A stretch of DNA of 64,000 nucleotides from Actinomycetales bacterium Actino_02. GTDB lineage: Bacteria > Actinomycetota > Actinomycetes > Propionibacteriales > Propionibacteriaceae. Made by a program: the position numbers and the translations under genes. Positions 1-64,000 of this stretch are shown piece after piece. Each line of letters begins with the position of its first letter. Position 1 is the first letter of the stretch. Below the pieces are notes generated by a model. It saw only the letters and a program-made list of their open reading frames with translations. It was not told where the DNA came from and did no database searches. The stretch covers positions 474,532-538,531 of the forward strand of contig LUYM01000006.1 of assembly GCA_001603275.1 (NCBI GenBank). Direction: 5' to 3'.

Positions 1-268
1 GCCGCGGCGCGACCACCACGATGGCGGTCCTGATGCCCTCGGCTGCCGGCCCTTCGGGCGGTCCGTAGCGCAGCAGCTTCGCCACGGTCTGGGTGGTGTC
101 CCGATCGAGGGCCTTGTCGCTGGCGACCCAGTGGACGTAGCGGGCGCTGACTGCGGTGATCGCCTCACTGACGCCCTGCAGCCGCTGCAGCACGGCCTTC
201 GCGCGGAACGGAGACAGCGCATTGCCGCCCCCGAAGCTGGTCAGGACGAATGCGGCGGACGCGGTCAT
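1..268 (-). CDS. purL: Phosphoribosylformylglycinamidine synthase, N-terminal part (cut by window edge)
   Basis: The reverse strand opens with ATG at 268 after a good ribosome binding site (GGAGG, 5-6 nt upstream) and reads without a stop to the window edge, giving 89 residues. The segments ALSPFRAKAVLQRLQ, ARYVHWVASD and KLLRYGP match the N-terminal domain of the long single-chain (E. coli type) PurL, which makes FGAM from FGAR, glutamine and ATP in purine synthesis. The short PurS/PurQ/PurL split form does not begin like this. It lies divergent from purC and near purF and purM, a consistent pathway context. The identification rests on the N-terminus only. Confidence 0.82.
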   Translation of the reverse strand, partial: MTASAAFVLTSFGGGNALSPFRAKAVLQRLQGVSEAITAVSARYVHWVASDKALDRDTTQTVAKLLRYGPPEGPAAEGIRTAIVVVAPR

Positions 269-375
269 GAAACCTCCGGATCGGCACTACTGGCGGCGGC
301 TCAAGGCTATCGGCCCTGAGCTCCGGCATCGTCCGCGCCTCGCTCGGCGAGAACTCTCCGTCGTCGGGACAAAAC

Positions 376-524
376 GGGGACGGTTCCAATTCCGTCCATC
401 CTTGTCAGCCCAACTCGTGGGGACGGTTCCATTTCGGTCCGCGATTCGGTGAGCGCTCTGGACGGCAATGGAACCGTCCCCGGGACTCGCTGGGACTACG
501 GCGGACGGTTATGGAACCGTCCCC
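376..524. repeat. Cluster of four 22-bp repeats in mixed orientation (REP-like)
   Basis: The purL-purC divergent gap (269-580) holds four near-identical 22-bp units beginning GGGGACGGTTCC: forward at 376-397 and 419-440, reverse at 460-481 and 503-524. Spacing is a regular 41-43 bp, so the block can fold into nested hairpins. The same unit recurs at 20803-20912, and part of the spacer (CCTTGTCAG) is shared between loci. It looks like a dispersed intergenic palindromic repeat; any link to a REP-type transposase is inference. Confidence 0.85.
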
Positions 525-580
525 GCAGTTGGCGGCGGACGGGAGGGACGGGGACGCGACAGCCCGGTTAGGCTGGCGGC

Positions 581-1426
581 GTGCTCGACACTCCGTTCCA
601 CTCCGGCAAGGTCCGGCGGCTCTACCACTGGGGCGACGACCAGATCCTGATGGTCGCCACCGATGCGATTTCGGCCTACGACTACGTGCTTTCCACCGAG
701 ATCCCGGACAAGGGTGCGATCCTCACCCAGCTGTCGCTGTGGTGGTTCGACCAGCTCCACGACCTGATCGCCAACCACGTGGTCTCCACCGACGTGCCGG
801 ACGAGGTCGCCCGCCGGGCAGTGATTGTCGAGCGACTCGACATGGTTCCGGTCGAGTGTGTGGCCCGCGGCTACCTCACCGGCTCCGGCTGGGTGGAGTA
901 CCAGGCGTCCGGTTCGGTGTGCGGGGTGCCACTTCCCGCTGGCCTTGTGGACGGCTCGAAGCTGCCCGAACCGATCTTCACCCCGGCGATCAAGGCCCCG
1001 CTGGGGGAGCACGACGAAAACGTCGATTTCGCCACCATCGTCGAACTCCACGGTGCCGAGCTGGCCGGACGGCTCCGCGATGCCACCTTGGCCATCTACT
1101 CCAGGGCGGCCGAACTCGCTGGCGAGCGGGGGATCATCCTGGCCGACACCAAGTTCGAGTTCGGGCTGCGCCCCGACGGCACCTTGGTGCTGGCCGATGA
1201 GGTGCTTACCCCGGACTCGTCCCGCTTCTGGGACGCCGCCCTCTGGCAGCCCGGACGCAGCCTGCCCAGCTTCGACAAGCAGTACGTCCGCGACTGGTTG
1301 GCCAAGGAGTCCGGCTGGGACCGTGCCTCCGACACTCCGCCTCCGGCGCTCCCGGACGCCGTGGTGGCCGCTACCCGTGACCGCTATCTCGAGGCCTACC
1401 GTCGCCTGACCGGCACTGACTTCTAG
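581..1426 (+). CDS. purC: Phosphoribosylaminoimidazole-succinocarboxamide synthase
   Basis: This 281-residue protein is SAICAR synthetase, which joins CAIR and aspartate using ATP in purine synthesis. The N-terminus carries the substrate-loop pattern GKVRRLYHWGDD followed by VATDAISAYD, and the middle has VECVARGYLTGSGW, all family hallmarks; length is typical of the stand-alone enzyme. It starts with GTG at 581. There is no clear Shine-Dalgarno, but a -10 box TAGGCT at 569-574 lies exactly 6 nt upstream, so the mRNA is probably leaderless. It is divergent from purL across a repeat cluster and convergent with the SDR/ALDH pair. Confidence 0.95.
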   Translation: MLDTPFHSGKVRRLYHWGDDQILMVATDAISAYDYVLSTEIPDKGAILTQLSLWWFDQLHDLIANHVVSTDVPDEVARRAVIVERLDMVPVECVARGYLTGSGWVEYQASGSVCGVPLPAGLVDGSKLPEPIFTPAIKAPLGEHDENVDFATIVELHGAELAGRLRDATLAIYSRAAELAGERGIILADTKFEFGLRPDGTLVLADEVLTPDSSRFWDAALWQPGRSLPSFDKQYVRDWLAKESGWDRASDTPPPALPDAVVAATRDRYLEAYRRLTGTDF

Positions 1427-1564
1427 CCTGCGGCGCGACGCGGTCCCGGTCGTCGGTGGGAAACCGTCCATCACCGACCGACCGCATTCGTCCCTCACCG
1501 GGTGGCGGCAGGTTCGTCCATCCAGGACGGCTCCACCCGTCCGCGCCCCCGAATCTGACACGTG

Positions 1565-1582
1565 CCCGCGAATCTTCGCGGG
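1565..1582. terminator. Short hairpin between convergent purC and SDR genes
   Basis: CCCGCGAA at 1565-1572 pairs perfectly with TTCGCGGG at 1575-1582. It sits in the 224-bp gap between convergent genes, where a bidirectional terminator is expected. The two-base loop as written means the innermost pairs must open, and there is no strong T tract. The rest of the gap shows only a loose direct repeat of GGGGGCGTCTG. Confidence 0.45.
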
Positions 1583-1650
1583 TGTTTGTGAGTTTCGGGG
1601 GCGTCTGCGAAGTTGCGGGGGCGTCTGTGGGCTTTCGGGGACGGACGAGC

Positions 1651-2433
1651 TCAGCCAGCCCGACCTCGGAAGTGATCCATCGAATGGTTGATGCCGAAGA
1701 AGTTCGCCACGGCGTCGAAGGCGCGGACCGGCAGAATCCGTAGCCAGGGAACGGTGCGCACCATCGGCGGCATGATCAACTGCTGGCGTCCGCGCTCGAT
1801 GGCGTCCAGGATCTTGGCGGCGGCCGATGCCTCCTTCAGGATCGGCAGCAACAACGGGAACCGAGTCGTGACGCCATCGAACATGCCGGTGTCGATGTAG
1901 AAGGGCGCGACCACCAAGGTGCCCACCCCGGTCCCGGCCAGTTCGCCGCGCAGCGACTCGGTGAAGCCGATGGCCGCCCACTTGCTGGCCGAGTAGTCGG
2001 TCTGCCGGGCCACCCCGACCAGGCCGGCTGCGCTGGCGATCGTCACCACCAGCCCCGAGCGCCGCTCGAGCATCCCCGGCAGGAAGGCCCGGGTCGTCCA
2101 GTAGCCGGCCAGGGTGTTCACCTCGAATGTCCGCCGGATCGCAGCCTCGGATGCCTCGAGCAGCGGCTTGCCGGTGACCACTCCGGCGCAGTTGATCAGC
2201 ACGTCCACCGCGCCGGCATCGGACGCGGCCGCGGCCACTGCTGCGGTGTCGGTGACGTCCACCTGCGCCCAGCGGGCGGACGTCCCCAGCTCTTCGGCCA
2301 CCTTCTGCGCCGCAGCACCGTCACGGTCCCACAGCACCACGCTGGCTCCACGAGCCACGCCCTGCCGGGCCAGTTGGCGACCCAATCCACTGCCGCCGCC
2401 GGTGATCAGCAGCCGTGCCCCTGCCAGCTTCAT
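1651..2433 (-). CDS. Short-chain dehydrogenase/reductase (SDR)
   Basis: A 260-residue classical SDR. The NAD(P) motif is ITGGGSGLG near residues 9-17, the NAG-type motif appears as INCAGVV, and the catalytic pattern is IASAAG followed by YSASK. The C-terminal half, with PFYIDTGMF and a tail ending FGINHSMDHFRGRAG, resembles the SDR16C-type retinol/long-chain alcohol dehydrogenases (inference). The ATG at 2433 shares one base with the stop codon of the upstream aldehyde dehydrogenase (TGATG), so the two are translationally coupled and may oxidise an alcohol to an acid in succession. The natural substrate cannot be read from the sequence. Confidence 0.85.
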   Translation of the reverse strand: MKLAGARLLITGGGSGLGRQLARQGVARGASVVLWDRDGAAAQKVAEELGTSARWAQVDVTDTAAVAAAASDAGAVDVLINCAGVVTGKPLLEASEAAIRRTFEVNTLAGYWTTRAFLPGMLERRSGLVVTIASAAGLVGVARQTDYSASKWAAIGFTESLRGELAGTGVGTLVVAPFYIDTGMFDGVTTRFPLLLPILKEASAAAKILDAIERGRQQLIMPPMVRTVPWLRILPVRAFDAVANFFGINHSMDHFRGRAG

Positions 2434-3911
2434 CAGTTCACCTTGTTCAGAGTCGCGATGGCCCTGGTCATCAGGTCGGCGTAGCGCTGATTGCTGAACC
2501 CGCGGGGTGGCGCGATCGGGTGCAGCCGTTGGACGGCCACACTCTGCGCCTCGGTGTACTTCAGCAGGCCCTGGCTGCCGTGCCGCCTGCCCATCCCGGA
2601 CTCGCCGAAGCCGCCCATCGGAGCGGCGTGCGATCCCCACGCCGCCGCGTAGCTCTCGTTGACGTTCACCGTGCCGGCCCGCAGTTGCGCGGCCACCGCC
2701 GCGCCGCGGTGCGCCGACCAGACCGAGGCGTTCAGGCCGTACACCGAGTCGTTGGCCCGGGCGATCGCCTCGGCCTCGTCCGCGACCCGGTACAGCGAAA
2801 CCACCGGACCGAAGGTCTCCTCCCGGCACAGGGTCATCTCCTCGGTGACGTCGGTGAGCACGGTGGGCTCGTAGAAGTAGGGGCCGAGATCCGGACGAGC
2901 CCGCCCACCGGCCAGCACCGTGGCGCCCTTGGCCACAGCGTCGTCCACGTGGGCGCTGATGGTGGCCAGCTGTTTAGCCGAGGCCAGCGAGCCGACGTCG
3001 GTATTCCAGTCGTGGCCGGCACCGATCCGCAGCTCGCCGACGGCTGCCACCAGGCCGGCCACGAAGGCGTCCCAGACCTCGGCCACCACGTAGACCCGCT
3101 CGATGCCGACGCACACCTGGCCGGTGTTGGCGAAGGCGCCGCGGACGGTGCCGGCCACCGCGGCGGACAGGTCGGCGTCGGCCAGCACCAGCAGCGGGTT
3201 CTTGCCGCCTAATTCAGCAGAGAAGCCGATCAGCCGCTCGGCGCAGGCGTGAGCCAGCACCTTCCCGGTGGCGGTCGAGCCAGTGAACATCAGGAAGTCG
3301 ATCTGCTCGACCATGGCTGGACCCAGCACCGAGCCGGCGCCGACCAGCACCTGGAACAGCCCGTCGGGAAGCCCGGCCTCGGCGAGGAGCTCGGCCAGCA
3401 GCAGGCCGCAGTGCGGGGTCTGCGAGTCGGGCTTGAGGATCACGGCGTTGCCGGCCAGAAGTGCCTGGGCAGCGTCGGAAGCGGGCAGATTGAATGGGTA
3501 GTTCCAGGGGTTGATGATCCCGACCAGGCCGAGCGGGACGTGATGCTCGACGGTCTTGGTCAGCACCGGAATCGCGCCACCGCGTCGAGTCGGACGCAGC
3601 AGTCCCGGTGCTTGTCGGGCGAAGACTCGGACGGCGCGAGCCGCGTCCAGCACCTCTTCGAAGGCACTCAGCCGCGACTTGCCGGTCTCATCCTGAATGG
3701 TGTCCAGCACCCGCTCGCGATTGGCCAGAATGAGCTCGGCCAGCCGGCTGAACACCTTCCCTCGTTCGCGCACGGAAAGCGCGGCCCACGCCTTTTGTGC
3801 AGCGCGGCCGCGAGCGGCAGCGGCGACAACCTCGGAGGGGTCGGCGGCGCTCAGGACGCCGTACTCGCTGCCGTCGAAGGGACGACGGACGATCAACTGT
3901 TCGCTGGACAC
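2433..3911 (-). CDS. NAD(P)-dependent aldehyde dehydrogenase, GabD2-like (succinic semialdehyde dehydrogenase family)
   Basis: A full-length 492-residue aldehyde dehydrogenase. Visible landmarks are NPWNYPFNLP, KPDSQTPHCG, the FTGSTATGK cofactor turn, the general-base region ELGGKNPLLV, the catalytic Cys in NTGQVCVG, and ETFGPVVSLY. The order and wording of these blocks resemble mycobacterial GabD2, which favours succinic semialdehyde dehydrogenase, but substrate prediction in this family is weak. It starts with GTG at 3911, with a -10 box TAGCCT 6 nt upstream on the same strand, implying a leaderless mRNA. It leads a two-gene operon with the coupled SDR downstream. Confidence 0.85.
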   Translation of the reverse strand: MSSEQLIVRRPFDGSEYGVLSAADPSEVVAAAARGRAAQKAWAALSVRERGKVFSRLAELILANRERVLDTIQDETGKSRLSAFEEVLDAARAVRVFARQAPGLLRPTRRGGAIPVLTKTVEHHVPLGLVGIINPWNYPFNLPASDAAQALLAGNAVILKPDSQTPHCGLLLAELLAEAGLPDGLFQVLVGAGSVLGPAMVEQIDFLMFTGSTATGKVLAHACAERLIGFSAELGGKNPLLVLADADLSAAVAGTVRGAFANTGQVCVGIERVYVVAEVWDAFVAGLVAAVGELRIGAGHDWNTDVGSLASAKQLATISAHVDDAVAKGATVLAGGRARPDLGPYFYEPTVLTDVTEEMTLCREETFGPVVSLYRVADEAEAIARANDSVYGLNASVWSAHRGAAVAAQLRAGTVNVNESYAAAWGSHAAPMGGFGESGMGRRHGSQGLLKYTEAQSVAVQRLHPIAPPRGFSNQRYADLMTRAIATLNKVN

Positions 3912-4110
3912 GCCGACAGGCTACGCGGTGCGTCTGCTCTCGTGCAGGCAGTAGGCACAGGCGGCTCCGCGATCATCCGGCGGTGCGCCCGGACGCCCTC
4001 AATTCACCATCTGGTGAGGGGAAATGGCCGAACTCCGGCACCCGCGTCCACCGCCATTCCCGGCTCATTGCGGGTGCCGAAAAATGCCTACTTCAGGTCG
4101 ACTGAGTAGG

Positions 4111-4142
4111 GGATTCGGTTGCGAAACTCGCAAATCGAATCC
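4111..4142. promoter_or_regulatory. Inverted repeat upstream of the DUF4870 gene promoter
   Basis: GGATTCGGTTGCGA (4111-4124) pairs with TCGCAAATCGAATCC (4128-4142), leaving only a small internal bulge. It lies in the 268-bp divergent gap between the aldehyde dehydrogenase and the DUF4870 gene, just upstream of where the -35 box would fall for the -10 TATGTT at 4168-4173. Position and AT-rich symmetry suggest a regulator binding site rather than a terminator; no regulator can be named. Confidence 0.4.
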
Positions 4143-4179
4143 ATATCCCCGGGGGCCTTTACGGCGCTATGTTGTGCAC

Positions 4180-4641
4180 ATGACGCAGACACCGTCCAAC
4201 GGCGAACCCGGCGCCGACCAGACCCCGGACTTCAATCTCGGCGACCCGGTCGCCCCGCAAGCACCGGATGCATCGGTGCCCCCGCCCTACACGCCTCCTA
4301 CCTACAGCGCTGCGCCGGCCGCCGGTGACACGACGTTCGCGTCGATGTCGCATTGGCTCGGCATTCTGATCAGCTTCATCGGCCCGCTCATCATTTGGCT
4401 GGTGAAGGGTGAGCAGGACAAGTTCGTGAAGGACCACGCGGTCGAGTCGCTGAACTTCAACATCACGCTGATCATCGGCTACGTGATCTCCTACATCCTG
4501 GTGGCCGTGAGCTTCGGCTTGCTGTTCTTCCTTCCGTTCCTGGTGTGGGTTGTCGGCCTGATCTTCCAGATCCAGGGCGCCGTCGCAGCCAACAGCGGCA
4601 AGACCTACAAGTACCCCTTCGCCCTTCGCTTGGTGAAGTGA
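4180..4641 (+). CDS. DUF4870 domain membrane protein
   Basis: A 153-residue protein with a Pro/Ala/Thr-rich cytoplasmic-looking N-terminal tail of about 55 residues followed by a DUF4870 (Tic20-like) domain. Three hydrophobic segments are visible, including SHWLGILISFIGPLIIWLV and two more before the end, with the typical DHAVESLNFNIT motif between them. Function in the family is unknown. ATG at 4180 is preceded by -10 TATGTT at 4168-4173 with 6 nt between, so it is likely leaderless; in-frame upstream codons lack any ribosome binding site. It stands alone just ahead of purF, which has its own promoter. Confidence 0.85.
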   Translation: MTQTPSNGEPGADQTPDFNLGDPVAPQAPDASVPPPYTPPTYSAAPAAGDTTFASMSHWLGILISFIGPLIIWLVKGEQDKFVKDHAVESLNFNITLIIGYVISYILVAVSFGLLFFLPFLVWVVGLIFQIQGAVAANSGKTYKYPFALRLVK

Positions 4642-4683
4642 GCTTGGTCGCACCCGGGCTCGGCTCGCCAGTAAGGTTGTGGC

Positions 4684-6141
4684 GTGCTGAGCCCGGGTGA
4701 CGACTACACCGACGACCCCGGACCGAGGGACGCCTGTGGCGTCTTCGGCGTCTGGGCTCCTGGCGAGGACGTCGCCAAACTCACCTACTTCGGGCTCTAT
4801 GCCCTTCAGCACCGCGGCCAGGAGTCAGCCGGCATGGCGGTCAGCAATGGTGAGCGGATCATGGTCTTCAAAGACATGGGACTGGTGTCCCAGGTCTTCA
4901 ACGAGGCCACTCTGAATTCTCTGAAGGGCCATCTCGCCGTCGGCCATTGCCGCTACTCCACGACCGGAGCCAGCACCTGGAGCAATGCTCAGCCAACTTT
5001 CCGCGGCACCGAAGCCGGCGGAATGGCGCTGGCGCACAACGGCAACCTGACCAATACCGATGAGCTGGAGGCCTGGCTGGCCGGCGAGATCGCCGAGGCC
5101 GAAGTGCCCCGCAAGGATCGGATGGACTCCACCTCGGACACCGCCCTGGTGTCGGCGCTGCTCTCGGTCTACTCCGGGGACGGCCTGAGGAATGCGGCCA
5201 TGCAGGTGCTGCCCCGGCTGGACGGCGCCTTCTGCCTGGTATTCAGCAACGAGAAGACCCTGTTCGCGGCCCGCGACCCGCAGGGCATTCACCCGCTGGT
5301 GCTCGGACGACTCGAGCACGGCTGGGTGGTGGCCAGCGAGACCGCGGCCCTGGACATCATCGGTGCCACCCTGATTCGCGAGGTCGACCCGGGTGAGCTG
5401 ATCTGGATCGACGAGTCCGGTCTGAACAGCACTCGCTTCGCCGAGGCCGACCCGAAGGGCTGCCTGTTCGAGTACGTCTATCTGGCCCGACCGGACACGC
5501 TGATCTCTGGCCGGCGGGTGCACGCTGCCCGGGTCGAGATCGGACGCACTCTGGCCCTGGAATGCCCCGCAGACGCCGACTTGGTGATCCCGACCCCGGA
5601 GTCGGGGACGCCGTCGGCGATCGGCTACGCCGAGGCGTCCGGGATCCCGTTCGGGCTGGGACTGGTCAAGAACTCCTACGTCGGACGGACCTTCATCCAG
5701 CCGTCCCAGACGATTCGCCAGCTCGGCATCCGGCTGAAGCTGAACCCGATCCGCGACGTGATCGAGGGCAAACGGCTGGTCGTGGTGGACGACTCGATCG
5801 TCCGCGGCAACACCCAGCGAGCACTGGTGAAGATGCTGCGCGAAGCCGGTGCGGCCGAAGTCCACGTCCGGATCTCGTCCCCGCCGGTGCAATGGCCCTG
5901 CTTCTACGGCATCGACTTCGCCACCCGCGCCGAACTGATTGCGCCGGGGCTGAGCGTGGACGAGATCTGCCGCTCGATTGGCGCCGACTCGCTGGGGTAC
6001 ATCTCCCTGGAGGGCCTGACCGCTTCCACCGGAGTGTCCGGACGGCGACTGTGCCGGGCCTGCTTCGACGGGAACTACCCGGTGCCGATTCCGGCCGACC
6101 GGGCAGAGCAGATGGGATTGGAGCGGAAGCTTGGCTGCTGA
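4684..6141 (+). CDS. purF: Amidophosphoribosyltransferase
   Basis: A 485-residue glutamine PRPP amidotransferase, the committed step of purine synthesis. The N-terminal glutaminase nucleophile is Cys18 in DACGVFG, so an 17-residue propeptide must be removed. GHCRYSTTG and HNGNLTN follow in the Ntn domain, and the PRPP-binding motif VVVDDSIVRGNT lies near residue 365. GTG at 4684 follows -10 TAAGGT (4672-4677) by 6 nt, again pointing to a leaderless message. The 3' end overlaps purM by 11 nt, forming a purF-purM operon. C-terminal cysteines (RLCRACFDGNYP) are consistent with Fe-S-binding forms of PurF (inference). Confidence 0.96.
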   Translation: MLSPGDDYTDDPGPRDACGVFGVWAPGEDVAKLTYFGLYALQHRGQESAGMAVSNGERIMVFKDMGLVSQVFNEATLNSLKGHLAVGHCRYSTTGASTWSNAQPTFRGTEAGGMALAHNGNLTNTDELEAWLAGEIAEAEVPRKDRMDSTSDTALVSALLSVYSGDGLRNAAMQVLPRLDGAFCLVFSNEKTLFAARDPQGIHPLVLGRLEHGWVVASETAALDIIGATLIREVDPGELIWIDESGLNSTRFAEADPKGCLFEYVYLARPDTLISGRRVHAARVEIGRTLALECPADADLVIPTPESGTPSAIGYAEASGIPFGLGLVKNSYVGRTFIQPSQTIRQLGIRLKLNPIRDVIEGKRLVVVDDSIVRGNTQRALVKMLREAGAAEVHVRISSPPVQWPCFYGIDFATRAELIAPGLSVDEICRSIGADSLGYISLEGLTASTGVSGRRLCRACFDGNYPVPIPADRAEQMGLERKLGC

Positions 6142-7195
6142 GAACGCCTATGCCGCGGCGGGAGTGGACATCGCCGCCGGTGAGCGCGCGGTGGAACTGA
6201 TGAAGGCTTCGGTGGCCGCCAGCCACCGTCCCGAGGTGCTCGGTGGGCTGGGCGGTTTCGCCGGCTTCTTCGACGCCTCCGCCCTGGCCGGCTACCGGCG
6301 TCCCGTGCTGGCCACCTCGACCGACGGTGTCGGCACCAAGGTGGCCATCGCCCGGGCCATGGGCGTCTATGACACCATCGGCTACGACCTGATCGGCATG
6401 CTGGTGGACGACCTGGTGGTCACCGGTGCCGAACCGCTGTTCGTCACCGACTACATCGCCTGCGGCAAGGTCTATCCCGAGCGGATCGCCGCCATCGTCG
6501 GTGGCATCGCCGCAGCCTGCACGGCTGCCGGTGCCGCCCTGCTCGGCGGGGAGACCGCCGAGCATCCGGGGCTGATGAATCCCGAGGACTTCGATGTGGC
6601 CGGCGCCACCACCGGCGTGGTCGAGTACGACGACATCTTGGGCGCCGACCGGGTCAGCCCGGACGACGTGGTGCTGGCCTTGGCCTCGTCCGGACTGCAC
6701 TCCAACGGCTACTCACTGGTCCGCCACGTCCTGTTGGAGCAGGCCGGCTGGGCGATGGACCGGGAGGTGGAAGAACTAGGTACCACTCTGGGCGAGGCGC
6801 TGCTCACGCCGACCCGGGTGTACGCCAAGGATCTGCTGGCGCTGATTCGTGCGGTCGAGGTGCACTCGATCAGCCACATCACCGGTGGCGGTCTGGCGAA
6901 CAACCTGGTCCGGGTCATTCCGGACGGGATCGGCATCGACATCGATCGCGCCACCTGGACGCCGCCAGCAGTGTTCTCGCTGGTGCAGCAGGTCGGGAAA
7001 CTGCCGCTGGCCGATGTGGAGGCCACGTTGAACCAGGGTGTCGGAATGGCGCTGGTGCTGCCGGAGTCTTCGGTGGCGCAGGCCATCGAACTCGCCCAGT
7101 CCGCCGGCATCGATGCCTGGGTGGCGGGGGCTGCCGTGGCCGAGCCGGGCTCGCCGGCACGAGTGAGCCTGCACGGAACCCACCCCGGCTACTGA
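6131..7195 (+). CDS. purM: Phosphoribosylformylglycinamidine cyclo-ligase (AIR synthetase)
   Basis: The 354-residue product is AIR synthetase, which cyclises FGAM using ATP in purine synthesis. Family motifs include TSTDGVGTKVAIA, the dimer/active-site stretch DLIGMLVDDLVVTGAEPLFVTDYIA, ALLGGETAEHPG, and SSGLHSNGYSLVR. Length matches the family. I chose TTG at 6131, which overlaps the purF stop by 11 nt and has GGAGCGG just upstream; a GTG some 30 nt later is possible but would trim the conserved start. Overlap with purF implies translational coupling. Confidence 0.95.
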   Translation: MAAENAYAAAGVDIAAGERAVELMKASVAASHRPEVLGGLGGFAGFFDASALAGYRRPVLATSTDGVGTKVAIARAMGVYDTIGYDLIGMLVDDLVVTGAEPLFVTDYIACGKVYPERIAAIVGGIAAACTAAGAALLGGETAEHPGLMNPEDFDVAGATTGVVEYDDILGADRVSPDDVVLALASSGLHSNGYSLVRHVLLEQAGWAMDREVEELGTTLGEALLTPTRVYAKDLLALIRAVEVHSISHITGGGLANNLVRVIPDGIGIDIDRATWTPPAVFSLVQQVGKLPLADVEATLNQGVGMALVLPESSVAQAIELAQSAGIDAWVAGAAVAEPGSPARVSLHGTHPGY

Positions 7196-7308
7196 GCGTC
7201 CGTCTTTGCGGGGCTGCCGGGATTGGGTACCCTTGCCTCACGACGAAACCATGATTCACAGATAGCGGCTTCGACCGCTGCGACAGGCGAGGGGGCTGAC
7301 CCGACCAG

Positions 7309-7536
7309 ATGGGGCGCGGCCGTGCAAAGGCGAAGCAGACGAAAGTCGCTCGCGATCTGAAATATCGTTCCTACTCCACCGACTTCTCCTCCCTGGAGCG
7401 AGAGCTGCGCGGTGACCCCTACGATCCCGACCCGGTGGCCGAGACCGAAGAGGTCGAAGAGGACGATCCCTACGCCGATTTGGCCGATCGTTACGCCGAT
7501 CCCGGCGACGTCGATTCCTATCGCCGCATTAGCTGA
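7309..7536 (+). CDS. DUF3073 family small protein
   Basis: A 75-residue, highly charged, soluble protein. It starts MGRGRAKAKQTKVARDLKY, the strongly conserved opening of DUF3073, then becomes acidic (ETEEVEEDDPYADL). DUF3073 is a small family nearly confined to actinobacteria and often found just downstream of purM, as here; its function is unknown. A purine-rich stretch GAGGGGG lies about 15 nt before the ATG, so initiation may be weak. It is 113 nt downstream of purM and could be co-transcribed. Confidence 0.85.
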   Translation: MGRGRAKAKQTKVARDLKYRSYSTDFSSLERELRGDPYDPDPVAETEEVEEDDPYADLADRYADPGDVDSYRRIS

Positions 7537-7660
7537 TCGGACTACTTTCCGACCTGCGCCATGCCTAGTCGGCAGGCGATATCCGGATAATTCCGCAAGT
7601 CGCTGACAGGCTGTCATTTCCTTCGCTATGGTGTGCGCACCTTACGGGAGGAGATCGAAA

Positions 7661-7978
7661 GTGTCGCAAGGAATGGGACCGGCTCAGTACGGTGCGCAAC
7701 CGCCCTACCAGGGGACGCCGCCGGACAACTATCTGGTGTGGGCAATCCTGTCCACGGTGCTGTGCTGCCTGCCGCTGGGCATCGCGGCCATCGTGTTCTC
7801 CACTCAGGTGAACAGCAAGTGGGCGATGGGTGACGTGGCTGGTGCCATGGACGCCTCCAACAAGGCCAAGCAGTTCTCGATGTGGGCTGCCATCGCCGGC
7901 GTCGTCGGCGCCATCCTCTACTTAGTGTTCCTCTTCGCGCTCGGCGGACTGGCCGCCATCGGGAGCTACCAGCCCTGA
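7661..7978 (+). CDS. CD225/dispanin family small membrane protein
   Basis: A 105-residue protein with a short Gln/Pro/Tyr-rich tail (YGAQPPYQGTPPDNY) followed by two transmembrane helices. The block ILSTVLCCLPLGIAAIVFST followed by a polar VNSKWAMGDVAGAMDASNKAKQFS loop is the dispanin (CD225) signature. Bacterial members have no established role. GTG at 7661 has a strong site GGGAGGAG about 8 nt upstream, better than the upstream in-frame ATG at 7628. The following DUF2752 reading frame begins at or near its stop. Confidence 0.82.
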   Translation: MSQGMGPAQYGAQPPYQGTPPDNYLVWAILSTVLCCLPLGIAAIVFSTQVNSKWAMGDVAGAMDASNKAKQFSMWAAIAGVVGAILYLVFLFALGGLAAIGSYQP

Positions 7979-8028
7979 TCACTGAGCACAACGCAGCGCT
8001 CCGGCACCAGGCCTGGGCGCTCACCAAA

Positions 8029-8403
8029 GTGGGCGTGGTCGGGGCCGGCGCCATCGCCGGCCTCGTCCTGCTTCATGCCGTGGATCCGAACCAGCCCGGT
8101 CACTACCCGCCTTGTCCGACGTATGCGCTGACGGGCTGGTACTGCCCGGGCTGTGGTGCGTTGCGGGCGCTGCACTTCCTGACGGTCGGCAACCTCGGCG
8201 GTGCCTGGTCGATGAACCCGGTGGCGGTTCTGGCGCTGCCCTACCTGGCCGTCTCCTGGTTCCTGTGGGGCCGCCGAGTGGTCACTGGGAAGGGCCGCGC
8301 CTTCCTGGCCCCAGCCTGGGTGCTGTGGGCGGTCGGGATCGGTCTGGTGCTCTTCGGAGTGTTGCGCAACGTCCCCGGGCTCGAGGTGATCGCCCCACAC
8401 TGA
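8029..8403 (+). CDS. DUF2752 domain membrane protein
   Basis: The protein carries the DUF2752 hallmark YALTGWYCPGCGALRALH, with a CxxC pair after a first hydrophobic segment, then two or three further membrane segments. The function of the family is unknown. The start is uncertain: the frame is open back to a GTG at 7882 inside the preceding gene, but no ATG, GTG or TTG occurs between its stop and GTG 8029, which I chose. A CTG at 7975 would overlap the previous stop codon and may be used by coupling. No clear ribosome binding site precedes 8029. Confidence 0.7.
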   Translation: MGVVGAGAIAGLVLLHAVDPNQPGHYPPCPTYALTGWYCPGCGALRALHFLTVGNLGGAWSMNPVAVLALPYLAVSWFLWGRRVVTGKGRAFLAPAWVLWAVGIGLVLFGVLRNVPGLEVIAPH

Positions 8404-8416
8404 CCAGGTGGTGGCC

Positions 8417-9160
8417 TCAGCCGACCCGGTAGGTCTTGTGGTTGGCCGCCTGAGCCACCGGACGGATCACCAGCCGGTCGATGTTCACATGGGCAGGACG
8501 AGTCGCCATCCACACGATTGCCTCGGCCACGTCATCGGCCACCAGCGGGTCGGGGACACCGGCGTAGACGGCGTCCGCCTTGGCCTGGTCGCCACCCAGC
8601 CGCACCAGTGAGAACTCCTCGGTGTGCACCATGCCTGGGCTGATCTCGGTGATCCGCACCGGCTTGTCGTAGAACTCCAGGCGGAGCGCGCCGGCCAGCA
8701 TCCGCTCGGCGGCCTTCACTCCGCAGTAGCCGGCTCCGCCTTCGTAGGCGGACTCGGCGGCGGTCGACGTCACGAACACCACGGCGCCATGAGCCTCGAC
8801 GATGGCCGGCAGCAAGGCCCGGGTGACCCGCTCAGTGCCCAGCACATTCAGTTGGTACATCCGATCCCACTCGGCGATGTCGGCGCTGGCCACCGGCGAC
8901 AGGCCGAAAGCTCCGCCGGCATTGTTCACCAGGACGTCCAGGCGTCCACCGACAACCTCGGCGAGAGCGGCCACGTCGGCGTCACTGGTGATGTCGCAGG
9001 TCAGTGCCCGTCCGCCGATCTCGGCAGCCAGCGCCTCGATCCGCTCGGTGCGCCGCGCCACGCAGATCACCTCGAAGCCGGCTTGCGCCAGTTGGCGGGC
9101 CGTCGCTGCGCCGATCCCACTGCTGGCTCCGGTCACCACTGCTAGCCCAGGTCGTGTCAT
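8417..9160 (-). CDS. SDR family oxidoreductase (YdfG-like)
   Basis: A 247-residue classical short-chain dehydrogenase. Motifs are VTGASSGIG at residues 9-17, VNNAGGAFG, the catalytic [22 protein letters not shown] (Ser, Tyr and Lys present) and the [14 protein letters not shown] segment, which resembles NADP-dependent YdfG/serine-dehydrogenase type enzymes (inference). The C-terminus NHKTYRVG also fits that branch. ATG at 9160 is preceded by a weak GGTGAAC. The gene stands alone, divergent from gpmA and convergent with the DUF2752 gene. Confidence 0.85.
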
Positions 9161-9229
9161 GTTCACCGATTCTGCCAGCTTGCAGACACGGTGAATCTCG
9201 GGGCCATGAACGCGGATAGGCTTTCGGAT

Positions 9230-9979
9230 ATGAGTGCCAAGCTGATCCTGCTCCGCCACGGCGAGAGCGAATGGAACGCCAAGAACCTGTTCACCGGCTG
9301 GGTGGACGTCGACATCAATGACAAGGGAGTCGCCGAGGCCAAGCGGGGTGCCGGACTGCTCAAGTCCGAGGCGCTGCTGCCGGACGTGGTGCACACCTCG
9401 GTCCTGCGCCGCGCCATCCACACCGCCTACCTCGCCCTGGACGGCTGCGATCGGCACTGGGTGCCGGTGCGTCGCTCCTGGCGGCTCAACGAGCGCCACT
9501 ACGGCAACCTGCAGGGCAAGAACAAGGCCGAGACCCTGGAGGCCTACGGCGAAGAGAAGTTCATGCTGTGGCGTCGTTCCTACGACACCCCGCCGCCAGC
9601 TCTGGACGACGACAACGAGTACACCCAGTTCAACGACGCCCGGTACGCCTTCCTGCCGCCGGAGGCCCGTCCGCTGACCGAGTGCCTCAAGGACGTCGTC
9701 ATCCGGATGCTGCCCTACTGGTACGACTCGATCGTCCCGGATCTGCGCGACGGCAAGACGGTTCTGGTCGTGGCCCACGGCAACTCGCTGCGCGCTCTGG
9801 TCAAGCACTTGGACGGGATCAGCGACGCCGACATCGCCGGGCTGAACATCCCGACCGGCATCCCGCTGCTGTACGAACTGGACGAGGACCTGCGTCCGAT
9901 CACCCCGGGCGGACGCTACCTCGATCCGGAGGCCGCCAAGGCCGCCATCGAGGCCGTCAAGAACCAGGGCAAGAAGTAG
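9230..9979 (+). CDS. gpmA: 2,3-bisphosphoglycerate-dependent phosphoglycerate mutase
   Basis: A 249-residue glycolytic enzyme interconverting 3- and 2-phosphoglycerate. The phosphohistidine is His10 in LRHGESEWN; further family motifs are [19 protein letters not shown] and [15 protein letters not shown]. Length is that of the dimeric/tetrameric cofactor-dependent type. ATG at 9230 lies 7 nt after -10 TAGGCT (9217-9222), consistent with a leaderless message; an in-frame ATG at 9206 lies upstream of that promoter and is less likely. A strong hairpin follows the gene. Confidence 0.95.
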
Positions 9980-10003
9980 GGCTCACTCCCTCAGATACGT
10001 AAC

Positions 10004-10047
10004 AGGCTGTGAGTCTGGCTCCGAGTGCGGCGCCAGACTCACAGCCT
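10004..10047. terminator. Bidirectional terminator between gpmA and phoU
   Basis: A perfect 16-bp stem: AGGCTGTGAGTCTGGC at 10004-10019 pairs with GCCAGACTCACAGCCT at 10032-10047 across a 12-base loop. It lies between convergent gpmA and phoU and can serve both strands. There is no long T run, as is common in actinobacteria. Confidence 0.8.
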
Positions 10048-10062
10048 GCGTGTATGTGGGGC

Positions 10063-10728
10063 TCAGGCGACCGGCCAGTTCTCGCCTTCGGGGAGCAGGC
10101 CGGTGATCACGTAGATCACCCGCGCGGCCATGATCACGGCGTGGTCGGCGATCCGCTCGTAGTAGCGGCCGAGCAGGGCCACGTCCACGGCGGCTTCGAC
10201 GGTGTACGGCCAGTCCTGTCCGAGCATCACCCGGAACTGGCTCTTACGCAGCTCGTCCATCTCCTCGTCGGAGTCGGCCAGGCGTCCGGCGTCGTGGGCG
10301 TTGCGCTCGCGCAGTGAACGTCCGGCGGTGGCGACCATCTCCTCGGCGACGCGCGCCATCAGCGTGAAGTTCGGCACCAGACCCTCGGGGACGGCGCGCT
10401 CCGGGTAGCGCAGCCGGGCGATCTTGGCCACATGGGCGGCGAGATCGCCCATCCGGGCCAGGTCGGCCACCATCCGCAGCGCGGCAACGACCGTGCGCAG
10501 CTCGCCGGCCACCGGAGCCTGCCGGGCCAGCAGCGAGAAGCAGCGCGCCTCGAGCTCGTCGTGCATCTTGTCGATCGACGAGTCACCGGAGATCACTGCT
10601 TCGGCCACGGTGAGATCGGCATCGAGCAGCGCCTTGGTTGCCTGGCGGACGGCCACCTGGACGGCCTCACTCATCCCGACCAGGTCGGCGACGACACTCT
10701 CCAGGTTCTCTCGGTAGTTGTCCCGCAT
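10063..10728 (-). CDS. phoU: Phosphate signalling protein PhoU
   Basis: A 221-residue all-helical PhoU with two repeats; metal-binding style acidic motifs are seen in DSSIDKMHDELE and ADSDEEMDELRKS, and the YYERIADHA motif near the end is highly conserved. PhoU links the Pst phosphate transporter to the sensor kinase and restrains the phosphate response. It is divergent from senX3-regX3, the two-component system that governs phosphate genes, with a candidate PHO box between. ATG at 10728 follows GGAAGAAGAAC. Confidence 0.94.
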   Translation of the reverse strand: MRDNYRENLESVVADLVGMSEAVQVAVRQATKALLDADLTVAEAVISGDSSIDKMHDELEARCFSLLARQAPVAGELRTVVAALRMVADLARMGDLAAHVAKIARLRYPERAVPEGLVPNFTLMARVAEEMVATAGRSLRERNAHDAGRLADSDEEMDELRKSQFRVMLGQDWPYTVEAAVDVALLGRYYERIADHAVIMAARVIYVITGLLPEGENWPVA

Positions 10729-10830
10729 GTTCTTCTTCCGTTCCGGGGCGCGCCCGCGCTCGCCCAGTGGCTTCCAGGAAGAAGGCTAGACACGCCGTCC
10801 CCCTGTCGTGGTGCGGCCGGGCGAACGATT

Positions 10831-10848
10831 GGTAAACAGTCAGTGAAT
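10831..10848 (-). promoter_or_regulatory. Candidate PHO box (RegX3/PhoP-type direct repeat)
   Basis: On the minus strand two heptamers, ATTCACT and GTTTACC, are separated by 4 nt (11-bp period). They resemble the GTTCACC direct repeats bound by PhoP/RegX3-type regulators in actinobacteria. The site lies in the divergent phoU/senX3 region, so autoregulation is plausible. One to two mismatches per half-site keep the call tentative. Confidence 0.5.
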
Positions 10849-10922
10849 CTTCCGCCAAGCCTGACTGAGATGCGCTCACAACCGGTCATTGGGCCGCAGC
10901 GGATTCCCTACACTCAGCAACT

Positions 10923-12068
10923 GTGACGCCAATTGCTTGGGCTCTCCTCGGCGCGGTACTCGGTGCCGGGCTCGCTGCGTTGGTGCTGTGGCTGCTGGTG
11001 CGCCGCTCCGCGCGCCGGGTGGCTGGCCAGATCGTGAACCGCCACCACCTGGGCGAAATCCTCGGACCCCTGCGGGCCGCGGTGATCGTGCTCTCCGATT
11101 CTGACCGGGTGCTGGCCTGTTCGGACTTCGCCAAGTCGATCGGCATGGTCCGGGGCTCATCCATCGCCCTGGCCGAGGTGCAGCAACTGGTCGCCGACGC
11201 GCGCGCCCAGCGACGGACCAATGAGTCCGAAATGCGGCTGATCGAACCGAGCACCGGTGCGCCGCTGCTGCTGTCGGTGCGGGCCGTCCTGCTCAGCAAT
11301 GAGGGTGCGGTGGTGATCGGAGAGGACCGCTCGGCCGATCTGCGGTTCAGCCAGACCCGGCGGGACTTCGTCGCCAACATCAGCCATGAACTCAAGACGC
11401 CGATCGGGGCGATCAGTCTGTTGGCCGAGGCCGCAGAGGCCGCCACCGACGATCCGGATGCGGTCAAACACTTCCTGAACAAGCTGATCGCCGAAGCTGA
11501 TCGGCTCAACGAACTGGTCAGCCAGATCATCGCGTTGTCCCGGCTGCAAGCCGCCGATTCCGCCGGCGACGCCCGCACCGTCGTGGTGGCGGACGTGGTT
11601 GCCGCCGCCGTCGCCCGGACCCGGGAGCGGGCGGAGGCGTCCGGCATCTCGGTTTCCAGCTCGGTGCAGCCCGGGCTCACTCTGCATGGCGATGCCGAGC
11701 AGCTGGAGACGGCGCTGACCAACCTCGTCCAGAACGCGATCGCCTATTCCGAGCGGGGAGCCCGGGTGGCGGTCTCCGCCCAGGAAACCGTCGGTGAGGT
11801 TGAACTGCGGGTATCCGATACCGGAATCGGCATCAGTGAGGCCGACCAGAAGCGGATCTTCGAGCGCTTCTATCGGGTGGACGCCGACCGGAGCCGGGCC
11901 AGCGGTGGCACCGGCCTGGGGCTGTCCATCGTCAAGCACATCGCCTCGGCCCACGGTGGCGACGTCAGTGTGTGGAGCCGTCCAGGGCAGGGGTCGACGT
12001 TCACCCTGCGGCTCCCCGTCCAGTCTGCTGCCGGAGGCCCGGCTGAACGCGAGGAGGTGTCCCGATGA
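10923..12068 (+). CDS. senX3: Phosphate sensor histidine kinase SenX3
   Basis: A 381-residue kinase with one N-terminal membrane helix (residues about 5-26), a PAS-like sensor segment, the HisKA box FVANISHELKTPIG with phospho-acceptor His155, and an HATPase domain with NLVQNAIAYS, DTGIGI, ERFYRVD and GGTGLGLSIVKH. The single membrane helix plus cytoplasmic PAS is the SenX3/PhoR layout of actinobacteria. GTG at 10923 lies 8 nt after -10 TACACT (10909-10914). The stop codon overlaps regX3 by ATGA, and phoU is divergent, supporting a phosphate-sensing role. Confidence 0.93.
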   Translation: MTPIAWALLGAVLGAGLAALVLWLLVRRSARRVAGQIVNRHHLGEILGPLRAAVIVLSDSDRVLACSDFAKSIGMVRGSSIALAEVQQLVADARAQRRTNESEMRLIEPSTGAPLLLSVRAVLLSNEGAVVIGEDRSADLRFSQTRRDFVANISHELKTPIGAISLLAEAAEAATDDPDAVKHFLNKLIAEADRLNELVSQIIALSRLQAADSAGDARTVVVADVVAAAVARTRERAEASGISVSSSVQPGLTLHGDAEQLETALTNLVQNAIAYSERGARVAVSAQETVGEVELRVSDTGIGISEADQKRIFERFYRVDADRSRASGGTGLGLSIVKHIASAHGGDVSVWSRPGQGSTFTLRLPVQSAAGGPAEREEVSR

Positions 12069-12742
12069 CTCGGGTGCTGATCATTGAGGACGAAGAGAGC
12101 TACCGGGAGACCATCGGTTTCCTGCTGCAGCGCGAGGGTTTCGAGGTCTCCTCGGCCGCGGACGGCTCCGCGGGCCTGGCCACCTACGACCGCCAGGGTG
12201 CCGACATCGTGCTGCTCGACCTGATGATGCCGGGCCTGTCCGGCACCGAGGTCTGCCGCCAGCTGCGGGCTCGCGGGAACGTCCCCATCATCATGGTGAC
12301 GGCCCGCGATTCCGAGGTGGACAAGGTGGTGGGCCTCGAGCTGGGCGCTGACGACTACGTCACCAAGCCGTTCAGCGGACGCGAGCTGGTGGCCCGGATC
12401 CGGGCGGTGCTGCGTCGCGGCGCCGAGGTCGATCTGGTCACCGACGTGATCGAAGCCGGCGGCGTCCGAATGGACGTCGAGCGGCACGAGACCACGGTAC
12501 GCGGCGTCCCGACCCAGCTCGCGCTGAAGGAGTTCGAACTGCTCGAACTGCTGTTGCGCAACTCCGGCCGGGTGCTCACCCGCGGTCAGCTGATCGACCG
12601 GGTGTGGGGACCCGACTATGTCGGCGATACCAAGACCCTGGACGTCCACGTCAAGCGGCTGCGGGCGAAGCTCGAAGTGGACCCGGCCAATCCGGAGCTG
12701 CTGGTCACCGTCCGCGGGCTTGGTTACAAGTTCAATAGTTGA
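12065..12742 (+). CDS. regX3: Phosphate response regulator RegX3
   Basis: A 225-residue OmpR/PhoB-family response regulator: receiver domain with phospho-acceptor Asp52 in VLLDLMMPG, acidic pocket IIEDEE, and Lys in YVTKPFSGREL; then a winged-helix DNA-binding domain ending VTVRGLGYKFNS. It is translationally coupled to senX3 by a 4-nt ATGA overlap and therefore its cognate regulator. Expected targets are phosphate uptake genes, possibly including its own promoter through the PHO box at 10831-10848. Confidence 0.94.
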   Translation: MTRVLIIEDEESYRETIGFLLQREGFEVSSAADGSAGLATYDRQGADIVLLDLMMPGLSGTEVCRQLRARGNVPIIMVTARDSEVDKVVGLELGADDYVTKPFSGRELVARIRAVLRRGAEVDLVTDVIEAGGVRMDVERHETTVRGVPTQLALKEFELLELLLRNSGRVLTRGQLIDRVWGPDYVGDTKTLDVHVKRLRAKLEVDPANPELLVTVRGLGYKFNS

Positions 12743-12806
12743 TTGCGGGCGTCTCGCGGCACCCCGCGTGGCGCGCGGGCCGGCCGCGGGAGGCTAAGGT
12801 ACTCCG

Positions 12807-13760
12807 GTGACGACGGACATCACCGTGTTCTCTGGCCATGGCCATCCCGCTTTCGCTCAGGATGTCTGTCGGCTCCTCGGCGTAGAGCTTTCCCCGTCGC
12901 GGCTCTCCCGCTTCTCCAATGACTGCCTTCAGGTGCAGTTGCGGGCGAACTGCCGCCAACGGGACGTGTACATCATCCAGCCACTGGTTCCTCCCACCCA
13001 GGAGAATCTGATGGAGCTGTTGATGATGGCCGACGCCGCCCGCGGCGCTTCGGCTGCGTCGGTGACGGTGGTGATGCCGCACTACGCGTACGCCCGCTCG
13101 GACAAGAAGGACGCGCCCCGAATCAGCATCGGTGGACGCCTGGTGGCGGATCTGATCCACACCGCCGGCGCGAATCGCGTGCTGACCATGGCGCTGCACG
13201 CCCAGCAGGTGCACGGGTTCTTCTCGATGCCGGTGGATCACCTCAGCGCGCTGGAGGTGCTTGCCGAGCACTTCCGCAGCCGTGATCTCTCCAAGACCGT
13301 CGTGGTCTCGCCGGACTTTGGCAACGCCAAGGAGGCCAATCAGTTCGCCCGGATGCTCGGGGTGGGCATGGCGGCCGGTTCCAAGCGGCGCCAGGCCGAC
13401 GACAAGGTCGTCATCGATGCGATCGTCGGCAAGGTCGGCGGCAAGGACGTGATCATCCTCGATGATGAGATCGCCACCGCCGGTTCGGTGGTCGAGCTGA
13501 TCGAGACCGTCCGTCGCTACCACGTGAACTCGATTTCGGTGGCCTGCACCCATGGCCTGTTCAGCGGCAAGGCCGTCGAGCGGCTCAACGCGGTCCCCGA
13601 CATCGTCGAGATCGTCACCACTGATACGGTTCCGCCGCCGGTCGGCCTGGATCGGCTCTCGGTGGTCACCGTCGCCCCTCTGTTCGCGGAGGCGATGCGG
13701 CGGATCAACTGCGGCGAGTCGATTTCTGGACTGTTCTCCGACGAAGTGACCTACGGCTGA
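12807..13760 (+). CDS. Ribose-phosphate pyrophosphokinase family protein (divergent paralogue)
   Basis: A 317-residue PRPP synthetase homologue. Family blocks are recognisable: PPTQENLMELLMMADA, the active-site region YAYARSDKKDAPRISIGGRLVADLI, GFFSMPVDHL, VVVSPDFGNAKEANQFA and the PRPP loop IILDDEIATAGSV. Compared with the canonical class I enzyme, ARQDRK becomes ARSDKK and the loop VDDxxDTGGT becomes LDDEIATAGS, so it is probably a second, divergent copy; the usual prs lies elsewhere in most relatives (inference). GTG at 12807 follows -10 TAAGGT (12795-12800) by 6 nt, suggesting leaderless transcription. Confidence 0.85.
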   Translation: MTTDITVFSGHGHPAFAQDVCRLLGVELSPSRLSRFSNDCLQVQLRANCRQRDVYIIQPLVPPTQENLMELLMMADAARGASAASVTVVMPHYAYARSDKKDAPRISIGGRLVADLIHTAGANRVLTMALHAQQVHGFFSMPVDHLSALEVLAEHFRSRDLSKTVVVSPDFGNAKEANQFARMLGVGMAAGSKRRQADDKVVIDAIVGKVGGKDVIILDDEIATAGSVVELIETVRRYHVNSISVACTHGLFSGKAVERLNAVPDIVEIVTTDTVPPPVGLDRLSVVTVAPLFAEAMRRINCGESISGLFSDEVTYG

Positions 13761-13880
13761 GTCTGACGCACATTCGTGCAAAGTCGCGCCGACTAGGGGT
13801 CATCTGTGCGGGGGACCGCCAGGCACAGCCGCACGGGGTTGTCAACCTCGGAATGTGCAGTTGGCTAGGAGAGACGGCCT

Positions 13881-13908
13881 TTGGGGTGCTGGACCCGCGT
13901 GCTAGAAT
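13881..13908 (+). promoter_or_regulatory. Probable carD promoter
   Basis: TAGAAT at 13903-13908 is a good -10 box, with a weak -35 TTGGGG at 13881-13886 (16-bp spacing). The inferred start gives a roughly 22-nt leader before the carD ATG, unlike the many leaderless genes nearby. The 177-bp gap after the upstream gene shows nothing else clear. Confidence 0.45.
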
Positions 13909-13937
13909 GGATACCCGGGAAAGGTGGCAAAGCTGTT

Positions 13938-14423
13938 ATGACGTTCACAATTGGTGAAACCGTGGTCTACCCCAATCATGGCGCGGCGGTCATCGAGGCT
14001 CTGGAGAACCGGACGATCAAGGGCGAGGAAAAGCTCTACCTCGTGCTGCGGATCGTTGGTCAGAATGACTTGGTGGTGCGTGTTCCGGCCTGCAATCTGG
14101 ACCTCGTTGGGGTTCGGGATGTGGTGGACGCCGATGGCCTGGAACGGGTCTTCACCGTCTTGCGAGCACCTCACGCTGAAGAGCCGACCAACTGGTCGCG
14201 CCGCTACAAGGCCAACCTTGAGAAGCTGCACTCCGGCAATGTCCTGAAGGTCGCCGAGGTCGTCCGCGATCTGTGGCGCCGGGAGAAGGAGCGCGGTCTC
14301 TCCGCCGGAGAGAAGCGGATGCTGGCCAAGGCTCGGCAGATCCTGGTTTCCGAACTCGCGCTGGCCGAGAAGGTCGCCGAGGATCGGGCCGAGGTCATGC
14401 TCGACGAGGTGTTGGCCTCCTAA
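13938..14423 (+). CDS. carD: CarD family transcription factor (RNA polymerase-binding)
   Basis: A 161-residue CarD. The N-terminal RNA-polymerase interacting domain begins [21 protein letters not shown], as in mycobacterial CarD, followed by a helical DNA-contacting domain containing [16 protein letters not shown] and [16 protein letters not shown]. CarD stabilises open promoter complexes and is a global regulator in actinobacteria. ATG at 13938 gives the conserved length; an in-frame TTG at 13881 lies within the promoter. It is followed after 9 nt by ispD-ispF, the usual actinobacterial arrangement. Confidence 0.95.
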
Positions 14424-14432
14424 GGACCAGCC

Positions 14433-15125
14433 ATGGAGCCGGTGGTTGCGGTCGTCGTTGCCGCTGGAGCTGGTGTACGCCTGGGCGGAACTGAACCCAA
14501 AGCTCTGCGCTTGCTGAACGGGCGACCCCTGATCAGCTACTGCTTGGAGGGCTTGGCCGCCGGCGGCGTCGATCGGGTGGTGGTGGTGATCGCCGCCGGA
14601 ACCGAGGCCGATTTCGAGGCCGCTTTGGCTGACTCCCCGATCCCTGCCGCCTATGTGCACGGCGGACAGGATCGTGCGGCGTCGGTCGAGGCCGGGCTGG
14701 CCGCCATGGCCGGCGATCCCGCCTTCGATGGCTGCCGCTATGTGCTTGTCCACGATGCCGCCCGGGCGCTCGTACCCGGGCCTGTCGTGGCCCGGGTGAT
14801 CGCGGCGCTGCGCGACGGCGCGTCCGGCTGCGTGCCAGTGATGCCCGTGGTGGACACCGTCCGGCAGCTGACCGACGACGGGTCGGTGGTCATCGATCGC
14901 TCGCAGCTGCGCCTGGTCCAGACGCCGCAAGGATTCGAGCGCTCCGTGTTGGTCGCCGCGCTGGCCCAAGCTCGGCAAGGCGGGCTGCAGATCACCGACG
15001 ACGCCTCTGCAGTGGCGGCGGCCGGCGTTCCCATTGCGCTCGTCGAGGGTTCCCGGGACGCCCTGAAGGTGACCGAACCGCTCGACTTGGTGTTGGCCGA
15101 GGCGATCGAGCGGAGCCGGCGATGA
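14433..15125 (+). CDS. ispD: 2-C-methyl-D-erythritol 4-phosphate cytidylyltransferase
   Basis: A 230-residue MEP-pathway enzyme that makes CDP-methylerythritol. The nucleotide-binding start [21 protein letters not shown], the block [22 protein letters not shown] and [18 protein letters not shown] are diagnostic. It follows carD by 9 nt and overlaps ispF by ATGA, so the three are read as one operon. Its presence shows isoprenoids are made by the non-mevalonate route. Confidence 0.95.
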
Positions 15126-15592
15126 ACCTGCGGGTGGGAGTTGGCACCGACGTCCATGCCTTCGCCGACGGCGTCCCGCTGTGGGTGGCCGGGCTGGAGT
15201 TCCCGGACGAGCCGTCCGGGCTGGCCGGGCATTCCGACGGCGACGTGGCCGCGCACGCGGCCTGTGACGCGCTGCTCTCCGCGGCCGGGCTCGGCGATCT
15301 CGGCAGCAACTTCGGCGTCGATCGTCCGGAGTGGTCCGGAGCCAGTGGGGTGGCCTTCCTCGCCGCGACCGTGGCCATGCTCAACGAGGCTGGATTCTCG
15401 GTGGTGAATGTGGCCATCCAGGTGATCGGCAACCGTCCCCGGCTGGCGGCCCGCCGAGCCGAGGCGGAGGCCGTGCTGAGCGCGGCGGTCGGAGCCCCGG
15501 TCAGCGTGTCCGGGACCACCACCGACGGGCTTGGCCTGACGGGACGCGGCGAAGGCGTGGCGGCGATCGCCACTGCGCTGATCCAGGCCTGA
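15122..15592 (+). CDS. ispF: 2-C-methyl-D-erythritol 2,4-cyclodiphosphate synthase
   Basis: A 156-residue trimeric zinc enzyme converting CDP-ME 2-phosphate to the cyclodiphosphate, next but one after IspD in the MEP pathway. Metal ligands are visible in GTDVHAF and in the [15 protein letters not shown] motif (Asp and His), and [15 protein letters not shown] closes the active site. Its ATG overlaps the ispD stop by 4 nt. No strong hairpin is seen before the convergent metallopeptidase gene. Confidence 0.95.
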
Positions 15593-15626
15593 GCCGACGC
15601 TCACCCGGGCTCTGCGGGCCGAAGCC

Positions 15627-16820
15627 CTATCGCACGGCCTTCTCGCTGACGGTGTAGGTATTACAGGCGCTCATCGAGCTTCCGGTCTGGCCGGTAGTGA
15701 ACCAGGCTTTGCGAGCCTTTCCGGAGCCGTGGTCCCCGTCGTAGCCGGCTTGGCCGGTGAGCACGTCGTCACCGAGGTTGTAGATCACGTCGCGCAGATT
15801 GGCCAGCTCGTCGCTGGACAGCCCCGAGGATTGCGCCACGGCGTGGCTGAACATGCCGGAGAAGCAGTCGGCCTGCACTTCCAGGCGGCGGGAGTAGACG
15901 TTGGCCGCCGCACTGTCGTCCTTCTCCTCGGCGCGCTGCTCCCAGGCCATGGACGAGATCAGGATCCCGGTGCGGGCCTGGATGGTGTGGCCGAACTCGT
16001 GGGCCAGCACGGTCTCGACCACGAACCGATCCCGCTGCTGATTGGTCGGGAAGATCTTCCACAGCTGACGCGAGTAGTAGATCTGTTGGTCGGCCGAGCA
16101 GTAGACCGCGTTGATGTCGTCGAGCTTGCCGCATTTGGTGGTGACCGCGCCGTTGTAGACGGTCACCGGCGGACGGGGCAGCTCGAAGCCGGCGGCGGCC
16201 AGCGGCGGCTTCCAGACCTTCACCAGGCAGGCGGTGAGGTCATTGAGGTGCTTCTCCAGTGCCGTGCTGGACGCCCGGGTCATGTCGATCTCGGGCAGTG
16301 CACAGTCGGTCGGGATCGTCGGTGCCTGCCGGTAGACCGGGTTCTTCTGCAGCCAGGTGGTGGCCTGGGTGTAGTTGTCTGGGCTGGGCAGCTCGGAGGG
16401 ATGGTGGTCCGGTGCGCCCACCTCGACGTCGATGCTGCCGGGATCGGTGGACGGCTGGTCGTCCGGGCTTTGCGCGTCGGTCGGCCAGGCTGAGGAGCTG
16501 CTGGTGGCGTCCGGATAGTCCTGGGCCGAGACGTCCTCGCTCAGCCAGCTGAGCACCGAGATCGCGAAGATCACCACTCCGATCGCCAGGAAGGCGGCGA
16601 ACAGCAGTCCGCGTAGCGGGTTGGGCCGGCGCGGCGGCTGATAGAACGAACCCGGCGCCGGGTAGGTGGGATAGGCCTGCTGCGGGTATGGGGTGAAGCT
16701 GCCCGGGGCGGGAGCCTGACCGTACGGCTGGCCGGACGGGGCCGGCCACTGCGGAGCCTGCGGCCACTGTTGAGGCGGCGGCCACTGCTGCTGGCTCGGT
16801 CCACCCCACTGCTGCGTCAC
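15627..16820 (-). CDS. Membrane-anchored neutral zinc metallopeptidase (YpfJ/PF04228 type)
   Basis: A 397-residue protein: a Gln/Pro/Tyr-rich cytoplasmic tail of about 60 residues, one membrane helix (LRGLLFAAFLAIGVVIFAISVL), a Ser/Pro/Asp-rich linker, then the zinc peptidase domain with VLAHEFGHTIQ (HExxH) and the third-ligand region RLEVQADCFSGMF. This matches the putative neutral zinc metallopeptidase family, of unknown substrate. GTG at 16820 lies 7 nt after -10 TAGGCT (minus strand, 16828-16833), so leaderless; reading further upstream would pass through the promoter. It is convergent with ispF and divergent from the DUF2207 gene. Confidence 0.85.
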   Translation of the reverse strand: MTQQWGGPSQQQWPPPQQWPQAPQWPAPSGQPYGQAPAPGSFTPYPQQAYPTYPAPGSFYQPPRRPNPLRGLLFAAFLAIGVVIFAISVLSWLSEDVSAQDYPDATSSSSAWPTDAQSPDDQPSTDPGSIDVEVGAPDHHPSELPSPDNYTQATTWLQKNPVYRQAPTIPTDCALPEIDMTRASSTALEKHLNDLTACLVKVWKPPLAAAGFELPRPPVTVYNGAVTTKCGKLDDINAVYCSADQQIYYSRQLWKIFPTNQQRDRFVVETVLAHEFGHTIQARTGILISSMAWEQRAEEKDDSAAANVYSRRLEVQADCFSGMFSHAVAQSSGLSSDELANLRDVIYNLGDDVLTGQAGYDGDHGSGKARKAWFTTGQTGSSMSACNTYTVSEKAVR

Positions 16821-16929
16821 GGGGCACAGCCTAGACGCTGGCCTCGTCGTCGGGGAGGTGTCGGGCCAGTCGTGTACGCGCTCGCCGGCCAGCCCATAGG
16901 CTGTGCCCGGAACGGAAGGACGGGTGGCC

Positions 16930-18609
16930 ATGATCGGAGCGACGAAGCGTCGAGTGACCGCGAGCCTGGTGGCCGGGTTGGCGTTGATGATCGGCTCGGC
17001 CGGCCTGGCTCACGCCGAAGGGCGGGCCGCCACCTACACCGTCGACGCCACCATCGAGTCCGACGGGGTCCTGAAGGTCACCGAGACCATCGACTTCGCC
17101 GGGGCCGCCCCGACCACCCTGGTTCAGCAGCTCAGTACGCGCACCCGCACTCCGGACGCGCACGCCTACTACTTCGCGATCAGTGACATCGCCGTCGAGG
17201 TCGGTGGCGCACCGGCGTCCGCTTTCGACACCACGGTCGAGCCCACCTCCACCCGGATCAGCGTGCCGACCGGGGGTGCCGCGCAGGTGAAGCTGAGCTA
17301 TGCCGTCCATGGTGCCGCGATCGCCGCCGACGACGAGACGCTGATCTCCTGGCCGCTGCTCCAGGGGCTGAATGTGCCAGTGGAGACCTTCGAGGCGACC
17401 GTCCACGCTCCGTCCGCGTTCACCATGATCGACTGTGCCGCGGGCGACCCGGCCTCGCCGAGCGGCTGCACCTTCTATGGCGGCGGCACCCACGAGTACC
17501 CGAACCCCTACTTCCGCGACGAGCGCCGGGCGGCCGGCGAGGTCGTCGTGGCCAGCTTGCGATTCCCGGCGACAGCGATTCCGGCCAATCAGGACCTGCG
17601 CGAGCTGTGGACCCTGGATCGGGCCTTCTCCACCGAGCCGCTGGCGCTGGCTGTCGCGACCGGCACGGTGGTGCTGGGTGCCCTGGCATTGTGGCTGCTG
17701 CATCGCCGGGTTGGCCGGGACGCGTCCGCGGTGACCCCGCAGTTGGTCGCCACGTTCAGTCCCACTGGGGCGGGTCAGGTGAGCTTCACCACGGTGGACG
17801 GGATCCGTCCGGGCGCGATCGGGACCCTGGCTGACGAGCGAGTCGATCCGATCGACATCACCGCTTCGGTGCTGGATCTCGCCGTCCGCGGCCATCTGCT
17901 GATCACCGAGTTGGAGCGGGAGTCGGCGCACGCCCCGACGCAATGGACATTCTCGCGCCGCCGCCACGACGGCCCGCTGCTGGACTACGAGCGCACCCTG
18001 CTGGACGCGATCGCACCCGCACAGGGCGATCCCGTGCTGCTGACCAACCTGGCCGGAAGTGTGGCCAGTTCGATCGGACAGATCCAATCCGAGCTGTATG
18101 CCGAAGTCGTCGAACGAGGCTGGTTCACCCGGCGTCCGGACACCACCCGAAGCCATTGGACGGCGCTCGGCTGGGTGGCAGTCGGACTGTCGGTCGCCGT
18201 CACGGTGGCGCTAGCCGCCGTCACTCACTTCGGGCTGACCGGCCTGGGCTTGATGATGCTGGCCTTGGGGCTGATCTTCGTGGCTCAGGAGTTGCCGGCC
18301 CGGACCGCGTCCGGCCGGGCGGTGCTGGCCGGCCTCGACGTGCTGCGCGGCAGCCTGCTCACCCAACCCGTCGAGCAACTGCCGCTGGCTGATCGGCTCG
18401 AGCAGGTGTCACGATTGCTGCCGTACGCGGTGGTGCTCGGTGGCCGGGAGCGCTGGTTGCAGGCCCTGGCCGACGCCGACGACGACGATCAGCCGGATTC
18501 GACGGATCTCGACTGGTACCACGGCCCGTCCACCTGGCGGCTGGCCGACCTGCCGGCCTCACTGAACAGCTTCGTGACGACCGTTCAGGGCGTCTTGTTC
18601 AGTCGCTGA
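16930..18609 (+). CDS. DUF2207-like secreted/membrane protein
   Basis: A 559-residue protein with an N-terminal signal peptide ending near AGLAHA, an extracellular beta-rich domain of about 200 residues (YTVDATIESDGVLKVTETIDF is the DUF2207 opening), a membrane helix (ALAVATGTVVLGALALWLL), a cytoplasmic region with FSPTGAGQVSFTTVDGIRPGAIGTLADERVDPIDITASVLDLAVRG broken here only by name, a second pair of helices and an acidic tail. The family is widespread and uncharacterised. ATG at 16930 follows GGAAGGAC by 9 nt. It shares a divergent region with the metallopeptidase gene, so both could be expressed together. Confidence 0.78.
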   Translation: MIGATKRRVTASLVAGLALMIGSAGLAHAEGRAATYTVDATIESDGVLKVTETIDFAGAAPTTLVQQLSTRTRTPDAHAYYFAISDIAVEVGGAPASAFDTTVEPTSTRISVPTGGAAQVKLSYAVHGAAIAADDETLISWPLLQGLNVPVETFEATVHAPSAFTMIDCAAGDPASPSGCTFYGGGTHEYPNPYFRDERRAAGEVVVASLRFPATAIPANQDLRELWTLDRAFSTEPLALAVATGTVVLGALALWLLHRRVGRDASAVTPQLVATFSPTGAGQVSFTTVDGIRPGAIGTLADERVDPIDITASVLDLAVRGHLLITELERESAHAPTQWTFSRRRHDGPLLDYERTLLDAIAPAQGDPVLLTNLAGSVASSIGQIQSELYAEVVERGWFTRRPDTTRSHWTALGWVAVGLSVAVTVALAAVTHFGLTGLGLMMLALGLIFVAQELPARTASGRAVLAGLDVLRGSLLTQPVEQLPLADRLEQVSRLLPYAVVLGGRERWLQALADADDDDQPDSTDLDWYHGPSTWRLADLPASLNSFVTTVQGVLFSR

Positions 18610-18654
18610 GTGTGCGGTTCGGCGGGACGCGACAGGTCGGGGCCCGCCGAGAAC

Positions 18655-20094
18655 TCAGAGCTCCAGGCCCGGGTACAGCGGGTTGGCGTCCAGGAGCTCT
18701 CCGGCTGCAGCATGCGTCCGCTCGGCAACCCCGTCGGCGATGGTGTACTTCGCCTTGCCCGGGGCGCCGGCCGCGGTGGCCACCGGAGTGGTCGCCTTCA
18801 GCACGTCGGTGATCAGCTCGGCCACCTTGTCGAACTCGGCGGCGCCGAAGCCGCGTGAGGTCAGCGCCGGGGTGCCGATCCGCACACCGGAGGTGTACCA
18901 GGCGCCGTTCGGGTCGTTGGGGACGGAGTTGCGGTTGGTCACCACGCCGGAGTCCAGCAGCGCCGACTCGGCCTGGCGTCCGGTCAGCCCGAAGGAGCTC
19001 ACGTCCATCAGCACCAGGTGGTTGTCGGTGCCGTCGGTGACCAGCTTCACGCCACGCTTCATCAGGCCTTCGGCAAGGACCTTCGCGTTGTCGGCGACCT
19101 GCTGGGCGTAAGTCTGGAAGGACGCCTGGCGAGCCTCGGCGAAGGCCAGCGCCTTGGCCGCCATCACGTGGGACAGCGGGCCGCCCAGCACCATCGGGCA
19201 GCCGCGATCGACGCTGGGCGCGTACTCCGCGGTGGCCAGGACGAAGCCGCCACGCGGGCCGCGCAGCGACTTATGCGTGGTCGAGGCGACCACATGGGCG
19301 TAGGGAACAGGATTCTCCTCGCCGGTGAACACCTTGCCGGCCACCAGACCGGCGAAGTGGGCCATGTCGACGAACAAGGTGGCGCCCACCTCGTCGGCGA
19401 TCTCGCGCATCTTCGCGAAGTTCACCCGGCGCGGGTAGGCCGAATAGCCGGCCACCAGGATCAGCGGCTTGAACTCACGGGCGTCGGCCAGCAGCTTGTC
19501 GTAGTCGATCAGGCCGGTGGTGGGGTTGGTGCCGTAGGAGTGCTGGCGGAACATCTTGCCGGAGATGTTGTGCCGGAAGCCGTGGGTCAGGTGACCGCCG
19601 GCGTCCAGGCTCATCCCCATCACCCGCTGGGCGTTGAAGGTGGCCCGCAGCTGCTCCCAGTCGTCCTCTTCGAGGTCGTTGACGGTCTTGGCGCCCAGCC
19701 GCTCCAGGGTGGGGCTCTCGATCCGGTGGGCCAGGATCGACCAGTAGGCGACCAGGTTGGCGTCGATGCCCGAATGCGGCTGGACGTAGGCGTACTCGGC
19801 GCCGAACAGCTCGCGGGCGTGCTCGGCCGCGACGCTCTCGACGGTGTCGACGTTCTGGCAGCCGGCGTAGAAACGATGTCCGACGGTGCCCTCGGCGTAC
19901 TTATCCGAGAGCCAGGTGCCCATGGTCAACAACACCGGCAGGGACGCGTAGTTCTCGCTGGCGATCAGCTTCAGCGAACCTCGCTGGTCGGTGAGCTCGG
20001 CGCGGGTGGCGGCGGCGATCCGCGGCTCCACGGCCTCGATCACGGACAGGGTCTGCTGGTAGATGCCGGACACGGTGCTGGCGAAGTCGGACAC
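18655..20094 (-). CDS. glyA: Serine hydroxymethyltransferase, long form
   Basis: A 479-residue PLP enzyme converting serine and tetrahydrofolate to glycine and methylene-THF. Motifs: LIASENYAS, the PLP lysine in [13 protein letters not shown], and [12 protein letters not shown]. It is about 50-60 residues longer than the usual 415-430, owing to an insertion after [14 protein letters not shown] ([19 protein letters not shown] and the following stretch) before the conserved [12 protein letters not shown]. This long variant exists in some actinobacteria and spirochetes (family knowledge). GTG at 20094 follows GAGGAG by 8 nt. Confidence 0.92.
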
Positions 20095-20237
20095 GGGCTG
20101 AACTCCTCGATCGGCGACCCGCCCAGCCTACCGAGGCCGCGAGGTGGGGCTGAACCAGCCCAGGCCGGGATGGACACCGTGCCGTTCGGATCGAGGTGCA
20201 GAATCGGAGAGAAGACCGCAGAGGCAGGAGGGCAGTG

Positions 20238-20762
20238 ATGGACGAAGAGGTGGCCCTGGTCGCCGCGGACGGGACGGTGCTGGGTGGCGTCCCACGGTCG
20301 CGGATGCGGGCCGAGAATCTGCTCCATGCCGCGAGTGCGATCCTGCTGCGCAATGCGGCCGGTGAGCTGTATGTCCACGAACGTTCGCCGCTGAAGGATT
20401 GGTGCCCTTCGGCCCACGACGCCGCTTGTGGGGGAGTGGTTCGCTTCGGGGAGGATCCGATCGAGAATGCCCCGCGAGAGCTCGCCGAGGAGCTCGGCGT
20501 TGAAGGGGCCGTGCTCGAGCCGCTGGGGACGCGCCTGTATGAGGACGACACGGTTCGGGTGCTCGAGTACGTCTTCGAGGCCCGCTGGGACGGCCCGGTC
20601 CGCTTCGCCGACGGCGAGATCGTCTCCGGTGAGTGGCTCTCCCTCGAGGCGCTCGGCGCGCTCCTGCGTGACCCGAGTTGGGCCTTCGTCCCGGACACCC
20701 GAAATCTGCTGACCACCCTGGCCCGCGACGGCGTCCACGACTACGCCCGACTGCTCTCCTGA
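20238..20762 (+). CDS. Nudix hydrolase
   Basis: A 174-residue Nudix protein. The Nudix box reads GGVVRFGEDPIENAPRELAE followed by ELGVE, matching Gx5Ex7REUxEExGU. Residues before it (ILLRNAAGELYVHERSPLKD) and the domain length resemble the YfcD/IPP-isomerase-like branch, but substrate cannot be told. ATG at 20238 has AGGAGG about 7 nt upstream. It is divergent from glyA and followed by a cluster of 22-bp repeats. Confidence 0.85.
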   Translation: MDEEVALVAADGTVLGGVPRSRMRAENLLHAASAILLRNAAGELYVHERSPLKDWCPSAHDAACGGVVRFGEDPIENAPRELAEELGVEGAVLEPLGTRLYEDDTVRVLEYVFEARWDGPVRFADGEIVSGEWLSLEALGALLRDPSWAFVPDTRNLLTTLARDGVHDYARLLS

Positions 20763-20802
20763 CCGGCGAGGACCTCTCCCGACCCCTCGTCGCCTGACTC
20801 CC

Positions 20803-20912
20803 GGGGACGGTTCCATTACCGTCCAACCTTGTCAGGCCGATCCCTGGGGACGGTTCCATTACCGTCCAACCTTGACGCTTGGTGAACCTTGGACGGTAAT
20901 GGAACCGTCCCC
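20803..20912. repeat. Second cluster of the 22-bp repeat (three units)
   Basis: Forward units at 20803-20824 and 20846-20867 and a reverse unit at 20891-20912 are identical 22-mers (GGGGACGGTTCC then ATTACCGTCC). The second and third form a perfect 22-bp inverted repeat with a 23-bp loop. They fill the gap between the Nudix gene and the aminotransferase promoter. This is the same family as at 376-524, with the same 43-45-bp period. Confidence 0.88.
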
Positions 20913-21023
20913 GCATTGGGAGGGTGACCAGGGGTGCACTGTCCGCGAAGAGTGCGGCACTGAGTCCGGACGCCTGGGCTGACTAGAGTTCTGGACGGCA
21001 AAACCCACGATAAGGACCAACTG

Positions 21024-22226
21024 ATGTCGCTGTTCTCCCAGGTAACCGCCGCTCCGCCGGATCCGATCCTCGGCCTGACCGAGGCCTTCGTCGCCGATCA
21101 GCGTCCGGCCAAGGTGAACCTGGGCGTCGGGGTCTACCAGGATGAGTCGGGCAAGGTGCCGGTGCTGGAGTGTGTACGTGAGGCGGCCGACCGGATCAAC
21201 GCCGAGGGTGCGCCCCGTCCCTACCTGCCGATCCCGGGCCTGGCCACCTACTACAACCTGGTCCGCGACCTGATCTTTGGCGCCGGCTCGGAGGTCGCCG
21301 AGTCCGGACGGGTGGCGATGCTGCAGACCCTGTCCGGCACCGGAGCCCTCAAGGTCGGTGCCGACTTCCTCTCCCAGGTGAGTCCGGACGCCACTGTGCT
21401 GGTCTCTGATCCGTCCTGGGAGAACCACCAGGCGCTGTTCACCCGCGCTGGGCTGACGGTGGGCACCTACCGCTACTACGACGAGGCCGCCCACGGCATC
21501 GACTTCGCCGGCATGCTCGAGGATCTCGCTGCGGCCGCTCCGGGGACGATCGTGGTGCTGCACCCGTGCTGCCACAACCCCACCGGCTACGACCTGAACG
21601 ATGAGCAGTGGGTTGAGGTGGTCAGGATCGTCCGCGAGCGTGACCTGGTGCCGTTCGTCGACATGGCCTATCAGGGCTTCTCGCAGAGCTTGGCCGACGA
21701 CGCCGCCCCGGTGCGCCGCTTCGTCGAGTCCGGCGGCCCGCTGTTCGTGTCGGTGTCGTTCTCCAAGACCTTCTCCCTGTACGGCGAGCGGATCGGGGCG
21801 CTGGCCGTGGTCTGTGCCGACGCGGACGAGGCCGCCCGGGTGCTCAGCCAGCTGAAGATCGTGGTCCGTACCAACTACTCCAATCCGCCCACCTTCGGGG
21901 CCAAAGTGGTCGCGACCGTGCTCGGTGACCCGCAGTTGCGCGCCCAGTGGGAGGCCGAACTCGGCGGGATGCGGGATCGGATCAAGGCCATGCGCCGCGC
22001 CCTGGTGGACGGCTTGGTGGCGGCCGGCGTCGAGCAGGACATGGAGTTCATCGCCCGCCAGGTCGGCATGTTCAGCTACTCCGGACTGACCAAGGAGCAG
22101 ATGCTGCGACTGCGCTCCGAGTACGGCATCTACGGCACCGACAAGGGGCGCATCTGCGTGGCCGCGCTGAATGCGCGCAACCTCGATCCGGTCGCGGCAG
22201 CCATCGCCGAGGTGCTGCGCGGCTGA
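21024..22226 (+). CDS. Aromatic amino acid / aspartate aminotransferase (class I, TyrB/AspC type)
   Basis: A 400-residue fold-type I PLP aminotransferase. Motifs: KVNLGVGVYQDESGKVPVLECV at the start (the Ib/TyrB-AspC signature), HPCCHNPTGYDLNDEQW, the PLP lysine in SVSFSKTFSLYGERIG, and RTNYSNPPTFGA. This branch transfers amino groups between aspartate or aromatic amino acids and 2-oxoglutarate; which one prevails is not clear. The promoter is likely -10 TAGAGT at 20984-20989 and the ATG follows AAGGACCAACTG. It is a single-gene unit between two repeat clusters. Confidence 0.88.
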   Translation: MSLFSQVTAAPPDPILGLTEAFVADQRPAKVNLGVGVYQDESGKVPVLECVREAADRINAEGAPRPYLPIPGLATYYNLVRDLIFGAGSEVAESGRVAMLQTLSGTGALKVGADFLSQVSPDATVLVSDPSWENHQALFTRAGLTVGTYRYYDEAAHGIDFAGMLEDLAAAAPGTIVVLHPCCHNPTGYDLNDEQWVEVVRIVRERDLVPFVDMAYQGFSQSLADDAAPVRRFVESGGPLFVSVSFSKTFSLYGERIGALAVVCADADEAARVLSQLKIVVRTNYSNPPTFGAKVVATVLGDPQLRAQWEAELGGMRDRIKAMRRALVDGLVAAGVEQDMEFIARQVGMFSYSGLTKEQMLRLRSEYGIYGTDKGRICVAALNARNLDPVAAAIAEVLRG

Positions 22227-22314
22227 CGCCCTGGGTGGGGGTGTCCGAGCCGGTCCCGGTCGTCCGACTCGAACCGCCCCGTCCGGCTCGCGCTTGCTGC
22301 CGATCGGAACTCTC

Positions 22315-22359
22315 GCTACCGCAATTTCGGTAGCAGGAGTCCCATTCGGTAGCGCGAAC
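22315..22359. repeat. 45-bp dispersed repeat, copy A
   Basis: A 20-bp near-perfect palindrome (GCTACCGCAATTTCGGTAGC) is followed by 25 bp ending TTCGGTAGCGCGAAC. A copy with 37 of 45 identical bases lies at 51697-51741. It sits in the 237-bp gap between the aminotransferase and PfpI genes; the hairpin could also act as the terminator of the aminotransferase. Confidence 0.75.
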
Positions 22360-22463
22360 GTCGAGCGACCGTCACGGCGAGCGGTGTCGATCGGGCAGGG
22401 TCGCTGGTCGCTCGGATTGTCCCGCGCTAGTAGGGTCAGTGCCGTAGCGAACAAGGAGGAATG

Positions 22464-23006
22464 ATGGCCGATCTGAGCGGCAAGAAGGTGGCTTTCCTGC
22501 TGAAGCGCGGGGTCGAGCAGCCGGAGCTGACCGAGCCGTGGGCAGTGCTGGAGAGCGCGGGCGCCGAGCCTGTCCTGGTCAGCGAAGAGCCGGGGACGAT
22601 CACCGCTCTGATCCACGACTGGGATCGCGGCGACGACTTCGACGTGGACATCACCTTGGACGACGCCGACCCCGCCGACTACGACGCACTGGTCCTGCCT
22701 GGTGGCACCCTGAACTCGGACAAGATCCGGACGAATCCGAAGGCGATCGCCTTTGTGAAGGCCTTCTTCGACGCCGGCAAGCCGGTGGCCTCGATCTGCC
22801 ACGGCCCCTGGATCCTGATCGAGGCTGGCGTGGTGCCCGGCCGCAAGATCACCTCGACTACCCGGATCTCCACTGATCTGAAGAACGCCGGCGCTGACTG
22901 GGTGGATGCCGAGGTGGTCGTCGACGGCAACCTGGTGACCAGCCGCAGCCCGCGGGATCTGCCGGCGTTCAACGCCGCTCTGGTCGAGGCGGTCGCCGGG
23001 GCCTGA
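22464..23006 (+). CDS. DJ-1/PfpI family protein (YhbO-like)
   Basis: A 180-residue PfpI-type protein: a conserved Glu in RGVEQPELTEPW, YDALVLPGGTLNSD, and the nucleophile elbow VASICHGPWILIEAGV with the catalytic Cys near residue 111. Members act as glyoxalase/deglycase-like or stress-protective enzymes; the exact activity is debated. ATG at 22464 is 4 nt after AAGGAGGA; another ATG at 22461 is too close to that site. It is convergent with the TrmB-type regulator, with only 20 bp between, so the pair is not necessarily related. Confidence 0.88.
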   Translation: MADLSGKKVAFLLKRGVEQPELTEPWAVLESAGAEPVLVSEEPGTITALIHDWDRGDDFDVDITLDDADPADYDALVLPGGTLNSDKIRTNPKAIAFVKAFFDAGKPVASICHGPWILIEAGVVPGRKITSTTRISTDLKNAGADWVDAEVVVDGNLVTSRSPRDLPAFNAALVEAVAGA

Positions 23007-23026
23007 TCGGGTTGCTCCGGGCCGGT

Positions 23027-23839
23027 CTACTGACCGGCCAGCGGGGCGTACTTGTCCCGCAGCCGCTGCAGGCCGGGCCCGAAGCTGGCCTCCAGTACGT
23101 CGGCGTGCCGATCGAGCATCTCGATCTTGTACAGGTCGTGGCGAACCAGCTCGGTGACCGGCACCACCAGCCCGGGATGTGACGTCCACGCGGCGCGGGA
23201 GTGGGCACCGGCCGAGACATTGCCCGCGACGATCTCGCGGTCGTCGACCGAGATCACCAGCCAGCGTCCACCCAGCCCGGAGGTGACCACGTCGGTGCCG
23301 GGGTGGCGATGGATCACCGCGCCGGGAAGCTCCAGTTCGCCGTAGCCGATCACGATCACAGTGACTCCACGGGCGATGGCCGCGATCAGCTGTTCGTGCA
23401 GGGCCGGGACGTCCTGGGCCCAGATCTCGGCCAGGATCCGCGACTTGGCAACGCTGATCAGCTGGTTGGCGCGCTCGATGATCGCGCTGCGCCCTTGCAG
23501 ATCCCAGATCTCGCCTCCGGACTCTGCGCTGCTGGCATACACGGTCAGGGCGTCCTCGGCGGCGTCCAGGTTGTCGTTGAACTGGGCGCGCAGTCGCGAG
23601 ATGAGCTCTCTGGGCGGAAGCGGCCCGTACTTTTGAGGTTCGCCGCGGGAGACCTGGACGATGTTGCGCGCCGTCAGCGAGGCGAGCACCTCATAGATCT
23701 TGGCCCGCGCGATTCCGGCCCGCTTGGCGATCGCATAGCCGGTAGCCGGGGCCTCTTCGAGCAGGGCAAGGTAGGCCCTGGACTCCCACTCGGTCAGGCC
23801 GAGAGTCTGTAGGGCTGCGGTGACTTCTGACGTCGCCAA
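23027..23839 (-). CDS. TrmB family transcriptional regulator
   Basis: A 270-residue regulator with an N-terminal winged helix (LQTLGLTEWESRAYLALLE, then GYAIAKRAGIARAKIYEVLASL) typical of TrmB, a short coiled region around residues 80-105, and a C-terminal ligand-type domain (RGVTVIVIGYGELELPG). TrmB proteins mostly sense sugars, but bacterial members vary. TTG at 23839 has AGGAGG 5 nt upstream. It is divergent from an EamA exporter gene and a pair of direct repeats overlaps that promoter, so it most likely controls the exporter. Confidence 0.82.
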   Translation of the reverse strand: MATSEVTAALQTLGLTEWESRAYLALLEEAPATGYAIAKRAGIARAKIYEVLASLTARNIVQVSRGEPQKYGPLPPRELISRLRAQFNDNLDAAEDALTVYASSAESGGEIWDLQGRSAIIERANQLISVAKSRILAEIWAQDVPALHEQLIAAIARGVTVIVIGYGELELPGAVIHRHPGTDVVTSGLGGRWLVISVDDREIVAGNVSAGAHSRAAWTSHPGLVVPVTELVRHDLYKIEMLDRHADVLEASFGPGLQRLRDKYAPLAGQ

Positions 23840-23879
23840 GGTGTCCTCCTCGGCAGGCAGCCTAGCGCTCGGCTGATGA

Positions 23880-23916
23880 AACTACTATGCGTAACTACCT
23901 TGGTAACTACTATGCT
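23880..23916. promoter_or_regulatory. Operator-like direct repeats overlapping the EamA promoter
   Basis: AACTACTATGC occurs twice (23880-23890 and 23905-23915) and GTAACTAC twice within the same stretch, which is AT-rich against the local background. The -10 box TATGCT (23911-23916) of the leaderless EamA gene lies inside the second copy. Binding there would occlude RNA polymerase, so the divergent TrmB-type protein is the likely repressor. Confidence 0.6.
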
Positions 23917-23924
23917 CTGGCGCC

Positions 23925-24818
23925 ATGTCCCCCCGCTCTCCTCCCTGCTGGGCCCTGATCGCCTCGACCATGATCTTCGCGTCCAGCTACACCCTGACCA
24001 AGATCGCGCTGGTTGATCTGCCGCCGTTCACTCTGGGCTTGGCGCGATTCGTCCTGGCCGGGGCCATCCTGGTCCTGTGGGCCGTGGTCACCCGGCAGCC
24101 ATTGCCCAGCCGGGCGGATCGGCGCCGCCTGATCGCGGCCGGACTACTGGGGGTGACGGCCTACTTCGCCGTGGAGAACCTGGCGCTGCAGTGGGCCAAC
24201 GCCACGGACGCCGCGCTCCTGGTGGCGTCCTACCCAGCGCTGACGGCGCTGGCCGATGCCGCGGTGAATCGGCGCCGGACCTCCGCCTTCGCCTGGTTCG
24301 GGATCGGCTTGGCTGGGCTCGGGGTGAGCGTCATCGTTGTGGCGGTTCCGGATGCGTCCGCCGTGACCCCGATGCGGCTGTGGGGCGACCTGCTGCTTCT
24401 GGTGCCGGGAGTCTTGTGGGCCTTCTACACCTTCGTCACCAGAGAGGTGACGACGCCACCGCTGCTGACCATCACCTGGCAGGACGCGGTTGGTGGGCTC
24501 GCCTTCGTGCCGCTCGCGCTGATCGAACTGCCCCGCTGGCACTGGCCGACCCAGCCGTCGTCGACGCTGGCGGCACTGGCCGGACTCACCTTGCTGTGTT
24601 CGATTGCTGCCATGGTGACGTACGCGCGGGCGCTGCGCGGGCTGTCCAGCACCACGGTCGTCACCGGGCTGAACCTGGTGCCGCTGTGGGGGCTGCTGAT
24701 TGCCGCCAGCTTCCTGCACGAGCAAGCGGTCCCGGTACAGGTGATCGGTGGGCTCATCGTCTGCGTGGGGGTCACCTTGACGGCACTCAGATCCACCGCA
24801 GAGGTGCCCGAGGTCTGA
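23925..24818 (+). CDS. EamA/DMT family transporter
   Basis: A 297-residue inner-membrane protein with about ten hydrophobic helices in two EamA repeats. The first opens IASTMIFASSYTLTKIAL and ends with YPALTALADAAVNRRRTS; the second opens GDLLLLVPGVLWAFYTFVTRE and ends in a run of hydrophobic residues (VIGGLIVCVGVTLTAL). These are drug/metabolite exporters; substrate is unknown. ATG at 23925 lies 8 nt after -10 TATGCT, consistent with leaderless transcription. A 15-bp terminator hairpin follows at 24924-24958. Confidence 0.87.
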   Translation: MSPRSPPCWALIASTMIFASSYTLTKIALVDLPPFTLGLARFVLAGAILVLWAVVTRQPLPSRADRRRLIAAGLLGVTAYFAVENLALQWANATDAALLVASYPALTALADAAVNRRRTSAFAWFGIGLAGLGVSVIVVAVPDASAVTPMRLWGDLLLLVPGVLWAFYTFVTREVTTPPLLTITWQDAVGGLAFVPLALIELPRWHWPTQPSSTLAALAGLTLLCSIAAMVTYARALRGLSSTTVVTGLNLVPLWGLLIAASFLHEQAVPVQVIGGLIVCVGVTLTALRSTAEVPEV

Positions 24819-24844
24819 GCGGGGGTTCGCACGCTACCGCGACG

Positions 24845-24912
24845 GGATTTGCGCGCTCGATGGCCGCATCGTCGGGTGCGGAGGTGCGAGCGCCAATCGA
24901 GAGGGCAAATCC
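24845..24912. repeat. Imperfect 20-bp inverted repeat
   Basis: GGATTTGCGCGCTCGATGGC at 24845-24864 is an imperfect inverted copy of the segment ending at 24912 (GCCAATCGAGAGGGCAAATC), about four mismatches, with a 27-bp loop. It sits downstream of the EamA gene just before the terminator. It does not match the other repeat families here; its role is unknown. Confidence 0.5.
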
Positions 24913-24923
24913 GGTCACCAAGA

Positions 24924-24958
24924 GGGCGAGTGGACGGGAGGGGCCCGTCCACTCGCCC
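24924..24958. terminator. Bidirectional terminator between EamA and cytochrome-b5-like genes
   Basis: GGGCGAGTGGACGGG (24924-24938) pairs perfectly with CCCGTCCACTCGCCC (24944-24958), a 15-bp stem with a 5-base loop. It lies between convergent genes. Confidence 0.8.
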
Positions 24959-24971
24959 TGAGAGTGCTGGC

Positions 24972-25364
24972 TCAGGCCAGCTTGCCGATCTTGTACTTGG
25001 CCAGTGCGCGGGCCGCGGCACCAGTGCTGCCGTGCTGGGCACGGAAGGCCTTGGTGCCGTTCTTGCCGCACAGCGACAGGATCGCCCGAGATCCGCCCGG
25101 GTGCTTCTTGATCCACTTGGTGAGGTCGTAGACGCCGGTACCAACCACCGTCCAGCAGGACTTGGCGGTCTTGTGCTTCTTGACCGTCGACATCTTGTAC
25201 TTCTTCACCGCGGCAACGTGGACCGTCGTCGAGCTCACAGTGGCGGAGGCAGCGACCGGCGCGGCGACGGCCGGAGCGACTGCGGGACCCCACACGACCA
25301 GTGACAGCGCGGCGGCGAGCGGGATCAGGATGACTTTGGCGAGGGTCGTCTTGAGGGAAGACAT
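24972..25364 (-). CDS. Secreted cytochrome b5-like heme-binding domain protein
   Basis: A 130-residue protein with a signal peptide (KTTLAKVILIPLAAALSLVVW, cleavage probably after AVAA near residue 35) and a C-terminal cytochrome b5-like domain. The heme motif HPGG appears in WIKKHPGGSRAI and the second ligand is likely the His in FRAQHGSTG. YDLTKWI is also typical of the fold. It is short for the family and rich in Lys/Ala. ATG at 25364 follows AAAGG. It is the last gene before the sigma/anti-sigma pair but is separated from it by 127 bp and may be independent. Confidence 0.75.
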   Translation of the reverse strand: MSSLKTTLAKVILIPLAAALSLVVWGPAVAPAVAAPVAASATVSSTTVHVAAVKKYKMSTVKKHKTAKSCWTVVGTGVYDLTKWIKKHPGGSRAILSLCGKNGTKAFRAQHGSTGAAARALAKYKIGKLA

Positions 25365-25491
25365 GCACGGCCTTTCGTTCGGGTCTGCGGGGCCAGGCGG
25401 CTCCGTTGCCGACGCTAATTCGGGCCGGGTCAGGCCCACCTCAAACCAACCTCAAGTCCGGCTCAAGCGCGGCCGTCAGCCCGGGGGTGCC

Positions 25492-26337
25492 TCAGAAGAG
25501 TTTCACCTCGGACTGGCTGATCCGGAAGCCGTGCTGGGTGCGGCTGTTCGTGCAGGTCACTCCGCTCGTCTCCGGCGTGCAGCTGAAGTCGCCGGCGGTC
25601 AGCGTCTTGCCGTAGGGCAAGACCGCCAGCGTGGAGGACGGGTTGTCCAGACCGGGACGGGTCTGGCCGAACTCTGCGTCCCACCACAGGGTTCCGTCAA
25701 TGCTCCTGCCCATCCCATCGACGTCGTTCAACTGGGGGTACTGGGTCTGATCGCTGCCGCAGTACCAGGCACCGCGGCCCGCGGTATTCACCTCAACGCC
25801 TTCCACCACCCCGTCATCGCAACCGAGCTGTTCGCGGGTGGGTTCGATCCCGGGCATCTCAACGTTGTTGTTGCAGTTGGCGAACTCGGCGCTGATGCTG
25901 CACCAGAACTTGCCGCTCGGCGAGGAGAAGAAGTTCACTCGGGTTTCTCGCGTCTTGCCGCTGCCCTCCGAGTGCCCGATCGCTTCACCGACTGTGGAGA
26001 CATCTCGAGTGGTCGCTGTCGGGTCCCAACTTGGACGGACGAGTGTCGTACTCGGCGTCGGCGTCTGCGACGGCGACGCACTGCTCGTAGGACTGGAGCT
26101 GGACGGAATCGGGCTCGGTGAGGCCACGATCCCGGGCTGCACCAGCTGCGGGATCAGGGTGGCGCCCCAGCCCAGCCCGGCCACGGCGACCAGGCTCGCG
26201 GTGATGCCGACCACCCGGCGCTGACGCCGGACCCGACGGCCGGTCGCCTCGACCCGCTCAGCCAAGGTGTCATCGGGAGTCCCGGCCGAGGTGTGCTCGT
26301 GCAGGGAGGTGCGGATGAGGTCGTCCAGGTCGTTCAT
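25492..26337 (-). CDS. Putative membrane anti-sigma factor / regulator with extracellular domain
   Basis: A 281-residue single-pass protein: a short N-terminal cytoplasmic region (DLDDLIRTSLHEHTSAGTPD), one membrane helix (VVGITASLVAVAGLGWGATLI), a Ser/Pro/Thr linker of about 40 residues, and an extracellular domain with six or so cysteines (FWCSIS, FANCNN, LGCDDG, WYCGSD, FSCTPE, VTCTNS) that could form disulfides. Its start overlaps the stop of the upstream ECF sigma factor by ATGA, so it is probably that sigma factor's regulator. No zinc-binding anti-sigma HxxxCxxC motif is present, so the role is inferred from context. Confidence 0.7.
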   Translation of the reverse strand: MNDLDDLIRTSLHEHTSAGTPDDTLAERVEATGRRVRRQRRVVGITASLVAVAGLGWGATLIPQLVQPGIVASPSPIPSSSSPTSSASPSQTPTPSTTLVRPSWDPTATTRDVSTVGEAIGHSEGSGKTRETRVNFFSSPSGKFWCSISAEFANCNNNVEMPGIEPTREQLGCDDGVVEGVEVNTAGRGAWYCGSDQTQYPQLNDVDGMGRSIDGTLWWDAEFGQTRPGLDNPSSTLAVLPYGKTLTAGDFSCTPETSGVTCTNSRTQHGFRISQSEVKLF

Positions 26338-26930
26338 GATTGGTCACTTCCCAGGTAGCTGCGAAGGTTGTCCAGGGCACGGGAGAGCTGGCTCTTTACA
26401 GTGCCCACTGAGATGCCGAGGATGTCGGCGATCGTGGCGAGATCGAGGTCTTCCAGATAGCGCAGGACGACGACCGCGCGCTGGCGGCGTCCGAGTCGTT
26501 CGAGGCCACGCCAGATCAGATCGCGCTCGTCGACCGGGTTCGTCCCTGCCGTCGAGAGATCAGGTGGCTCGGCGCTGGGTGACTCGTGGCGTCCCCAGTG
26601 GCGCCACGCCGACACGTAGCTGCGCGACATCGTCGTCCGGGCGAAGGCGGCCAGCCGGGTCCGGTCTTCGATGCGATCCCACGCCAGATACACCTTGACC
26701 AGGGTCGTTTGCAGAAGGTCGTCCGCATCGGCCGCACTGTGCGTCAAGGCCAAGGCATAGCGCCGCAGCGCCACCTGTTGGCCGGCGACGAAGTCCTCGA
26801 AAATGGCCGCAGGAGCCAGCTCGACGGTGGGGGAGGGGACGCTCATACCCCTCAGACGCCCACCATCGGGGGAAGGTTGCATGTGGCCTCTCGGCGACCG
26901 CACATCGTCTGGGCGCGACTCGCCGTTCAT
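26334..26930 (-). CDS. ECF sigma factor, SigE family
   Basis: A 198-residue sigma-70 family protein with region 2 (LRRYALALTHSAADADDLLQTTLVKVYLAWDRI) and region 4 (LERLGRRQRAVVVLRYLEDLDLATIADILGIS then VGTVKSQLSRAL). It resembles the SigE (SCO) type subgroup of actinobacteria. ATG at 26930 lies 6 nt after -10 TAGGGT (minus strand 26937-26942), implying a leaderless message and a 28-residue N-terminal extension; internal ATGs at 26882 and 26846 are alternatives. It is coupled by ATGA overlap to the membrane protein downstream. Confidence 0.87.
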   Translation of the reverse strand: MNGESRPDDVRSPRGHMQPSPDGGRLRGMSVPSPTVELAPAAIFEDFVAGQQVALRRYALALTHSAADADDLLQTTLVKVYLAWDRIEDRTRLAAFARTTMSRSYVSAWRHWGRHESPSAEPPDLSTAGTNPVDERDLIWRGLERLGRRQRAVVVLRYLEDLDLATIADILGISVGTVKSQLSRALDNLRSYLGSDQS

Positions 26931-26969
26931 GGCACGACCCTAGCCGTGCCATGAACCATCGGAGCGGGT

Positions 26970-27941
26970 TCAGCCCCGGGTGCGACTGATCTCGTACAGG
27001 GCGATGGATGCAGCCACGGAGGCGTTCAGCGACTCCACGGCCGAACCGATCGGGATCGAGACCAGCACGTCGCAGTTCTCCCGGACGAGTCGAGCCAAGC
27101 CTTCGCCTTCGGAGCCGATCACGACCAGCACCGGGCCGTCGATGCCAGGGAAGCCGGCCACGTCGGTCTCAGCCTCGCCAGCAAGGCCGACGATCGTGAA
27201 GCCGGCGTTGGCGTAGCGCTTCAGAGTCCGGTTCAGGTTGGTCACCTGGGCGACCGGGATCCGGGCGGCGGCACCGGCCGAGGTCTTCCAGGCTGCCGCG
27301 GTGAGCTGTGCCGAGCGACGCTCCGGGATGATCACGCCGGACGCGCCGAAGGCGGCTGCGCTGCGAATGATCGCGCCCAGATTGCGTGGGTCGGTGATCG
27401 AATCGCAAGCCACCACGATCGGTGCGAGCTCAGAGTCGAGGGCGTCGTCCAAGACGTCCTCGGCATCGGCGTACTCGAATGGCGGCAGTTGCAGGGCGAC
27501 GCCCTGATGGACGGCGCCACCGGTCAGCCGGTCGAGTTCGGTGCGGGTGGCCTGGAGCAGCGGGATGCCGTTCTCGGCGGCGAACTTGAGGATGTCGCGC
27601 AGCCGATCATCGCGCTCGACGCCGTCGGCCACGTAGGCGCGCTTCACCGGCAGTCCGGCCTGCAGCGCCTCGAACACAGGGTTGCGGCCGATCACCCAAT
27701 CGGAGCCGGCAGCCACCGAGTTGGCGGCCCGGGTGCCCGGACGGGTCCGCAGCCGACCGCCGACGGTCTTGCCCGGTTCGTCCGGCCCGCGACGGCGATA
27801 GGCCTTGTGGTAGGGACGATCCTCGGCCTTGGGGGTTGGGCCCTTGCCCTCCAGACCGCGACGGACGCGTCCGCCGGAGCCGGCCGGAGTGGTCTTGCCC
27901 TTCTTGCGGACGGCGCCCTTGCGCTGGCTGTTTCCTGGCAT
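26970..27941 (-). CDS. rlmB: 23S rRNA (guanosine(2251)-2'-O)-methyltransferase RlmB
   Basis: A 323-residue SpoU-family methyltransferase that 2'-O-methylates a 23S rRNA guanosine. A basic N-terminal tail of about 75 residues (RKGAVRKKGKTTPAG), common in actinobacterial members, precedes a substrate-binding domain and the SPOUT domain with ITDPRNLGAIIRSAAAFG, VVIGSEGEGLARL and IPIGSAVESLNASVAASI. It follows cysS by 7 nt, with the ATG at 27941 after GAGGAC. The cysS-rlmB pair is a conserved actinobacterial unit. Confidence 0.92.
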   Translation of the reverse strand: MPGNSQRKGAVRKKGKTTPAGSGGRVRRGLEGKGPTPKAEDRPYHKAYRRRGPDEPGKTVGGRLRTRPGTRAANSVAAGSDWVIGRNPVFEALQAGLPVKRAYVADGVERDDRLRDILKFAAENGIPLLQATRTELDRLTGGAVHQGVALQLPPFEYADAEDVLDDALDSELAPIVVACDSITDPRNLGAIIRSAAAFGASGVIIPERRSAQLTAAAWKTSAGAAARIPVAQVTNLNRTLKRYANAGFTIVGLAGEAETDVAGFPGIDGPVLVVIGSEGEGLARLVRENCDVLVSIPIGSAVESLNASVAASIALYEISRTRG

Positions 27942-27948
27942 CAGGTCC

Positions 27949-29358
27949 TCACTTCTCGATGGACCATCGCGGCCCATCGGGGGTATCGGTGACCTTCAGG
28001 CCGAGGTCGGCCAGCTGGTCGCGGATGGCATCGGCGGCGGCCCAGTCTTTGCGGGCACGAGCCTGGGTGCGCTGGTCGAGCAGGGCCTGAACCAGGCCGT
28101 CGACCACCGGGGTCAGATCGCTGGAGGCGCCGGTCTCGTGTGCCCACTCCGGGGCGTCCGGGTTCAGCCCGAATACGTCCAGCATGGCCAGCACCTGCGC
28201 ATAGGCGGTCAGCGCCGCCTGGTTGTCGCCGGCGTCCAGGGCGATGTTGCCTTGCTTGACCGTGTTGAACACGGTGGCCAGGGCGGTCGAGGTGCCCAGA
28301 TCGTCATTCATGGCTGCCACGAACTCGGCGGGCAGTTCGGCCGTTTCTGCCGGCAGCTTGAGCGCCTTCACCCGGTCGAGGAAGCCGTCGATCCGGGCCA
28401 GCTGGGCGGCGGCCTCGGCCAGGGAGGCATCGGACAGCTCGATGGCCGAGCGGTAGTGCGGCCCGGCCAGATAGAGCCGGACGGCGCGTCCGCCGTGAGC
28501 GGCGACCGCGGCCAGCACGTCGGCGGTGTTGCCCAGCGACTTGCTCATCTTCTCCCCGGCCATGGTGACCCAGGCGTTGTGCATCCAGTAGCTGGCGAAC
28601 GGGCGTCCGGCGGCCTTGGATTGGGCGATCTCGTTCTCGTGGTGCGGGAACCGCAGATCGATGCCGCCGCCGTGAATGTCGAAAGCATCGCCGAGGTACT
28701 TGCCGGCCATCGCCGAGCACTCCAGATGCCAGCCCGGACGGCCGCGTCCCCACGGGGTGTCCCAGGAGGCCGAAGCCGGCTCACCGGGCTTGGCGCCCTT
28801 CCAGAGCGCGAAGTCGCGGGGATCACGCTTGCCGCGTGGGTCGGCGTCCTCGGCCGGTGACATGTCGTCGATCTTCATCCCGGAAAGCTCGCCGTAGCTC
28901 GGCCAGGAGCGGACGTCGAAGTAGACGTCACCAGAACCGTCCTCGGCCGCGTAGGCGTGGCCCCGCTCGATCAGGGTGGCCATCAGTTCGATCATCTCCG
29001 GCACGTGCCCGGTTGCCCGCGGCTCGTAGGTCGGCGGACGGACCCCGAGCGCGCGGAACGCCTCGTGGAAGGCGGCCTCGAACAGATAGGCGTGCGCCCA
29101 CCACGGACGTCCGGCAGCCTCGGCCTTGGCCAGGATCTTGTCGTCGATGTCGGTGACATTGGTGAGCATGGTGACCCGGTAGCCGCTCACCTCCAGCCAG
29201 CGGCGCAGGACGTCGAAGTTGACCTCTTTGCGGACGTGGCCCAGATGGGGAGCCGACTGCACCGTGGCGCCACAGCAGTAGATCGAGACCTCGCCGGGAA
29301 CCAGCGGGACGAACTCGACCACCTCGCGTCGGGCGGTGTCATATAGGCGCAGACTCAC
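27949..29358 (-). CDS. cysS: Cysteinyl-tRNA synthetase
   Basis: A 469-residue class I aminoacyl-tRNA synthetase charging tRNA-Cys. The HIGH motif is SAPHLGHVR, preceded by the zinc-ligand region CCGATV; the other zinc ligands appear in HLECSAM and [20 protein letters not shown] is EKMSKSLGN. Length is normal. GTG at 29358 lies 6 nt after -10 TAGACT, so the message is likely leaderless. No cysteine-codon leader precedes it, in contrast with the cysteine and methionine synthesis genes of this window. Confidence 0.95.
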
Positions 29359-29409
29359 CGCAGCAGTCTATCGGGATCGGTGGATACGCCCGGACGCGCT
29401 GTGCGGCGA

Positions 29410-29766
29410 TCAGGTTGTCGACGGCCAGCTGTGCTCGACCAGAGCCACCGCGGCCGGCGCATCGAGCCCCAACGCCCGGACCCGACGGACGTACTCCGCC
29501 GCCGCCCGCCGTGCGCTGGCGGTCGCATCATCGCCGCTGACGAAGGTGCCGGCCCGGCCGCGGGTGTCGATCAACCCGGCCGCCTCCAGCTCCCGATAGG
29601 CCTTGGCCACGGTGTTCGGGGCCAGACCCAACTCGTCGGCGAGGGCTCGTACGGTGGCCAGCTTGCTTCCTGCCGCCAGCTGCCCGGATCGGATCTGTTC
29701 GCTCAGCTGCCGCTTCACCTGGTCGTAGGGCGGCTCCGCGGCGGAGTGGTCGATCCGGATGGTCAT
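29410..29766 (-). CDS. GntR family regulator, YtrA subfamily
   Basis: A 118-residue regulator: GntR winged helix (PPYDQVKRQLSEQIRSGQLAAG, then VRALADELGLAPNTVAKAYRELEAAGLIDT) with a short C-terminal helical tail, the YtrA arrangement. YtrA proteins usually repress neighbouring ABC transporters. Here the ATG at 29766 overlaps the stop of the upstream DUF4032 gene by ATGA and no transporter is adjacent, so the target is unclear. Confidence 0.85.
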   Translation of the reverse strand: MTIRIDHSAAEPPYDQVKRQLSEQIRSGQLAAGSKLATVRALADELGLAPNTVAKAYRELEAAGLIDTRGRAGTFVSGDDATASARRAAAEYVRRVRALGLDAPAAVALVEHSWPSTT

Positions 29767-31133
29767 CGCTTGCGGGCTCGCAGTGCGTCGATGTCCAGGA
29801 AACCGTGGGGAGTCACCGGGTCGTCGGCGGCCGCAGCTTCCTCCCACGGGTCGACCGGCATCGGGCCCTCGTCGTCCGCAAAGCCCTGGGACGGGTCGTA
29901 GGGATTGGCTAGTTGGCGTCCGTCGACCGGGCGAGTGTCCGACATGGCCTCATCCGGCAGCGCCCGCAGCACGTCGTTGATGTAGCCGTGAGTGGCCTCC
30001 AGCAGCGGCACTTCGCGGTGAGCGCGCTGCGAGGCGTACCAGCGGTAGTCGAGCACCTCGTGATAGATCTGCGCCGCATCCCGCTTTCCGCGCAGATCGG
30101 ACGGAACCGCGCCGGTCACCGGTTGGAAGCACTGGGTGAGCCACTCGTGAGCGACGACAGCCTCGTCCATGGCGCCTTGGTTGGTCCGGGCCCGGAAGGT
30201 GTCCAGGTCGTTGAGCAGGCGACGCGCCTGGTTCTCCTCGACGTCCAGCCCGGTCAGCCGCAGCAGGCGGCGAGTGTGGTGGCCGGCGTCGACGACCTTG
30301 GGCTGGATCCGGATTCGGGAGCCGTCCTCGATCGTGTCGATGGCCAGTTCGGCCACATCGAAGCCGAGCGCGTTCAGCCGCCGGACCCGCTTCTCGATCC
30401 GGAACACCTCCTGGTCGGAGAACTCCTCGACACCGGTCAACTCGGCCCACAGTTCGCGGTAGCGGCCCAGAATCGAATCGACAAGGCGTTGCGGGTTCAG
30501 CGACTCGTCGAGCATTCCGCCGGCTTCCAGATCGCAGAACTCGCCGAACAGGTTTGTGGTGGCGATCATCAGGTCGTGCTCGCGCTGGCCCTTGGTCAGG
30601 GTTTCGTGCATCTCGGCGGTCTCGGCGTCGACCAGGTAGGCCGCGAACTCGCCGGCGTCGCGTCGGAACAGCACGTTCGACAGCGAGACGTCGCCCCACA
30701 GGAAGCCGACAAGGTGCAGGCGGGCCAGCAGCAGCACCATGGCGTCCAGCAGGCGTCCGACGGTTTCGGGGCGGACGCCCTGAGCGAACAGCGAGCGGTA
30801 GGGCAGCGAGAACTCCAGGTGCCGGGTGATCAGCACCGGATCCAGCGGTTCACCGTCGGCGCCGACTCGTCCGGTGACCACGGCCAGCGGCTCGACCGCC
30901 GGCGTGTTCGTCCGATGCAGGTCGGTGAGCATCCGGTACTCATGGATGGCCAGCGCCTCGAGCACTTCCTTGGCGGCGTACACAGAGTTGCCCACCTTGA
31001 TGAAGCGGACGACGTGGCGGGAGATGCCGCGCGGCAGCGCGACCAGGTACTCCGGCGGCCATTCGGCCAGCGGCACTTCCCACGGCAGCGGAATCAGCCG
31101 TGAATCCGGGCGTGAAGACAGGAACCGAGGCAC
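29763..31133 (-). CDS. DUF4032 domain protein with kinase-like N-terminal half
   Basis: A 456-residue soluble protein. The N-terminal half resembles a lipopolysaccharide/protein-kinase fold: VRFIKVGNSVYAAKEV could hold the ATP lysine, and GFLWGDVSLSNVLFRRD followed by YLVDAETAEMHE mimics the catalytic HxDxxxxN and DxE loops. The middle and C-terminal parts match DUF4032 (EFSDQEVFRIEKRVRRLNALGFDVAEL). Function is unknown. GTG at 31133 has no clear ribosome binding site. It is coupled to the YtrA-type regulator downstream. Confidence 0.75.
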   Translation of the reverse strand: MPRFLSSRPDSRLIPLPWEVPLAEWPPEYLVALPRGISRHVVRFIKVGNSVYAAKEVLEALAIHEYRMLTDLHRTNTPAVEPLAVVTGRVGADGEPLDPVLITRHLEFSLPYRSLFAQGVRPETVGRLLDAMVLLLARLHLVGFLWGDVSLSNVLFRRDAGEFAAYLVDAETAEMHETLTKGQREHDLMIATTNLFGEFCDLEAGGMLDESLNPQRLVDSILGRYRELWAELTGVEEFSDQEVFRIEKRVRRLNALGFDVAELAIDTIEDGSRIRIQPKVVDAGHHTRRLLRLTGLDVEENQARRLLNDLDTFRARTNQGAMDEAVVAHEWLTQCFQPVTGAVPSDLRGKRDAAQIYHEVLDYRWYASQRAHREVPLLEATHGYINDVLRALPDEAMSDTRPVDGRQLANPYDPSQGFADDEGPMPVDPWEEAAAADDPVTPHGFLDIDALRARKR

Positions 31134-31200
31134 GGCTCAGTTTCCCACACGCCGACCTTGTCGCGACGGACGCCGGGGCGTCAGCCGGCAATCATCCAGC

Positions 31201-33006
31201 TCAGGGCACCTCGACTGGCGAGCACTCGGTGGAGTCAGAGCCGTCTGCCGGCCAGAACTCTGCACCCACCGAGATCGGTGCTCCTATCGCAAGGTTCTGC
31301 AGCGGGATGTTGAGGTCGATGGTGTCGCCGTGTACGGAGCCGTCGACCTCCTCGACCTCGTTCCCGTCAAGGTCAACAAGCCCGCTTATGTGGTCCTCCA
31401 TGACCTCCGCGTAGTACACGAAGTCGCCCGACTTTGAGAACAGCTTCACGTCGACCGACTCATCGGAACCGAGTTCCGTGTCCAGGCTGACCGTGACCGT
31501 CAGCCCGTTCTGCAGGGCCAACGCCTCGACCGACGTCAGCCCTGAGCCGTCGCAGGGGGTTGTGGCCCGTTGGAAACTGTCGTCGGCGTAGTCGTATTCG
31601 CTGGCCGGCTCGATGGAGTTCTCGGTGCTCGGCAGGCTCGGCAGGCTTGGACTGGGCGAGCTGGACGTCGTCGGTGTAGCCCCGACCGCAGCCATCGACC
31701 AGTCCGCCGGATGCGGGATGACGGCGAACGCTAGCGCGACAATGGCGAGAACCAGCGTGGGTACCAAGATCGCCGCAGCGCGCCGTCGGCGCCGATTCTG
31801 TCGCTCGATCGGGGTTTCCGGTCGCGGAGGCTGCGTCCTCGACCCTGAAGGTTGGCTAGCGCCGGTCGGCTTTGGCGAGGACGGTGCAGGCGCCGGAGTG
31901 GGCTGTACACGGCCAGAGCTGGTGTCTGGAGGTGTGACGGCCGCAGCCGCTGGCGTGCGGATCGAGGTTGCGGACACATCCTCATGGGCGGCTTCTTGCG
32001 GGGTTGTGACTGGTTCGGGTTCAACCGAGGCCGGTCGGATCCGGGTGTCCGACTCTTCGGACTCGGGAGATGGCGCCGACGTTGACGCATCGGACAGTGC
32101 GGCGGCCGATTCTGCCGCAGGTGCCGGGGTGATCGGGCGGAGCACCGTTTCCACGCCAGCCTCCTCATCCGGCTCCTCCGCTGTCTCGGGCTGGCTGACA
32201 GCCGTCGGAAGAGCGGCCGCCACCGTGCTCAGCTCATCGTGCACTTCGAGAGCCGTCGGGCGGGCTCCGGGCTCGACTGCGAGCATGCGGGCGATGAGGC
32301 CGGCGATGGAGCCGCCGTGCGCTGCTGGTGGCGCAGCCTCCGTGACCAGTCGGACCAGCATCGAGACCGAGGTGCTGGACTCATCGTGGCTTGCAAACGG
32401 TGCATGGCCTTCGACGGAGGCGAACAAGGTCGCGCCGAGCGAGTAGACATCCGATGCCGGCCCTGCCTCGCTGCCGCGAGCTACCTCGGGTGGCAGATAG
32501 GCGACGGACCCGATCAGATGCCCGGTCTTGGTCAGTCCGGTGTCGCCGGCGACTCGAGCAACTCCGAAATCGGTGAGTTTCGCGTTGTCGCCAGGGCTGA
32601 GCAGGATGTTCGACGGCTTCACATCCCGATGGACGATTCCGAGCGCGTGAGCCGCCGCGAGCGCAGACGCCACCTGGGACCCGATGCGAGCGGCCCGCTC
32701 CGGAGCAAGCGCGCCGCGACGGATCACCTGGGCGAGGTTCTCGGCAGGCACGTACTCCATGACGATGTAGGCCTCGGTGCCCTCGATCACCAGGTCGTGC
32801 ACGGTCACGACGTGCGGATGGTGGATCCGGGCTGCGGATCGCGCTTCTCTCAGCAGGCGCTGGGTGGCGACCACGCTGTCCTCTTCGCCGGCGAGGATGT
32901 GCTTCACCGCGACTTCACGGCCCAGCACAGTGTCCTCGGCGAGGAAGACCTCGCCCATCCCGCCGCGGCCGATGACCCGGCCAAGTCGATACCGTCCGCC
33001 CAGCAT
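31201..33006 (-). CDS. Membrane serine/threonine protein kinase (PknB-like)
   Basis: A 601-residue Hanks-type kinase. Residues about 5-265 form the kinase domain: glycine loop GRVIGRGGMGEVFLAED, Lys35 in EVAVKHI, catalytic IVHRDVKPSNILLS, LTDFGVAR. A Ser/Pro/Thr/Glu-rich linker of about 150 residues leads to one membrane helix (AAAILVPTLVLAIVALAFAV) and an extracellular domain of about 190 residues with two cysteines (TTPCDGSG, DSTECSPV). No PASTA repeats are seen, so the external sensor differs from PknB. ATG at 33006 follows GGGAGGCGG. It is divergent from groES. Confidence 0.9.
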   Translation of the reverse strand: MLGGRYRLGRVIGRGGMGEVFLAEDTVLGREVAVKHILAGEEDSVVATQRLLREARSAARIHHPHVVTVHDLVIEGTEAYIVMEYVPAENLAQVIRRGALAPERAARIGSQVASALAAAHALGIVHRDVKPSNILLSPGDNAKLTDFGVARVAGDTGLTKTGHLIGSVAYLPPEVARGSEAGPASDVYSLGATLFASVEGHAPFASHDESSTSVSMLVRLVTEAAPPAAHGGSIAGLIARMLAVEPGARPTALEVHDELSTVAAALPTAVSQPETAEEPDEEAGVETVLRPITPAPAAESAAALSDASTSAPSPESEESDTRIRPASVEPEPVTTPQEAAHEDVSATSIRTPAAAAVTPPDTSSGRVQPTPAPAPSSPKPTGASQPSGSRTQPPRPETPIERQNRRRRRAAAILVPTLVLAIVALAFAVIPHPADWSMAAVGATPTTSSSPSPSLPSLPSTENSIEPASEYDYADDSFQRATTPCDGSGLTSVEALALQNGLTVTVSLDTELGSDESVDVKLFSKSGDFVYYAEVMEDHISGLVDLDGNEVEEVDGSVHGDTIDLNIPLQNLAIGAPISVGAEFWPADGSDSTECSPVEVP

Positions 33007-33103
33007 TCCGCCTCCCGGAGAAATGATGGCATCTGCCGGACCCGGATGGGCCGGCTGACAGGTCTTTGGCCGCCCGCCCGCGCGAGGGAACTGGCCAGCA
33101 GCG

Positions 33104-33130
33104 TTGGCACTCGGCTTGATCGAGTGCTAA
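33104..33130. promoter_or_regulatory. CIRCE element 1 (HrcA operator)
   Basis: TTGGCACTC-N9-GAGTGCTAA matches the CIRCE consensus TTAGCACTC-N9-GAGTGCTAA with one mismatch. It overlaps the -35 region of the groES promoter. HrcA itself is not encoded in this window. Confidence 0.93.
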
Positions 33131-33144
33131 GGGCGGTATAGATT
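33116..33144 (+). promoter_or_regulatory. groES-groEL promoter
   Basis: TTGATC at 33116-33121 and TAGATT at 33139-33144 are separated by exactly 17 bp. The -35 box lies inside the first CIRCE element and the second element begins six bases after the -10 box, so HrcA binding at either site should block initiation. Confidence 0.75.
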
Positions 33145-33149
33145 CGCTG

Positions 33150-33176
33150 TTAGCACTCTCGGTGTGAGGGTGCCAA
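33150..33176. promoter_or_regulatory. CIRCE element 2 (HrcA operator)
   Basis: TTAGCACTC-N9-GGGTGCCAA: the left half is perfect, the right half has two mismatches. It falls just downstream of the -10 box, probably in the transcribed leader, as in many groE operons. Confidence 0.88.
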
Positions 33177-33266
33177 TCAGCCTACGGCGGCACCGCGACG
33201 ACGCCGGGGGCTCGGAACACCTGACCCTGATGGGCCGAAAGGCCCGCGCAACGAAAGGTTTTTGAC

Positions 33267-33563
33267 GTGGCAGTCACGATCAAGCCGCTGGAGGACCGGA
33301 TCCTCGTTCAGCCGCTGGAAGCCGAGCAGACCACCGCTTCCGGGCTGGTCATCCCCGATACCGCCAAGGAGAAGCCCCAGGAGGGCAAGGTGCTGGCCAC
33401 CGGCCCCGGGCGCATCGACGACAACGGCAACCGGGTTCCGCTCGATGTTGCCGAGGGTGACGTTGTCATCTTCAGCAAGTACGGCGGCACCGAGGTCAAG
33501 TACAACGGCCAGGAGTACCTGCTCCTGAACGCCCGCGACATCCTCGCTGTCGTTACCAAGTAA
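33267..33563 (+). CDS. groES: Co-chaperonin GroES
   Basis: A 98-residue co-chaperonin forming the heptameric lid on Gro[22 protein letters not shown] opens as usual, the mobile loop [20 protein letters not shown] and the roof [13 protein letters not shown] are present. GTG at 33267 is preceded by GAAAGG. The gene lies directly downstream of two CIRCE sites and ten nucleotides before groEL, so it is HrcA-controlled and heat-inducible. Confidence 0.97.
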
Positions 33564-35177
<1,614 letters not shown>

Positions 35178-35188
35178 GTAGTTCCCGG

Positions 35189-35224
35189 CGAGCGGGCCTC
35201 CACCTTCGGGTGGGGGCCCGCTCG
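35189..35224 (+). terminator. groES-groEL terminator
   Basis: CGAGCGGGCC at 35189-35198 pairs with GGCCCGCTCG at 35215-35224, and an inner stem CACC/GGTG with a TTCG tetraloop extends it. It begins 12 bp after the groEL stop codon. Confidence 0.85.
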
Positions 35225-35313
35225 TGCGTTGTCGGCAGCCTCGTCCCCGAGGATGAGGCGAGTCTGCCGATCAGGATGATGTTCCGGCGGCCCTGGCTTC
35301 CTAGGCTCAGGGC

Positions 35314-36282
35314 ATGACCATAGAAGAGTTGGCACCGGCACAGCCGCCTCGGGCGGTACCGCCGGGAATCGAGGCCCACGGGTTGCGTCGATGGTTCGGC
35401 GACGTGCATGCCGTTGACGGGGTCAGCTTCGAAGCCCCGGCCGGTGCCGTGACCGCCCTGATCGGTCCCAACGGCTCGGGCAAGACCACTTTGCTGCTGC
35501 TATTGGCCGGACTGCTGGCACCCGACGATGGACGGGCCATGGTGGCCGGCCACGACCTGGCCACCGAGTCGCTGGCGGCGCGAGCCACGACCGGCTGGAT
35601 GCCGGACAGCTTCGGCACCTGGGACGCCCTGACCTGCACCGAGATTCTGACGGCTTTCGCGCGGGCCTACGCCATCGACCGGCGGGTGGCCGCCACTCCG
35701 GCGAAGGTGGCCGGCATGCTCGAACGCGTCCATCTGTCGGAGTTCGCGCAGCGGCCCGCCCGGGTGCTCAGCCGTGGCCAGAAGCAGCGGCTCGGCCTGG
35801 CCCGCGCCCTGATCCACGACCCGCAGGTGCTGTTGCTGGACGAGCCGGCCTCCGGGCTGGATCCCCGGTCCCGGATCGAGTTGCGCGACCTGCTGCGCGA
35901 ACTGGCCGGCGAAGGCAAGACCGTGCTGGTCTCCAGCCACGTCCTGTCCGAGTTGGAGGAGGTGTACGACCACGCCGTGTTCCTGTCCAAGGGACGCACC
36001 GTCGACGTGGCCGCCTCAGCCCAGGCGTCCGCGCCGACCATGCGGGGCTGGCGGCTGGAGGCATTGGATCCGGCCGGACTGCGCAGCTTCCTGGATTCGA
36101 TCGCGGTGCCCTGGACCCCCGGCAGCTCGGCTGGCGAAGTCGTCGTCTCCCTGGCCGGCTACGACTCGGCGGCCGACCTGGCCCGCTCGGCGATCAGTTC
36201 CGGCGTGAGCCTGCACACCATCGCCCCGATCGCCGGACGGCTGGAACAGACCTACCTGGCCCTGAATGAGGAGCGGATATGA
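35314..36282 (+). CDS. ABC transporter ATP-binding protein
   Basis: A 322-residue ABC ATPase: Walker A IGPNGSGKTTLLLLL, ABC signature VLSRGQKQRLGLARAL, Walker B QVLLLDEPASGLD, switch His in VLVSSHVLSEL. Architecture and the C-terminal extension resemble CcmA/DrrA-type exporters. ATG at 35314 lies 6 nt after -10 TAGGCT (35302-35307), so it is likely leaderless. The stop overlaps the permease gene by ATGA; a two-component system lies convergently downstream. Substrate is unknown. Confidence 0.9.
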   Translation: MTIEELAPAQPPRAVPPGIEAHGLRRWFGDVHAVDGVSFEAPAGAVTALIGPNGSGKTTLLLLLAGLLAPDDGRAMVAGHDLATESLAARATTGWMPDSFGTWDALTCTEILTAFARAYAIDRRVAATPAKVAGMLERVHLSEFAQRPARVLSRGQKQRLGLARALIHDPQVLLLDEPASGLDPRSRIELRDLLRELAGEGKTVLVSSHVLSELEEVYDHAVFLSKGRTVDVAASAQASAPTMRGWRLEALDPAGLRSFLDSIAVPWTPGSSAGEVVVSLAGYDSAADLARSAISSGVSLHTIAPIAGRLEQTYLALNEERI

Positions 36283-37514
36283 ACACCTGGCAGTTGAGCT
36301 GGAGCGGCATCCGCACCGTCACCGGGCTCGAGCTGCGGCAGCGAATCCGCTCCAAGCGGTGGATCTGGGTGCTGGCGGCCTGGTTCCTGGTCATCGGAGC
36401 GGTGACCTGGCTGATTCTGGCCGCGGTGCCGATGCTGCTGGGCTTCAACTCACCGGGCGAACATGGTCCTGGTGCCGGCCCGCTCGCCTTCGGCACGATC
36501 ACGTTCTTTGTGCTCGGTATGGGGCTGGTCATTGCGCCGGCCTTCACCGCCACTGCCATCAACGGTGACCGTTCGGCCGGCACCCTGGCCCTGCTGCAGG
36601 CGACCCGGCTCAGTGCGCTGGAGATCGCGCTGGGCAAGCTGATCGCCGCCTGGCTGACCGCCGCAGTCTTTCTGGTGGTCGTGTTGCCGTTCATCGCATT
36701 GTCGATGATCTGGGGCGACATCTCCGTCGTCCAGGTGCTGATCACCTTCCTGGTGGTGTTCGCCGAAGTCGCCGTGATCTGTGCGATTGGGATCGGCTGG
36801 TCGTCGCTGCTGAACCGGACGGCCATGTCGACGATGATGACCTACCTGAGTGTGGTCTTCCTGACCGTGATCAGCCTGATCATCATGGGGCTATTGGCGC
36901 CGCTGGTGATGAAGCAAGAACCGGTGCGAGTTTGGGGGCTGCCGCCGGCCGTGCAGGCCGAGTTCGACGCCCAGACCACGAAGTTCTGGGACGAGAACCC
37001 GAACGCGACCTATGGTCCGCTACCGCCGGTGGCCAAGTGCGCCTGGTACGACAGCGATCAGCAGGTCTCTCATCTGGAACGGATCTGGTGGATCAGTGTG
37101 GGCAACCCGTTCGTGATCGTGGCCGACGCGGCGCCGCTGCCGCCGACCGCCACAACGAACCTTGGTGAGTACGCGAACCGCTCGGCCGATCCGCTGGCCA
37201 TGATCCGCTACACCGTGCGCCGGATGGCCCAGCCCCAGACCGGCGAGCGAGACGACTGCACGCAGCTGTACGGCTCCATTCCGGGCTATCAGGTCAACCA
37301 GGACGACGACGGTGAGCTGACCGTCACCACCAACGACGGCACCCCGGTGGACGTGAAGAGCCCGGTGAAGCATCAGAAGGTGAGCGTCGACTCGCCGATC
37401 TGGCCGTGGGGGCTGGGCGTGAACGTCCTGATCGGTGCGGTGATGTTCTGGGTGGCCGTGCGCCGGTTGGCCGTTCCGTATCGGAAGCTGGCACCCGGGA
37501 CCCGGGTGGCCTGA
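36279..37514 (+). CDS. ABC transporter permease (ABC-2 type)
   Basis: A 411-residue membrane protein with about six hydrophobic helices: one at WIWVLAAWFLVIGAVTWLIL, several between residues 75 and 225 (including PAFTATAINGDRSAGTLALLQ, a common ABC-2 cytoplasmic motif), a large extracytoplasmic domain of about 150 residues with two cysteines (KCAWYDSD, DDCTQL), and one near the C-terminus. It is coupled to the ATPase gene upstream, so the two form an exporter. The large external domain is unusual and may bind a ligand (inference). Confidence 0.83.
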   Translation: MNTWQLSWSGIRTVTGLELRQRIRSKRWIWVLAAWFLVIGAVTWLILAAVPMLLGFNSPGEHGPGAGPLAFGTITFFVLGMGLVIAPAFTATAINGDRSAGTLALLQATRLSALEIALGKLIAAWLTAAVFLVVVLPFIALSMIWGDISVVQVLITFLVVFAEVAVICAIGIGWSSLLNRTAMSTMMTYLSVVFLTVISLIIMGLLAPLVMKQEPVRVWGLPPAVQAEFDAQTTKFWDENPNATYGPLPPVAKCAWYDSDQQVSHLERIWWISVGNPFVIVADAAPLPPTATTNLGEYANRSADPLAMIRYTVRRMAQPQTGERDDCTQLYGSIPGYQVNQDDDGELTVTTNDGTPVDVKSPVKHQKVSVDSPIWPWGLGVNVLIGAVMFWVAVRRLAVPYRKLAPGTRVA

Positions 37515-37550
37515 GTCGAGGCGGGTGGTCGGGGTTGCCCGGCCACCCGT

Positions 37551-38225
37551 TCAGCTTCGGCGCACCAGTCCGGACTCGTGGGCCAGCACTACGGCCTGCA
37601 CCCGGTCGCGCACCTCGAGCTTGGCCAGCAGGTGGCGGACGTGTGTCTTCACGGTCGTCTCCGACAGGTAGAGCTCCGCGCCGATCTCCGCGTTCGACAG
37701 GCCGCGGGCGATCAGCGTCAGCACCTCGGTCTCCCGCTCGGTGAGGCAATCCAGCCGGGGGTCGGCCACCGGCTCGGGTGCGCCGTTGGCCACGTGATCG
37801 AGCAGCCGACGGGTCGCCGACGGCGCGACCACCGCGTCGCCGGTGAACACGGTCCGGATAGCGGTGAGCAGATCCTCGGGCGGGGTGTTCTTCAGCAGGA
37901 AGCCGGACGCCCCGGCCCGGATGGCGGTGAGCAGATACTCGTCCAGGTCGTAGGTGGTCAGCATCACGATTCGTGGTGCGACGGTGCTGCGCCGGTCGGC
38001 CTCTGCCAGGATCCGCCGGGTGGCCTCCAGCCCGTCCAGGCCGGGCATCCGGACGTCCATCAGCACCACATCACAGGGTGTCGCGGCGACCAGGCGTAGC
38101 GCCTCGGCACCGTCGCCGGCCTGGCCGACGACACGCAGATCGGGCTGGGAGTCGATCACCATGGCCAGCCCGGCGCGCACCAACTGCTGATCGTCGACCA
38201 GGATCACCCGGATCGGCTCGGTCAT
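37551..38225 (-). CDS. NarL/LuxR family response regulator
   Basis: A 224-residue response regulator: receiver with Asp57 in VVLMDVRMPG, VDDQQLVRAG, and FLLKNTPPEDLL; LuxR-type HTH near the end (LTERETEVLTLIARGLSNAEI then LYLSETTVKTHVRHLLAKL). Its ATG overlaps the stop of the histidine kinase gene by ATGA, making them a cognate pair. It is convergent with the ABC exporter and may regulate it, a common pairing (inference). Confidence 0.92.
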   Translation of the reverse strand: MTEPIRVILVDDQQLVRAGLAMVIDSQPDLRVVGQAGDGAEALRLVAATPCDVVLMDVRMPGLDGLEATRRILAEADRRSTVAPRIVMLTTYDLDEYLLTAIRAGASGFLLKNTPPEDLLTAIRTVFTGDAVVAPSATRRLLDHVANGAPEPVADPRLDCLTERETEVLTLIARGLSNAEIGAELYLSETTVKTHVRHLLAKLEVRDRVQAVVLAHESGLVRRS

Positions 38226-39034
38226 TCGGATTCCTCTCCTGGCAGCCGGAACGGCAGTACGGCCCGTACCTGGTAGCCGTCCTCGGTGCGCCCAGCTTCG
38301 CAGCTGCCGCCGACCAGTTCGGCGCGCTCCCGCATCCCGATCAGGCCGAGCCCCAGCGCTGCCAGCGGCTCGCCGTCCATGGCCACCACAGCGCTGCGAT
38401 CCCCGCCGGCATCGGTGATGGTCAGCGCCAGCTCGGCATCCCGCCAGCTCTCGGTGACGGTCACCCGCGCGCCCGGACCGGCATGCTTCATCACATTGGT
38501 CAGTGCCTCTTGGCAGATCCGGTAGTGGGCCATCTGCGTCCCCGAGGGCAGCGGACGGGACTCGCCGACCCGGATCAGGGACACCTCCAGGCCGGCACTG
38601 CGGGCCTGGGCAACCAGATCGTCGATCCGGCCGTCACCGGCCGGGGCCAGTACCGGCTCGTCCGGCTCGCCATGGCGCAGGATGCCCAGGATCCGGCGAG
38701 TGTCGGCCAACGCAGCTCGTCCGGTCTCGGCGATGGTGGTCAGTGCACGCTTGGCCGCAGCCTGATCGGCGACCACGTAGCTGCCCCCGTCGGCCTGGGC
38801 GATCATGATCGCCAACGAGTGTGCGATCACGTCATGCATTTCGCGCACAATCCGGATCCGCTCGTTGCCGGCGGCCAGCTCGGCGACTCGCTCGCGGGCG
38901 TCCAGAGCTGCGGCCCGGGACGCCAGGGCGGCGCGGCGTTCCAGCTGCGAGCGGCGCAGCACGATCACCAAGACGATGAGGACGGCTGCCAGGGCGAACA
39001 CGGCGAAGGCCAGTGCCACCTCGAGCTTGGTCAT
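38222..39034 (-). CDS. Sensor histidine kinase (HisKA_3 type)
   Basis: A compact 270-residue kinase with one N-terminal membrane helix (VALAFAVFALAAVLIVLVIVL), a short coiled coil, the HisKA_3 box EMHDVIAHSLAIMI with likely phospho-His67, and an ATPase domain with QEALTNVMKHAG and LGLIGMRERAELVGG. There is almost no external sensory domain, so it may sense a membrane signal or the exporter. It is coupled to the LuxR-type regulator downstream. Confidence 0.9.
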   Translation of the reverse strand: MTKLEVALAFAVFALAAVLIVLVIVLRRSQLERRAALASRAAALDARERVAELAAGNERIRIVREMHDVIAHSLAIMIAQADGGSYVVADQAAAKRALTTIAETGRAALADTRRILGILRHGEPDEPVLAPAGDGRIDDLVAQARSAGLEVSLIRVGESRPLPSGTQMAHYRICQEALTNVMKHAGPGARVTVTESWRDAELALTITDAGGDRSAVVAMDGEPLAALGLGLIGMRERAELVGGSCEAGRTEDGYQVRAVLPFRLPGEESE

Positions 39035-39043
39035 ATCGCCAAC

Positions 39044-41718
<2,675 letters not shown>

Positions 41719-41723
41719 TCAGT

Positions 41724-42617
41724 CTATCCCCGTGTCGCGGGCTCGATTGCGGCCAGCGCCTGTTGAACAGTCAAGTGTTCAAACTCGAAGCCATCGGCGA
41801 TCAGTTGAGCCGGACGAGCCCGCTGACCGAAGCGCAATGCCTCGTTGACGAACTCCCGGCCGAACACAAGGCTCATCGCGGTCAGCGGCATCGGCATCGC
41901 TGTCGGACGATTCAGCCGATCGCCCAGTGCCTGGGTGAACTCGGCATTGCTGACCGGGACCGGGGCGGTCAGGTTCACCGGTCCGGTGAGGTCCGACGTG
42001 AGCAGGTGCTCCATGGCCCGGACGTGGTCGGCAAGGCTGATCCAGCTGAGGAACTGACGGCCGTCGCCGATCCGTCCACCCAAGCCGGCGGCGAAGAGCG
42101 GCCACAGTCGAGCCAGGAACCCGCCCTGGCGATCCAGCACCTGGCCGGTACGCAGCGTGGCCGTCGGCACCGGGGAATGGCTGGCTGCGGCCTCCCAGTC
42201 CGCCACCAGGCTGGCCAGGAAGCCTCGGCCCTGCGGCCAGGACTCGTCCACCACCTCGATCCCGGTGTCGCCGTAGTAGCCCACGGCAGAGCCGTTGAGT
42301 AGCCGCTGGCAGCGTCCGTCCGGGCTCAGCGAGGTGACGATGGTCAACGTGGCTGTGACCCGAGAGCGGCGCAGGTCCGCCTTGCGTTCTTTGGTCCAGC
42401 GACCGGCGGCAATCGGGCCTCCGGCCAGGTTCACCACGGCGTCGACGTCGTCCAGGCCCGGTCCGAAGATCCGCCCGGCGTCCGGATCCCAGCGTCGCTG
42501 GTCGGGAGCCGCCGGACGTCCGCGCACCAACCGGACGACCTCGTGGCCGTTCCGCAACAGCTGGCGGGCCAGCGCGGTCCCCAAGAACCCGCTGCTGCCC
42601 CCAATCGCTACTCGCAT
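41724..42617 (-). CDS. TIGR01777 family NAD-dependent epimerase-like protein
   Basis: A 297-residue extended-SDR-type protein: nucleotide-binding start VAIGGSSGFLGTALARQL, then VNLAGGPIAAGRW, SAVGYYGD with the family Tyr, and a C-terminal DUF1731 domain ending FEHLTVQQALAAI. The family is conserved next to purine or cell-division genes in actinobacteria; substrate is unknown. ATG at 42617 follows AGGATCG. Its stop codon overlaps the guaB -10 box. Confidence 0.88.
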   Translation of the reverse strand: MRVAIGGSSGFLGTALARQLLRNGHEVVRLVRGRPAAPDQRRWDPDAGRIFGPGLDDVDAVVNLAGGPIAAGRWTKERKADLRRSRVTATLTIVTSLSPDGRCQRLLNGSAVGYYGDTGIEVVDESWPQGRGFLASLVADWEAAASHSPVPTATLRTGQVLDRQGGFLARLWPLFAAGLGGRIGDGRQFLSWISLADHVRAMEHLLTSDLTGPVNLTAPVPVSNAEFTQALGDRLNRPTAMPMPLTAMSLVFGREFVNEALRFGQRARPAQLIADGFEFEHLTVQQALAAIEPATRG

Positions 42618-42654
42618 GTGTTCGATCCTGCCACTGTCGGCCAACTGCCCCTGT

Positions 42655-44010
42655 TCAGAGGGTGCCATGCCAGATCCCGGTTTGGATCGAGTTCCAGACC
42701 GCAAAGGCGATGGTCAGGCCGAGCACGAGGCGGCGCTGCCGTGCTGTCAGCGGGCACAGGGCAAGCAAAGCCAGGCTCCACGGCACGTACCAGGGATGGA
42801 CGGCCTGCCCCAGCGCAACCAGCACCGCAGATCCCCAGGCCAGCGCGGCCAGCGGACGATCGGCGAAGTGAATCAGAGTCCAGCCCACCCCCAGGATCAG
42901 GATGGCCGTGGTCACTCGTCCGGCGATGATCAGGAAGGTCACCGGGTCTCCGCCGGCGGCGCCCCCGATCAGGGCTCCGGTCTTACTCAGCCAGGCCAGG
43001 AAGGCCGGTGTATTGGCTAGGCCCATCAGGTCCAGCCAGCGCGTCCAGCCGAAGCCCAGCCCGCTGACCAGGCTGACGGCGATGAAGGTGGCCACGGCCA
43101 CCGCGGAGGCCACGGCCGTGCGCCAGCCGAGCAGCCACAGCCGGCGACCCAGCGGCAGTGTGGCCAACGTGGCGGCCACCGGCAGACCGGCCACGGCCAG
43201 CACAGTGAGCCCGCCCTGCTGTTTCAGCGCCATGGCCAGGCCGACCAGGACCGGTGCGGCGATCAGGGATATCCACCAGGACGGCCGCCGCAGGACCAGC
43301 CAAATGGCGGCCAAGCTGAGCGCGGCCATCGGGGCGTCATTGTGGGCGCCGCCGATGAAGTGCAGCACCAGCAGCGGGTTCAGGACACTCAGCCAGGTCG
43401 CCTGCGACTCGGATCGTCCCAGCAGTCGGGCCAGCCGTGGCACCAGGAGCAGCATGGCCGCCACGGCCAGGATTGCCGGCAGCCGCATGGCGACCACTGA
43501 CCAGTACGGGTGGGCGCCGGTGGCCCCGACGACAAGCTGCTCCAGGCGCAGAGTGAGCGGGGGATAGGCCACCCCGTGCCCGGCCCACAATGGATCGACC
43601 CGAGCGGCGAACGGTCCGCCGCTGCTGGCCAACCCGACGTCGTAGGGGTTCGCACCGGTGCCGAGGGTCCAGCCGAGGTCGGCGTACAGGACGGCGTCCG
43701 GGCTGAGTACTGGGGGGACGACCACCAGCGGCAGACTCCACAGGGCCAGCACGGCTCCGGCGAGCAGCCGGGGGCCGGTACCGGGACGGATCAGCCACCA
43801 GGCCCAGACCAAGATGGCGGTTCCACCGATGACCAGAATCCGGTCCAGCGGGATCGGTGCGGTCAGCCCCACGGCGTCGATCCAGCTCGCACCCCAGGTT
43901 CCGGTCAGAGCGAACTCGGGGTGGCTGGATCCCCAGCCGACCAGAGCGCTGCCCAGGACGCCGAGCCACACCGCCGGTGTTCGCAGCGTTGGCGCAAGGC
44001 TGGACGGCAT
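42655..44010 (-). CDS. mptB: Polyprenol-phosphate-mannose-dependent alpha-1,6-mannosyltransferase (MptB-like)
   Basis: A 451-residue integral membrane GT-C glycosyltransferase with about a dozen hydrophobic segments. The Asp-containing loop PPVLSPDAVLYADLGWTLGTGANPYD-like region after the second or third helix, the SHPEFALTGTW opening, HFIGGAHNDAPM and HPWYVPW are typical of the MptA/MptB family that builds mannan for lipoglycans. ATG at 44010 follows AGGAGG by 5 nt; a TTG at 44013 is too close. Its presence supports a lipomannan/lipoarabinomannan-type envelope (inference). Confidence 0.85.
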   Translation of the reverse strand: MPSSLAPTLRTPAVWLGVLGSALVGWGSSHPEFALTGTWGASWIDAVGLTAPIPLDRILVIGGTAILVWAWWLIRPGTGPRLLAGAVLALWSLPLVVVPPVLSPDAVLYADLGWTLGTGANPYDVGLASSGGPFAARVDPLWAGHGVAYPPLTLRLEQLVVGATGAHPYWSVVAMRLPAILAVAAMLLLVPRLARLLGRSESQATWLSVLNPLLVLHFIGGAHNDAPMAALSLAAIWLVLRRPSWWISLIAAPVLVGLAMALKQQGGLTVLAVAGLPVAATLATLPLGRRLWLLGWRTAVASAVAVATFIAVSLVSGLGFGWTRWLDLMGLANTPAFLAWLSKTGALIGGAAGGDPVTFLIIAGRVTTAILILGVGWTLIHFADRPLAALAWGSAVLVALGQAVHPWYVPWSLALLALCPLTARQRRLVLGLTIAFAVWNSIQTGIWHGTL

Positions 44011-44076
44011 CAAGCCTCCTGGGTCGACGTGGGCGCTGCCAGTCTAGGGAAGCCTCACCCGGAGGATGCTGCGGTT

Positions 44077-44106
44077 GCCTAGCCGATCACGACGAGTCGG
44101 CTAGGC
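44077..44106. terminator. Hairpin after the VOC gene
   Basis: GCCTAGCCGA at 44077-44086 pairs with TCGGCTAGGC at 44097-44106, a 10-bp perfect stem. It overlaps the VOC stop codon at 44101-44103 and lies between two genes read in the same direction, so VOC and mptB are probably separate units. Confidence 0.6.
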
Positions 44107-44484
44107 GCCGCCGGCCTGGCACAGGCAGAACGGGTGACCGGCCGGATCCAGGAAGACCCGGAAGGTGGTTCCCGGCTGGTGCTCGTGCTTGCGAGCGCCC
44201 AAGACCAGCGCTGCGGCCTCGGCCTCGTCCAGATCGTCGACGGTGAAGTCGAGATGGGCCTGCTGCGGCTGAAGCTGTCCCGGCCAGTCGGGGGCTCGGT
44301 AGTCGGCGACCTGTTGGAAGGCCACCGTGGTGGGCTGGCCGCTGTCGAGTTCGGCCCAATCGGCGTCCCCATCCGGGTCGTTGGCCACCGGCCAGCCGGT
44401 GAGAGCCGAGTAGAAGGCTGCCAGCGCGCGGGCGTCCGGGCAGTCGAGGACGAAGATCGGGGAGCGGGCGATCGAAGGTGCCAT
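44101..44484 (-). CDS. VOC family (glyoxalase/bleomycin-resistance-like) protein
   Basis: A 127-residue single-domain VOC protein: PIFVLDCPDARALAAFYSALTGW is the opening beta-alpha unit, HLDFTVDD the middle strand, and VFLDPAGHPFCLCQ the closing metal-side strand. Substrate cannot be predicted. ATG at 44484 lies 6 nt after -10 TAGCGT (minus strand 44491-44496), consistent with leaderless transcription. Confidence 0.85.
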   Translation of the reverse strand: MAPSIARSPIFVLDCPDARALAAFYSALTGWPVANDPDGDADWAELDSGQPTTVAFQQVADYRAPDWPGQLQPQQAHLDFTVDDLDEAEAAALVLGARKHEHQPGTTFRVFLDPAGHPFCLCQAGGA

Positions 44485-44543
44485 GTGCTCACGCTAGGCC
44501 GGGCGGAGTTCGTCCGGAAGGGGAGGTGTGAGTTGTGCGGGGC

Positions 44544-45359
44544 TCAGCCCGCGGCAGCCGCACGATCCTCGGGCGTCTGCGGCCAGCCTCCCTGAAAGGT
44601 GCAGGCGAAGGCACCCTGCCGCACCCCGGTGTCCAGGGCGGCCGACACCTCGCCGGTGGCCAGGAATCCCGAGATGTAGCCGGCCATGAAGGCGTCGCCG
44701 GCACCGGTGGCATCCACCGGCTGGATGGGCAGGGCCGGCAGCTGCCACCGGTGCACCCCATCACTGGCGTAGACACCGTCCCCACCCATCGTCACCACGG
44801 CCAACCGGGCACCTTTCACCAGTGCTCGCAGCGCCGCAGTCTCCACGGTGTCGTCCACCATGGCCGCTGAGAGGAAGGCAACCTCGAGGTTGCTGAAGCC
44901 CTCGGCCACCGAGCAGTCCTGGCTGATCGGCAGCTGCGGGGCGATCGTCGCCAGGCGCTGACGGAACGCCTCGGCCCGGGGCAGCATGCCAATGTGCACC
45001 CAGTCAGCCGAGGCGATCCGGAGCAGCGCCGCCTGATCGGGCACGTAGTCGGCGGTGACTCCGAAGTCTTCACTTTCGAAGTGGCGGTCGCCGTTCGGCA
45101 GCACCCGGATGGTGGTCACGGCGGTGGCACCGGGCAACGTGACCACCGAGGCGACGTCCACGCCGCAGCGTTGCGCCTCGGCCACGACCAGCCGTCCCGG
45201 CTCGTCGTCGCCGACCGCGCCGAAGTAGCTGACCTCGGCACCGAGCATCGCCAGATGGACGGCGGTGTTCAGCGCATCACCGCCGATCAGGTCGATGCCG
45301 GTGTCGAGGAAGCGGTCGACGGTGTTGTCGCCGACCACAGCTACTTTGGCGCGGGGCAT
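44544..45359 (-). CDS. frlD: PfkB family sugar kinase, fructoselysine 6-kinase-like
   Basis: A 271-residue ribokinase-family kinase. It opens VAVVGDNTVDRFLDTG and then GGDALNTAVHLAMLGA, close to the opening of E. coli FrlD (GDNCVD and GGNAVNVAV), and has the catalytic anion-hole motif VDATGAGDAFMAGYISGFL. FrlD phosphorylates fructoselysine at C6. The next upstream gene encodes the matching deglycase-type SIS protein (FrlB-like), 16 nt away, which supports the assignment. Related kinases of other sugars are the main alternative. Confidence 0.75.
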   Translation of the reverse strand: MPRAKVAVVGDNTVDRFLDTGIDLIGGDALNTAVHLAMLGAEVSYFGAVGDDEPGRLVVAEAQRCGVDVASVVTLPGATAVTTIRVLPNGDRHFESEDFGVTADYVPDQAALLRIASADWVHIGMLPRAEAFRQRLATIAPQLPISQDCSVAEGFSNLEVAFLSAAMVDDTVETAALRALVKGARLAVVTMGGDGVYASDGVHRWQLPALPIQPVDATGAGDAFMAGYISGFLATGEVSAALDTGVRQGAFACTFQGGWPQTPEDRAAAAG

Positions 45360-45375
45360 TGGGGCTGCTTTCGGG

Positions 45376-46383
45376 TCAGTAGGCGATTCGACGGTAGTAC
45401 CGGCGAACGGTCAGCGGATGGCGACGCTCGCGCTCGATGTACACGCTGAGCCGCTCGCAGACCGTGGCCATCACGGCCGGCGAGACCAGAGCCCGGGTCT
45501 CGGCGTCCAATCCGGCCAGAGTGAAGTCGGCAGTGTCGATGACGATCAGCGAATCGGTCACCTGTGGGGCGAAGGCCTCGACCCGCTCGACGACTCCACG
45601 GGTGGCGTCCTCGCCCTTGAAGGCGATCACGCTGACGCCCTTCTCGACCAGTTCGAGAGTGCCGTGGAAGAAGTCGGACGAATGCACCGGACGCGTCCGA
45701 ATCCACTGCATCTCCTCCAGGATGCACATCGCGAAGTAGTAGGCCTCGGCCCAGGTGTTGCCGGCGCTGGTGAAGATGTGGAAGTTCTCGTGGTCGGCGA
45801 AGTGGACGCTCAGCTCGGCTGCGCGCGGTTCGAACTGTCGCTTGGCCTCCAGCAGGGCCTTCGGCAGGGCGGCCAGCCCGGCGACCAGCCGGTCGTAGTC
45901 GGCGTCATCGCCGATGACGGCCTTGGCCAACAGCAGCGACTGGATGTAGAAGGACTCGCTGGAGGTGTCGTCGGCGGCGAAGTTCACGATCGAGTAGTCG
46001 GCGGCCTTGGCCACCGGGCTGTCGCCGTGACCGGTCATGGCCAGCACCTTTGCTCCGGCCGCATGGGCGTAGTCGATGATCTCGACGGCCTCCTTGGTCG
46101 TCCCGGACAGCGACGGGAGCACGACCAGCGAACCGGTGCCGAGGTTCGGGGCGCCCTGCACCACGACTTCGGCGGGGTACTCCAGGAAACAGGGAACCGT
46201 GGACTCGCGGCGGATCAGGTCTGCGGCCGGCTGCATCAAGATCCCGGCCCCCCCGGCGCCGAGGAAGTACACGTTGCGGAGTCCGGCTGTCTGGAGTTCG
46301 CGCACCGCAGCGCGAATGGGAGCAGCCTGAGCCACGGCGCCTGACTGGATCGCTAGGAAGCGATCCTCGTCCAGATTCAGCAT
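45376..46383 (-). CDS. frlB: SIS-domain protein, fructoselysine 6-phosphate deglycase-like
   Basis: A 335-residue protein with two SIS domains (first: VYFLGAGGAGILMQPAADL; second: IFTSAGNTWAEAYYFAMCIL, then HSSDFFHGTLELVEKGVSV). It resembles FrlB, which splits fructoselysine 6-phosphate into glucose 6-phosphate and lysine: same length, and the end RRYYRRIAY parallels RRYYGGLVEY of E. coli FrlB. I chose ATG at 46383 (MLNLDEDRF, matching the family start and preceded by AAAGG), although the frame continues to an ATG at 46428. It is followed by frlD and divergent from the SDR/ABC genes. Confidence 0.75.
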   Translation of the reverse strand: MLNLDEDRFLAIQSGAVAQAAPIRAAVRELQTAGLRNVYFLGAGGAGILMQPAADLIRRESTVPCFLEYPAEVVVQGAPNLGTGSLVVLPSLSGTTKEAVEIIDYAHAAGAKVLAMTGHGDSPVAKAADYSIVNFAADDTSSESFYIQSLLLAKAVIGDDADYDRLVAGLAALPKALLEAKRQFEPRAAELSVHFADHENFHIFTSAGNTWAEAYYFAMCILEEMQWIRTRPVHSSDFFHGTLELVEKGVSVIAFKGEDATRGVVERVEAFAPQVTDSLIVIDTADFTLAGLDAETRALVSPAVMATVCERLSVYIERERRHPLTVRRYYRRIAY

Positions 46384-46433
46384 CTCTTGCCTTTCTACAT
46401 CAACTTGTCTGAGGACTGAAAGAGTCATCTGTG

Positions 46434-46564
46434 AGCCTAGGCTTGCCGACGGTGGGTGTCAACGCCGTTTCCCTTGATTACCGCTCAATGTAACGATCTG
46501 GAGACTGTCTGCCGGAAGTTTGTTCAGAGGCCTAGCGCGATCAGTTCCGAGGTGCAATCCTAGG
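46434..46564. promoter_or_regulatory. Divergent frl regulatory region with CCTAG motifs
   Basis: The 237-bp gap between frlB and the SDR gene holds a perfect palindrome AGCCTAGGCT (46434-46443), a GGCCTAG at about 46529-46535 and a CCTAGG at 46559-46564. CTAG is rare in this GC-rich DNA, so three instances in 130 bp suggest a regulator site, perhaps for the GntR protein encoded at the end of the operon. No clear -10/-35 pair can be fixed. Confidence 0.35.
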
Positions 46565-46620
46565 CCGTGCGGCCAACTCATCAGAGTGCCGTCGCAGGCA
46601 TCAGATGAATGGAGAGATAG

Positions 46621-47325
46621 ATGAAGGCTGTGGTCACTGGATCGGCAAGCGGCATCGGTGCCGCCTGCGTGCAGGCACTGACCGAGGCCGGTTACGAGGT
46701 CGTCGGCTGGGATCTCAATGCAGCGCAGCGGGTGGACGTGACGTCGTCGGAGTCGGTGGCAAAGGCTGCCGCCGGCGTCGGTGACCTCGATGCGGTGGTG
46801 CTGGCCGCCGGCGTCTCACGGATGGCTCCACTGCTGGAGACCACCGACGAGGACTGGAACTTCCAGATGGGGGTCAACGCCTTCGGCGTCTTCAACTGTG
46901 TTCGAGCGCTGGCGCCCAAGGTTCGGCGCGGCGGCTCGATCGTGATCATCGACTCGATGGGCGGTTTGCGTGGAGCTCCGTTCTTGAGCGCGTACTGCGC
47001 GTCCAAGTTCGCGGTGAGCGGGCTGATCGAGTCCGCGACGCCCGAGCTGGCCGTGCTCGGCATCCGAATCAACGGGGTCTGTCCGATGTACGTCCGGACG
47101 CCCATGGAGACTCGGGAGCTTGCCTGGGAGGCGGAGCTCACCCACAAGACCCCTGAGCAAGTGTTCGCTGACTACGAGCGCACCACCCCGCTCGGCCGAG
47201 TGGCCGAGCCTGCCGAAGTCGCCAGTGTCGTCCGCTTCCTGGCGGGCGAGGAGAGCAGTTACCTGACCGGGGTGCTGATGCCGGTCAGTGGTGGGGCGCA
47301 CCTGGGCTTCACCGTGGACAACTAA
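46621..47325 (+). CDS. SDR family oxidoreductase in the frl-type locus
   Basis: A 234-residue classical SDR: VTGSASGIG at residues 5-13, VVLAAGVS in place of NAG, Ser in VIIDSMGG, and catalytic YCASK; the C-terminus YLTGVLMPVSGG is standard. ATG at 46621 follows GGAGAG. It is the first gene of the operon encoding the binding protein and permeases, 23 nt apart. Known fructoselysine operons lack such a gene, so it may oxidise or reduce the sugar moiety of an additional substrate (inference). Confidence 0.85.
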   Translation: MKAVVTGSASGIGAACVQALTEAGYEVVGWDLNAAQRVDVTSSESVAKAAAGVGDLDAVVLAAGVSRMAPLLETTDEDWNFQMGVNAFGVFNCVRALAPKVRRGGSIVIIDSMGGLRGAPFLSAYCASKFAVSGLIESATPELAVLGIRINGVCPMYVRTPMETRELAWEAELTHKTPEQVFADYERTTPLGRVAEPAEVASVVRFLAGEESSYLTGVLMPVSGGAHLGFTVDN

Positions 47326-47348
47326 CGATTACCGAGGAAGGAACGCAG

Positions 47349-48626
47349 ATGGAGAGAATGCGCTTGGGATCCTTCGGGTCCCGCGCGATGGTCGCCCTCG
47401 GCTTGGCGTCCGCACTGGCGTTGAGCGGTTGCGCGGTGTCGGCCAAGTCGGAGACGCAGGACACGATCCGGGTGGTCGCTCAGGCCGGTGGACCTGGTGA
47501 GGCGCTGAAGGCGGCGGCCGAGGCCTACACCGCCGCCGGCAAGGGCAAGGTGGAGGTCGACCTCTACGACTACGACGCGGTCCGCGAGCGCACCGTCCTC
47601 GGCTTCAGCTCCGGCAAGGACAGCTACGACGTGATCGGCTTCGACTACCTGTGGATGCCGCAGTACATCAAGGACGGCTACCTGAGCCCGCTGGACAGCA
47701 TGATCTCGGCGAAGACGGACATGAATGCTGCCGACTTCGTCCCGGCCTACACCAAGTGGGCGACCGTGGACGGCAAGCAGTACGGCATCCCGTGGTTCGG
47801 TGCGGTCTACATGCTCTACTACCGCACTGATCTGCTGAAGCAGGCCGGCGTCGAGGTCCCCAAGACCTGGGACGAGTACCTGGCAGCGGCCAAGACCATT
47901 CAGCAGAAGACCGGCGTCACCGGAACCACGCTGATCGGCAAGCGCGACGACCCGCTGATGTGTGAGTACTGGAGCCTGGCCTGGTCCTACGGTGCGTCGA
48001 TTCTGAACGCCGACGGCAAGGCCTCGACGATCAACTCGCCGGAGGCGGTCAAGGCACTGGACGCTTGGAAGCAGGTCCTGGCCTACGCGCCCAAGGACGC
48101 TCTGGCTGCCGACTGGCCCGCCGCTGCCGCGTCCTTCTCCGAGGGCAAGACCGCGATGATGATCAACTTCTCCGACACCTCGGACGCGCTGATCGCCGAC
48201 ACGTCCGCGGTCAAGGGCAAGGTCGGTTTCGCCGCTCTTCCGGCCGGCCCGACCGGCAAGAGCACCCCGAACCTGGGTGGCTGGGGGCTGGGTGTCTCGG
48301 CAAAGGCCAAGAACCAGCAGGCGGCGTTCGACTTCGTCTCCTGGGTGACGAGTGCCGAGCAGCAGAATGCGGCGCTGGCCAAGGGTGGCTCGCCGAGCCG
48401 AGTGTCGGTGCTGAGTGATCAGGCCAACCAGCAGACGCACCCGTACTTCGCCGCAGCTCTGGAGAACTACAAGAACGCCATCTACTTCCCGGTGACCCCG
48501 GCGTGGGTGGACTGGGAGGCGGCCATCGCTCCGGCCCTGTCGGAGGGGATGAGCGGGAAGGTCTCCACCCAAGAGGCGGTCAAGAGCGCTTCGGAGCGGC
48601 TCGACGCGGAGCTCGCCAAGGGCTGA
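47349..48626 (+). CDS. ABC sugar-type solute-binding lipoprotein
   Basis: A 425-residue extracellular binding protein. The signal peptide ends with lipobox LALSGCAV (Cys near residue 28), so it is anchored to the membrane. Body motifs IRVVAQAGGPGEALKAAAEAY, VIGFDYLWMPQYIKDGYLSPL and YGIPWFGAVYMLYYRTDLLKQAG are those of family 1 (sugar) binding proteins. Context suggests it carries Amadori compounds such as fructoselysine, as FrlO does in Bacillus. ATG at 47349 is preceded by GAAGGAACGCAG. It shares one base with the next start. Confidence 0.87.
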   Translation: MERMRLGSFGSRAMVALGLASALALSGCAVSAKSETQDTIRVVAQAGGPGEALKAAAEAYTAAGKGKVEVDLYDYDAVRERTVLGFSSGKDSYDVIGFDYLWMPQYIKDGYLSPLDSMISAKTDMNAADFVPAYTKWATVDGKQYGIPWFGAVYMLYYRTDLLKQAGVEVPKTWDEYLAAAKTIQQKTGVTGTTLIGKRDDPLMCEYWSLAWSYGASILNADGKASTINSPEAVKALDAWKQVLAYAPKDALAADWPAAAASFSEGKTAMMINFSDTSDALIADTSAVKGKVGFAALPAGPTGKSTPNLGGWGLGVSAKAKNQQAAFDFVSWVTSAEQQNAALAKGGSPSRVSVLSDQANQQTHPYFAAALENYKNAIYFPVTPAWVDWEAAIAPALSEGMSGKVSTQEAVKSASERLDAELAKG

Positions 48627-49552
48627 TGGTGGCTTCTGTGACAGGAAAGGACGTGGTGCGTCGCAGGCGGCGCACCACGTCCGCCATCGCTGCCTGGGGC
48701 CTGCTGGCTCCGGCCCTGCTGCTGATCCTGCTGCTGCGGCTGGTGCCGATGCTGATGGCCGTGGGGCTGAGCTTCACCGACACCAACTTCACCAGCACGG
48801 CGGCCGCACAGTTCGTCGGCCTGCAGAACTACGCGACGGTCGTCGGCTCGCAGGACTTCCAGTCGGCGCTGGTGGTGACTGTGGCGATCGTGGTGCCGGC
48901 CCTCGTGCTCGAGATGAGCATCGGCCTGGCCGTGGCACTGTGGCTGAACCGACCCACCGCCGGACGCAAGGCGGCCCGCGCCGTCATGCTGGTTCCCTAC
49001 CTGCTGGTGCCGGTCGTGATCGGCAACTTCTTCCGGATGTTCTACAGCGCGCAATTCGGCCAGCTGAACTACTACCTGGCGCTGCTCGGCATGGACCCGC
49101 ATGCCTGGTTGACCGATACCGGCACCGTCCGCTGGGCGGTGGTGGGCATGGAGGTCTGGCACACCACCCCGTTCGTGGCCCTGGTCACCCTGGCCGGTCT
49201 GATGGGGCTCAGCAAGGACGTGATGGAGGCTGCTCTGGTCGATGGTGCCAACGCGTGGCAGCGCTTCACCCACATCCTGTTGCCGGCACTGCTGCCGATT
49301 CTGGGCGCGGTCCTGGTGCTGCGCGGCATGGATGCGATTCAGCTCTTTGACGAGGTCTACGTGCTGACCGGCGGTGGCCCGGGCCGGGAGACCTCGGTGA
49401 TCAATCTCTACCTGTATCAATTCGGCTTCCGGCAGTTCCGGATGGGCGAGACCTCCTCGGCGATCACCCTGATCATGGGCGCGATCATCATGGTGGCCCT
49501 GATCGTCACGGTGATCCGGCGGCTACGTGAGGCCAAGGTGGTGCGCCGATGA
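48626..49552 (+). CDS. ABC transporter permease (MalF/FrlN-like)
   Basis: A 308-residue permease with six membrane helices. The EAA loop reads MEAALVDGANAWQRFTHILLPALLP, which docks a cytoplasmic ATPase. It pairs with the next permease and the upstream binding protein. No ATP-binding subunit lies in the operon, so a shared multi-task ATPase (MsiK/MsmX type) encoded elsewhere is expected. ATG at 48626 overlaps the previous stop by one base (TGATG); a GTG slightly downstream is possible. Confidence 0.9.
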   Translation: MVASVTGKDVVRRRRRTTSAIAAWGLLAPALLLILLLRLVPMLMAVGLSFTDTNFTSTAAAQFVGLQNYATVVGSQDFQSALVVTVAIVVPALVLEMSIGLAVALWLNRPTAGRKAARAVMLVPYLLVPVVIGNFFRMFYSAQFGQLNYYLALLGMDPHAWLTDTGTVRWAVVGMEVWHTTPFVALVTLAGLMGLSKDVMEAALVDGANAWQRFTHILLPALLPILGAVLVLRGMDAIQLFDEVYVLTGGGPGRETSVINLYLYQFGFRQFRMGETSSAITLIMGAIIMVALIVTVIRRLREAKVVRR

Positions 49553-50379
49553 GGCAGTTTCTGCATGTTCTCGGACGGATCGGCAACGGCATCGTGGCCG
49601 TGCTGCTGGTCGCGGCCAGCTTGTATCCGGTGGCCTGGCTGGTGGCGATCTCGCTGCAGCCGGCCAAGAGCGCCTACACGATGCCGACCCGGTGGCTGTT
49701 CGTCCCCGACTTCAGCACCTACGCCGAGCTGTTCGCCGACCCCGACTTCGTGGCCGCACTGGTGAACACGATCCAGCTGACGGTCTTCGGGACGGCGCTG
49801 TGCGTCGGCCTGGGCGCCTTGGCCGCCTACTCGCTGTCCCGCTATCGGACCCGGTGGAGCGGTCTGCTCACCGGATCGATCGCAATGTCGCGGGTGGTGC
49901 CGTCCTTCGCCGTGGTGCTGCCGATCTTCTTCATCTACCGCAGCCTGAACCTGCTGGACTCGATGGCCGGACTGGTCCTGGCGCTGACCGCCTTCCAGCT
50001 GCCGCTGTCGATTCTCATCCTGCTGAACGTGATGAACGACATTCCGAAGTCGATCGACGAGGCCGCCGAGATCGACGGCGCCGGCGCCTTCGCCACCTTC
50101 TGGCGGGTGATCCTTCCGATCTCTCGTCCCGGGTTGGCAGCGACGGCTGTGCTGACCTTCGTGCTGATCTGGAACGAGTTCCTCTTCGTCCTGGTGTTAG
50201 CCGGCGACCGGCTGGTCACGATGCCCATGCTGATCTCCACCTTCCAGACCGACAAGCAGATCCTGTGGACCGAGATCGCCGCCTCCAGCGTGATCTCGCT
50301 GCTGCCGGTCGGGCTGCTGATCGTCTTGGCCCAGCGCCATCTGCTGGCCGGGCTCGGTGCGGGCGCGGTGCGCGAATGA
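49549..50379 (+). CDS. ABC transporter permease (MalG/FrlM-like)
   Basis: A 276-residue permease of the MalG type, six helices, EAA loop IDEAAEIDGAGAFATFWRVILP. The start overlaps the MalF-like gene by ATGA. Together they form the membrane channel for the binding protein encoded upstream; the usual partner ATPase is missing from the locus. Confidence 0.9.
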   Translation: MRQFLHVLGRIGNGIVAVLLVAASLYPVAWLVAISLQPAKSAYTMPTRWLFVPDFSTYAELFADPDFVAALVNTIQLTVFGTALCVGLGALAAYSLSRYRTRWSGLLTGSIAMSRVVPSFAVVLPIFFIYRSLNLLDSMAGLVLALTAFQLPLSILILLNVMNDIPKSIDEAAEIDGAGAFATFWRVILPISRPGLAATAVLTFVLIWNEFLFVLVLAGDRLVTMPMLISTFQTDKQILWTEIAASSVISLLPVGLLIVLAQRHLLAGLGAGAVRE

Positions 50380-50446
50380 TGACCCTCCTGGCCTGCCACG
50401 TCCCGGCTCAGCGTGCAGTGGCCGGCTGGATTACACTCCTGCTGTC

Positions 50447-51268
50447 GTGTGTCAGTCCCGTCGGGTTGCCGCGATGACCAGCAAGCCGACCACGTCCACC
50501 CCCAAACCGACGAGGGGCAACTTGACTGCCTCCAGTAGCGCATCAACCCGCCGCTACGCCTCCCGAACCGAGGAGGCGTTGGCGCTGATCCGCGCCCTGA
50601 TCAAGGATCAGGGCCTGGTTTCGGGCGACCGTCTGCCGAGCGAGAGTGAGCTGGCCGAGTCACTGGCGATCTCCCGTTCCAGCGTCCGGGAAGCCATGAA
50701 GCTGCTCGAGCAGGAGGGGATGGCCACCGCCATTCAGGGCAAGGGACGATTCGTCTCGGCCTCGGCCGCACTCAGCCTGGAACGTCCGGTGACCAAGTAC
50801 GAGAGCACCACCGAGATGCTGGAGAGCCTCGGCTTCGAGGTGTCGACCGTGGTCCTGGACGTCCGGGAACGGCCGGCCACACCGGCCGAGACCAAGGCCT
50901 TGGACTTGGCGGCCGGTGAGTTGGTGGTCGCGATCCAGCGGCTGCGCTGCGGCGATGACGAACCGATGGTGTTCAGCACCGACGCCGTGCCGCGACGCCT
51001 GCTGCCCGGGCCGATCGAGTTTCGGGACTGGAGCGTCTCGGTGACCTCAATGCTCCAGGCGCACGGCAGCAAGATCGACTCCTCGGTGGCCCGGATCACC
51101 GCGGCCACCCTGCCGGTGGAGTATGCGGCTCGCTACAACCTGACCGGCTTTGATCCATGGCTTCTGGTCGAGGAGACCTGCCTGACCATCGATGGTGCCC
51201 GCGCCCTCTATGCGCTGGACTATCACCGCGGGGACAAGATCGCCTTCAACGTGCTGCGTCGGCGCTGA
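50447..51268 (+). CDS. GntR/HutC family regulator with UTRA domain
   Basis: The N-terminal winged helix (ALIRALIKDQGLVSGDRLPS, then LAESLAISRSSVREAMKLLEQEGM) is followed by a UTRA effector domain ending YALDYHRGDKIAFNVLRRR. HutC/UTRA proteins bind sugar or amino acid phosphates; in fructoselysine loci FrlR is of this type. A -10 box TACACT (50432-50437) lies 9 nt before GTG 50447, so a leaderless start there (273 residues) is likely; ATG at 50474 is the alternative. It should control the divergent frl operons. Confidence 0.85.
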   Translation: MCQSRRVAAMTSKPTTSTPKPTRGNLTASSSASTRRYASRTEEALALIRALIKDQGLVSGDRLPSESELAESLAISRSSVREAMKLLEQEGMATAIQGKGRFVSASAALSLERPVTKYESTTEMLESLGFEVSTVVLDVRERPATPAETKALDLAAGELVVAIQRLRCGDDEPMVFSTDAVPRRLLPGPIEFRDWSVSVTSMLQAHGSKIDSSVARITAATLPVEYAARYNLTGFDPWLLVEETCLTIDGARALYALDYHRGDKIAFNVLRRR

Positions 51269-51292
51269 GCCGTCCGACCGGAGCCGGGGCGG

Positions 51293-51577
51293 CTATTCCG
51301 CAGCGATCGCCTCGTGGTGGCGAACCACCTCGGCGACCACGAAGGACAGCCACTTCTCGGCGAACTCCGGGTCCAGGTGAGCCTGGGTGGCCAGCCGGCG
51401 CAGCCGGGCGATCTGCTGATCCTCGCGCTCGGGATCGGCGGCAGCCATCCCGCGCTGCTTCTTCAGTAGGCCGACTCGCTGAGTGATCTTGAACCGCTCG
51501 GCGAGCAGACAGATGATCGCGGCGTCGAGGTTGTCGATCGAGCCGCGCAGGGCTTCGAGTTCGGGATCGCTCTGCAC
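51293..51577 (-). CDS. Chorismate mutase (AroQ class)
   Basis: A 94-residue all-helical chorismate mutase: ALRGSIDNLDAAIICLLAERFKITQRVGLLKK carries the Arg and Lys active-site pattern, and the C-terminal helix ends VVAEVVRHHEAIA. It converts chorismate to prephenate for Phe and Tyr. GTG at 51577 lies 6 nt after -10 TAGGCT (minus strand 51584-51589), favouring a leaderless start; a GTG at 51583 directly abuts the -10 box and is unlikely. It is convergent with the GntR gene and stands alone. Confidence 0.88.
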   Translation of the reverse strand: MQSDPELEALRGSIDNLDAAIICLLAERFKITQRVGLLKKQRGMAAADPEREDQQIARLRRLATQAHLDPEFAEKWLSFVVAEVVRHHEAIAAE

Positions 51578-51696
51578 GTCCACAGCCTACGGGGGATCGT
51601 CCGCCGCGTCGCGGGGAACGTGCCCACCGCGGACGCTCCTCTCTGCCGCCGCCGATCGCCCCCTCGACGCCGTTCTCGCTACTGAACCGAACCCCT

Positions 51697-51741
51697 GCTA
51701 CCGGAATTTCGGCAGCGAGCGTTGCGTTCGGTAGCGCGAAC
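51697..51741. repeat. 45-bp dispersed repeat, copy B
   Basis: GCTACCGGAATTTCGGCAGC followed by 25 bp ending TTCGGTAGCGCGAAC; 37 of 45 bases match copy A at 22315-22359, in the same orientation. It lies in the 290-bp gap between chorismate mutase and cysK, which otherwise holds only the cysK terminator. Confidence 0.75.
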
Positions 51742-51813
51742 TCGGGGGGAGGACGGCTGAAGCCGGGGAATGGGCCGTGACGCACACCGGGACGGACGGC
51801 CCCGGACGCAGAG

Positions 51814-51843
51814 ATGGGGCCCCGGGCGAACCCGGGGCCCCAT
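51814..51843. terminator. Terminator downstream of cysK
   Basis: ATGGGGCCCCGGG (51814-51826) pairs perfectly with CCCGGGGCCCCAT (51831-51843), a 13-bp stem with loop CGAA. It begins 24 bp past the cysK stop on the minus strand and would end the DUF4395-trx-cysK operon. Confidence 0.85.
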
Positions 51844-51867
51844 TACGTCCGTGGCGAGGACGACTAC

Positions 51868-52800
51868 TCAGTCGAGCAGGTCTGCGTACAGCGGGGTGGA
51901 CAGGTAGCGCTCGCCCCAGGACGGGATGATCACCACGATGGTCTTGCCGGCATTGGCCGGGTCATTGGCCAGCTCGGCGGCGGCACGCAGTGCGGCGCCG
52001 GACGAGATGCCGACCAGCAGGCCCTCCTCCTTGGCGGCCCGGCGGGCCCAGTCCAGAGCATCGTCGGAGGTCACCTTGATGATCTTGTCGATCAGCGACA
52101 CGTCCAGGATCTCCGGGATGAAGCCGGGGGAGATGCCCTGGATCTTGTGCGGGCCCTTCGGCTCACCCGACAGCACGGCCGACTCGGCCGACTCCACGGC
52201 AACCAGCTGGACGTCCGGCTTGCGCTCCTTCAGTACCTGGCCGACGCCGGTGATGGTGCCGCCGGTGCCTACCCCGGACACGAAGAAGTCGATATTGCCT
52301 TCGGTGTCGGCCCAGATCTCCTCGGCCGTGGTCTTCTTGTGGATGGCCACATTGGCCGGGTTGGTGAACTGGCTGGCCAGGATCGCGCCCGGGGTGTTGG
52401 CGACGATCTCCGCGGCGCGTGCGTTGGCGCCGGGGATGCCCTCGGCGGCCGGGGTCAGGACGAGTTCGGCTCCGAACGCGCGCAGCAAGGCGCGACGCTC
52501 CTTGGAGAACGACTCCGGCAAGGTGATGATCACCTTGTAGCCGCGGGCCGCGCCCACCCAGGCCAGAGCGATGCCGGTGTTGCCGGAGGTGCCCTCGACG
52601 ATCGTCCCGCCGGGCTTGAGCGAGCCATCGGCTTCGGCGGCGTCGATGATCGAGACACCGATCCGGTCCTTCACCGAGGAGGCCGGGTTGTAGTACTCCA
52701 GCTTGGCCAACACGGTCGCCTTACTGTCGCCGTAGAGGCGGTTGATCCGCACCAGCGGGGTGCGACCGATCAGCTGGGTCGCGTCTTCGTAAATGGGCAT
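51868..52800 (-). CDS. cysK: Cysteine synthase (O-acetylserine sulfhydrylase)
   Basis: A 310-residue fold-type II PLP enzyme making cysteine from O-acetylserine and sulfide. PLP lysine is Lys44 in [23 protein letters not shown] and the [13 protein letters not shown] loop are diagnostic. Length matches CysK. ATG at 52800 has GGAGATATCTCAG just upstream. It is the last gene of an operon with a thioredoxin-like protein and DUF4395, and the operon is preceded by a cysteine-codon leader ORF, consistent with cysteine control. Confidence 0.94.
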
Positions 52801-52835
52801 CTGAGATATCTCCGGTTTCTTCTACTCGTTCAAAC

Positions 52836-53258
52836 TCAGGCGGCCACAGCGCGGTCGACCTGTTGCAGTGCATTGACTACTTCGGACTTGCGGGCGGCGC
52901 CGACGATCCGATTGCGGACCACCCCATCGGCGTCGAGGAGCAGGACGGTGGGCGTCCTGGTGATGCCGAACTCCTCGACCAGGTCGAGGCGAGTTTCGGC
53001 GTTGAGGTCAATGTGTCGTACCCCTTCGGTGTCGGCGGCAATCTCGGCCAGCACTCGGTGGGTGGCCCGGCAGGGCGCACAGACCGTCGCAGAGAACTGG
53101 ACGAACGTGGCCTGGCTGCCCAGCGGCGAACCCAAGGCACCTTCATCCAAGCTCGGTGCAGTCCGCACCGGCTTCGCCCGGCCGTCGGTCAGCCGACGGT
53201 AGCCACCGAAGGCCAACGTCAGTGCCAGCGCCGCGAGTGCGATCCACACACCAGTCAT
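52836..53258 (-). CDS. Membrane-tethered thioredoxin-like protein
   Basis: A 140-residue protein with one N-terminal membrane helix (IALAALALTLAFGGY) and a thioredoxin fold with active site CAPC (Cys60, Cys63) in FSATVCAPCRATHRVLAEI, followed by RTPTVLLLDADG with the cis-Pro. The active site differs from canonical WCGPC by lacking the Trp and the Gly-Pro. In actinobacteria such thioredoxins commonly sit next to DUF4395, as here; a role in sulfide or thiol chemistry feeding CysK is inferred from the operon. Confidence 0.85.
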   Translation of the reverse strand: MTGVWIALAALALTLAFGGYRRLTDGRAKPVRTAPSLDEGALGSPLGSQATFVQFSATVCAPCRATHRVLAEIAADTEGVRHIDLNAETRLDLVEEFGITRTPTVLLLDADGVVRNRIVGAARKSEVVNALQQVDRAVAA

Positions 53259-53266
53259 GATCGCGC

Positions 53267-53746
53267 TCAGTTCGCCGCGCCGGCAGCCGACCCGGCGGAC
53301 AGCCGCTTGCCCAGGAGGTAGAGCTCGCAGCCGAGGCAGAAGTCGAAGATGGCATTGAGGAGCGCGGCCACCAGCGCGAAGCCGACGGCGATCCAGAACA
53401 GCACGGCCAGGCCGAAGATCCAGCCGGCCAGCCCGGCCACGGCGAAGACCAACCCGACGGACTGGGCGAATCGTGGCGGCTCGGACGCCTCAAGCTCGGC
53501 GGGAGCGCCCAGCCGCGGCCGGACGAATCGGCGGTAGACCAGCCCCCAGGGCTGCGCCTGCAGGCCCAGCAGTGAGCCGGCGGCGAAGGCCACCGTCTGG
53601 ACCAGGAGGACGATCAGGCCGGCTAATGAGGTGGGGCCGAGGATCAGAACGGTGATGAGCAGCACCGCGGTTATCGCCGCGCCGAAGCGCGGACCCCGCG
53701 GGTCGATCAGCCCGGAGCTGGCCGGGACAGAGGTGGGTTCGGACAT
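53267..53746 (-). CDS. DUF4395 family membrane protein
   Basis: A 159-residue protein with a short N-terminal tail and four hydrophobic segments; the DUF4395 core includes IDPRGPRFGAAITAVLL, GLVYRRFVRPRLGAP and a Cys-bearing end FDFCLGCELYLLGKRL, where the two cysteines may pair with the adjacent thioredoxin (inference). The family is uncharacterised but often clusters with thioredoxin and sulfur genes. ATG at 53746 has no strong ribosome binding site; the frame is open further upstream to 53872, overlapping the leader ORF region. Confidence 0.82.
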   Translation of the reverse strand: MSEPTSVPASSGLIDPRGPRFGAAITAVLLITVLILGPTSLAGLIVLLVQTVAFAAGSLLGLQAQPWGLVYRRFVRPRLGAPAELEASEPPRFAQSVGLVFAVAGLAGWIFGLAVLFWIAVGFALVAALLNAIFDFCLGCELYLLGKRLSAGSAAGAAN

Positions 53747-53856
53747 CGAGTCTCGATTCGGGTCGACGTGGATTGTGCGTGGAGTGGCGGGGACGGGCGG
53801 CCACGTGCGGGGCGGCGGATCGCTCGGTGGCGAGTCTGCGCGGCAGGTGTCGTCGG

Positions 53857-53925
53857 TCAGCGGGGACAACACATTCGCGGCACTGTGATGGCTCGATGGG
53901 AGCCTGTGTATCCACGCGCGAACAT
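53857..53925 (-). CDS. Leaderless 22-codon Cys-containing leader peptide upstream of DUF4395-trx-cysK
   Basis: ATG at 53925 lies 6 nt after -10 TAACGT and opens a 22-codon ORF ending RMCCPR and stop, so two Cys codons (19 and 20) come just before the end. There is no room for a Shine-Dalgarno, so it must be translated from the 5' end of the message. The 110 nt between its stop and the DUF4395 start is C-rich. The layout matches cysteine-responsive leaderless attenuator ORFs known in mycobacteria; the mechanism here is inferred. Confidence 0.65.
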   Translation of the reverse strand: MFARGYTGSHRAITVPRMCCPR

Positions 53926-53931
53926 GTGACT

Positions 53932-53961
53932 ACGTTAGCACGCAGGTCGAGTGGTTCCCAA
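53932..53961 (-). promoter_or_regulatory. Promoter of the DUF4395-trx-cysK leader
   Basis: On the minus strand TTGGGA (53956-53961) and TAACGT (53932-53937) are spaced by 18 bp, with the leader-ORF ATG 6 nt after the -10 box. The -35 box is only a partial match. Confidence 0.6.
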
Positions 53962-53983
53962 CCGCCTCGGCAATTGCCGAACG

Positions 53984-55186
53984 TCAGTTCGCGGCCAGTG
54001 CCCGGTCCAGCCCAGCAGCGACATCGGCCACCAGGTCGGACGTGTCCTCAACGCCCAGGCTCAGTCGCAGCATTCCGGCGGTGATCCCCGCGGCCTGCTG
54101 CGCCTGGGCGGACATGGACGCGTGGGTCATCGTGGCCGGCACGGAGACCAGCGATTCGACACCACCCAGGCTCTCGGCCAGGCAGAAGCAGCGCAGCCCG
54201 TCGGTGAAGGCGTGGGCGGCGGCGGAGTCGGCCAGCTCGAAGGTGACGATGCCACCGAAGCCGTCCATCTGGCGGGTGGCCAGCTCATGCTGCGGGTGTT
54301 GCGGCAAGCCGGGGTAGTGCACCGCGCGGACGGCCGGGTGCCGGTTCAGTAGCTCGGCCACGGCGGCGGCATTGCGCTGGGCAGCGGCCACCCTCAGGTG
54401 CAAGGTGCGCAGTCCGCGCAGGGCCAGGTAGGAATCGAAAGCGCCGGCCGGAACGCCCAGGGTGTTCGCCCACCAGGCCAGCTCGGCACCACGCTCGGCA
54501 TCGGCGCTGACCACCACGCCGGCGATCACATCGGAGTGGCCGTTGAGGTACTTGGTGGCCGAGTGGACGACCACGTCCGCGCCGTGCGCGAGCGGCCGCT
54601 GAACGATGGGACTGGCGAAGGTGTTGTCGGCCACCACCAGTGCGCCGGACGTGTGTGCGGCGTCGCTCAGCCGGGCAAGATCGGCGATGCGCAGCAGCGG
54701 ATTGGACGGCGTCTCCAGCCAGACCAGGTCCGGTCCGGCGGCGATCGCGGCCAGTGCGGCTGCGGTATCGCTGAAGTCGACGTAGTTCAGTCGGCCGATC
54801 CGTCCGGTGCGGCGCAGCGCCTCGAAGAGCCGCCAGGTGCCGCCATAGCAGTCGGACGGGGCCAGCAGGCTGCCGTTGGCCGGCAGCAGGGCCATCACCG
54901 CTGTGGTGATGGCGCCCATCCCGGAGGCGGTGACGGTACCGGTGGCGCCGCCTTCGAGGTCGGCCACCGCCTGACCGAAGAGGTCACGGGTGGGGTTCCC
55001 GGAGCGGCCGTAGTCGTAGCGCCCCGGGCGGCCGGGGTCGTCGAACTCATAGGAGACCGAGAGGTGGAGCGGGGCGACCACGGCGCCGAAGGCGGGATCG
55101 CTGGACAGTCCCGCGCGGACGGCGCGGGTGCTGGGGTGCAGATCGGCGGGTGTCGGACAGGAGGGGTCGGTGGACGGGTTGGTCAT
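53984..55186 (-). CDS. metB: Cystathionine gamma-synthase/lyase family PLP enzyme
   Basis: A 400-residue Cys/Met-metabolism PLP enzyme. Motifs: YDYGRSGNPTRDLFGQAVADLEGG, SGMGAITTAVMALL, SDCYGGTWRLFEAL, PLP lysine in HSATKYLNGHSDVI, and SLGGVESLVSVPATMTH near the end. The last motif is typical of cystathionine gamma-synthase, which joins cysteine and an activated homoserine. I chose ATG 55186: it overlaps the stop of a 10-codon ORF by ATGA. An in-frame ATG at 55207 is possible but its ribosome binding site is better spaced for the small ORF. It follows metY by about 100 nt. Confidence 0.87.
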   Translation of the reverse strand: MTNPSTDPSCPTPADLHPSTRAVRAGLSSDPAFGAVVAPLHLSVSYEFDDPGRPGRYDYGRSGNPTRDLFGQAVADLEGGATGTVTASGMGAITTAVMALLPANGSLLAPSDCYGGTWRLFEALRRTGRIGRLNYVDFSDTAAALAAIAAGPDLVWLETPSNPLLRIADLARLSDAAHTSGALVVADNTFASPIVQRPLAHGADVVVHSATKYLNGHSDVIAGVVVSADAERGAELAWWANTLGVPAGAFDSYLALRGLRTLHLRVAAAQRNAAAVAELLNRHPAVRAVHYPGLPQHPQHELATRQMDGFGGIVTFELADSAAAHAFTDGLRCFCLAESLGGVESLVSVPATMTHASMSAQAQQAAGITAGMLRLSLGVEDTSDLVADVAAGLDRALAAN

Positions 55187-55215
55187 CGTGTGCACCTGCT
55201 CGGACATCGGCTCAT
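55183..55215 (-). CDS. 10-codon Cys-containing ORF translationally coupled to metB
   Basis: ATG at 55215 has a strong site AGGGGA 5 nt upstream and encodes MSRCPSRCTR, then a TGA that overlaps the metB ATG (ATGA). Two of ten codons are Cys. Because the ribosome binding site fits this ORF rather than metB itself, ribosomes probably reach metB by re-initiation, so cysteine shortage could lower metB translation. This is a reading of the layout; no function is demonstrated. Confidence 0.5.
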   Translation of the reverse strand: MSRCPSRCTR

Positions 55216-55283
55216 CGTCGTCCCCTTCGGGTTGAGGTGTGGCCCGGGCCGCCACAGCGGACGGCCCGGGCGAGGCAATTCGA

Positions 55284-56567
55284 TCAGAGCTGGGCCAGTG
55301 CCTGGTCGAGATCGGCGATCAGGTCGTCCACATTCTCGATGCCGAGACTCAGCCGCACCGCCTCCGGCGGAACCCCGGCTGCGGCCAGCTCCTCGTCGTT
55401 CAGCTGGGAGTGGGTGGTGGTGGCGTTGTGAATGGCCAGGCTCTTCGCGTCCCCGATGTTGGCCAGGTGGCTGAACAGGCCCAGCGCCTCGATGAACTTC
55501 GCGCCGGCCGCGCGCCCGTCCTTCAGGCCGAAGGCGAGGATGCCGCCGTAGCCGCGACCATTGAAGATCCGATCGGCAACCGCCTTGTACGGCGAGGACT
55601 CCAGGCCGGGGTAGCTGACCCAGGACACCTTGTCGTGCGCCTCGAGATACTTGGCCACGGCCAGAGCGTTGGCCGAGTGACGCTCGATCCGCAGGTGGAG
55701 GGTCTCCAGGCCCTGCAGGAACAGCCAGGCGTTGAACGGGCTGACCGCAGCACCGGTGTTGCGCAGCAGCACGGTCCGGGCCCGAATGATGTAGGCGGCC
55801 GGTCCGGCGGCGTCGGTCCAGACCACACCGTGGTAGGCGGGATCGGGCTTGGTCAGGCCCGGGAAACGGTCAGAGTGGGCGGCCCAGTCGAACTTTCCGG
55901 AGTCGACGATTATGCCGCCGACCGAGGTGCCGTGGCCGCCGATGTACTTGGTTGCGGAGTGGACGACGACGTCGACGCCGTGGTCGAAGGCCTTGGACAG
56001 GATCGGCGTGGGCACCGTGTGGTCGACGATGAACGGCAGGCCCAGCGCGTGCGCAGCCGCACTCCAGGCGTCCAGATCGACGACGTTGATGGCCGGATTG
56101 CCGATGGTCTCACCGAAGACGAGCTTGGTCTTGTCGTCGACGTGCTGGGCCAGCTCCTCGGGCTTCTCCGGATCGACGAAGCGGGCTTCGATCCCGTACT
56201 GGGCCAGGGTGTGGGCGAACAGGGCGTAGGTACCGCCGTACAGCGTGGACAGCGCGACGATGTTGTCGCCGGCGTAGGTCAGGTTCAGTACGGCGTAGGT
56301 GATCGCGGCAGCGCCGGAGGCCGTGGCCAGCGCGCCGACGCCGCCTTCGAGAGCGGTCAGCCGGGTCTCGAAGACCGACTGGGTCGGGTTCATGATCCGG
56401 GTGTAGATGTTGCCCGGCACTCGCAGTGCGAACAGGTCGGCGGCATGCTCGGTGTCGTCGAAGACGTAGCTGGTGGTCTGGTAGATCGGGACGGCGCGAG
56501 CGTTGGTGGCCGAGTCGGCCTCCTCCTGGCCGGCGTGAACCGCCAGAGTGTCGGGATGCAGGGACAT
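55284..56567 (-). CDS. metY: O-acetylhomoserine sulfhydrylase
   Basis: A 427-residue PLP enzyme that makes homocysteine from O-acetylhomoserine and sulfide. Motifs: PIYQTTSYVFDDTEHAADLF, ALEGGVGALATASG, STLYGGTYALF, ETIGNPAINVVDLDAW, PLP lysine in HSATKYIGGHGTSVGG, and NIGDAKSLAIHNATTTH, the last separating it from MetB. Length is typical of MetY. ATG at 56567 follows GAGGAG by 4 nt. A 202-nt leader precedes it, with a promoter and a Cys/Met-rich leaderless ORF; metB is downstream. Confidence 0.93.
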   Translation of the reverse strand: MSLHPDTLAVHAGQEEADSATNARAVPIYQTTSYVFDDTEHAADLFALRVPGNIYTRIMNPTQSVFETRLTALEGGVGALATASGAAAITYAVLNLTYAGDNIVALSTLYGGTYALFAHTLAQYGIEARFVDPEKPEELAQHVDDKTKLVFGETIGNPAINVVDLDAWSAAAHALGLPFIVDHTVPTPILSKAFDHGVDVVVHSATKYIGGHGTSVGGIIVDSGKFDWAAHSDRFPGLTKPDPAYHGVVWTDAAGPAAYIIRARTVLLRNTGAAVSPFNAWLFLQGLETLHLRIERHSANALAVAKYLEAHDKVSWVSYPGLESSPYKAVADRIFNGRGYGGILAFGLKDGRAAGAKFIEALGLFSHLANIGDAKSLAIHNATTTHSQLNDEELAAAGVPPEAVRLSLGIENVDDLIADLDQALAQL

Positions 56568-56697
56568 TTTTCTCCTCGGTGTGCTGATACTGCGGACTGC
56601 GTCTTGGGAGGCCCGGATCGGGCCAGATGGGTTCAGTGAGCTGTGCGCGAGCGTGCGCAGCAGCCTGAGAGTGTGGCGTTGGTGAGTCGAGGCTGAG
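56568..56697 (-). promoter_or_regulatory. metY leader RNA between the leader ORF and metY
   Basis: This 130-nt untranslated stretch starts C-rich and G-poor (CTCAGCCTCGACTCACCAAC on the minus strand), the composition expected for Rho loading if the leader ORF is left uncovered. Further on a GC stem GGCCCG-ATC-CGGGCC is followed by CCTCCC, which might pair with the metY site GAGGAG. No classical U-run terminator and no recognisable SAM riboswitch core was seen. Confidence 0.4.
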
Positions 56698-56769
56698 TCA
56701 GCACATTCGACAACGCGCCATCGACGGCATGCAGCAGCAACCCATGGTTGCGGTGCTCGTCGAGGTCAT
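56698..56769 (-). CDS. Leaderless 23-codon Cys/Met-rich leader peptide upstream of metY
   Basis: ATG at 56769 lies 7 nt after -10 TAGCGT and opens a 23-codon ORF with Cys at codons 11, 12, 13, 20 and 23 and Met at 1, 9, 14, 17 and 22; Cys plus Met make up 10 of 23 residues. With no Shine-Dalgarno and a transcript starting at or next to the ATG, it would be translated leaderlessly. Ribosome stalling at the CCC run when charged tRNA-Cys is scarce could govern metY-metB. The composition is far from chance for this GC-rich genome. Confidence 0.72.
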   Translation of the reverse strand: MTSTSTATMGCCCMPSMARCRMC

Positions 56770-56776
56770 GGCTGGA

Positions 56777-56807
56777 ACGCTAGCAGGTGTGTCCGCCTGG
56801 TGGTCAA
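56777..56807 (-). promoter_or_regulatory. metY leader promoter
   Basis: On the minus strand TTGACC (56802-56807) and TAGCGT (56777-56782) are separated by 19 bp. The predicted start falls at or next to the leader-ORF ATG at 56769. It lies divergent to, and about 100 bp from, the guaA promoter. Confidence 0.68.
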
Positions 56808-56909
56808 GGCATCTCAGCACATTGCGTATACAGAAGCGTCCGGACGTCCACTTGGCTCACCCGGGCACTGTCGGTGAGTCCGGTCCTCGCCCAGCCCTAG
56901 ACTTCGGCC

Positions 56910-58463
<1,554 letters not shown>

Positions 58464-58480
58464 GTCTCCCGTAGAGACGC

Positions 58481-58521
58481 CAGTGGGGCGTCGTCCGCTT
58501 CCACCGGACGACGCCCCACTG
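58481..58521. terminator. guaA / PspC bidirectional terminator
   Basis: CAGTGGGGCGTCGTCCG (58481-58497) and CGGACGACGCCCCACTG (58505-58521) form a perfect 17-bp stem with a 7-base loop, then ACCTTTT. It lies between convergent genes and is the strongest terminator in the window. Confidence 0.92.
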
Positions 58522-58527
58522 ACCTTT

Positions 58528-58785
58528 TCAGCGCAGGTCGGACGGCGGCTGTGAGCCGTTGCTGCTGAACGCGCGCTTGACCTCCTCGAGCCCGGTGCTG
58601 CCGCCGTCGATCGGCAGAACCAGCCACAAGACCAGGTAGACCGCGACCGGGAAGAAGAAGAACACGCTGGCCAGGGCCCACACCACCCGGACCAGGGTCG
58701 TGTCGATCCCGAAGGACCGGGCGACGCCGCCGCACACACCGGCGATCATCTTGTCTGCCGCAGAGCGGGTGAGTTGCTGCTTCAT
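58528..58785 (-). CDS. Short PspC domain membrane protein
   Basis: An 85-residue PspC protein: LTRSAADKMIAGVCGGVARSFGIDTTLVRVVWAL is the classic PspC opening, followed by a membrane helix (VFFFFPVAVYLVLWLVLP) and a short polar tail. PspC relates to envelope stress. ATG at 58785 follows AAAGGAAACAG. It is 23 bp downstream of a 57-codon membrane gene and part of one minus-strand unit with a longer PspC protein. Confidence 0.88.
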   Translation of the reverse strand: MKQQLTRSAADKMIAGVCGGVARSFGIDTTLVRVVWALASVFFFFPVAVYLVLWLVLPIDGGSTGLEEVKRAFSSNGSQPPSDLR

Positions 58786-58808
58786 TTCTCTGTTTCCTTT
58801 CGTGAAAC

Positions 58809-58982
58809 TCAGTGGTGTTGACGTGAGAGCAGGACCATTCCCGCTCCGATGACGATCAAGGCGACGGGCGCGGCGGTTCGGACGAACCCCCAGTTGACAT
58901 CGCCGAAGCTGGACCACAGGCCGAGCCCGCCCAACAGCATCGCGGCTAGTCCGAAGCCGAAAGCGGCGCGATCTCGGTTCAC
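58809..58982 (-). CDS. 57-residue two-helix membrane protein in the PspC cluster
   Basis: A short open frame between the two PspC genes. It begins with GTG at 58982 overlapping the stop of the longer PspC gene by GTGA, and encodes NRDRAAFGFGLAAMLLGGLG, a short WSSFGDVNW loop, and a second hydrophobic helix (APVALIVIGAGMVLLS) ending SRQHH. Coupling, hydrophobic pattern and stop placement support a real gene. It resembles the LiaF-type N-terminal transmembrane pairs often encoded beside PspC (inference). Confidence 0.68.
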   Translation of the reverse strand: MNRDRAAFGFGLAAMLLGGLGLWSSFGDVNWGFVRTAAPVALIVIGAGMVLLSRQHH

Positions 58983-60202
58983 TGGGTCACCTGCACTTCG
59001 CCAAGGCCGACCTTCAAGTTGATGGTCAGCGTGGGGGTGTTGGCCGGGGTGTCGCTGTTCAGCGAGCCGCTGATTCCGGCCCCGGTGATGTCGGGGCCGC
59101 CGCTGACCTGGTACTCGCCGGCTCCGACGCTCCAGATCAGCTGACTGCGGACGTTCTTCGGAAGCTCCAGGTTCACCTGGCCGGTCCCGACGTCGATGGT
59201 CACCGCCTGGTCCTTGGCCAGGTCGAGGCCGCTGAGATCGAGGGTGACCTCACCGGCGGAGTACTGGAGCTGGCTGGGCAACTCGGCCCCGGAGGTGTAG
59301 GTCTCACTGAAGCTGCCGACCTTTCCTGGCTGTACCGGGAACATCAGCGACGTTGTGGCGATCGCCGCGATCAAGGTGGCCGGCAGCAGCAGCGGCGGAC
59401 GGCGCCGCCGCGAGGAGATCACCAGAGCCAGACCGAAAGCCGCCAACACTGCTGCCGCGTAGGGCAAAGCGCCGGTTCCACCGGACGCGTTGACCAGGGC
59501 GACACCTGCCGCCGCCAGCACGAGGGCCGGCAGCCATCCCGACCAGCGTCCGCGCGAATGGCTGCGATGATCCGGACGGTTGCGGACCTCCGGAGCCAGA
59601 TTGTCGGTGACCACCAGTTCCTGGGGTTGATCGGTGTAGGGCTGCTCCCAGCGCTGTTCGAACGCGGTCGGCTGGGCCGGCGGCATCGCGGTAGTCGCGG
59701 ACGACACCAGGCCGGGGTTCTCGAAGCCAGGAGTCTGTTGCTCGGCCAGCCGAACCCGCCAGGCGTCCGAGGCGCGCTCGAAGGGGGTCGGCTCGGTCGG
59801 CCGATGGCTTGCGGGCCTGGGGCGACGCTTGCGGAAGCCGAAGAACCAGATCGCGAAGATGATCAGTGCCGGGCCGATCCCGATCCCGCTGAAGCCGCCG
59901 GCATAGAGCAGGACTGCCGATACCGCGAAGACGCTGACCACGATGGCTGCCGTCGGCCACGTCCGGGTGAAGGGGAGCCAGCGCTGCACCGGCATCACCT
60001 GCTGGCCGTCCTTGGGCATCAATGCCATGCCGGCCAGGTAGGCCACGATGCCCAGTCCGCCCAGGAAGATCGCAGCCAGTACCGCCGCTACCCGCACCAC
60101 CGTCGGGTCGACGCCGAGTCGACGCGCCACGCCGGCGCAGACGCCGGCCACCATCTTGGTGTCGGCCGGCCGAGTGATCAGCGTGGGCAGGTTGTCTGGC
60201 AT
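58979..60202 (-). CDS. PspC domain protein with C-terminal cell-wall-stress-type beta domain
   Basis: A 407-residue membrane protein: N-terminal PspC domain (ADTKMVAGVCAGVARRLGVD, then VVRVAAVLAAIFLGGLGIVAYLAG), more membrane helices around residues 80-125, a long polar linker, another pair of helices, and a C-terminal beta-rich domain (SAGEVTLDLSGLDLAKDQAVTIDVGTG) like those in LiaF/DUF2154 proteins. It probably senses envelope stress. ATG at 60202 is preceded by TAGAGGC; an ATG at 60238 is an alternative. It heads a three-gene minus-strand unit. Confidence 0.82.
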   Translation of the reverse strand: MPDNLPTLITRPADTKMVAGVCAGVARRLGVDPTVVRVAAVLAAIFLGGLGIVAYLAGMALMPKDGQQVMPVQRWLPFTRTWPTAAIVVSVFAVSAVLLYAGGFSGIGIGPALIIFAIWFFGFRKRRPRPASHRPTEPTPFERASDAWRVRLAEQQTPGFENPGLVSSATTAMPPAQPTAFEQRWEQPYTDQPQELVVTDNLAPEVRNRPDHRSHSRGRWSGWLPALVLAAAGVALVNASGGTGALPYAAAVLAAFGLALVISSRRRRPPLLLPATLIAAIATTSLMFPVQPGKVGSFSETYTSGAELPSQLQYSAGEVTLDLSGLDLAKDQAVTIDVGTGQVNLELPKNVRSQLIWSVGAGEYQVSGGPDITGAGISGSLNSDTPANTPTLTINLKVGLGEVQVTQ

Positions 60203-60363
60203 GCCTCTATTCAACGTCGCGGGCCGGTGGCCGACCATCGGGGTTGACCCCGAGCCGCCCCGCGATCCCCGGCCAGGGGCGGCCGCGCAGCCTCGCTGGA
60301 TGCAGCTCTGAACCCCTCATGGACCGCATGACCCGTAGATAACCATGTGATAACGAATCGTCG

Positions 60364-60388
60364 GAAACGGCCCGTTCGGGGCCGTTTC
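60364..60388. terminator. Hairpin in the PspC/sugar-ABC divergent region
   Basis: GAAACGGCCC (60364-60373) pairs with GGGCCGTTTC (60379-60388), a 10-bp perfect stem with loop GTTCG. It sits in the 310-bp gap upstream of the sugar transporter promoter; it may insulate the two divergent units. The bases from 60203 to 60363 show nothing else clear. Confidence 0.45.
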
Positions 60389-60390
60389 AC

Positions 60391-60445
60391 TTGACCATGA
60401 GAGCGTTTGCGGTCTTGAATGGGGCCAGGCCTAAGAGCGCTCTCA
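60391..60445 (+). promoter_or_regulatory. Sugar ABC promoter with two LacI-type operators
   Basis: TTGACC (60391-60396) and TTGAAT (60415-60420) are separated by 18 bp. Between them TGAGAGCGTTTGCG (60398-60411) matches one LacI half-site, and just downstream TAAGAGCGCTCTCA (60432-60445) is a near-perfect LacI palindrome around AGAGCGCTCT. A LacI-family gene begins at 63923, immediately after the operon, and is the probable repressor. Confidence 0.7.
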
Positions 60446-60512
60446 GAGCTCGGGCTTGCCACCCATGCATGATCAGCGGGCACCGGGCCCGCAGACTGAC
60501 GAAGGAGTCCAC

Positions 60513-61829
60513 ATGCGTTCATCCCTGTTGCGAGGAGCGGCGGTTACCGCCGGCCTGGCGCTGTTGCTGGTCGGGTGCTCCGGCCCGGCGGCCACGCCGT
60601 CGGCCAGCACGTCGGCGTCGACCTCCACCAGCGCACCGAGTGAGGAGAAGGTCACCCTCACCGTCGCAACCTTCAATGAGTTCGGCTACGAGGACCTGTA
60701 CGCGGAGTACATGAAGGACCACCCGAACGTCACCATCACCCCGAAGAAGGCCGCGACCTCCAACGAGGCCCGCGAGAACTACTTCAACAAGCTCGCTGCG
60801 GGCTCCGGCCTGTCAGACATCGAGGCCATCGAGGTCGATTGGCTGCCCGACGTCATGCAGACCGCTGACAAGCTGTACGACCTGTCCGGCGACGACGTCA
60901 AGGGCCGCTGGCTGGACTGGAAGGAAGCCGCCGGCACCGCTCCGGACGGCAAGCTGGTTGCCTACGGCACCGACATCGGCCCCGAGGGCGTCTGCTACCG
61001 CGCCGACCTGTTCAAGAAGGCCGGTCTGCCGACCGACCGCGCTGAGGTCGCCAAGGCACTGGGCAGCACCTGGGATGACTACTTCAACCTGGGCAAGCAG
61101 TTCGTCGCCAAGTCCAACGGCGTGGCCTGGTTCGACTCCGCTGACGCGATCATGCAGGGTCAGGTCAACCAGCTGGCCAACGCCTTCTCCTCCACCGAGC
61201 CCGAAGAGACCCTGATCCCGCTGGCTGACAACGCCCCGGTCAAGGCTCAGTACGACTCGATCCTGAAGGCCGCCATGGACGACAAGCTGTCTGCGCACCT
61301 GCAGCAGTGGCAGCCGGACTGGGTGGACGCCTTCCAGAAGGGCAAGTTCGCCACCATGCTCTGCCCGGGCTGGATGCTCGGTGTCATCGAGGGCAACGCC
61401 AAGGGCGTCGAGGGCTGGGACATCGCCAACACCTTCCCCGGTGGCGGCGGCAACTGGGGTGGCTCGTACCTGACCGTTCCGGCACAGGGCGCGCACACCA
61501 AGGAAGCTCGTGACCTGGCCGCATGGCTGACCGCTCCCGAGCAGCAGATCAAGGCCTTCAAGGCCAAGGGCACCTTCCCGAGCCAGAAGGCGGCTCTGAC
61601 CAGCCCCGACCTGCTGAGCGTGACGAACAAGTTCTTCAACAACGCCCCGACCGGCCAGATCCTGGCCGACCGCGCCAACGCTGTGAAGGTCAACCCGTTC
61701 AAGGGCCCGCAGTACTTCGCAGTGCGCCAGGTGATCGCTGACGCGATCAACCGGGTCGACGTGACCAAGAAGCAGAGTGCTGCTGATTCTTGGGCACAGG
61801 CCATCAAGGAGTTCAACGCTCTCGGCTGA
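60513..61829 (+). CDS. ABC sugar-binding lipoprotein (CebE-like)
   Basis: A 438-residue extracellular binding protein. The lipobox is LLLVGCSG (Cys near residue 22), followed by a Ser/Thr/Ala linker; YAEYMKDHPNVTITPKKA, IEAIEVDWLPDVM and FNNAPTGQILADRA near the end resemble oligosaccharide binders such as CebE. Two permeases follow, and a LacI regulator at the end of the window, which suggests cello-oligosaccharide or a similar sugar (inference). ATG at 60513 has AAGGAG 7 nt upstream. Confidence 0.87.
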   Translation: MRSSLLRGAAVTAGLALLLVGCSGPAATPSASTSASTSTSAPSEEKVTLTVATFNEFGYEDLYAEYMKDHPNVTITPKKAATSNEARENYFNKLAAGSGLSDIEAIEVDWLPDVMQTADKLYDLSGDDVKGRWLDWKEAAGTAPDGKLVAYGTDIGPEGVCYRADLFKKAGLPTDRAEVAKALGSTWDDYFNLGKQFVAKSNGVAWFDSADAIMQGQVNQLANAFSSTEPEETLIPLADNAPVKAQYDSILKAAMDDKLSAHLQQWQPDWVDAFQKGKFATMLCPGWMLGVIEGNAKGVEGWDIANTFPGGGGNWGGSYLTVPAQGAHTKEARDLAAWLTAPEQQIKAFKAKGTFPSQKAALTSPDLLSVTNKFFNNAPTGQILADRANAVKVNPFKGPQYFAVRQVIADAINRVDVTKKQSAADSWAQAIKEFNALG

Positions 61830-61846
61830 GCTTGATTTCTTCTAGC

Positions 61847-61884
61847 CTTGTGGGCAGGGCGGCTAGTCCCGCCCTGCCCACAAG
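61847..61884 (+). terminator. Intercistronic stem-loop after the binding-protein gene
   Basis: CTTGTGGGCAGGGCG (61847-61861) pairs perfectly with CGCCCTGCCCACAAG (61870-61884), a 15-bp stem with an 8-base loop, between the binding protein and permease genes. Such hairpins partly stop or stabilise transcripts so that binding protein exceeds permease; a processing or attenuation role is inferred. Confidence 0.7.
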
Positions 61885-61907
61885 TCCGACCCCGAGAGGA
61901 CTTACTC

Positions 61908-62843
61908 ATGACCTGGCGCCAGCGCCTGAGCCGGTGGGACGTCAAGAGCGCCCCCTACCTGTACATCGCGCCGTTCTTCCTGCTATTCGCTCTGGTGGGC
62001 CTGTTCCCGCTGCTGTACACCGGCTGGGTGGCCCTCAATAAGTGGAGCCTGGTCAAGGGCAACCAAGGCTTCATCGGCCTTGCCAACTTCCAATACGTGC
62101 TGGCCCAGCCCCGCTTCTGGGACGGCGTCACCAACACCTTCTCGATCTTCCTGCTCTCCTCGGTGCCGCAGATCTTCATGGCGATCGGTATCGCCGCGGT
62201 GCTGAATGCGAACCTTCGCGCCAAGACCTTCTGGCGGATGGGCGTCCTGGTGCCCTACGTGGTGGCGCCGGTGGCCGTGTCCCTGGTGTTCGGCAAGCTC
62301 TTCGCCGACGAGTCCGGCGTCGTCAACGCAATCCTGACCAACATCGGACTGGATCCGATCGGCTGGCACTCCGACCGCTTCTGGTCGCACGTGGCCATCG
62401 CCACCATGGTCAACTTCCGCTGGACCGGCTACAACACCTTGATCTTCCTGGCCGCGATGCAGGCCATCCCGAACGACGTCATCGAGGCGGCGATCGTGGA
62501 CGGCGCCAACCGCTGGCAGACCTTCTTCTCGGTCACGGTTCCGATGCTGCGACCGACCATCATCTTCGTGGTGATCACCTCGACGATCGGCGGCTTGCAG
62601 ATCTTCGATGAGCCGCGACTATTCGACAACTTCTCTCTCGGTGGTCCAGACCGAGAGTGGATGACAGTCACGATGTATCTGTATGAGTTGGGCTGGAACG
62701 TCCAGAAGAACCTGGGGAGATCCGCCGCAGTCGCCTGGCTGTTGTTCCTGATCATCGTGATCTTCGCGCTGATCAACTACGCCATCACTCGGCGGATCGC
62801 CAGCAGCGATAGCCGCCCGAACCGAAAGGCGCTGGTCAAGTGA
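61908..62843 (+). CDS. Sugar ABC transporter permease (CebF/MalF-like)
   Basis: A 311-residue six-helix permease. The first helix is YLYIAPFFLLFALVGLFPLLY, and the EAA loop reads IEAAIVDGANRWQTFFSVTVPML. ATG at 61908 follows GAGAGGA by 7-8 nt. Its stop overlaps the GTG of the next permease (GTGA), so the two are coupled. Like the frl-type locus, no ATPase subunit gene lies in the operon. Confidence 0.92.
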   Translation: MTWRQRLSRWDVKSAPYLYIAPFFLLFALVGLFPLLYTGWVALNKWSLVKGNQGFIGLANFQYVLAQPRFWDGVTNTFSIFLLSSVPQIFMAIGIAAVLNANLRAKTFWRMGVLVPYVVAPVAVSLVFGKLFADESGVVNAILTNIGLDPIGWHSDRFWSHVAIATMVNFRWTGYNTLIFLAAMQAIPNDVIEAAIVDGANRWQTFFSVTVPMLRPTIIFVVITSTIGGLQIFDEPRLFDNFSLGGPDREWMTVTMYLYELGWNVQKNLGRSAAVAWLLFLIIVIFALINYAITRRIASSDSRPNRKALVK

Positions 62844-63757
62844 GCTCCGTCGCATCCGCCCATCAGCTGGCCGGCGCAGGTGCCGGCCGGGCCGCGGCCC
62901 GTCGGCGCCGCCGTGGTTCCCAGATGACCGAAGGGCAGCGCCGTCCGGGCTGGGTCACCTACACCATCCTCGGTGTGGTGATCCTGATCTCGGTGGTCCC
63001 GCTCTATTACGCCTTCCTGCTGTCGGCATCGACGGCAGAGGACATCGCGCGCAACCCGATTCCGTCGCTGATTCCACAGGGACACTTCTTCGAGAACGTG
63101 ATGCGGGTGCTGAACTCCGGCATCGGCTTCTGGGGCGCGATCGGCAACAGCGTGATCGTCAGCGTGATCACCGCAGTCTCGGTGGTGTTCTTCTCCACGT
63201 TGGCCGGTTACTCGTTCGCCAAGCTGCGGTTCCGCGGACGCAACGGACTGCTGACCTTCGTGATCGGCACCATGGCCGTCCCGACGCAGCTGGGCATCAT
63301 CCCGCTGTTCATCATCATGTCCAACCTGGGCTGGACCGGGAAGCTGGTCGCGGTCATCGTGCCGGGAGCGGTCACCGCCTTCGGTGTGTTCTGGATGACC
63401 CAGTACCTGTCGGAGGCATTGCCCTTCGAACTGATTGAGGCGGCTCGCGTCGACGGCTGTTCGATGATCCGGACGTTCTGGCATGTGGCGCTCCCGGCGG
63501 CTCGTCCGGCGGCGGCGATGCTGGCCCTGTTCACCTTCGTCGGCAGCTGGACGAACTTCTTCTGGCCGTTCATCGTGCTCGGCTCGACCAACCCGACTCT
63601 GCCGGTGGCCCTGCAGCTGCTGCAGGCGTCCTACTTCAAGGACATGTCGCTGATCATGGCCGGTGTGGTCCTGGCCACCTTGCCGCTGCTGGCCGTGTTC
63701 GCGGTCGCCGGGCGGCATCTGGTCTCGGGCATCATGGCCGGCGCGGTCAAGGGCTGA
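62840..63757 (+). CDS. Sugar ABC transporter permease (CebG/MalG-like)
   Basis: A 305-residue permease with a basic N-terminal tail (AGRAAARRRRRGSQ) and six helices; EAA loop IEAARVDGCSMIRTFWHVALPAA. GTG at 62840 overlaps the stop of the previous permease. It ends the transporter operon, 165 bp before the LacI-type gene. ATG at 62924 would be the alternative start but lacks a better ribosome binding site. Confidence 0.92.
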   Translation: MSSVASAHQLAGAGAGRAAARRRRRGSQMTEGQRRPGWVTYTILGVVILISVVPLYYAFLLSASTAEDIARNPIPSLIPQGHFFENVMRVLNSGIGFWGAIGNSVIVSVITAVSVVFFSTLAGYSFAKLRFRGRNGLLTFVIGTMAVPTQLGIIPLFIIMSNLGWTGKLVAVIVPGAVTAFGVFWMTQYLSEALPFELIEAARVDGCSMIRTFWHVALPAARPAAAMLALFTFVGSWTNFFWPFIVLGSTNPTLPVALQLLQASYFKDMSLIMAGVVLATLPLLAVFAVAGRHLVSGIMAGAVKG

Positions 63758-63922
63758 TCGCGGCCTCTCGGGAAGCAGGTGCAGTGACTCGGTGGTCCAT
63801 GCTGGCGGGTGCTGCCAGGTCGGCCCGATAAGGTTCTGCTGCCTTGTGGTGGTGAGCCCCGGCCGTACGCAGAGGTGTTGTGCAGTGTCGGATGTTCGAT
63901 GGAACGCTCAGGAGGCGTCAAT

Positions 63923-64000
63923 ATGCCGAGGATGATGGCCGCGGCTGGGGTGCCGACTCTCGAAGACGTGGCCAAACTGGCCGGGGTCTCCAGAGCCACT
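63923..64000 (+). CDS. LacI family transcriptional regulator, N-terminus (cut by window edge)
   Basis: Twenty-six residues are visible: after a short start, VPTLEDVAKLAGVSRAT is the LacI helix-turn-helix. ATG at 63923 follows AGGAGG by about 7 nt. The 165-bp gap before it contains a possible -10 TAAGGT near 63826 but no full promoter. By position it should control the upstream sugar ABC operon through the operators at 60398-60445. Confidence 0.85.
   Translation, partial: MPRMMAAAGVPTLEDVAKLAGVSRAT

Follow-up and report, generated by a model that had tools for sequence, protein, structure and literature searches.

The window, a stretch of 64,000 nucleotides of DNA from the Propionibacteriaceae, carries on its minus strand a short cysteine-rich open reading frame (ORF) ahead of metY and a cluster of sulfur genes. 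The features of this region are given here in the direction of transcription, with counts that refer to the related leaders and loci compared below.

56802..56807, minus strand: -35-like TTGACC of the leader promoter, from the sequence (TTGAC in 15 of 18 leaders)
56777..56782, minus strand: -10-like TAGCGT, 7 nt 5' of the leader ATG, from the sequence (TANNNT in 18 of 18)
56698..56769, minus strand: leader ORF with leaderless geometry, 23 codons, MTSTSTATMGCCCMPSMARCRMC* (23-codon ORF at 16 of 23 genus metY loci)
56731..56739, minus strand: upstream Cys block, codons 11-13, TGC TGC TGC (Cys in 18, 14 and 16 of 18)
56704..56715, minus strand: 3' core CGT TGT CGA ATG (RCRM), which elsewhere is TGT TGT CGA ATG (cross-lineage comparison)
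56686..56711, minus strand: predicted hairpin around the leader stop codon (folding z-scores)
56568..56697, minus strand: C-rich, G-poor, rut-like untranslated spacer (C 44%, G 22%, last 20 nt left out)
56572..56577, minus strand: Shine-Dalgarno sequence GAGGAG of metY, from the sequence
55284..56567, minus strand: metY, O-acetylhomoserine sulfhydrylase (TIGR01326, 627 bits against a cut-off of 495)
53984..55255, minus strand: metB-type cystathionine gamma-synthase, start uncertain (TIGR02080, 508.3 bits against a cut-off of 504.55)
53857..53925, minus strand: second leaderless Cys leader ORF, MFARGYTGSHRAITVPRMCCPR* (-10 TAACGT at 53937-53932)
53267..53872, minus strand: DUF4395 membrane protein (PF14340)
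52836..53258, minus strand: thioredoxin-like protein (PF00085)
51868..52800, minus strand: cysK, cysteine synthase (TIGR01136, 419 bits against a cut-off of 344; PF00291)
51293-51583, minus strand: chorismate mutase gene, 3' of cysK (PF01817)

The leader runs from an ATG at 56769-56767 to a TGA at 56700-56698, and its product contains five Cys residues, three of them adjacent, and five Met residues counting the start. The TTGACC and TAGCGT elements are separated by 19 nt, and the leader stop codon lies 130 nt from the metY ATG (56567). A preliminary description of this DNA had reported the promoter, the spacing to the ATG, the 23-codon Cys/Met ORF and the 130-nt distance, all of which were confirmed; the assignment to the minus strand is now added. 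The gap between metY and the divergent gene on the plus strand (56910-58463), which we take from its sequence to be guaA, is 342 nt long. A scan for sigma-70 promoters (spacer 16-18 nt, at least 9 of 12 matches) called none at the leader, because its rules exclude this one. NCBIfam profiles gave no matches to the leader peptides, and the Rfam covariance models (SAM or other riboswitch, T-box) found nothing at the gathering score; one weak Rfam match, to a snoRNA family (E 5.3), lies outside the gap on the plus strand at 56487-56531. A rule-based scan found no intrinsic terminator-like site before metY, which does not fit a classical attenuator of the trp type.

Downstream of metY, the second leader lies 58 nt past metB and has the core words swapped, as CGA ATG TGT TGT; among 147 genomes of the family, its exact 3' pattern occurs in 2, the window's own and G001. 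The DUF4395-thioredoxin-cysK group, with this Cys leader of its own, starts 1.36 kb past the end of metY. The DUF4395 ORF has a GTG at 53872 that overlaps the second leader, and its likely start is the ATG at 53746. When 24 metY loci of the genus were searched by tblastn, cysK lay next to metY on the same strand, at a distance of 21-115 nt, in 18, and metB followed metY in 2 (the window and G001). A chorismate mutase gene directly follows metY in 2 of the 24 (L007 and L014), where the leader is present and neither cysK nor metB adjoins, and at L026 and L027 none of the sought genes was found next to metY. The leader thus stands before genes of cysteine metabolism, as in the mycobacterial type: usually metY then cysK, and here metY-metB and then the cysK group. 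The earlier proposal that it acts on a homocysteine/methionine gene holds in so far as metY is confirmed, but the unit is wider, with cysK next in those 18 loci. The metY-cysK neighborhood and the cysK group behind the second leader therefore make cysteine, not methionine, the best fit to the controlled genes.

Thioredoxin, DUF4395 and cysK genes are also grouped behind leaders ending in CCRMR in other genera (L167, L170 and L171), in that order and with products 35-47% identical to those of the window. This grouping behind leaders suggests that DUF4395 may have a role in cysteine synthesis.

The closest named loci belong to metagenome assemblies of Propionicimonas, other Propionibacteriaceae and unplaced Actinobacteria. 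Among 30 genomes of the Propionicimonas-like genus, metY was found at E 1e-150 or better in 24, and the upstream DNA was evaluated for 23 (L018 being left out). A 23-codon ORF occupies the same position at 16 of these 23 loci, with leaderless geometry in all 16. Other Cys ORFs are present at three loci (L020, MFSTRATCRCLGVPSMTR; L023; L028), a merely possible ORF with one Cys was seen by eye at L019, and no such leader was seen at L013, L026 and L027, the first of which nonetheless has the metY-cysK arrangement. The set of 18 leaders used for comparison consists of the 16 genus leaders and two found by pattern search (L211 and L226), and it includes near-copies (L008/L211 and L021/L022). TANNNT lies 6-7 nt 5' of the ATG in all 18, and a TTGAC -35 element is missing only in L007, L021 and L022. 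More broadly, 128 distinct metY upstream regions, many of them from Nocardioides, yielded 27 with an ORF of leaderless-like geometry and two or more Cys codons and 101 without one, and the Nocardioides metY loci of this set gave no leader matches. One genome (G012) has two metY leaders (L017 and L226) on two contigs, which reflects either a second copy or a strain mixture.

The 18 leaders can be compared codon by codon. Cys is encoded in all 18 leaders at codon 11, in 17 at codon 20, in 16 at codons 10 and 13, in 14 at codon 12 and in 10 at codon 19; at codons 10-13, TGC and TGT exchange synonymously. Neighboring Cys codons are therefore kept between species, as in the mycobacterial type; loss of the Cys codons in close relatives, the outcome that the preliminary description had set against its own proposal, was not what the comparison gave. 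Internal Met is present in all 18 leaders at codon 17, in 16 at codon 22, in 14 at codon 9, in 6 at codon 14 and in 3 at codon 4. Conservation toward the 3' end extends to the nucleotides themselves: TCG-ATG at codons 16-17 is fixed in 18 of 18 leaders, and codons 20-22 are nearly fixed as TGT (17 of 18), CGA (16 of 18) and ATG (16 of 18). The background use of TGT and CGA is low: among the 64 Cys and 2116 Arg codons of 122 metY ORFs, 2 are TGT and 83 are CGA, and the corresponding counts in 11 genes of the window are 4 of 20 and 16 of 212. The TGT and CGA of codons 20-21 are rare codons under synonymous-site constraint. The metY leaders of other genera have a different body and the same end (for example MSRRDRFFSIAVTGAVLVCCRML, MFTHGSSSATVVGATVMCCRML and MTHRDLLFGALGGAVSMCCRML), written as TGT TGT CGA ATG in a comparison whose search pattern was blind to synonymous codons. 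Some metY leaders deviate from the core, namely TGTTTGCGAATG (L028), AGCTGTCGAATG (L042) and TGTCGTCGAATG (L038).

The 3' core is also found in front of other genes. A search for TGTTGTCGAATG gave matches in 43 of 147 family genomes and 0 for the reversed control; many matches are ordinary coding sequence, and leader-like ORF ends were recognized by eye at 14 of 30 loci inspected. Besides the CCRMR leaders already described, core leaders in these genomes stand before an OsmC gene (L184; PF02566), before metY and before genes without an assigned name. The gene behind the leader at L195 is, we presume, possibly thiouracil-desulfurase-like, and a Pfam search of it gave no match. A class-wide search of 296 genomes, in which a stop codon was required near the core, identified 12 places in 11 genomes from families f4, f5, f30 and f32 (reversed control, 1 genome); 11 of the 12 are leader-like (L196-L206), and L207 resembles coding sequence. 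The leader-like ORF in f30 precedes metY, with no clear -10 box seen. Those in f32 precede a winged-helix regulator, identified by Pfam at L196 and by resemblance at the others, with L197 unlike, and the core leader in f4 precedes a gene that by eye is similar to the regulator of f32.

In f5, the core leader L203 ends in CCCRMR and has a ROK regulator downstream. The ROK gene was found in 17 of 18 f5 genomes (at L270 the contig ends at the gene), and by eye a leaderless-like Cys ORF, such as VLLGALINNTAACLCAAGACCCRALCRS*, precedes it at 15 of the 16 loci with upstream DNA, with none at L268; a second ROK copy, L284, has no Cys leader. The sequence TGTTGTCG was seen by eye in 7 of these 15 ROK leaders and the remainder have TGTTGC, TGTTGTTGC or other forms, whereas the core of the window's leader starts with CGTTGTCG. 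A pattern for mycobacterial leaders, TGYTGYTGYTGY, was uninformative, being no more frequent than its reversed control (93 and 81 matches in two genomes against 139 and 86); 30 of these 174 matches were examined as loci, and the two ORFs found were both without a -10 box. In no fewer than five actinobacterial families, a near-invariant TGT-TGT-CGA-ATG core thus closes Cys leaders that precede sulfur genes or regulator genes, and this observation is new here.

The best reading of the leader is that it belongs to the polycysteine leaderless type known from mycobacteria, now in a new family and a new operon, and it very likely serves as a cysteine-responsive leader-peptide attenuator at the 5' end of a sulfide-assimilation operon. 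Judged from the promoter geometry, the leader ORF probably begins its own mRNA, and the leader most likely lets the ribosome itself gauge the supply of cysteine. This sensor step is well supported by the ORF, its conservation, the synonymous-site constraint, the promoter geometry, the gene context and the composition of the spacer; we infer the start site, the translation of the leader, its response to cysteine and the coupling step. In the proposed mechanism, the mRNA would start at the leader ATG or no more than a few bases from it, and its 23 codons would be translated. When Cys-tRNA is ample, the ribosome would clear both Cys blocks, the one at codons 11-13 and the one in the RCRMC end, and then depart. 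The leader RNA so released could base-pair at the metY Shine-Dalgarno sequence or immediately 5' of it, and the untranslated C-rich spacer would be exposed to Rho, so that expression would be low. When Cys-tRNA is scarce, a stall on the Cys codons would block pairing of the leader RNA, so that metY would stay translatable.

The weakest part of this model is the coupling step, for which control of the ribosome-binding site has roughly an even chance of being correct. This kind of control is placed somewhat ahead of Rho because it is the reported mechanism of the mycobacterial Cys leaders, as Canestrari 2020 is said to have concluded. Predicted pairing between the Cys run and the region before the Shine-Dalgarno sequence is strong in 5 of 18 leaders (L008, L021, L022, L211 and L007; z -2.9 to -5.1), which represent about three lineages; the mean z is -1.4, and z is above -1 in 10 of 18, including the window's own leader (z -0.9). 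Matched partners pair better than mismatched ones (permutation p 0.0096, with kinship ignored). In a model of the stall footprint, only 9 of 18 leaders showed a drop of more than 0.5 kcal/mol in the energy needed to open the metY ribosome-binding site (mean 8.0 to 6.9 kcal/mol), and in some (L017, L008 and L211) this energy rose.

Two more general RNA structures were considered and rejected. Universal pairing of the core with the Shine-Dalgarno region had a mean z of +0.3 in the genus (n=18) and -0.7 in the others (n=13), with good single cases only at L036 (z -3.8) and L016 (z -3.0). A universal hairpin at the stop codon is favored in the genus leaders (mean z -1.2, 11 of 18 below -1) and weak elsewhere (mean z -0.2 with 2 below -1 in 13 other metY leaders, and mean z -0.5 with 9 below -1 in 21 leaders of other genes); it is not claimed as general because of this weakness outside the genus. 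A 5' stem, TCGACG/CGTCGA, is present in 17 of 18 leaders and shows no two-sided change. The heptamer ATTCGAC, the complement of the core's GTCGAAT, was seen directly 5' of the metY Shine-Dalgarno sequence, within the last 30 nt, at L036, L028, L138 and L140.

The leader could instead sense cysteine and leave the decision to Rho, which would terminate transcription within the C-rich spacer, and access to the ribosome-binding site would not be the deciding step; the position of the ribosome on the leader would set the balance between Rho loading and RNA folds that shield a rut site. This alternative is a possibility to be held tentatively. It is favored by the search for an intrinsic terminator, which found none, and by the composition of the spacers, which average 44% C and 21% G and have more C than G in 18 of 18 leaders. 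The mean difference of C minus G is +0.224 in the 18 leaders and +0.007 in 71 of the 101 metY loci without a leader (rank test p 1e-10, kinship ignored), a contrast that may be partly trivial because the controls include upstream coding sequence. Passages of PMC1262725 had earlier suggested Rho sites, as a weak prediction, in Cys leaders of actinobacteria. However, it is not obvious how a ribosome stalled 5' of the rut region could keep Rho off unless a further RNA switch were involved, and the pairing, footprint and hairpin tests in which a conserved switch was sought found none.

A second alternative is that the leader senses both cysteine and methionine, so that a stall at either kind of codon switches the operon on. 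The Met codons at positions 17 and 22 speak for this reading, as does the ATG that ends the core in the families seen (by the pattern used). In a hand-picked, non-random comparison set, internal Met occurs in 18 of 23 leaders (41 of 570 residues) and Cys in 23 of 23, and the f32 leaders L196-L201 contain MMM. The leader of the Streptomyces lividans metNIQ operon, MSTTSDRTPATEATTTPGARCMCRRMCAF, also mixes Cys and Met and is listed as methionine-dependent in passages of PMC8079986. On the other side, Met 14 is present in only 6 of 18 leaders and Met 9 in 14, Met 17 lies within the nucleotide-fixed stretch CGTCGATGG and Met 22 within the near-fixed one, and cysK adjoins metY in most loci of the genus. 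Moreover, by eye, 12 of 13 ROK leaders in the f5 genera g35, g58 and g91 have no internal Met, and the remaining one (L280) has a single Met. The suggestion in the preliminary description that Met codons are read as well is not borne out by these counts; dual sensing is possible and not needed, and we regard it as unlikely. In the f32 leaders L196-L201, within about 60 nt 5' of the core, the codons for MMM (ATGATGATG) occupy the loop of a palindrome, and the two arms, by eye, change together (CCGGC..GCCGG and CCGAC..GTCGG; for example CCGGCATGATGATGCCGG and CCGACATGATGATGTCGG). The MMM in the loop of this variable palindrome may be structural.

The core may have a wider significance for ribosome-read control. 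We propose, tentatively, that the cysteine leaders of actinobacteria widely share a stall cassette, TGT-TGT-CGA-ATG (UGUUGUCGAAUG), on which selection acts at the level of codons. Slow, wobble-read UGU codons followed by a rare CGA would make the ribosome unusually sensitive to Cys-tRNA, and the ATG of the core might add methionine in some lineages. The cassette would be common to the leaders of metY, the cysK group, OsmC and the regulators, and could be permuted, as CGA ATG TGT TGT. On this proposal, since the core is shared across genes and at least five families, the 12-nt word would mark a class-wide, ribosome-read cysteine regulon. The same 12 nt, which are kept from gene to gene and family to family and use rare synonymous codons, could also be a DNA- or RNA-binding site for a trans-acting regulator, with the reading frame incidental. 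This alternative is very improbable: where metY leaders have the core at their end, a scan blind to the core places it in the reading frame of the assigned start, with a stop no more than a few codons on, the distance from core to start varies between lineages, and the swapped halves of the second leader still read as the codons CGA ATG TGT TGT.

Although short ORFs are common, a chance ORF in a non-coding 5' region can be dismissed almost entirely, being contradicted by the conserved length, frame, start, stop and Cys codons, by the synonymous constraint, and by 3000 dinucleotide-preserving shuffles of the 342-nt gap, of which 176 contained any leaderless-like ORF (TANNNT 5-9 nt before ATG or GTG, 8-50 codons), 3 one with at least four Cys, and 0 one with at least five Cys or with CCC.

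The attenuator reading has clear precedents. Polycysteine leaderless small ORFs act as attenuators in mycobacteria according to passages of Shell 2015 (PMC4633059) and of articles that cite Canestrari 2020 (doi 10.1111/mmi.14498), namely PMC9031893, PMC13236596 and PMC9094748; a legend in Shell 2015 places a Cys leader before Rv0485/Msmeg_0932, and a passage in PMC13236596 names the mechanism translation attenuation. The leader in the window resembles these in being a leaderless-type short ORF at the start of an operon, with neighboring Cys codons near its 3' end and genes for cysteine metabolism or a regulator downstream. Together with the ROK leaders of f5, the leader before Rv0485, presumably itself a ROK regulator, suggests an architecture common to the published type and the leader in the window, and perhaps in part a common TGTTGTCG word. 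The preliminary idea of a mycobacterial-type leader is thus upheld by the leaderless geometry, the conserved Cys codons and the position before sulfur genes. The window's leader differs in its family (Propionibacteriaceae), its metY(-cysK) operon, its two Cys blocks, its Met content, the ATG inside its 3' core and the presence of a second leader in the same gene cluster, and its response to cysteine is predicted.

Cys leaders were also predicted by Seliverstov 2005 (PMC1262725), in the passages concerned, before cys operons of Mycobacterium and Propionibacterium acnes and before cbs in Bifidobacterium longum. Like the leader described here, those have Cys runs near the stop codon, possible Rho sites and no conserved terminator hairpin; unlike it, they are not tied to metY, which that article does not name (0 occurrences); its conclusion reports that no conserved RNA structures were found upstream of methionine operons. 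The S. lividans metL leader before metNIQ (passages of PMC8079986) is likewise leaderless, with a C-terminal mix of Cys, Arg and Met (CMCRRMCAF) and no clear terminator; it differs in preceding a transporter operon and in its listed dependence on methionine. A codon-degenerate pattern for the CMCRRMC of Streptomyces metL was found in 0 of 14 genomes, and titles and abstract openings in the open literature yielded no metY Cys leader or CCRM core.

The leader, read as an attenuator, would carry ribosome-read cysteine control from mycobacteria into the Propionibacteriaceae and onto the metY-cysK genes of sulfide fixation. The core offers a short DNA word for finding further members, and the synonymous constraint on TGT and CGA makes it testable which properties of a codon let a leader sense an amino acid. 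The MetY protein itself (427 residues) contains no Cys and one Met besides the start, a composition that might suit an enzyme that is needed when sulfur amino acids are scarce.
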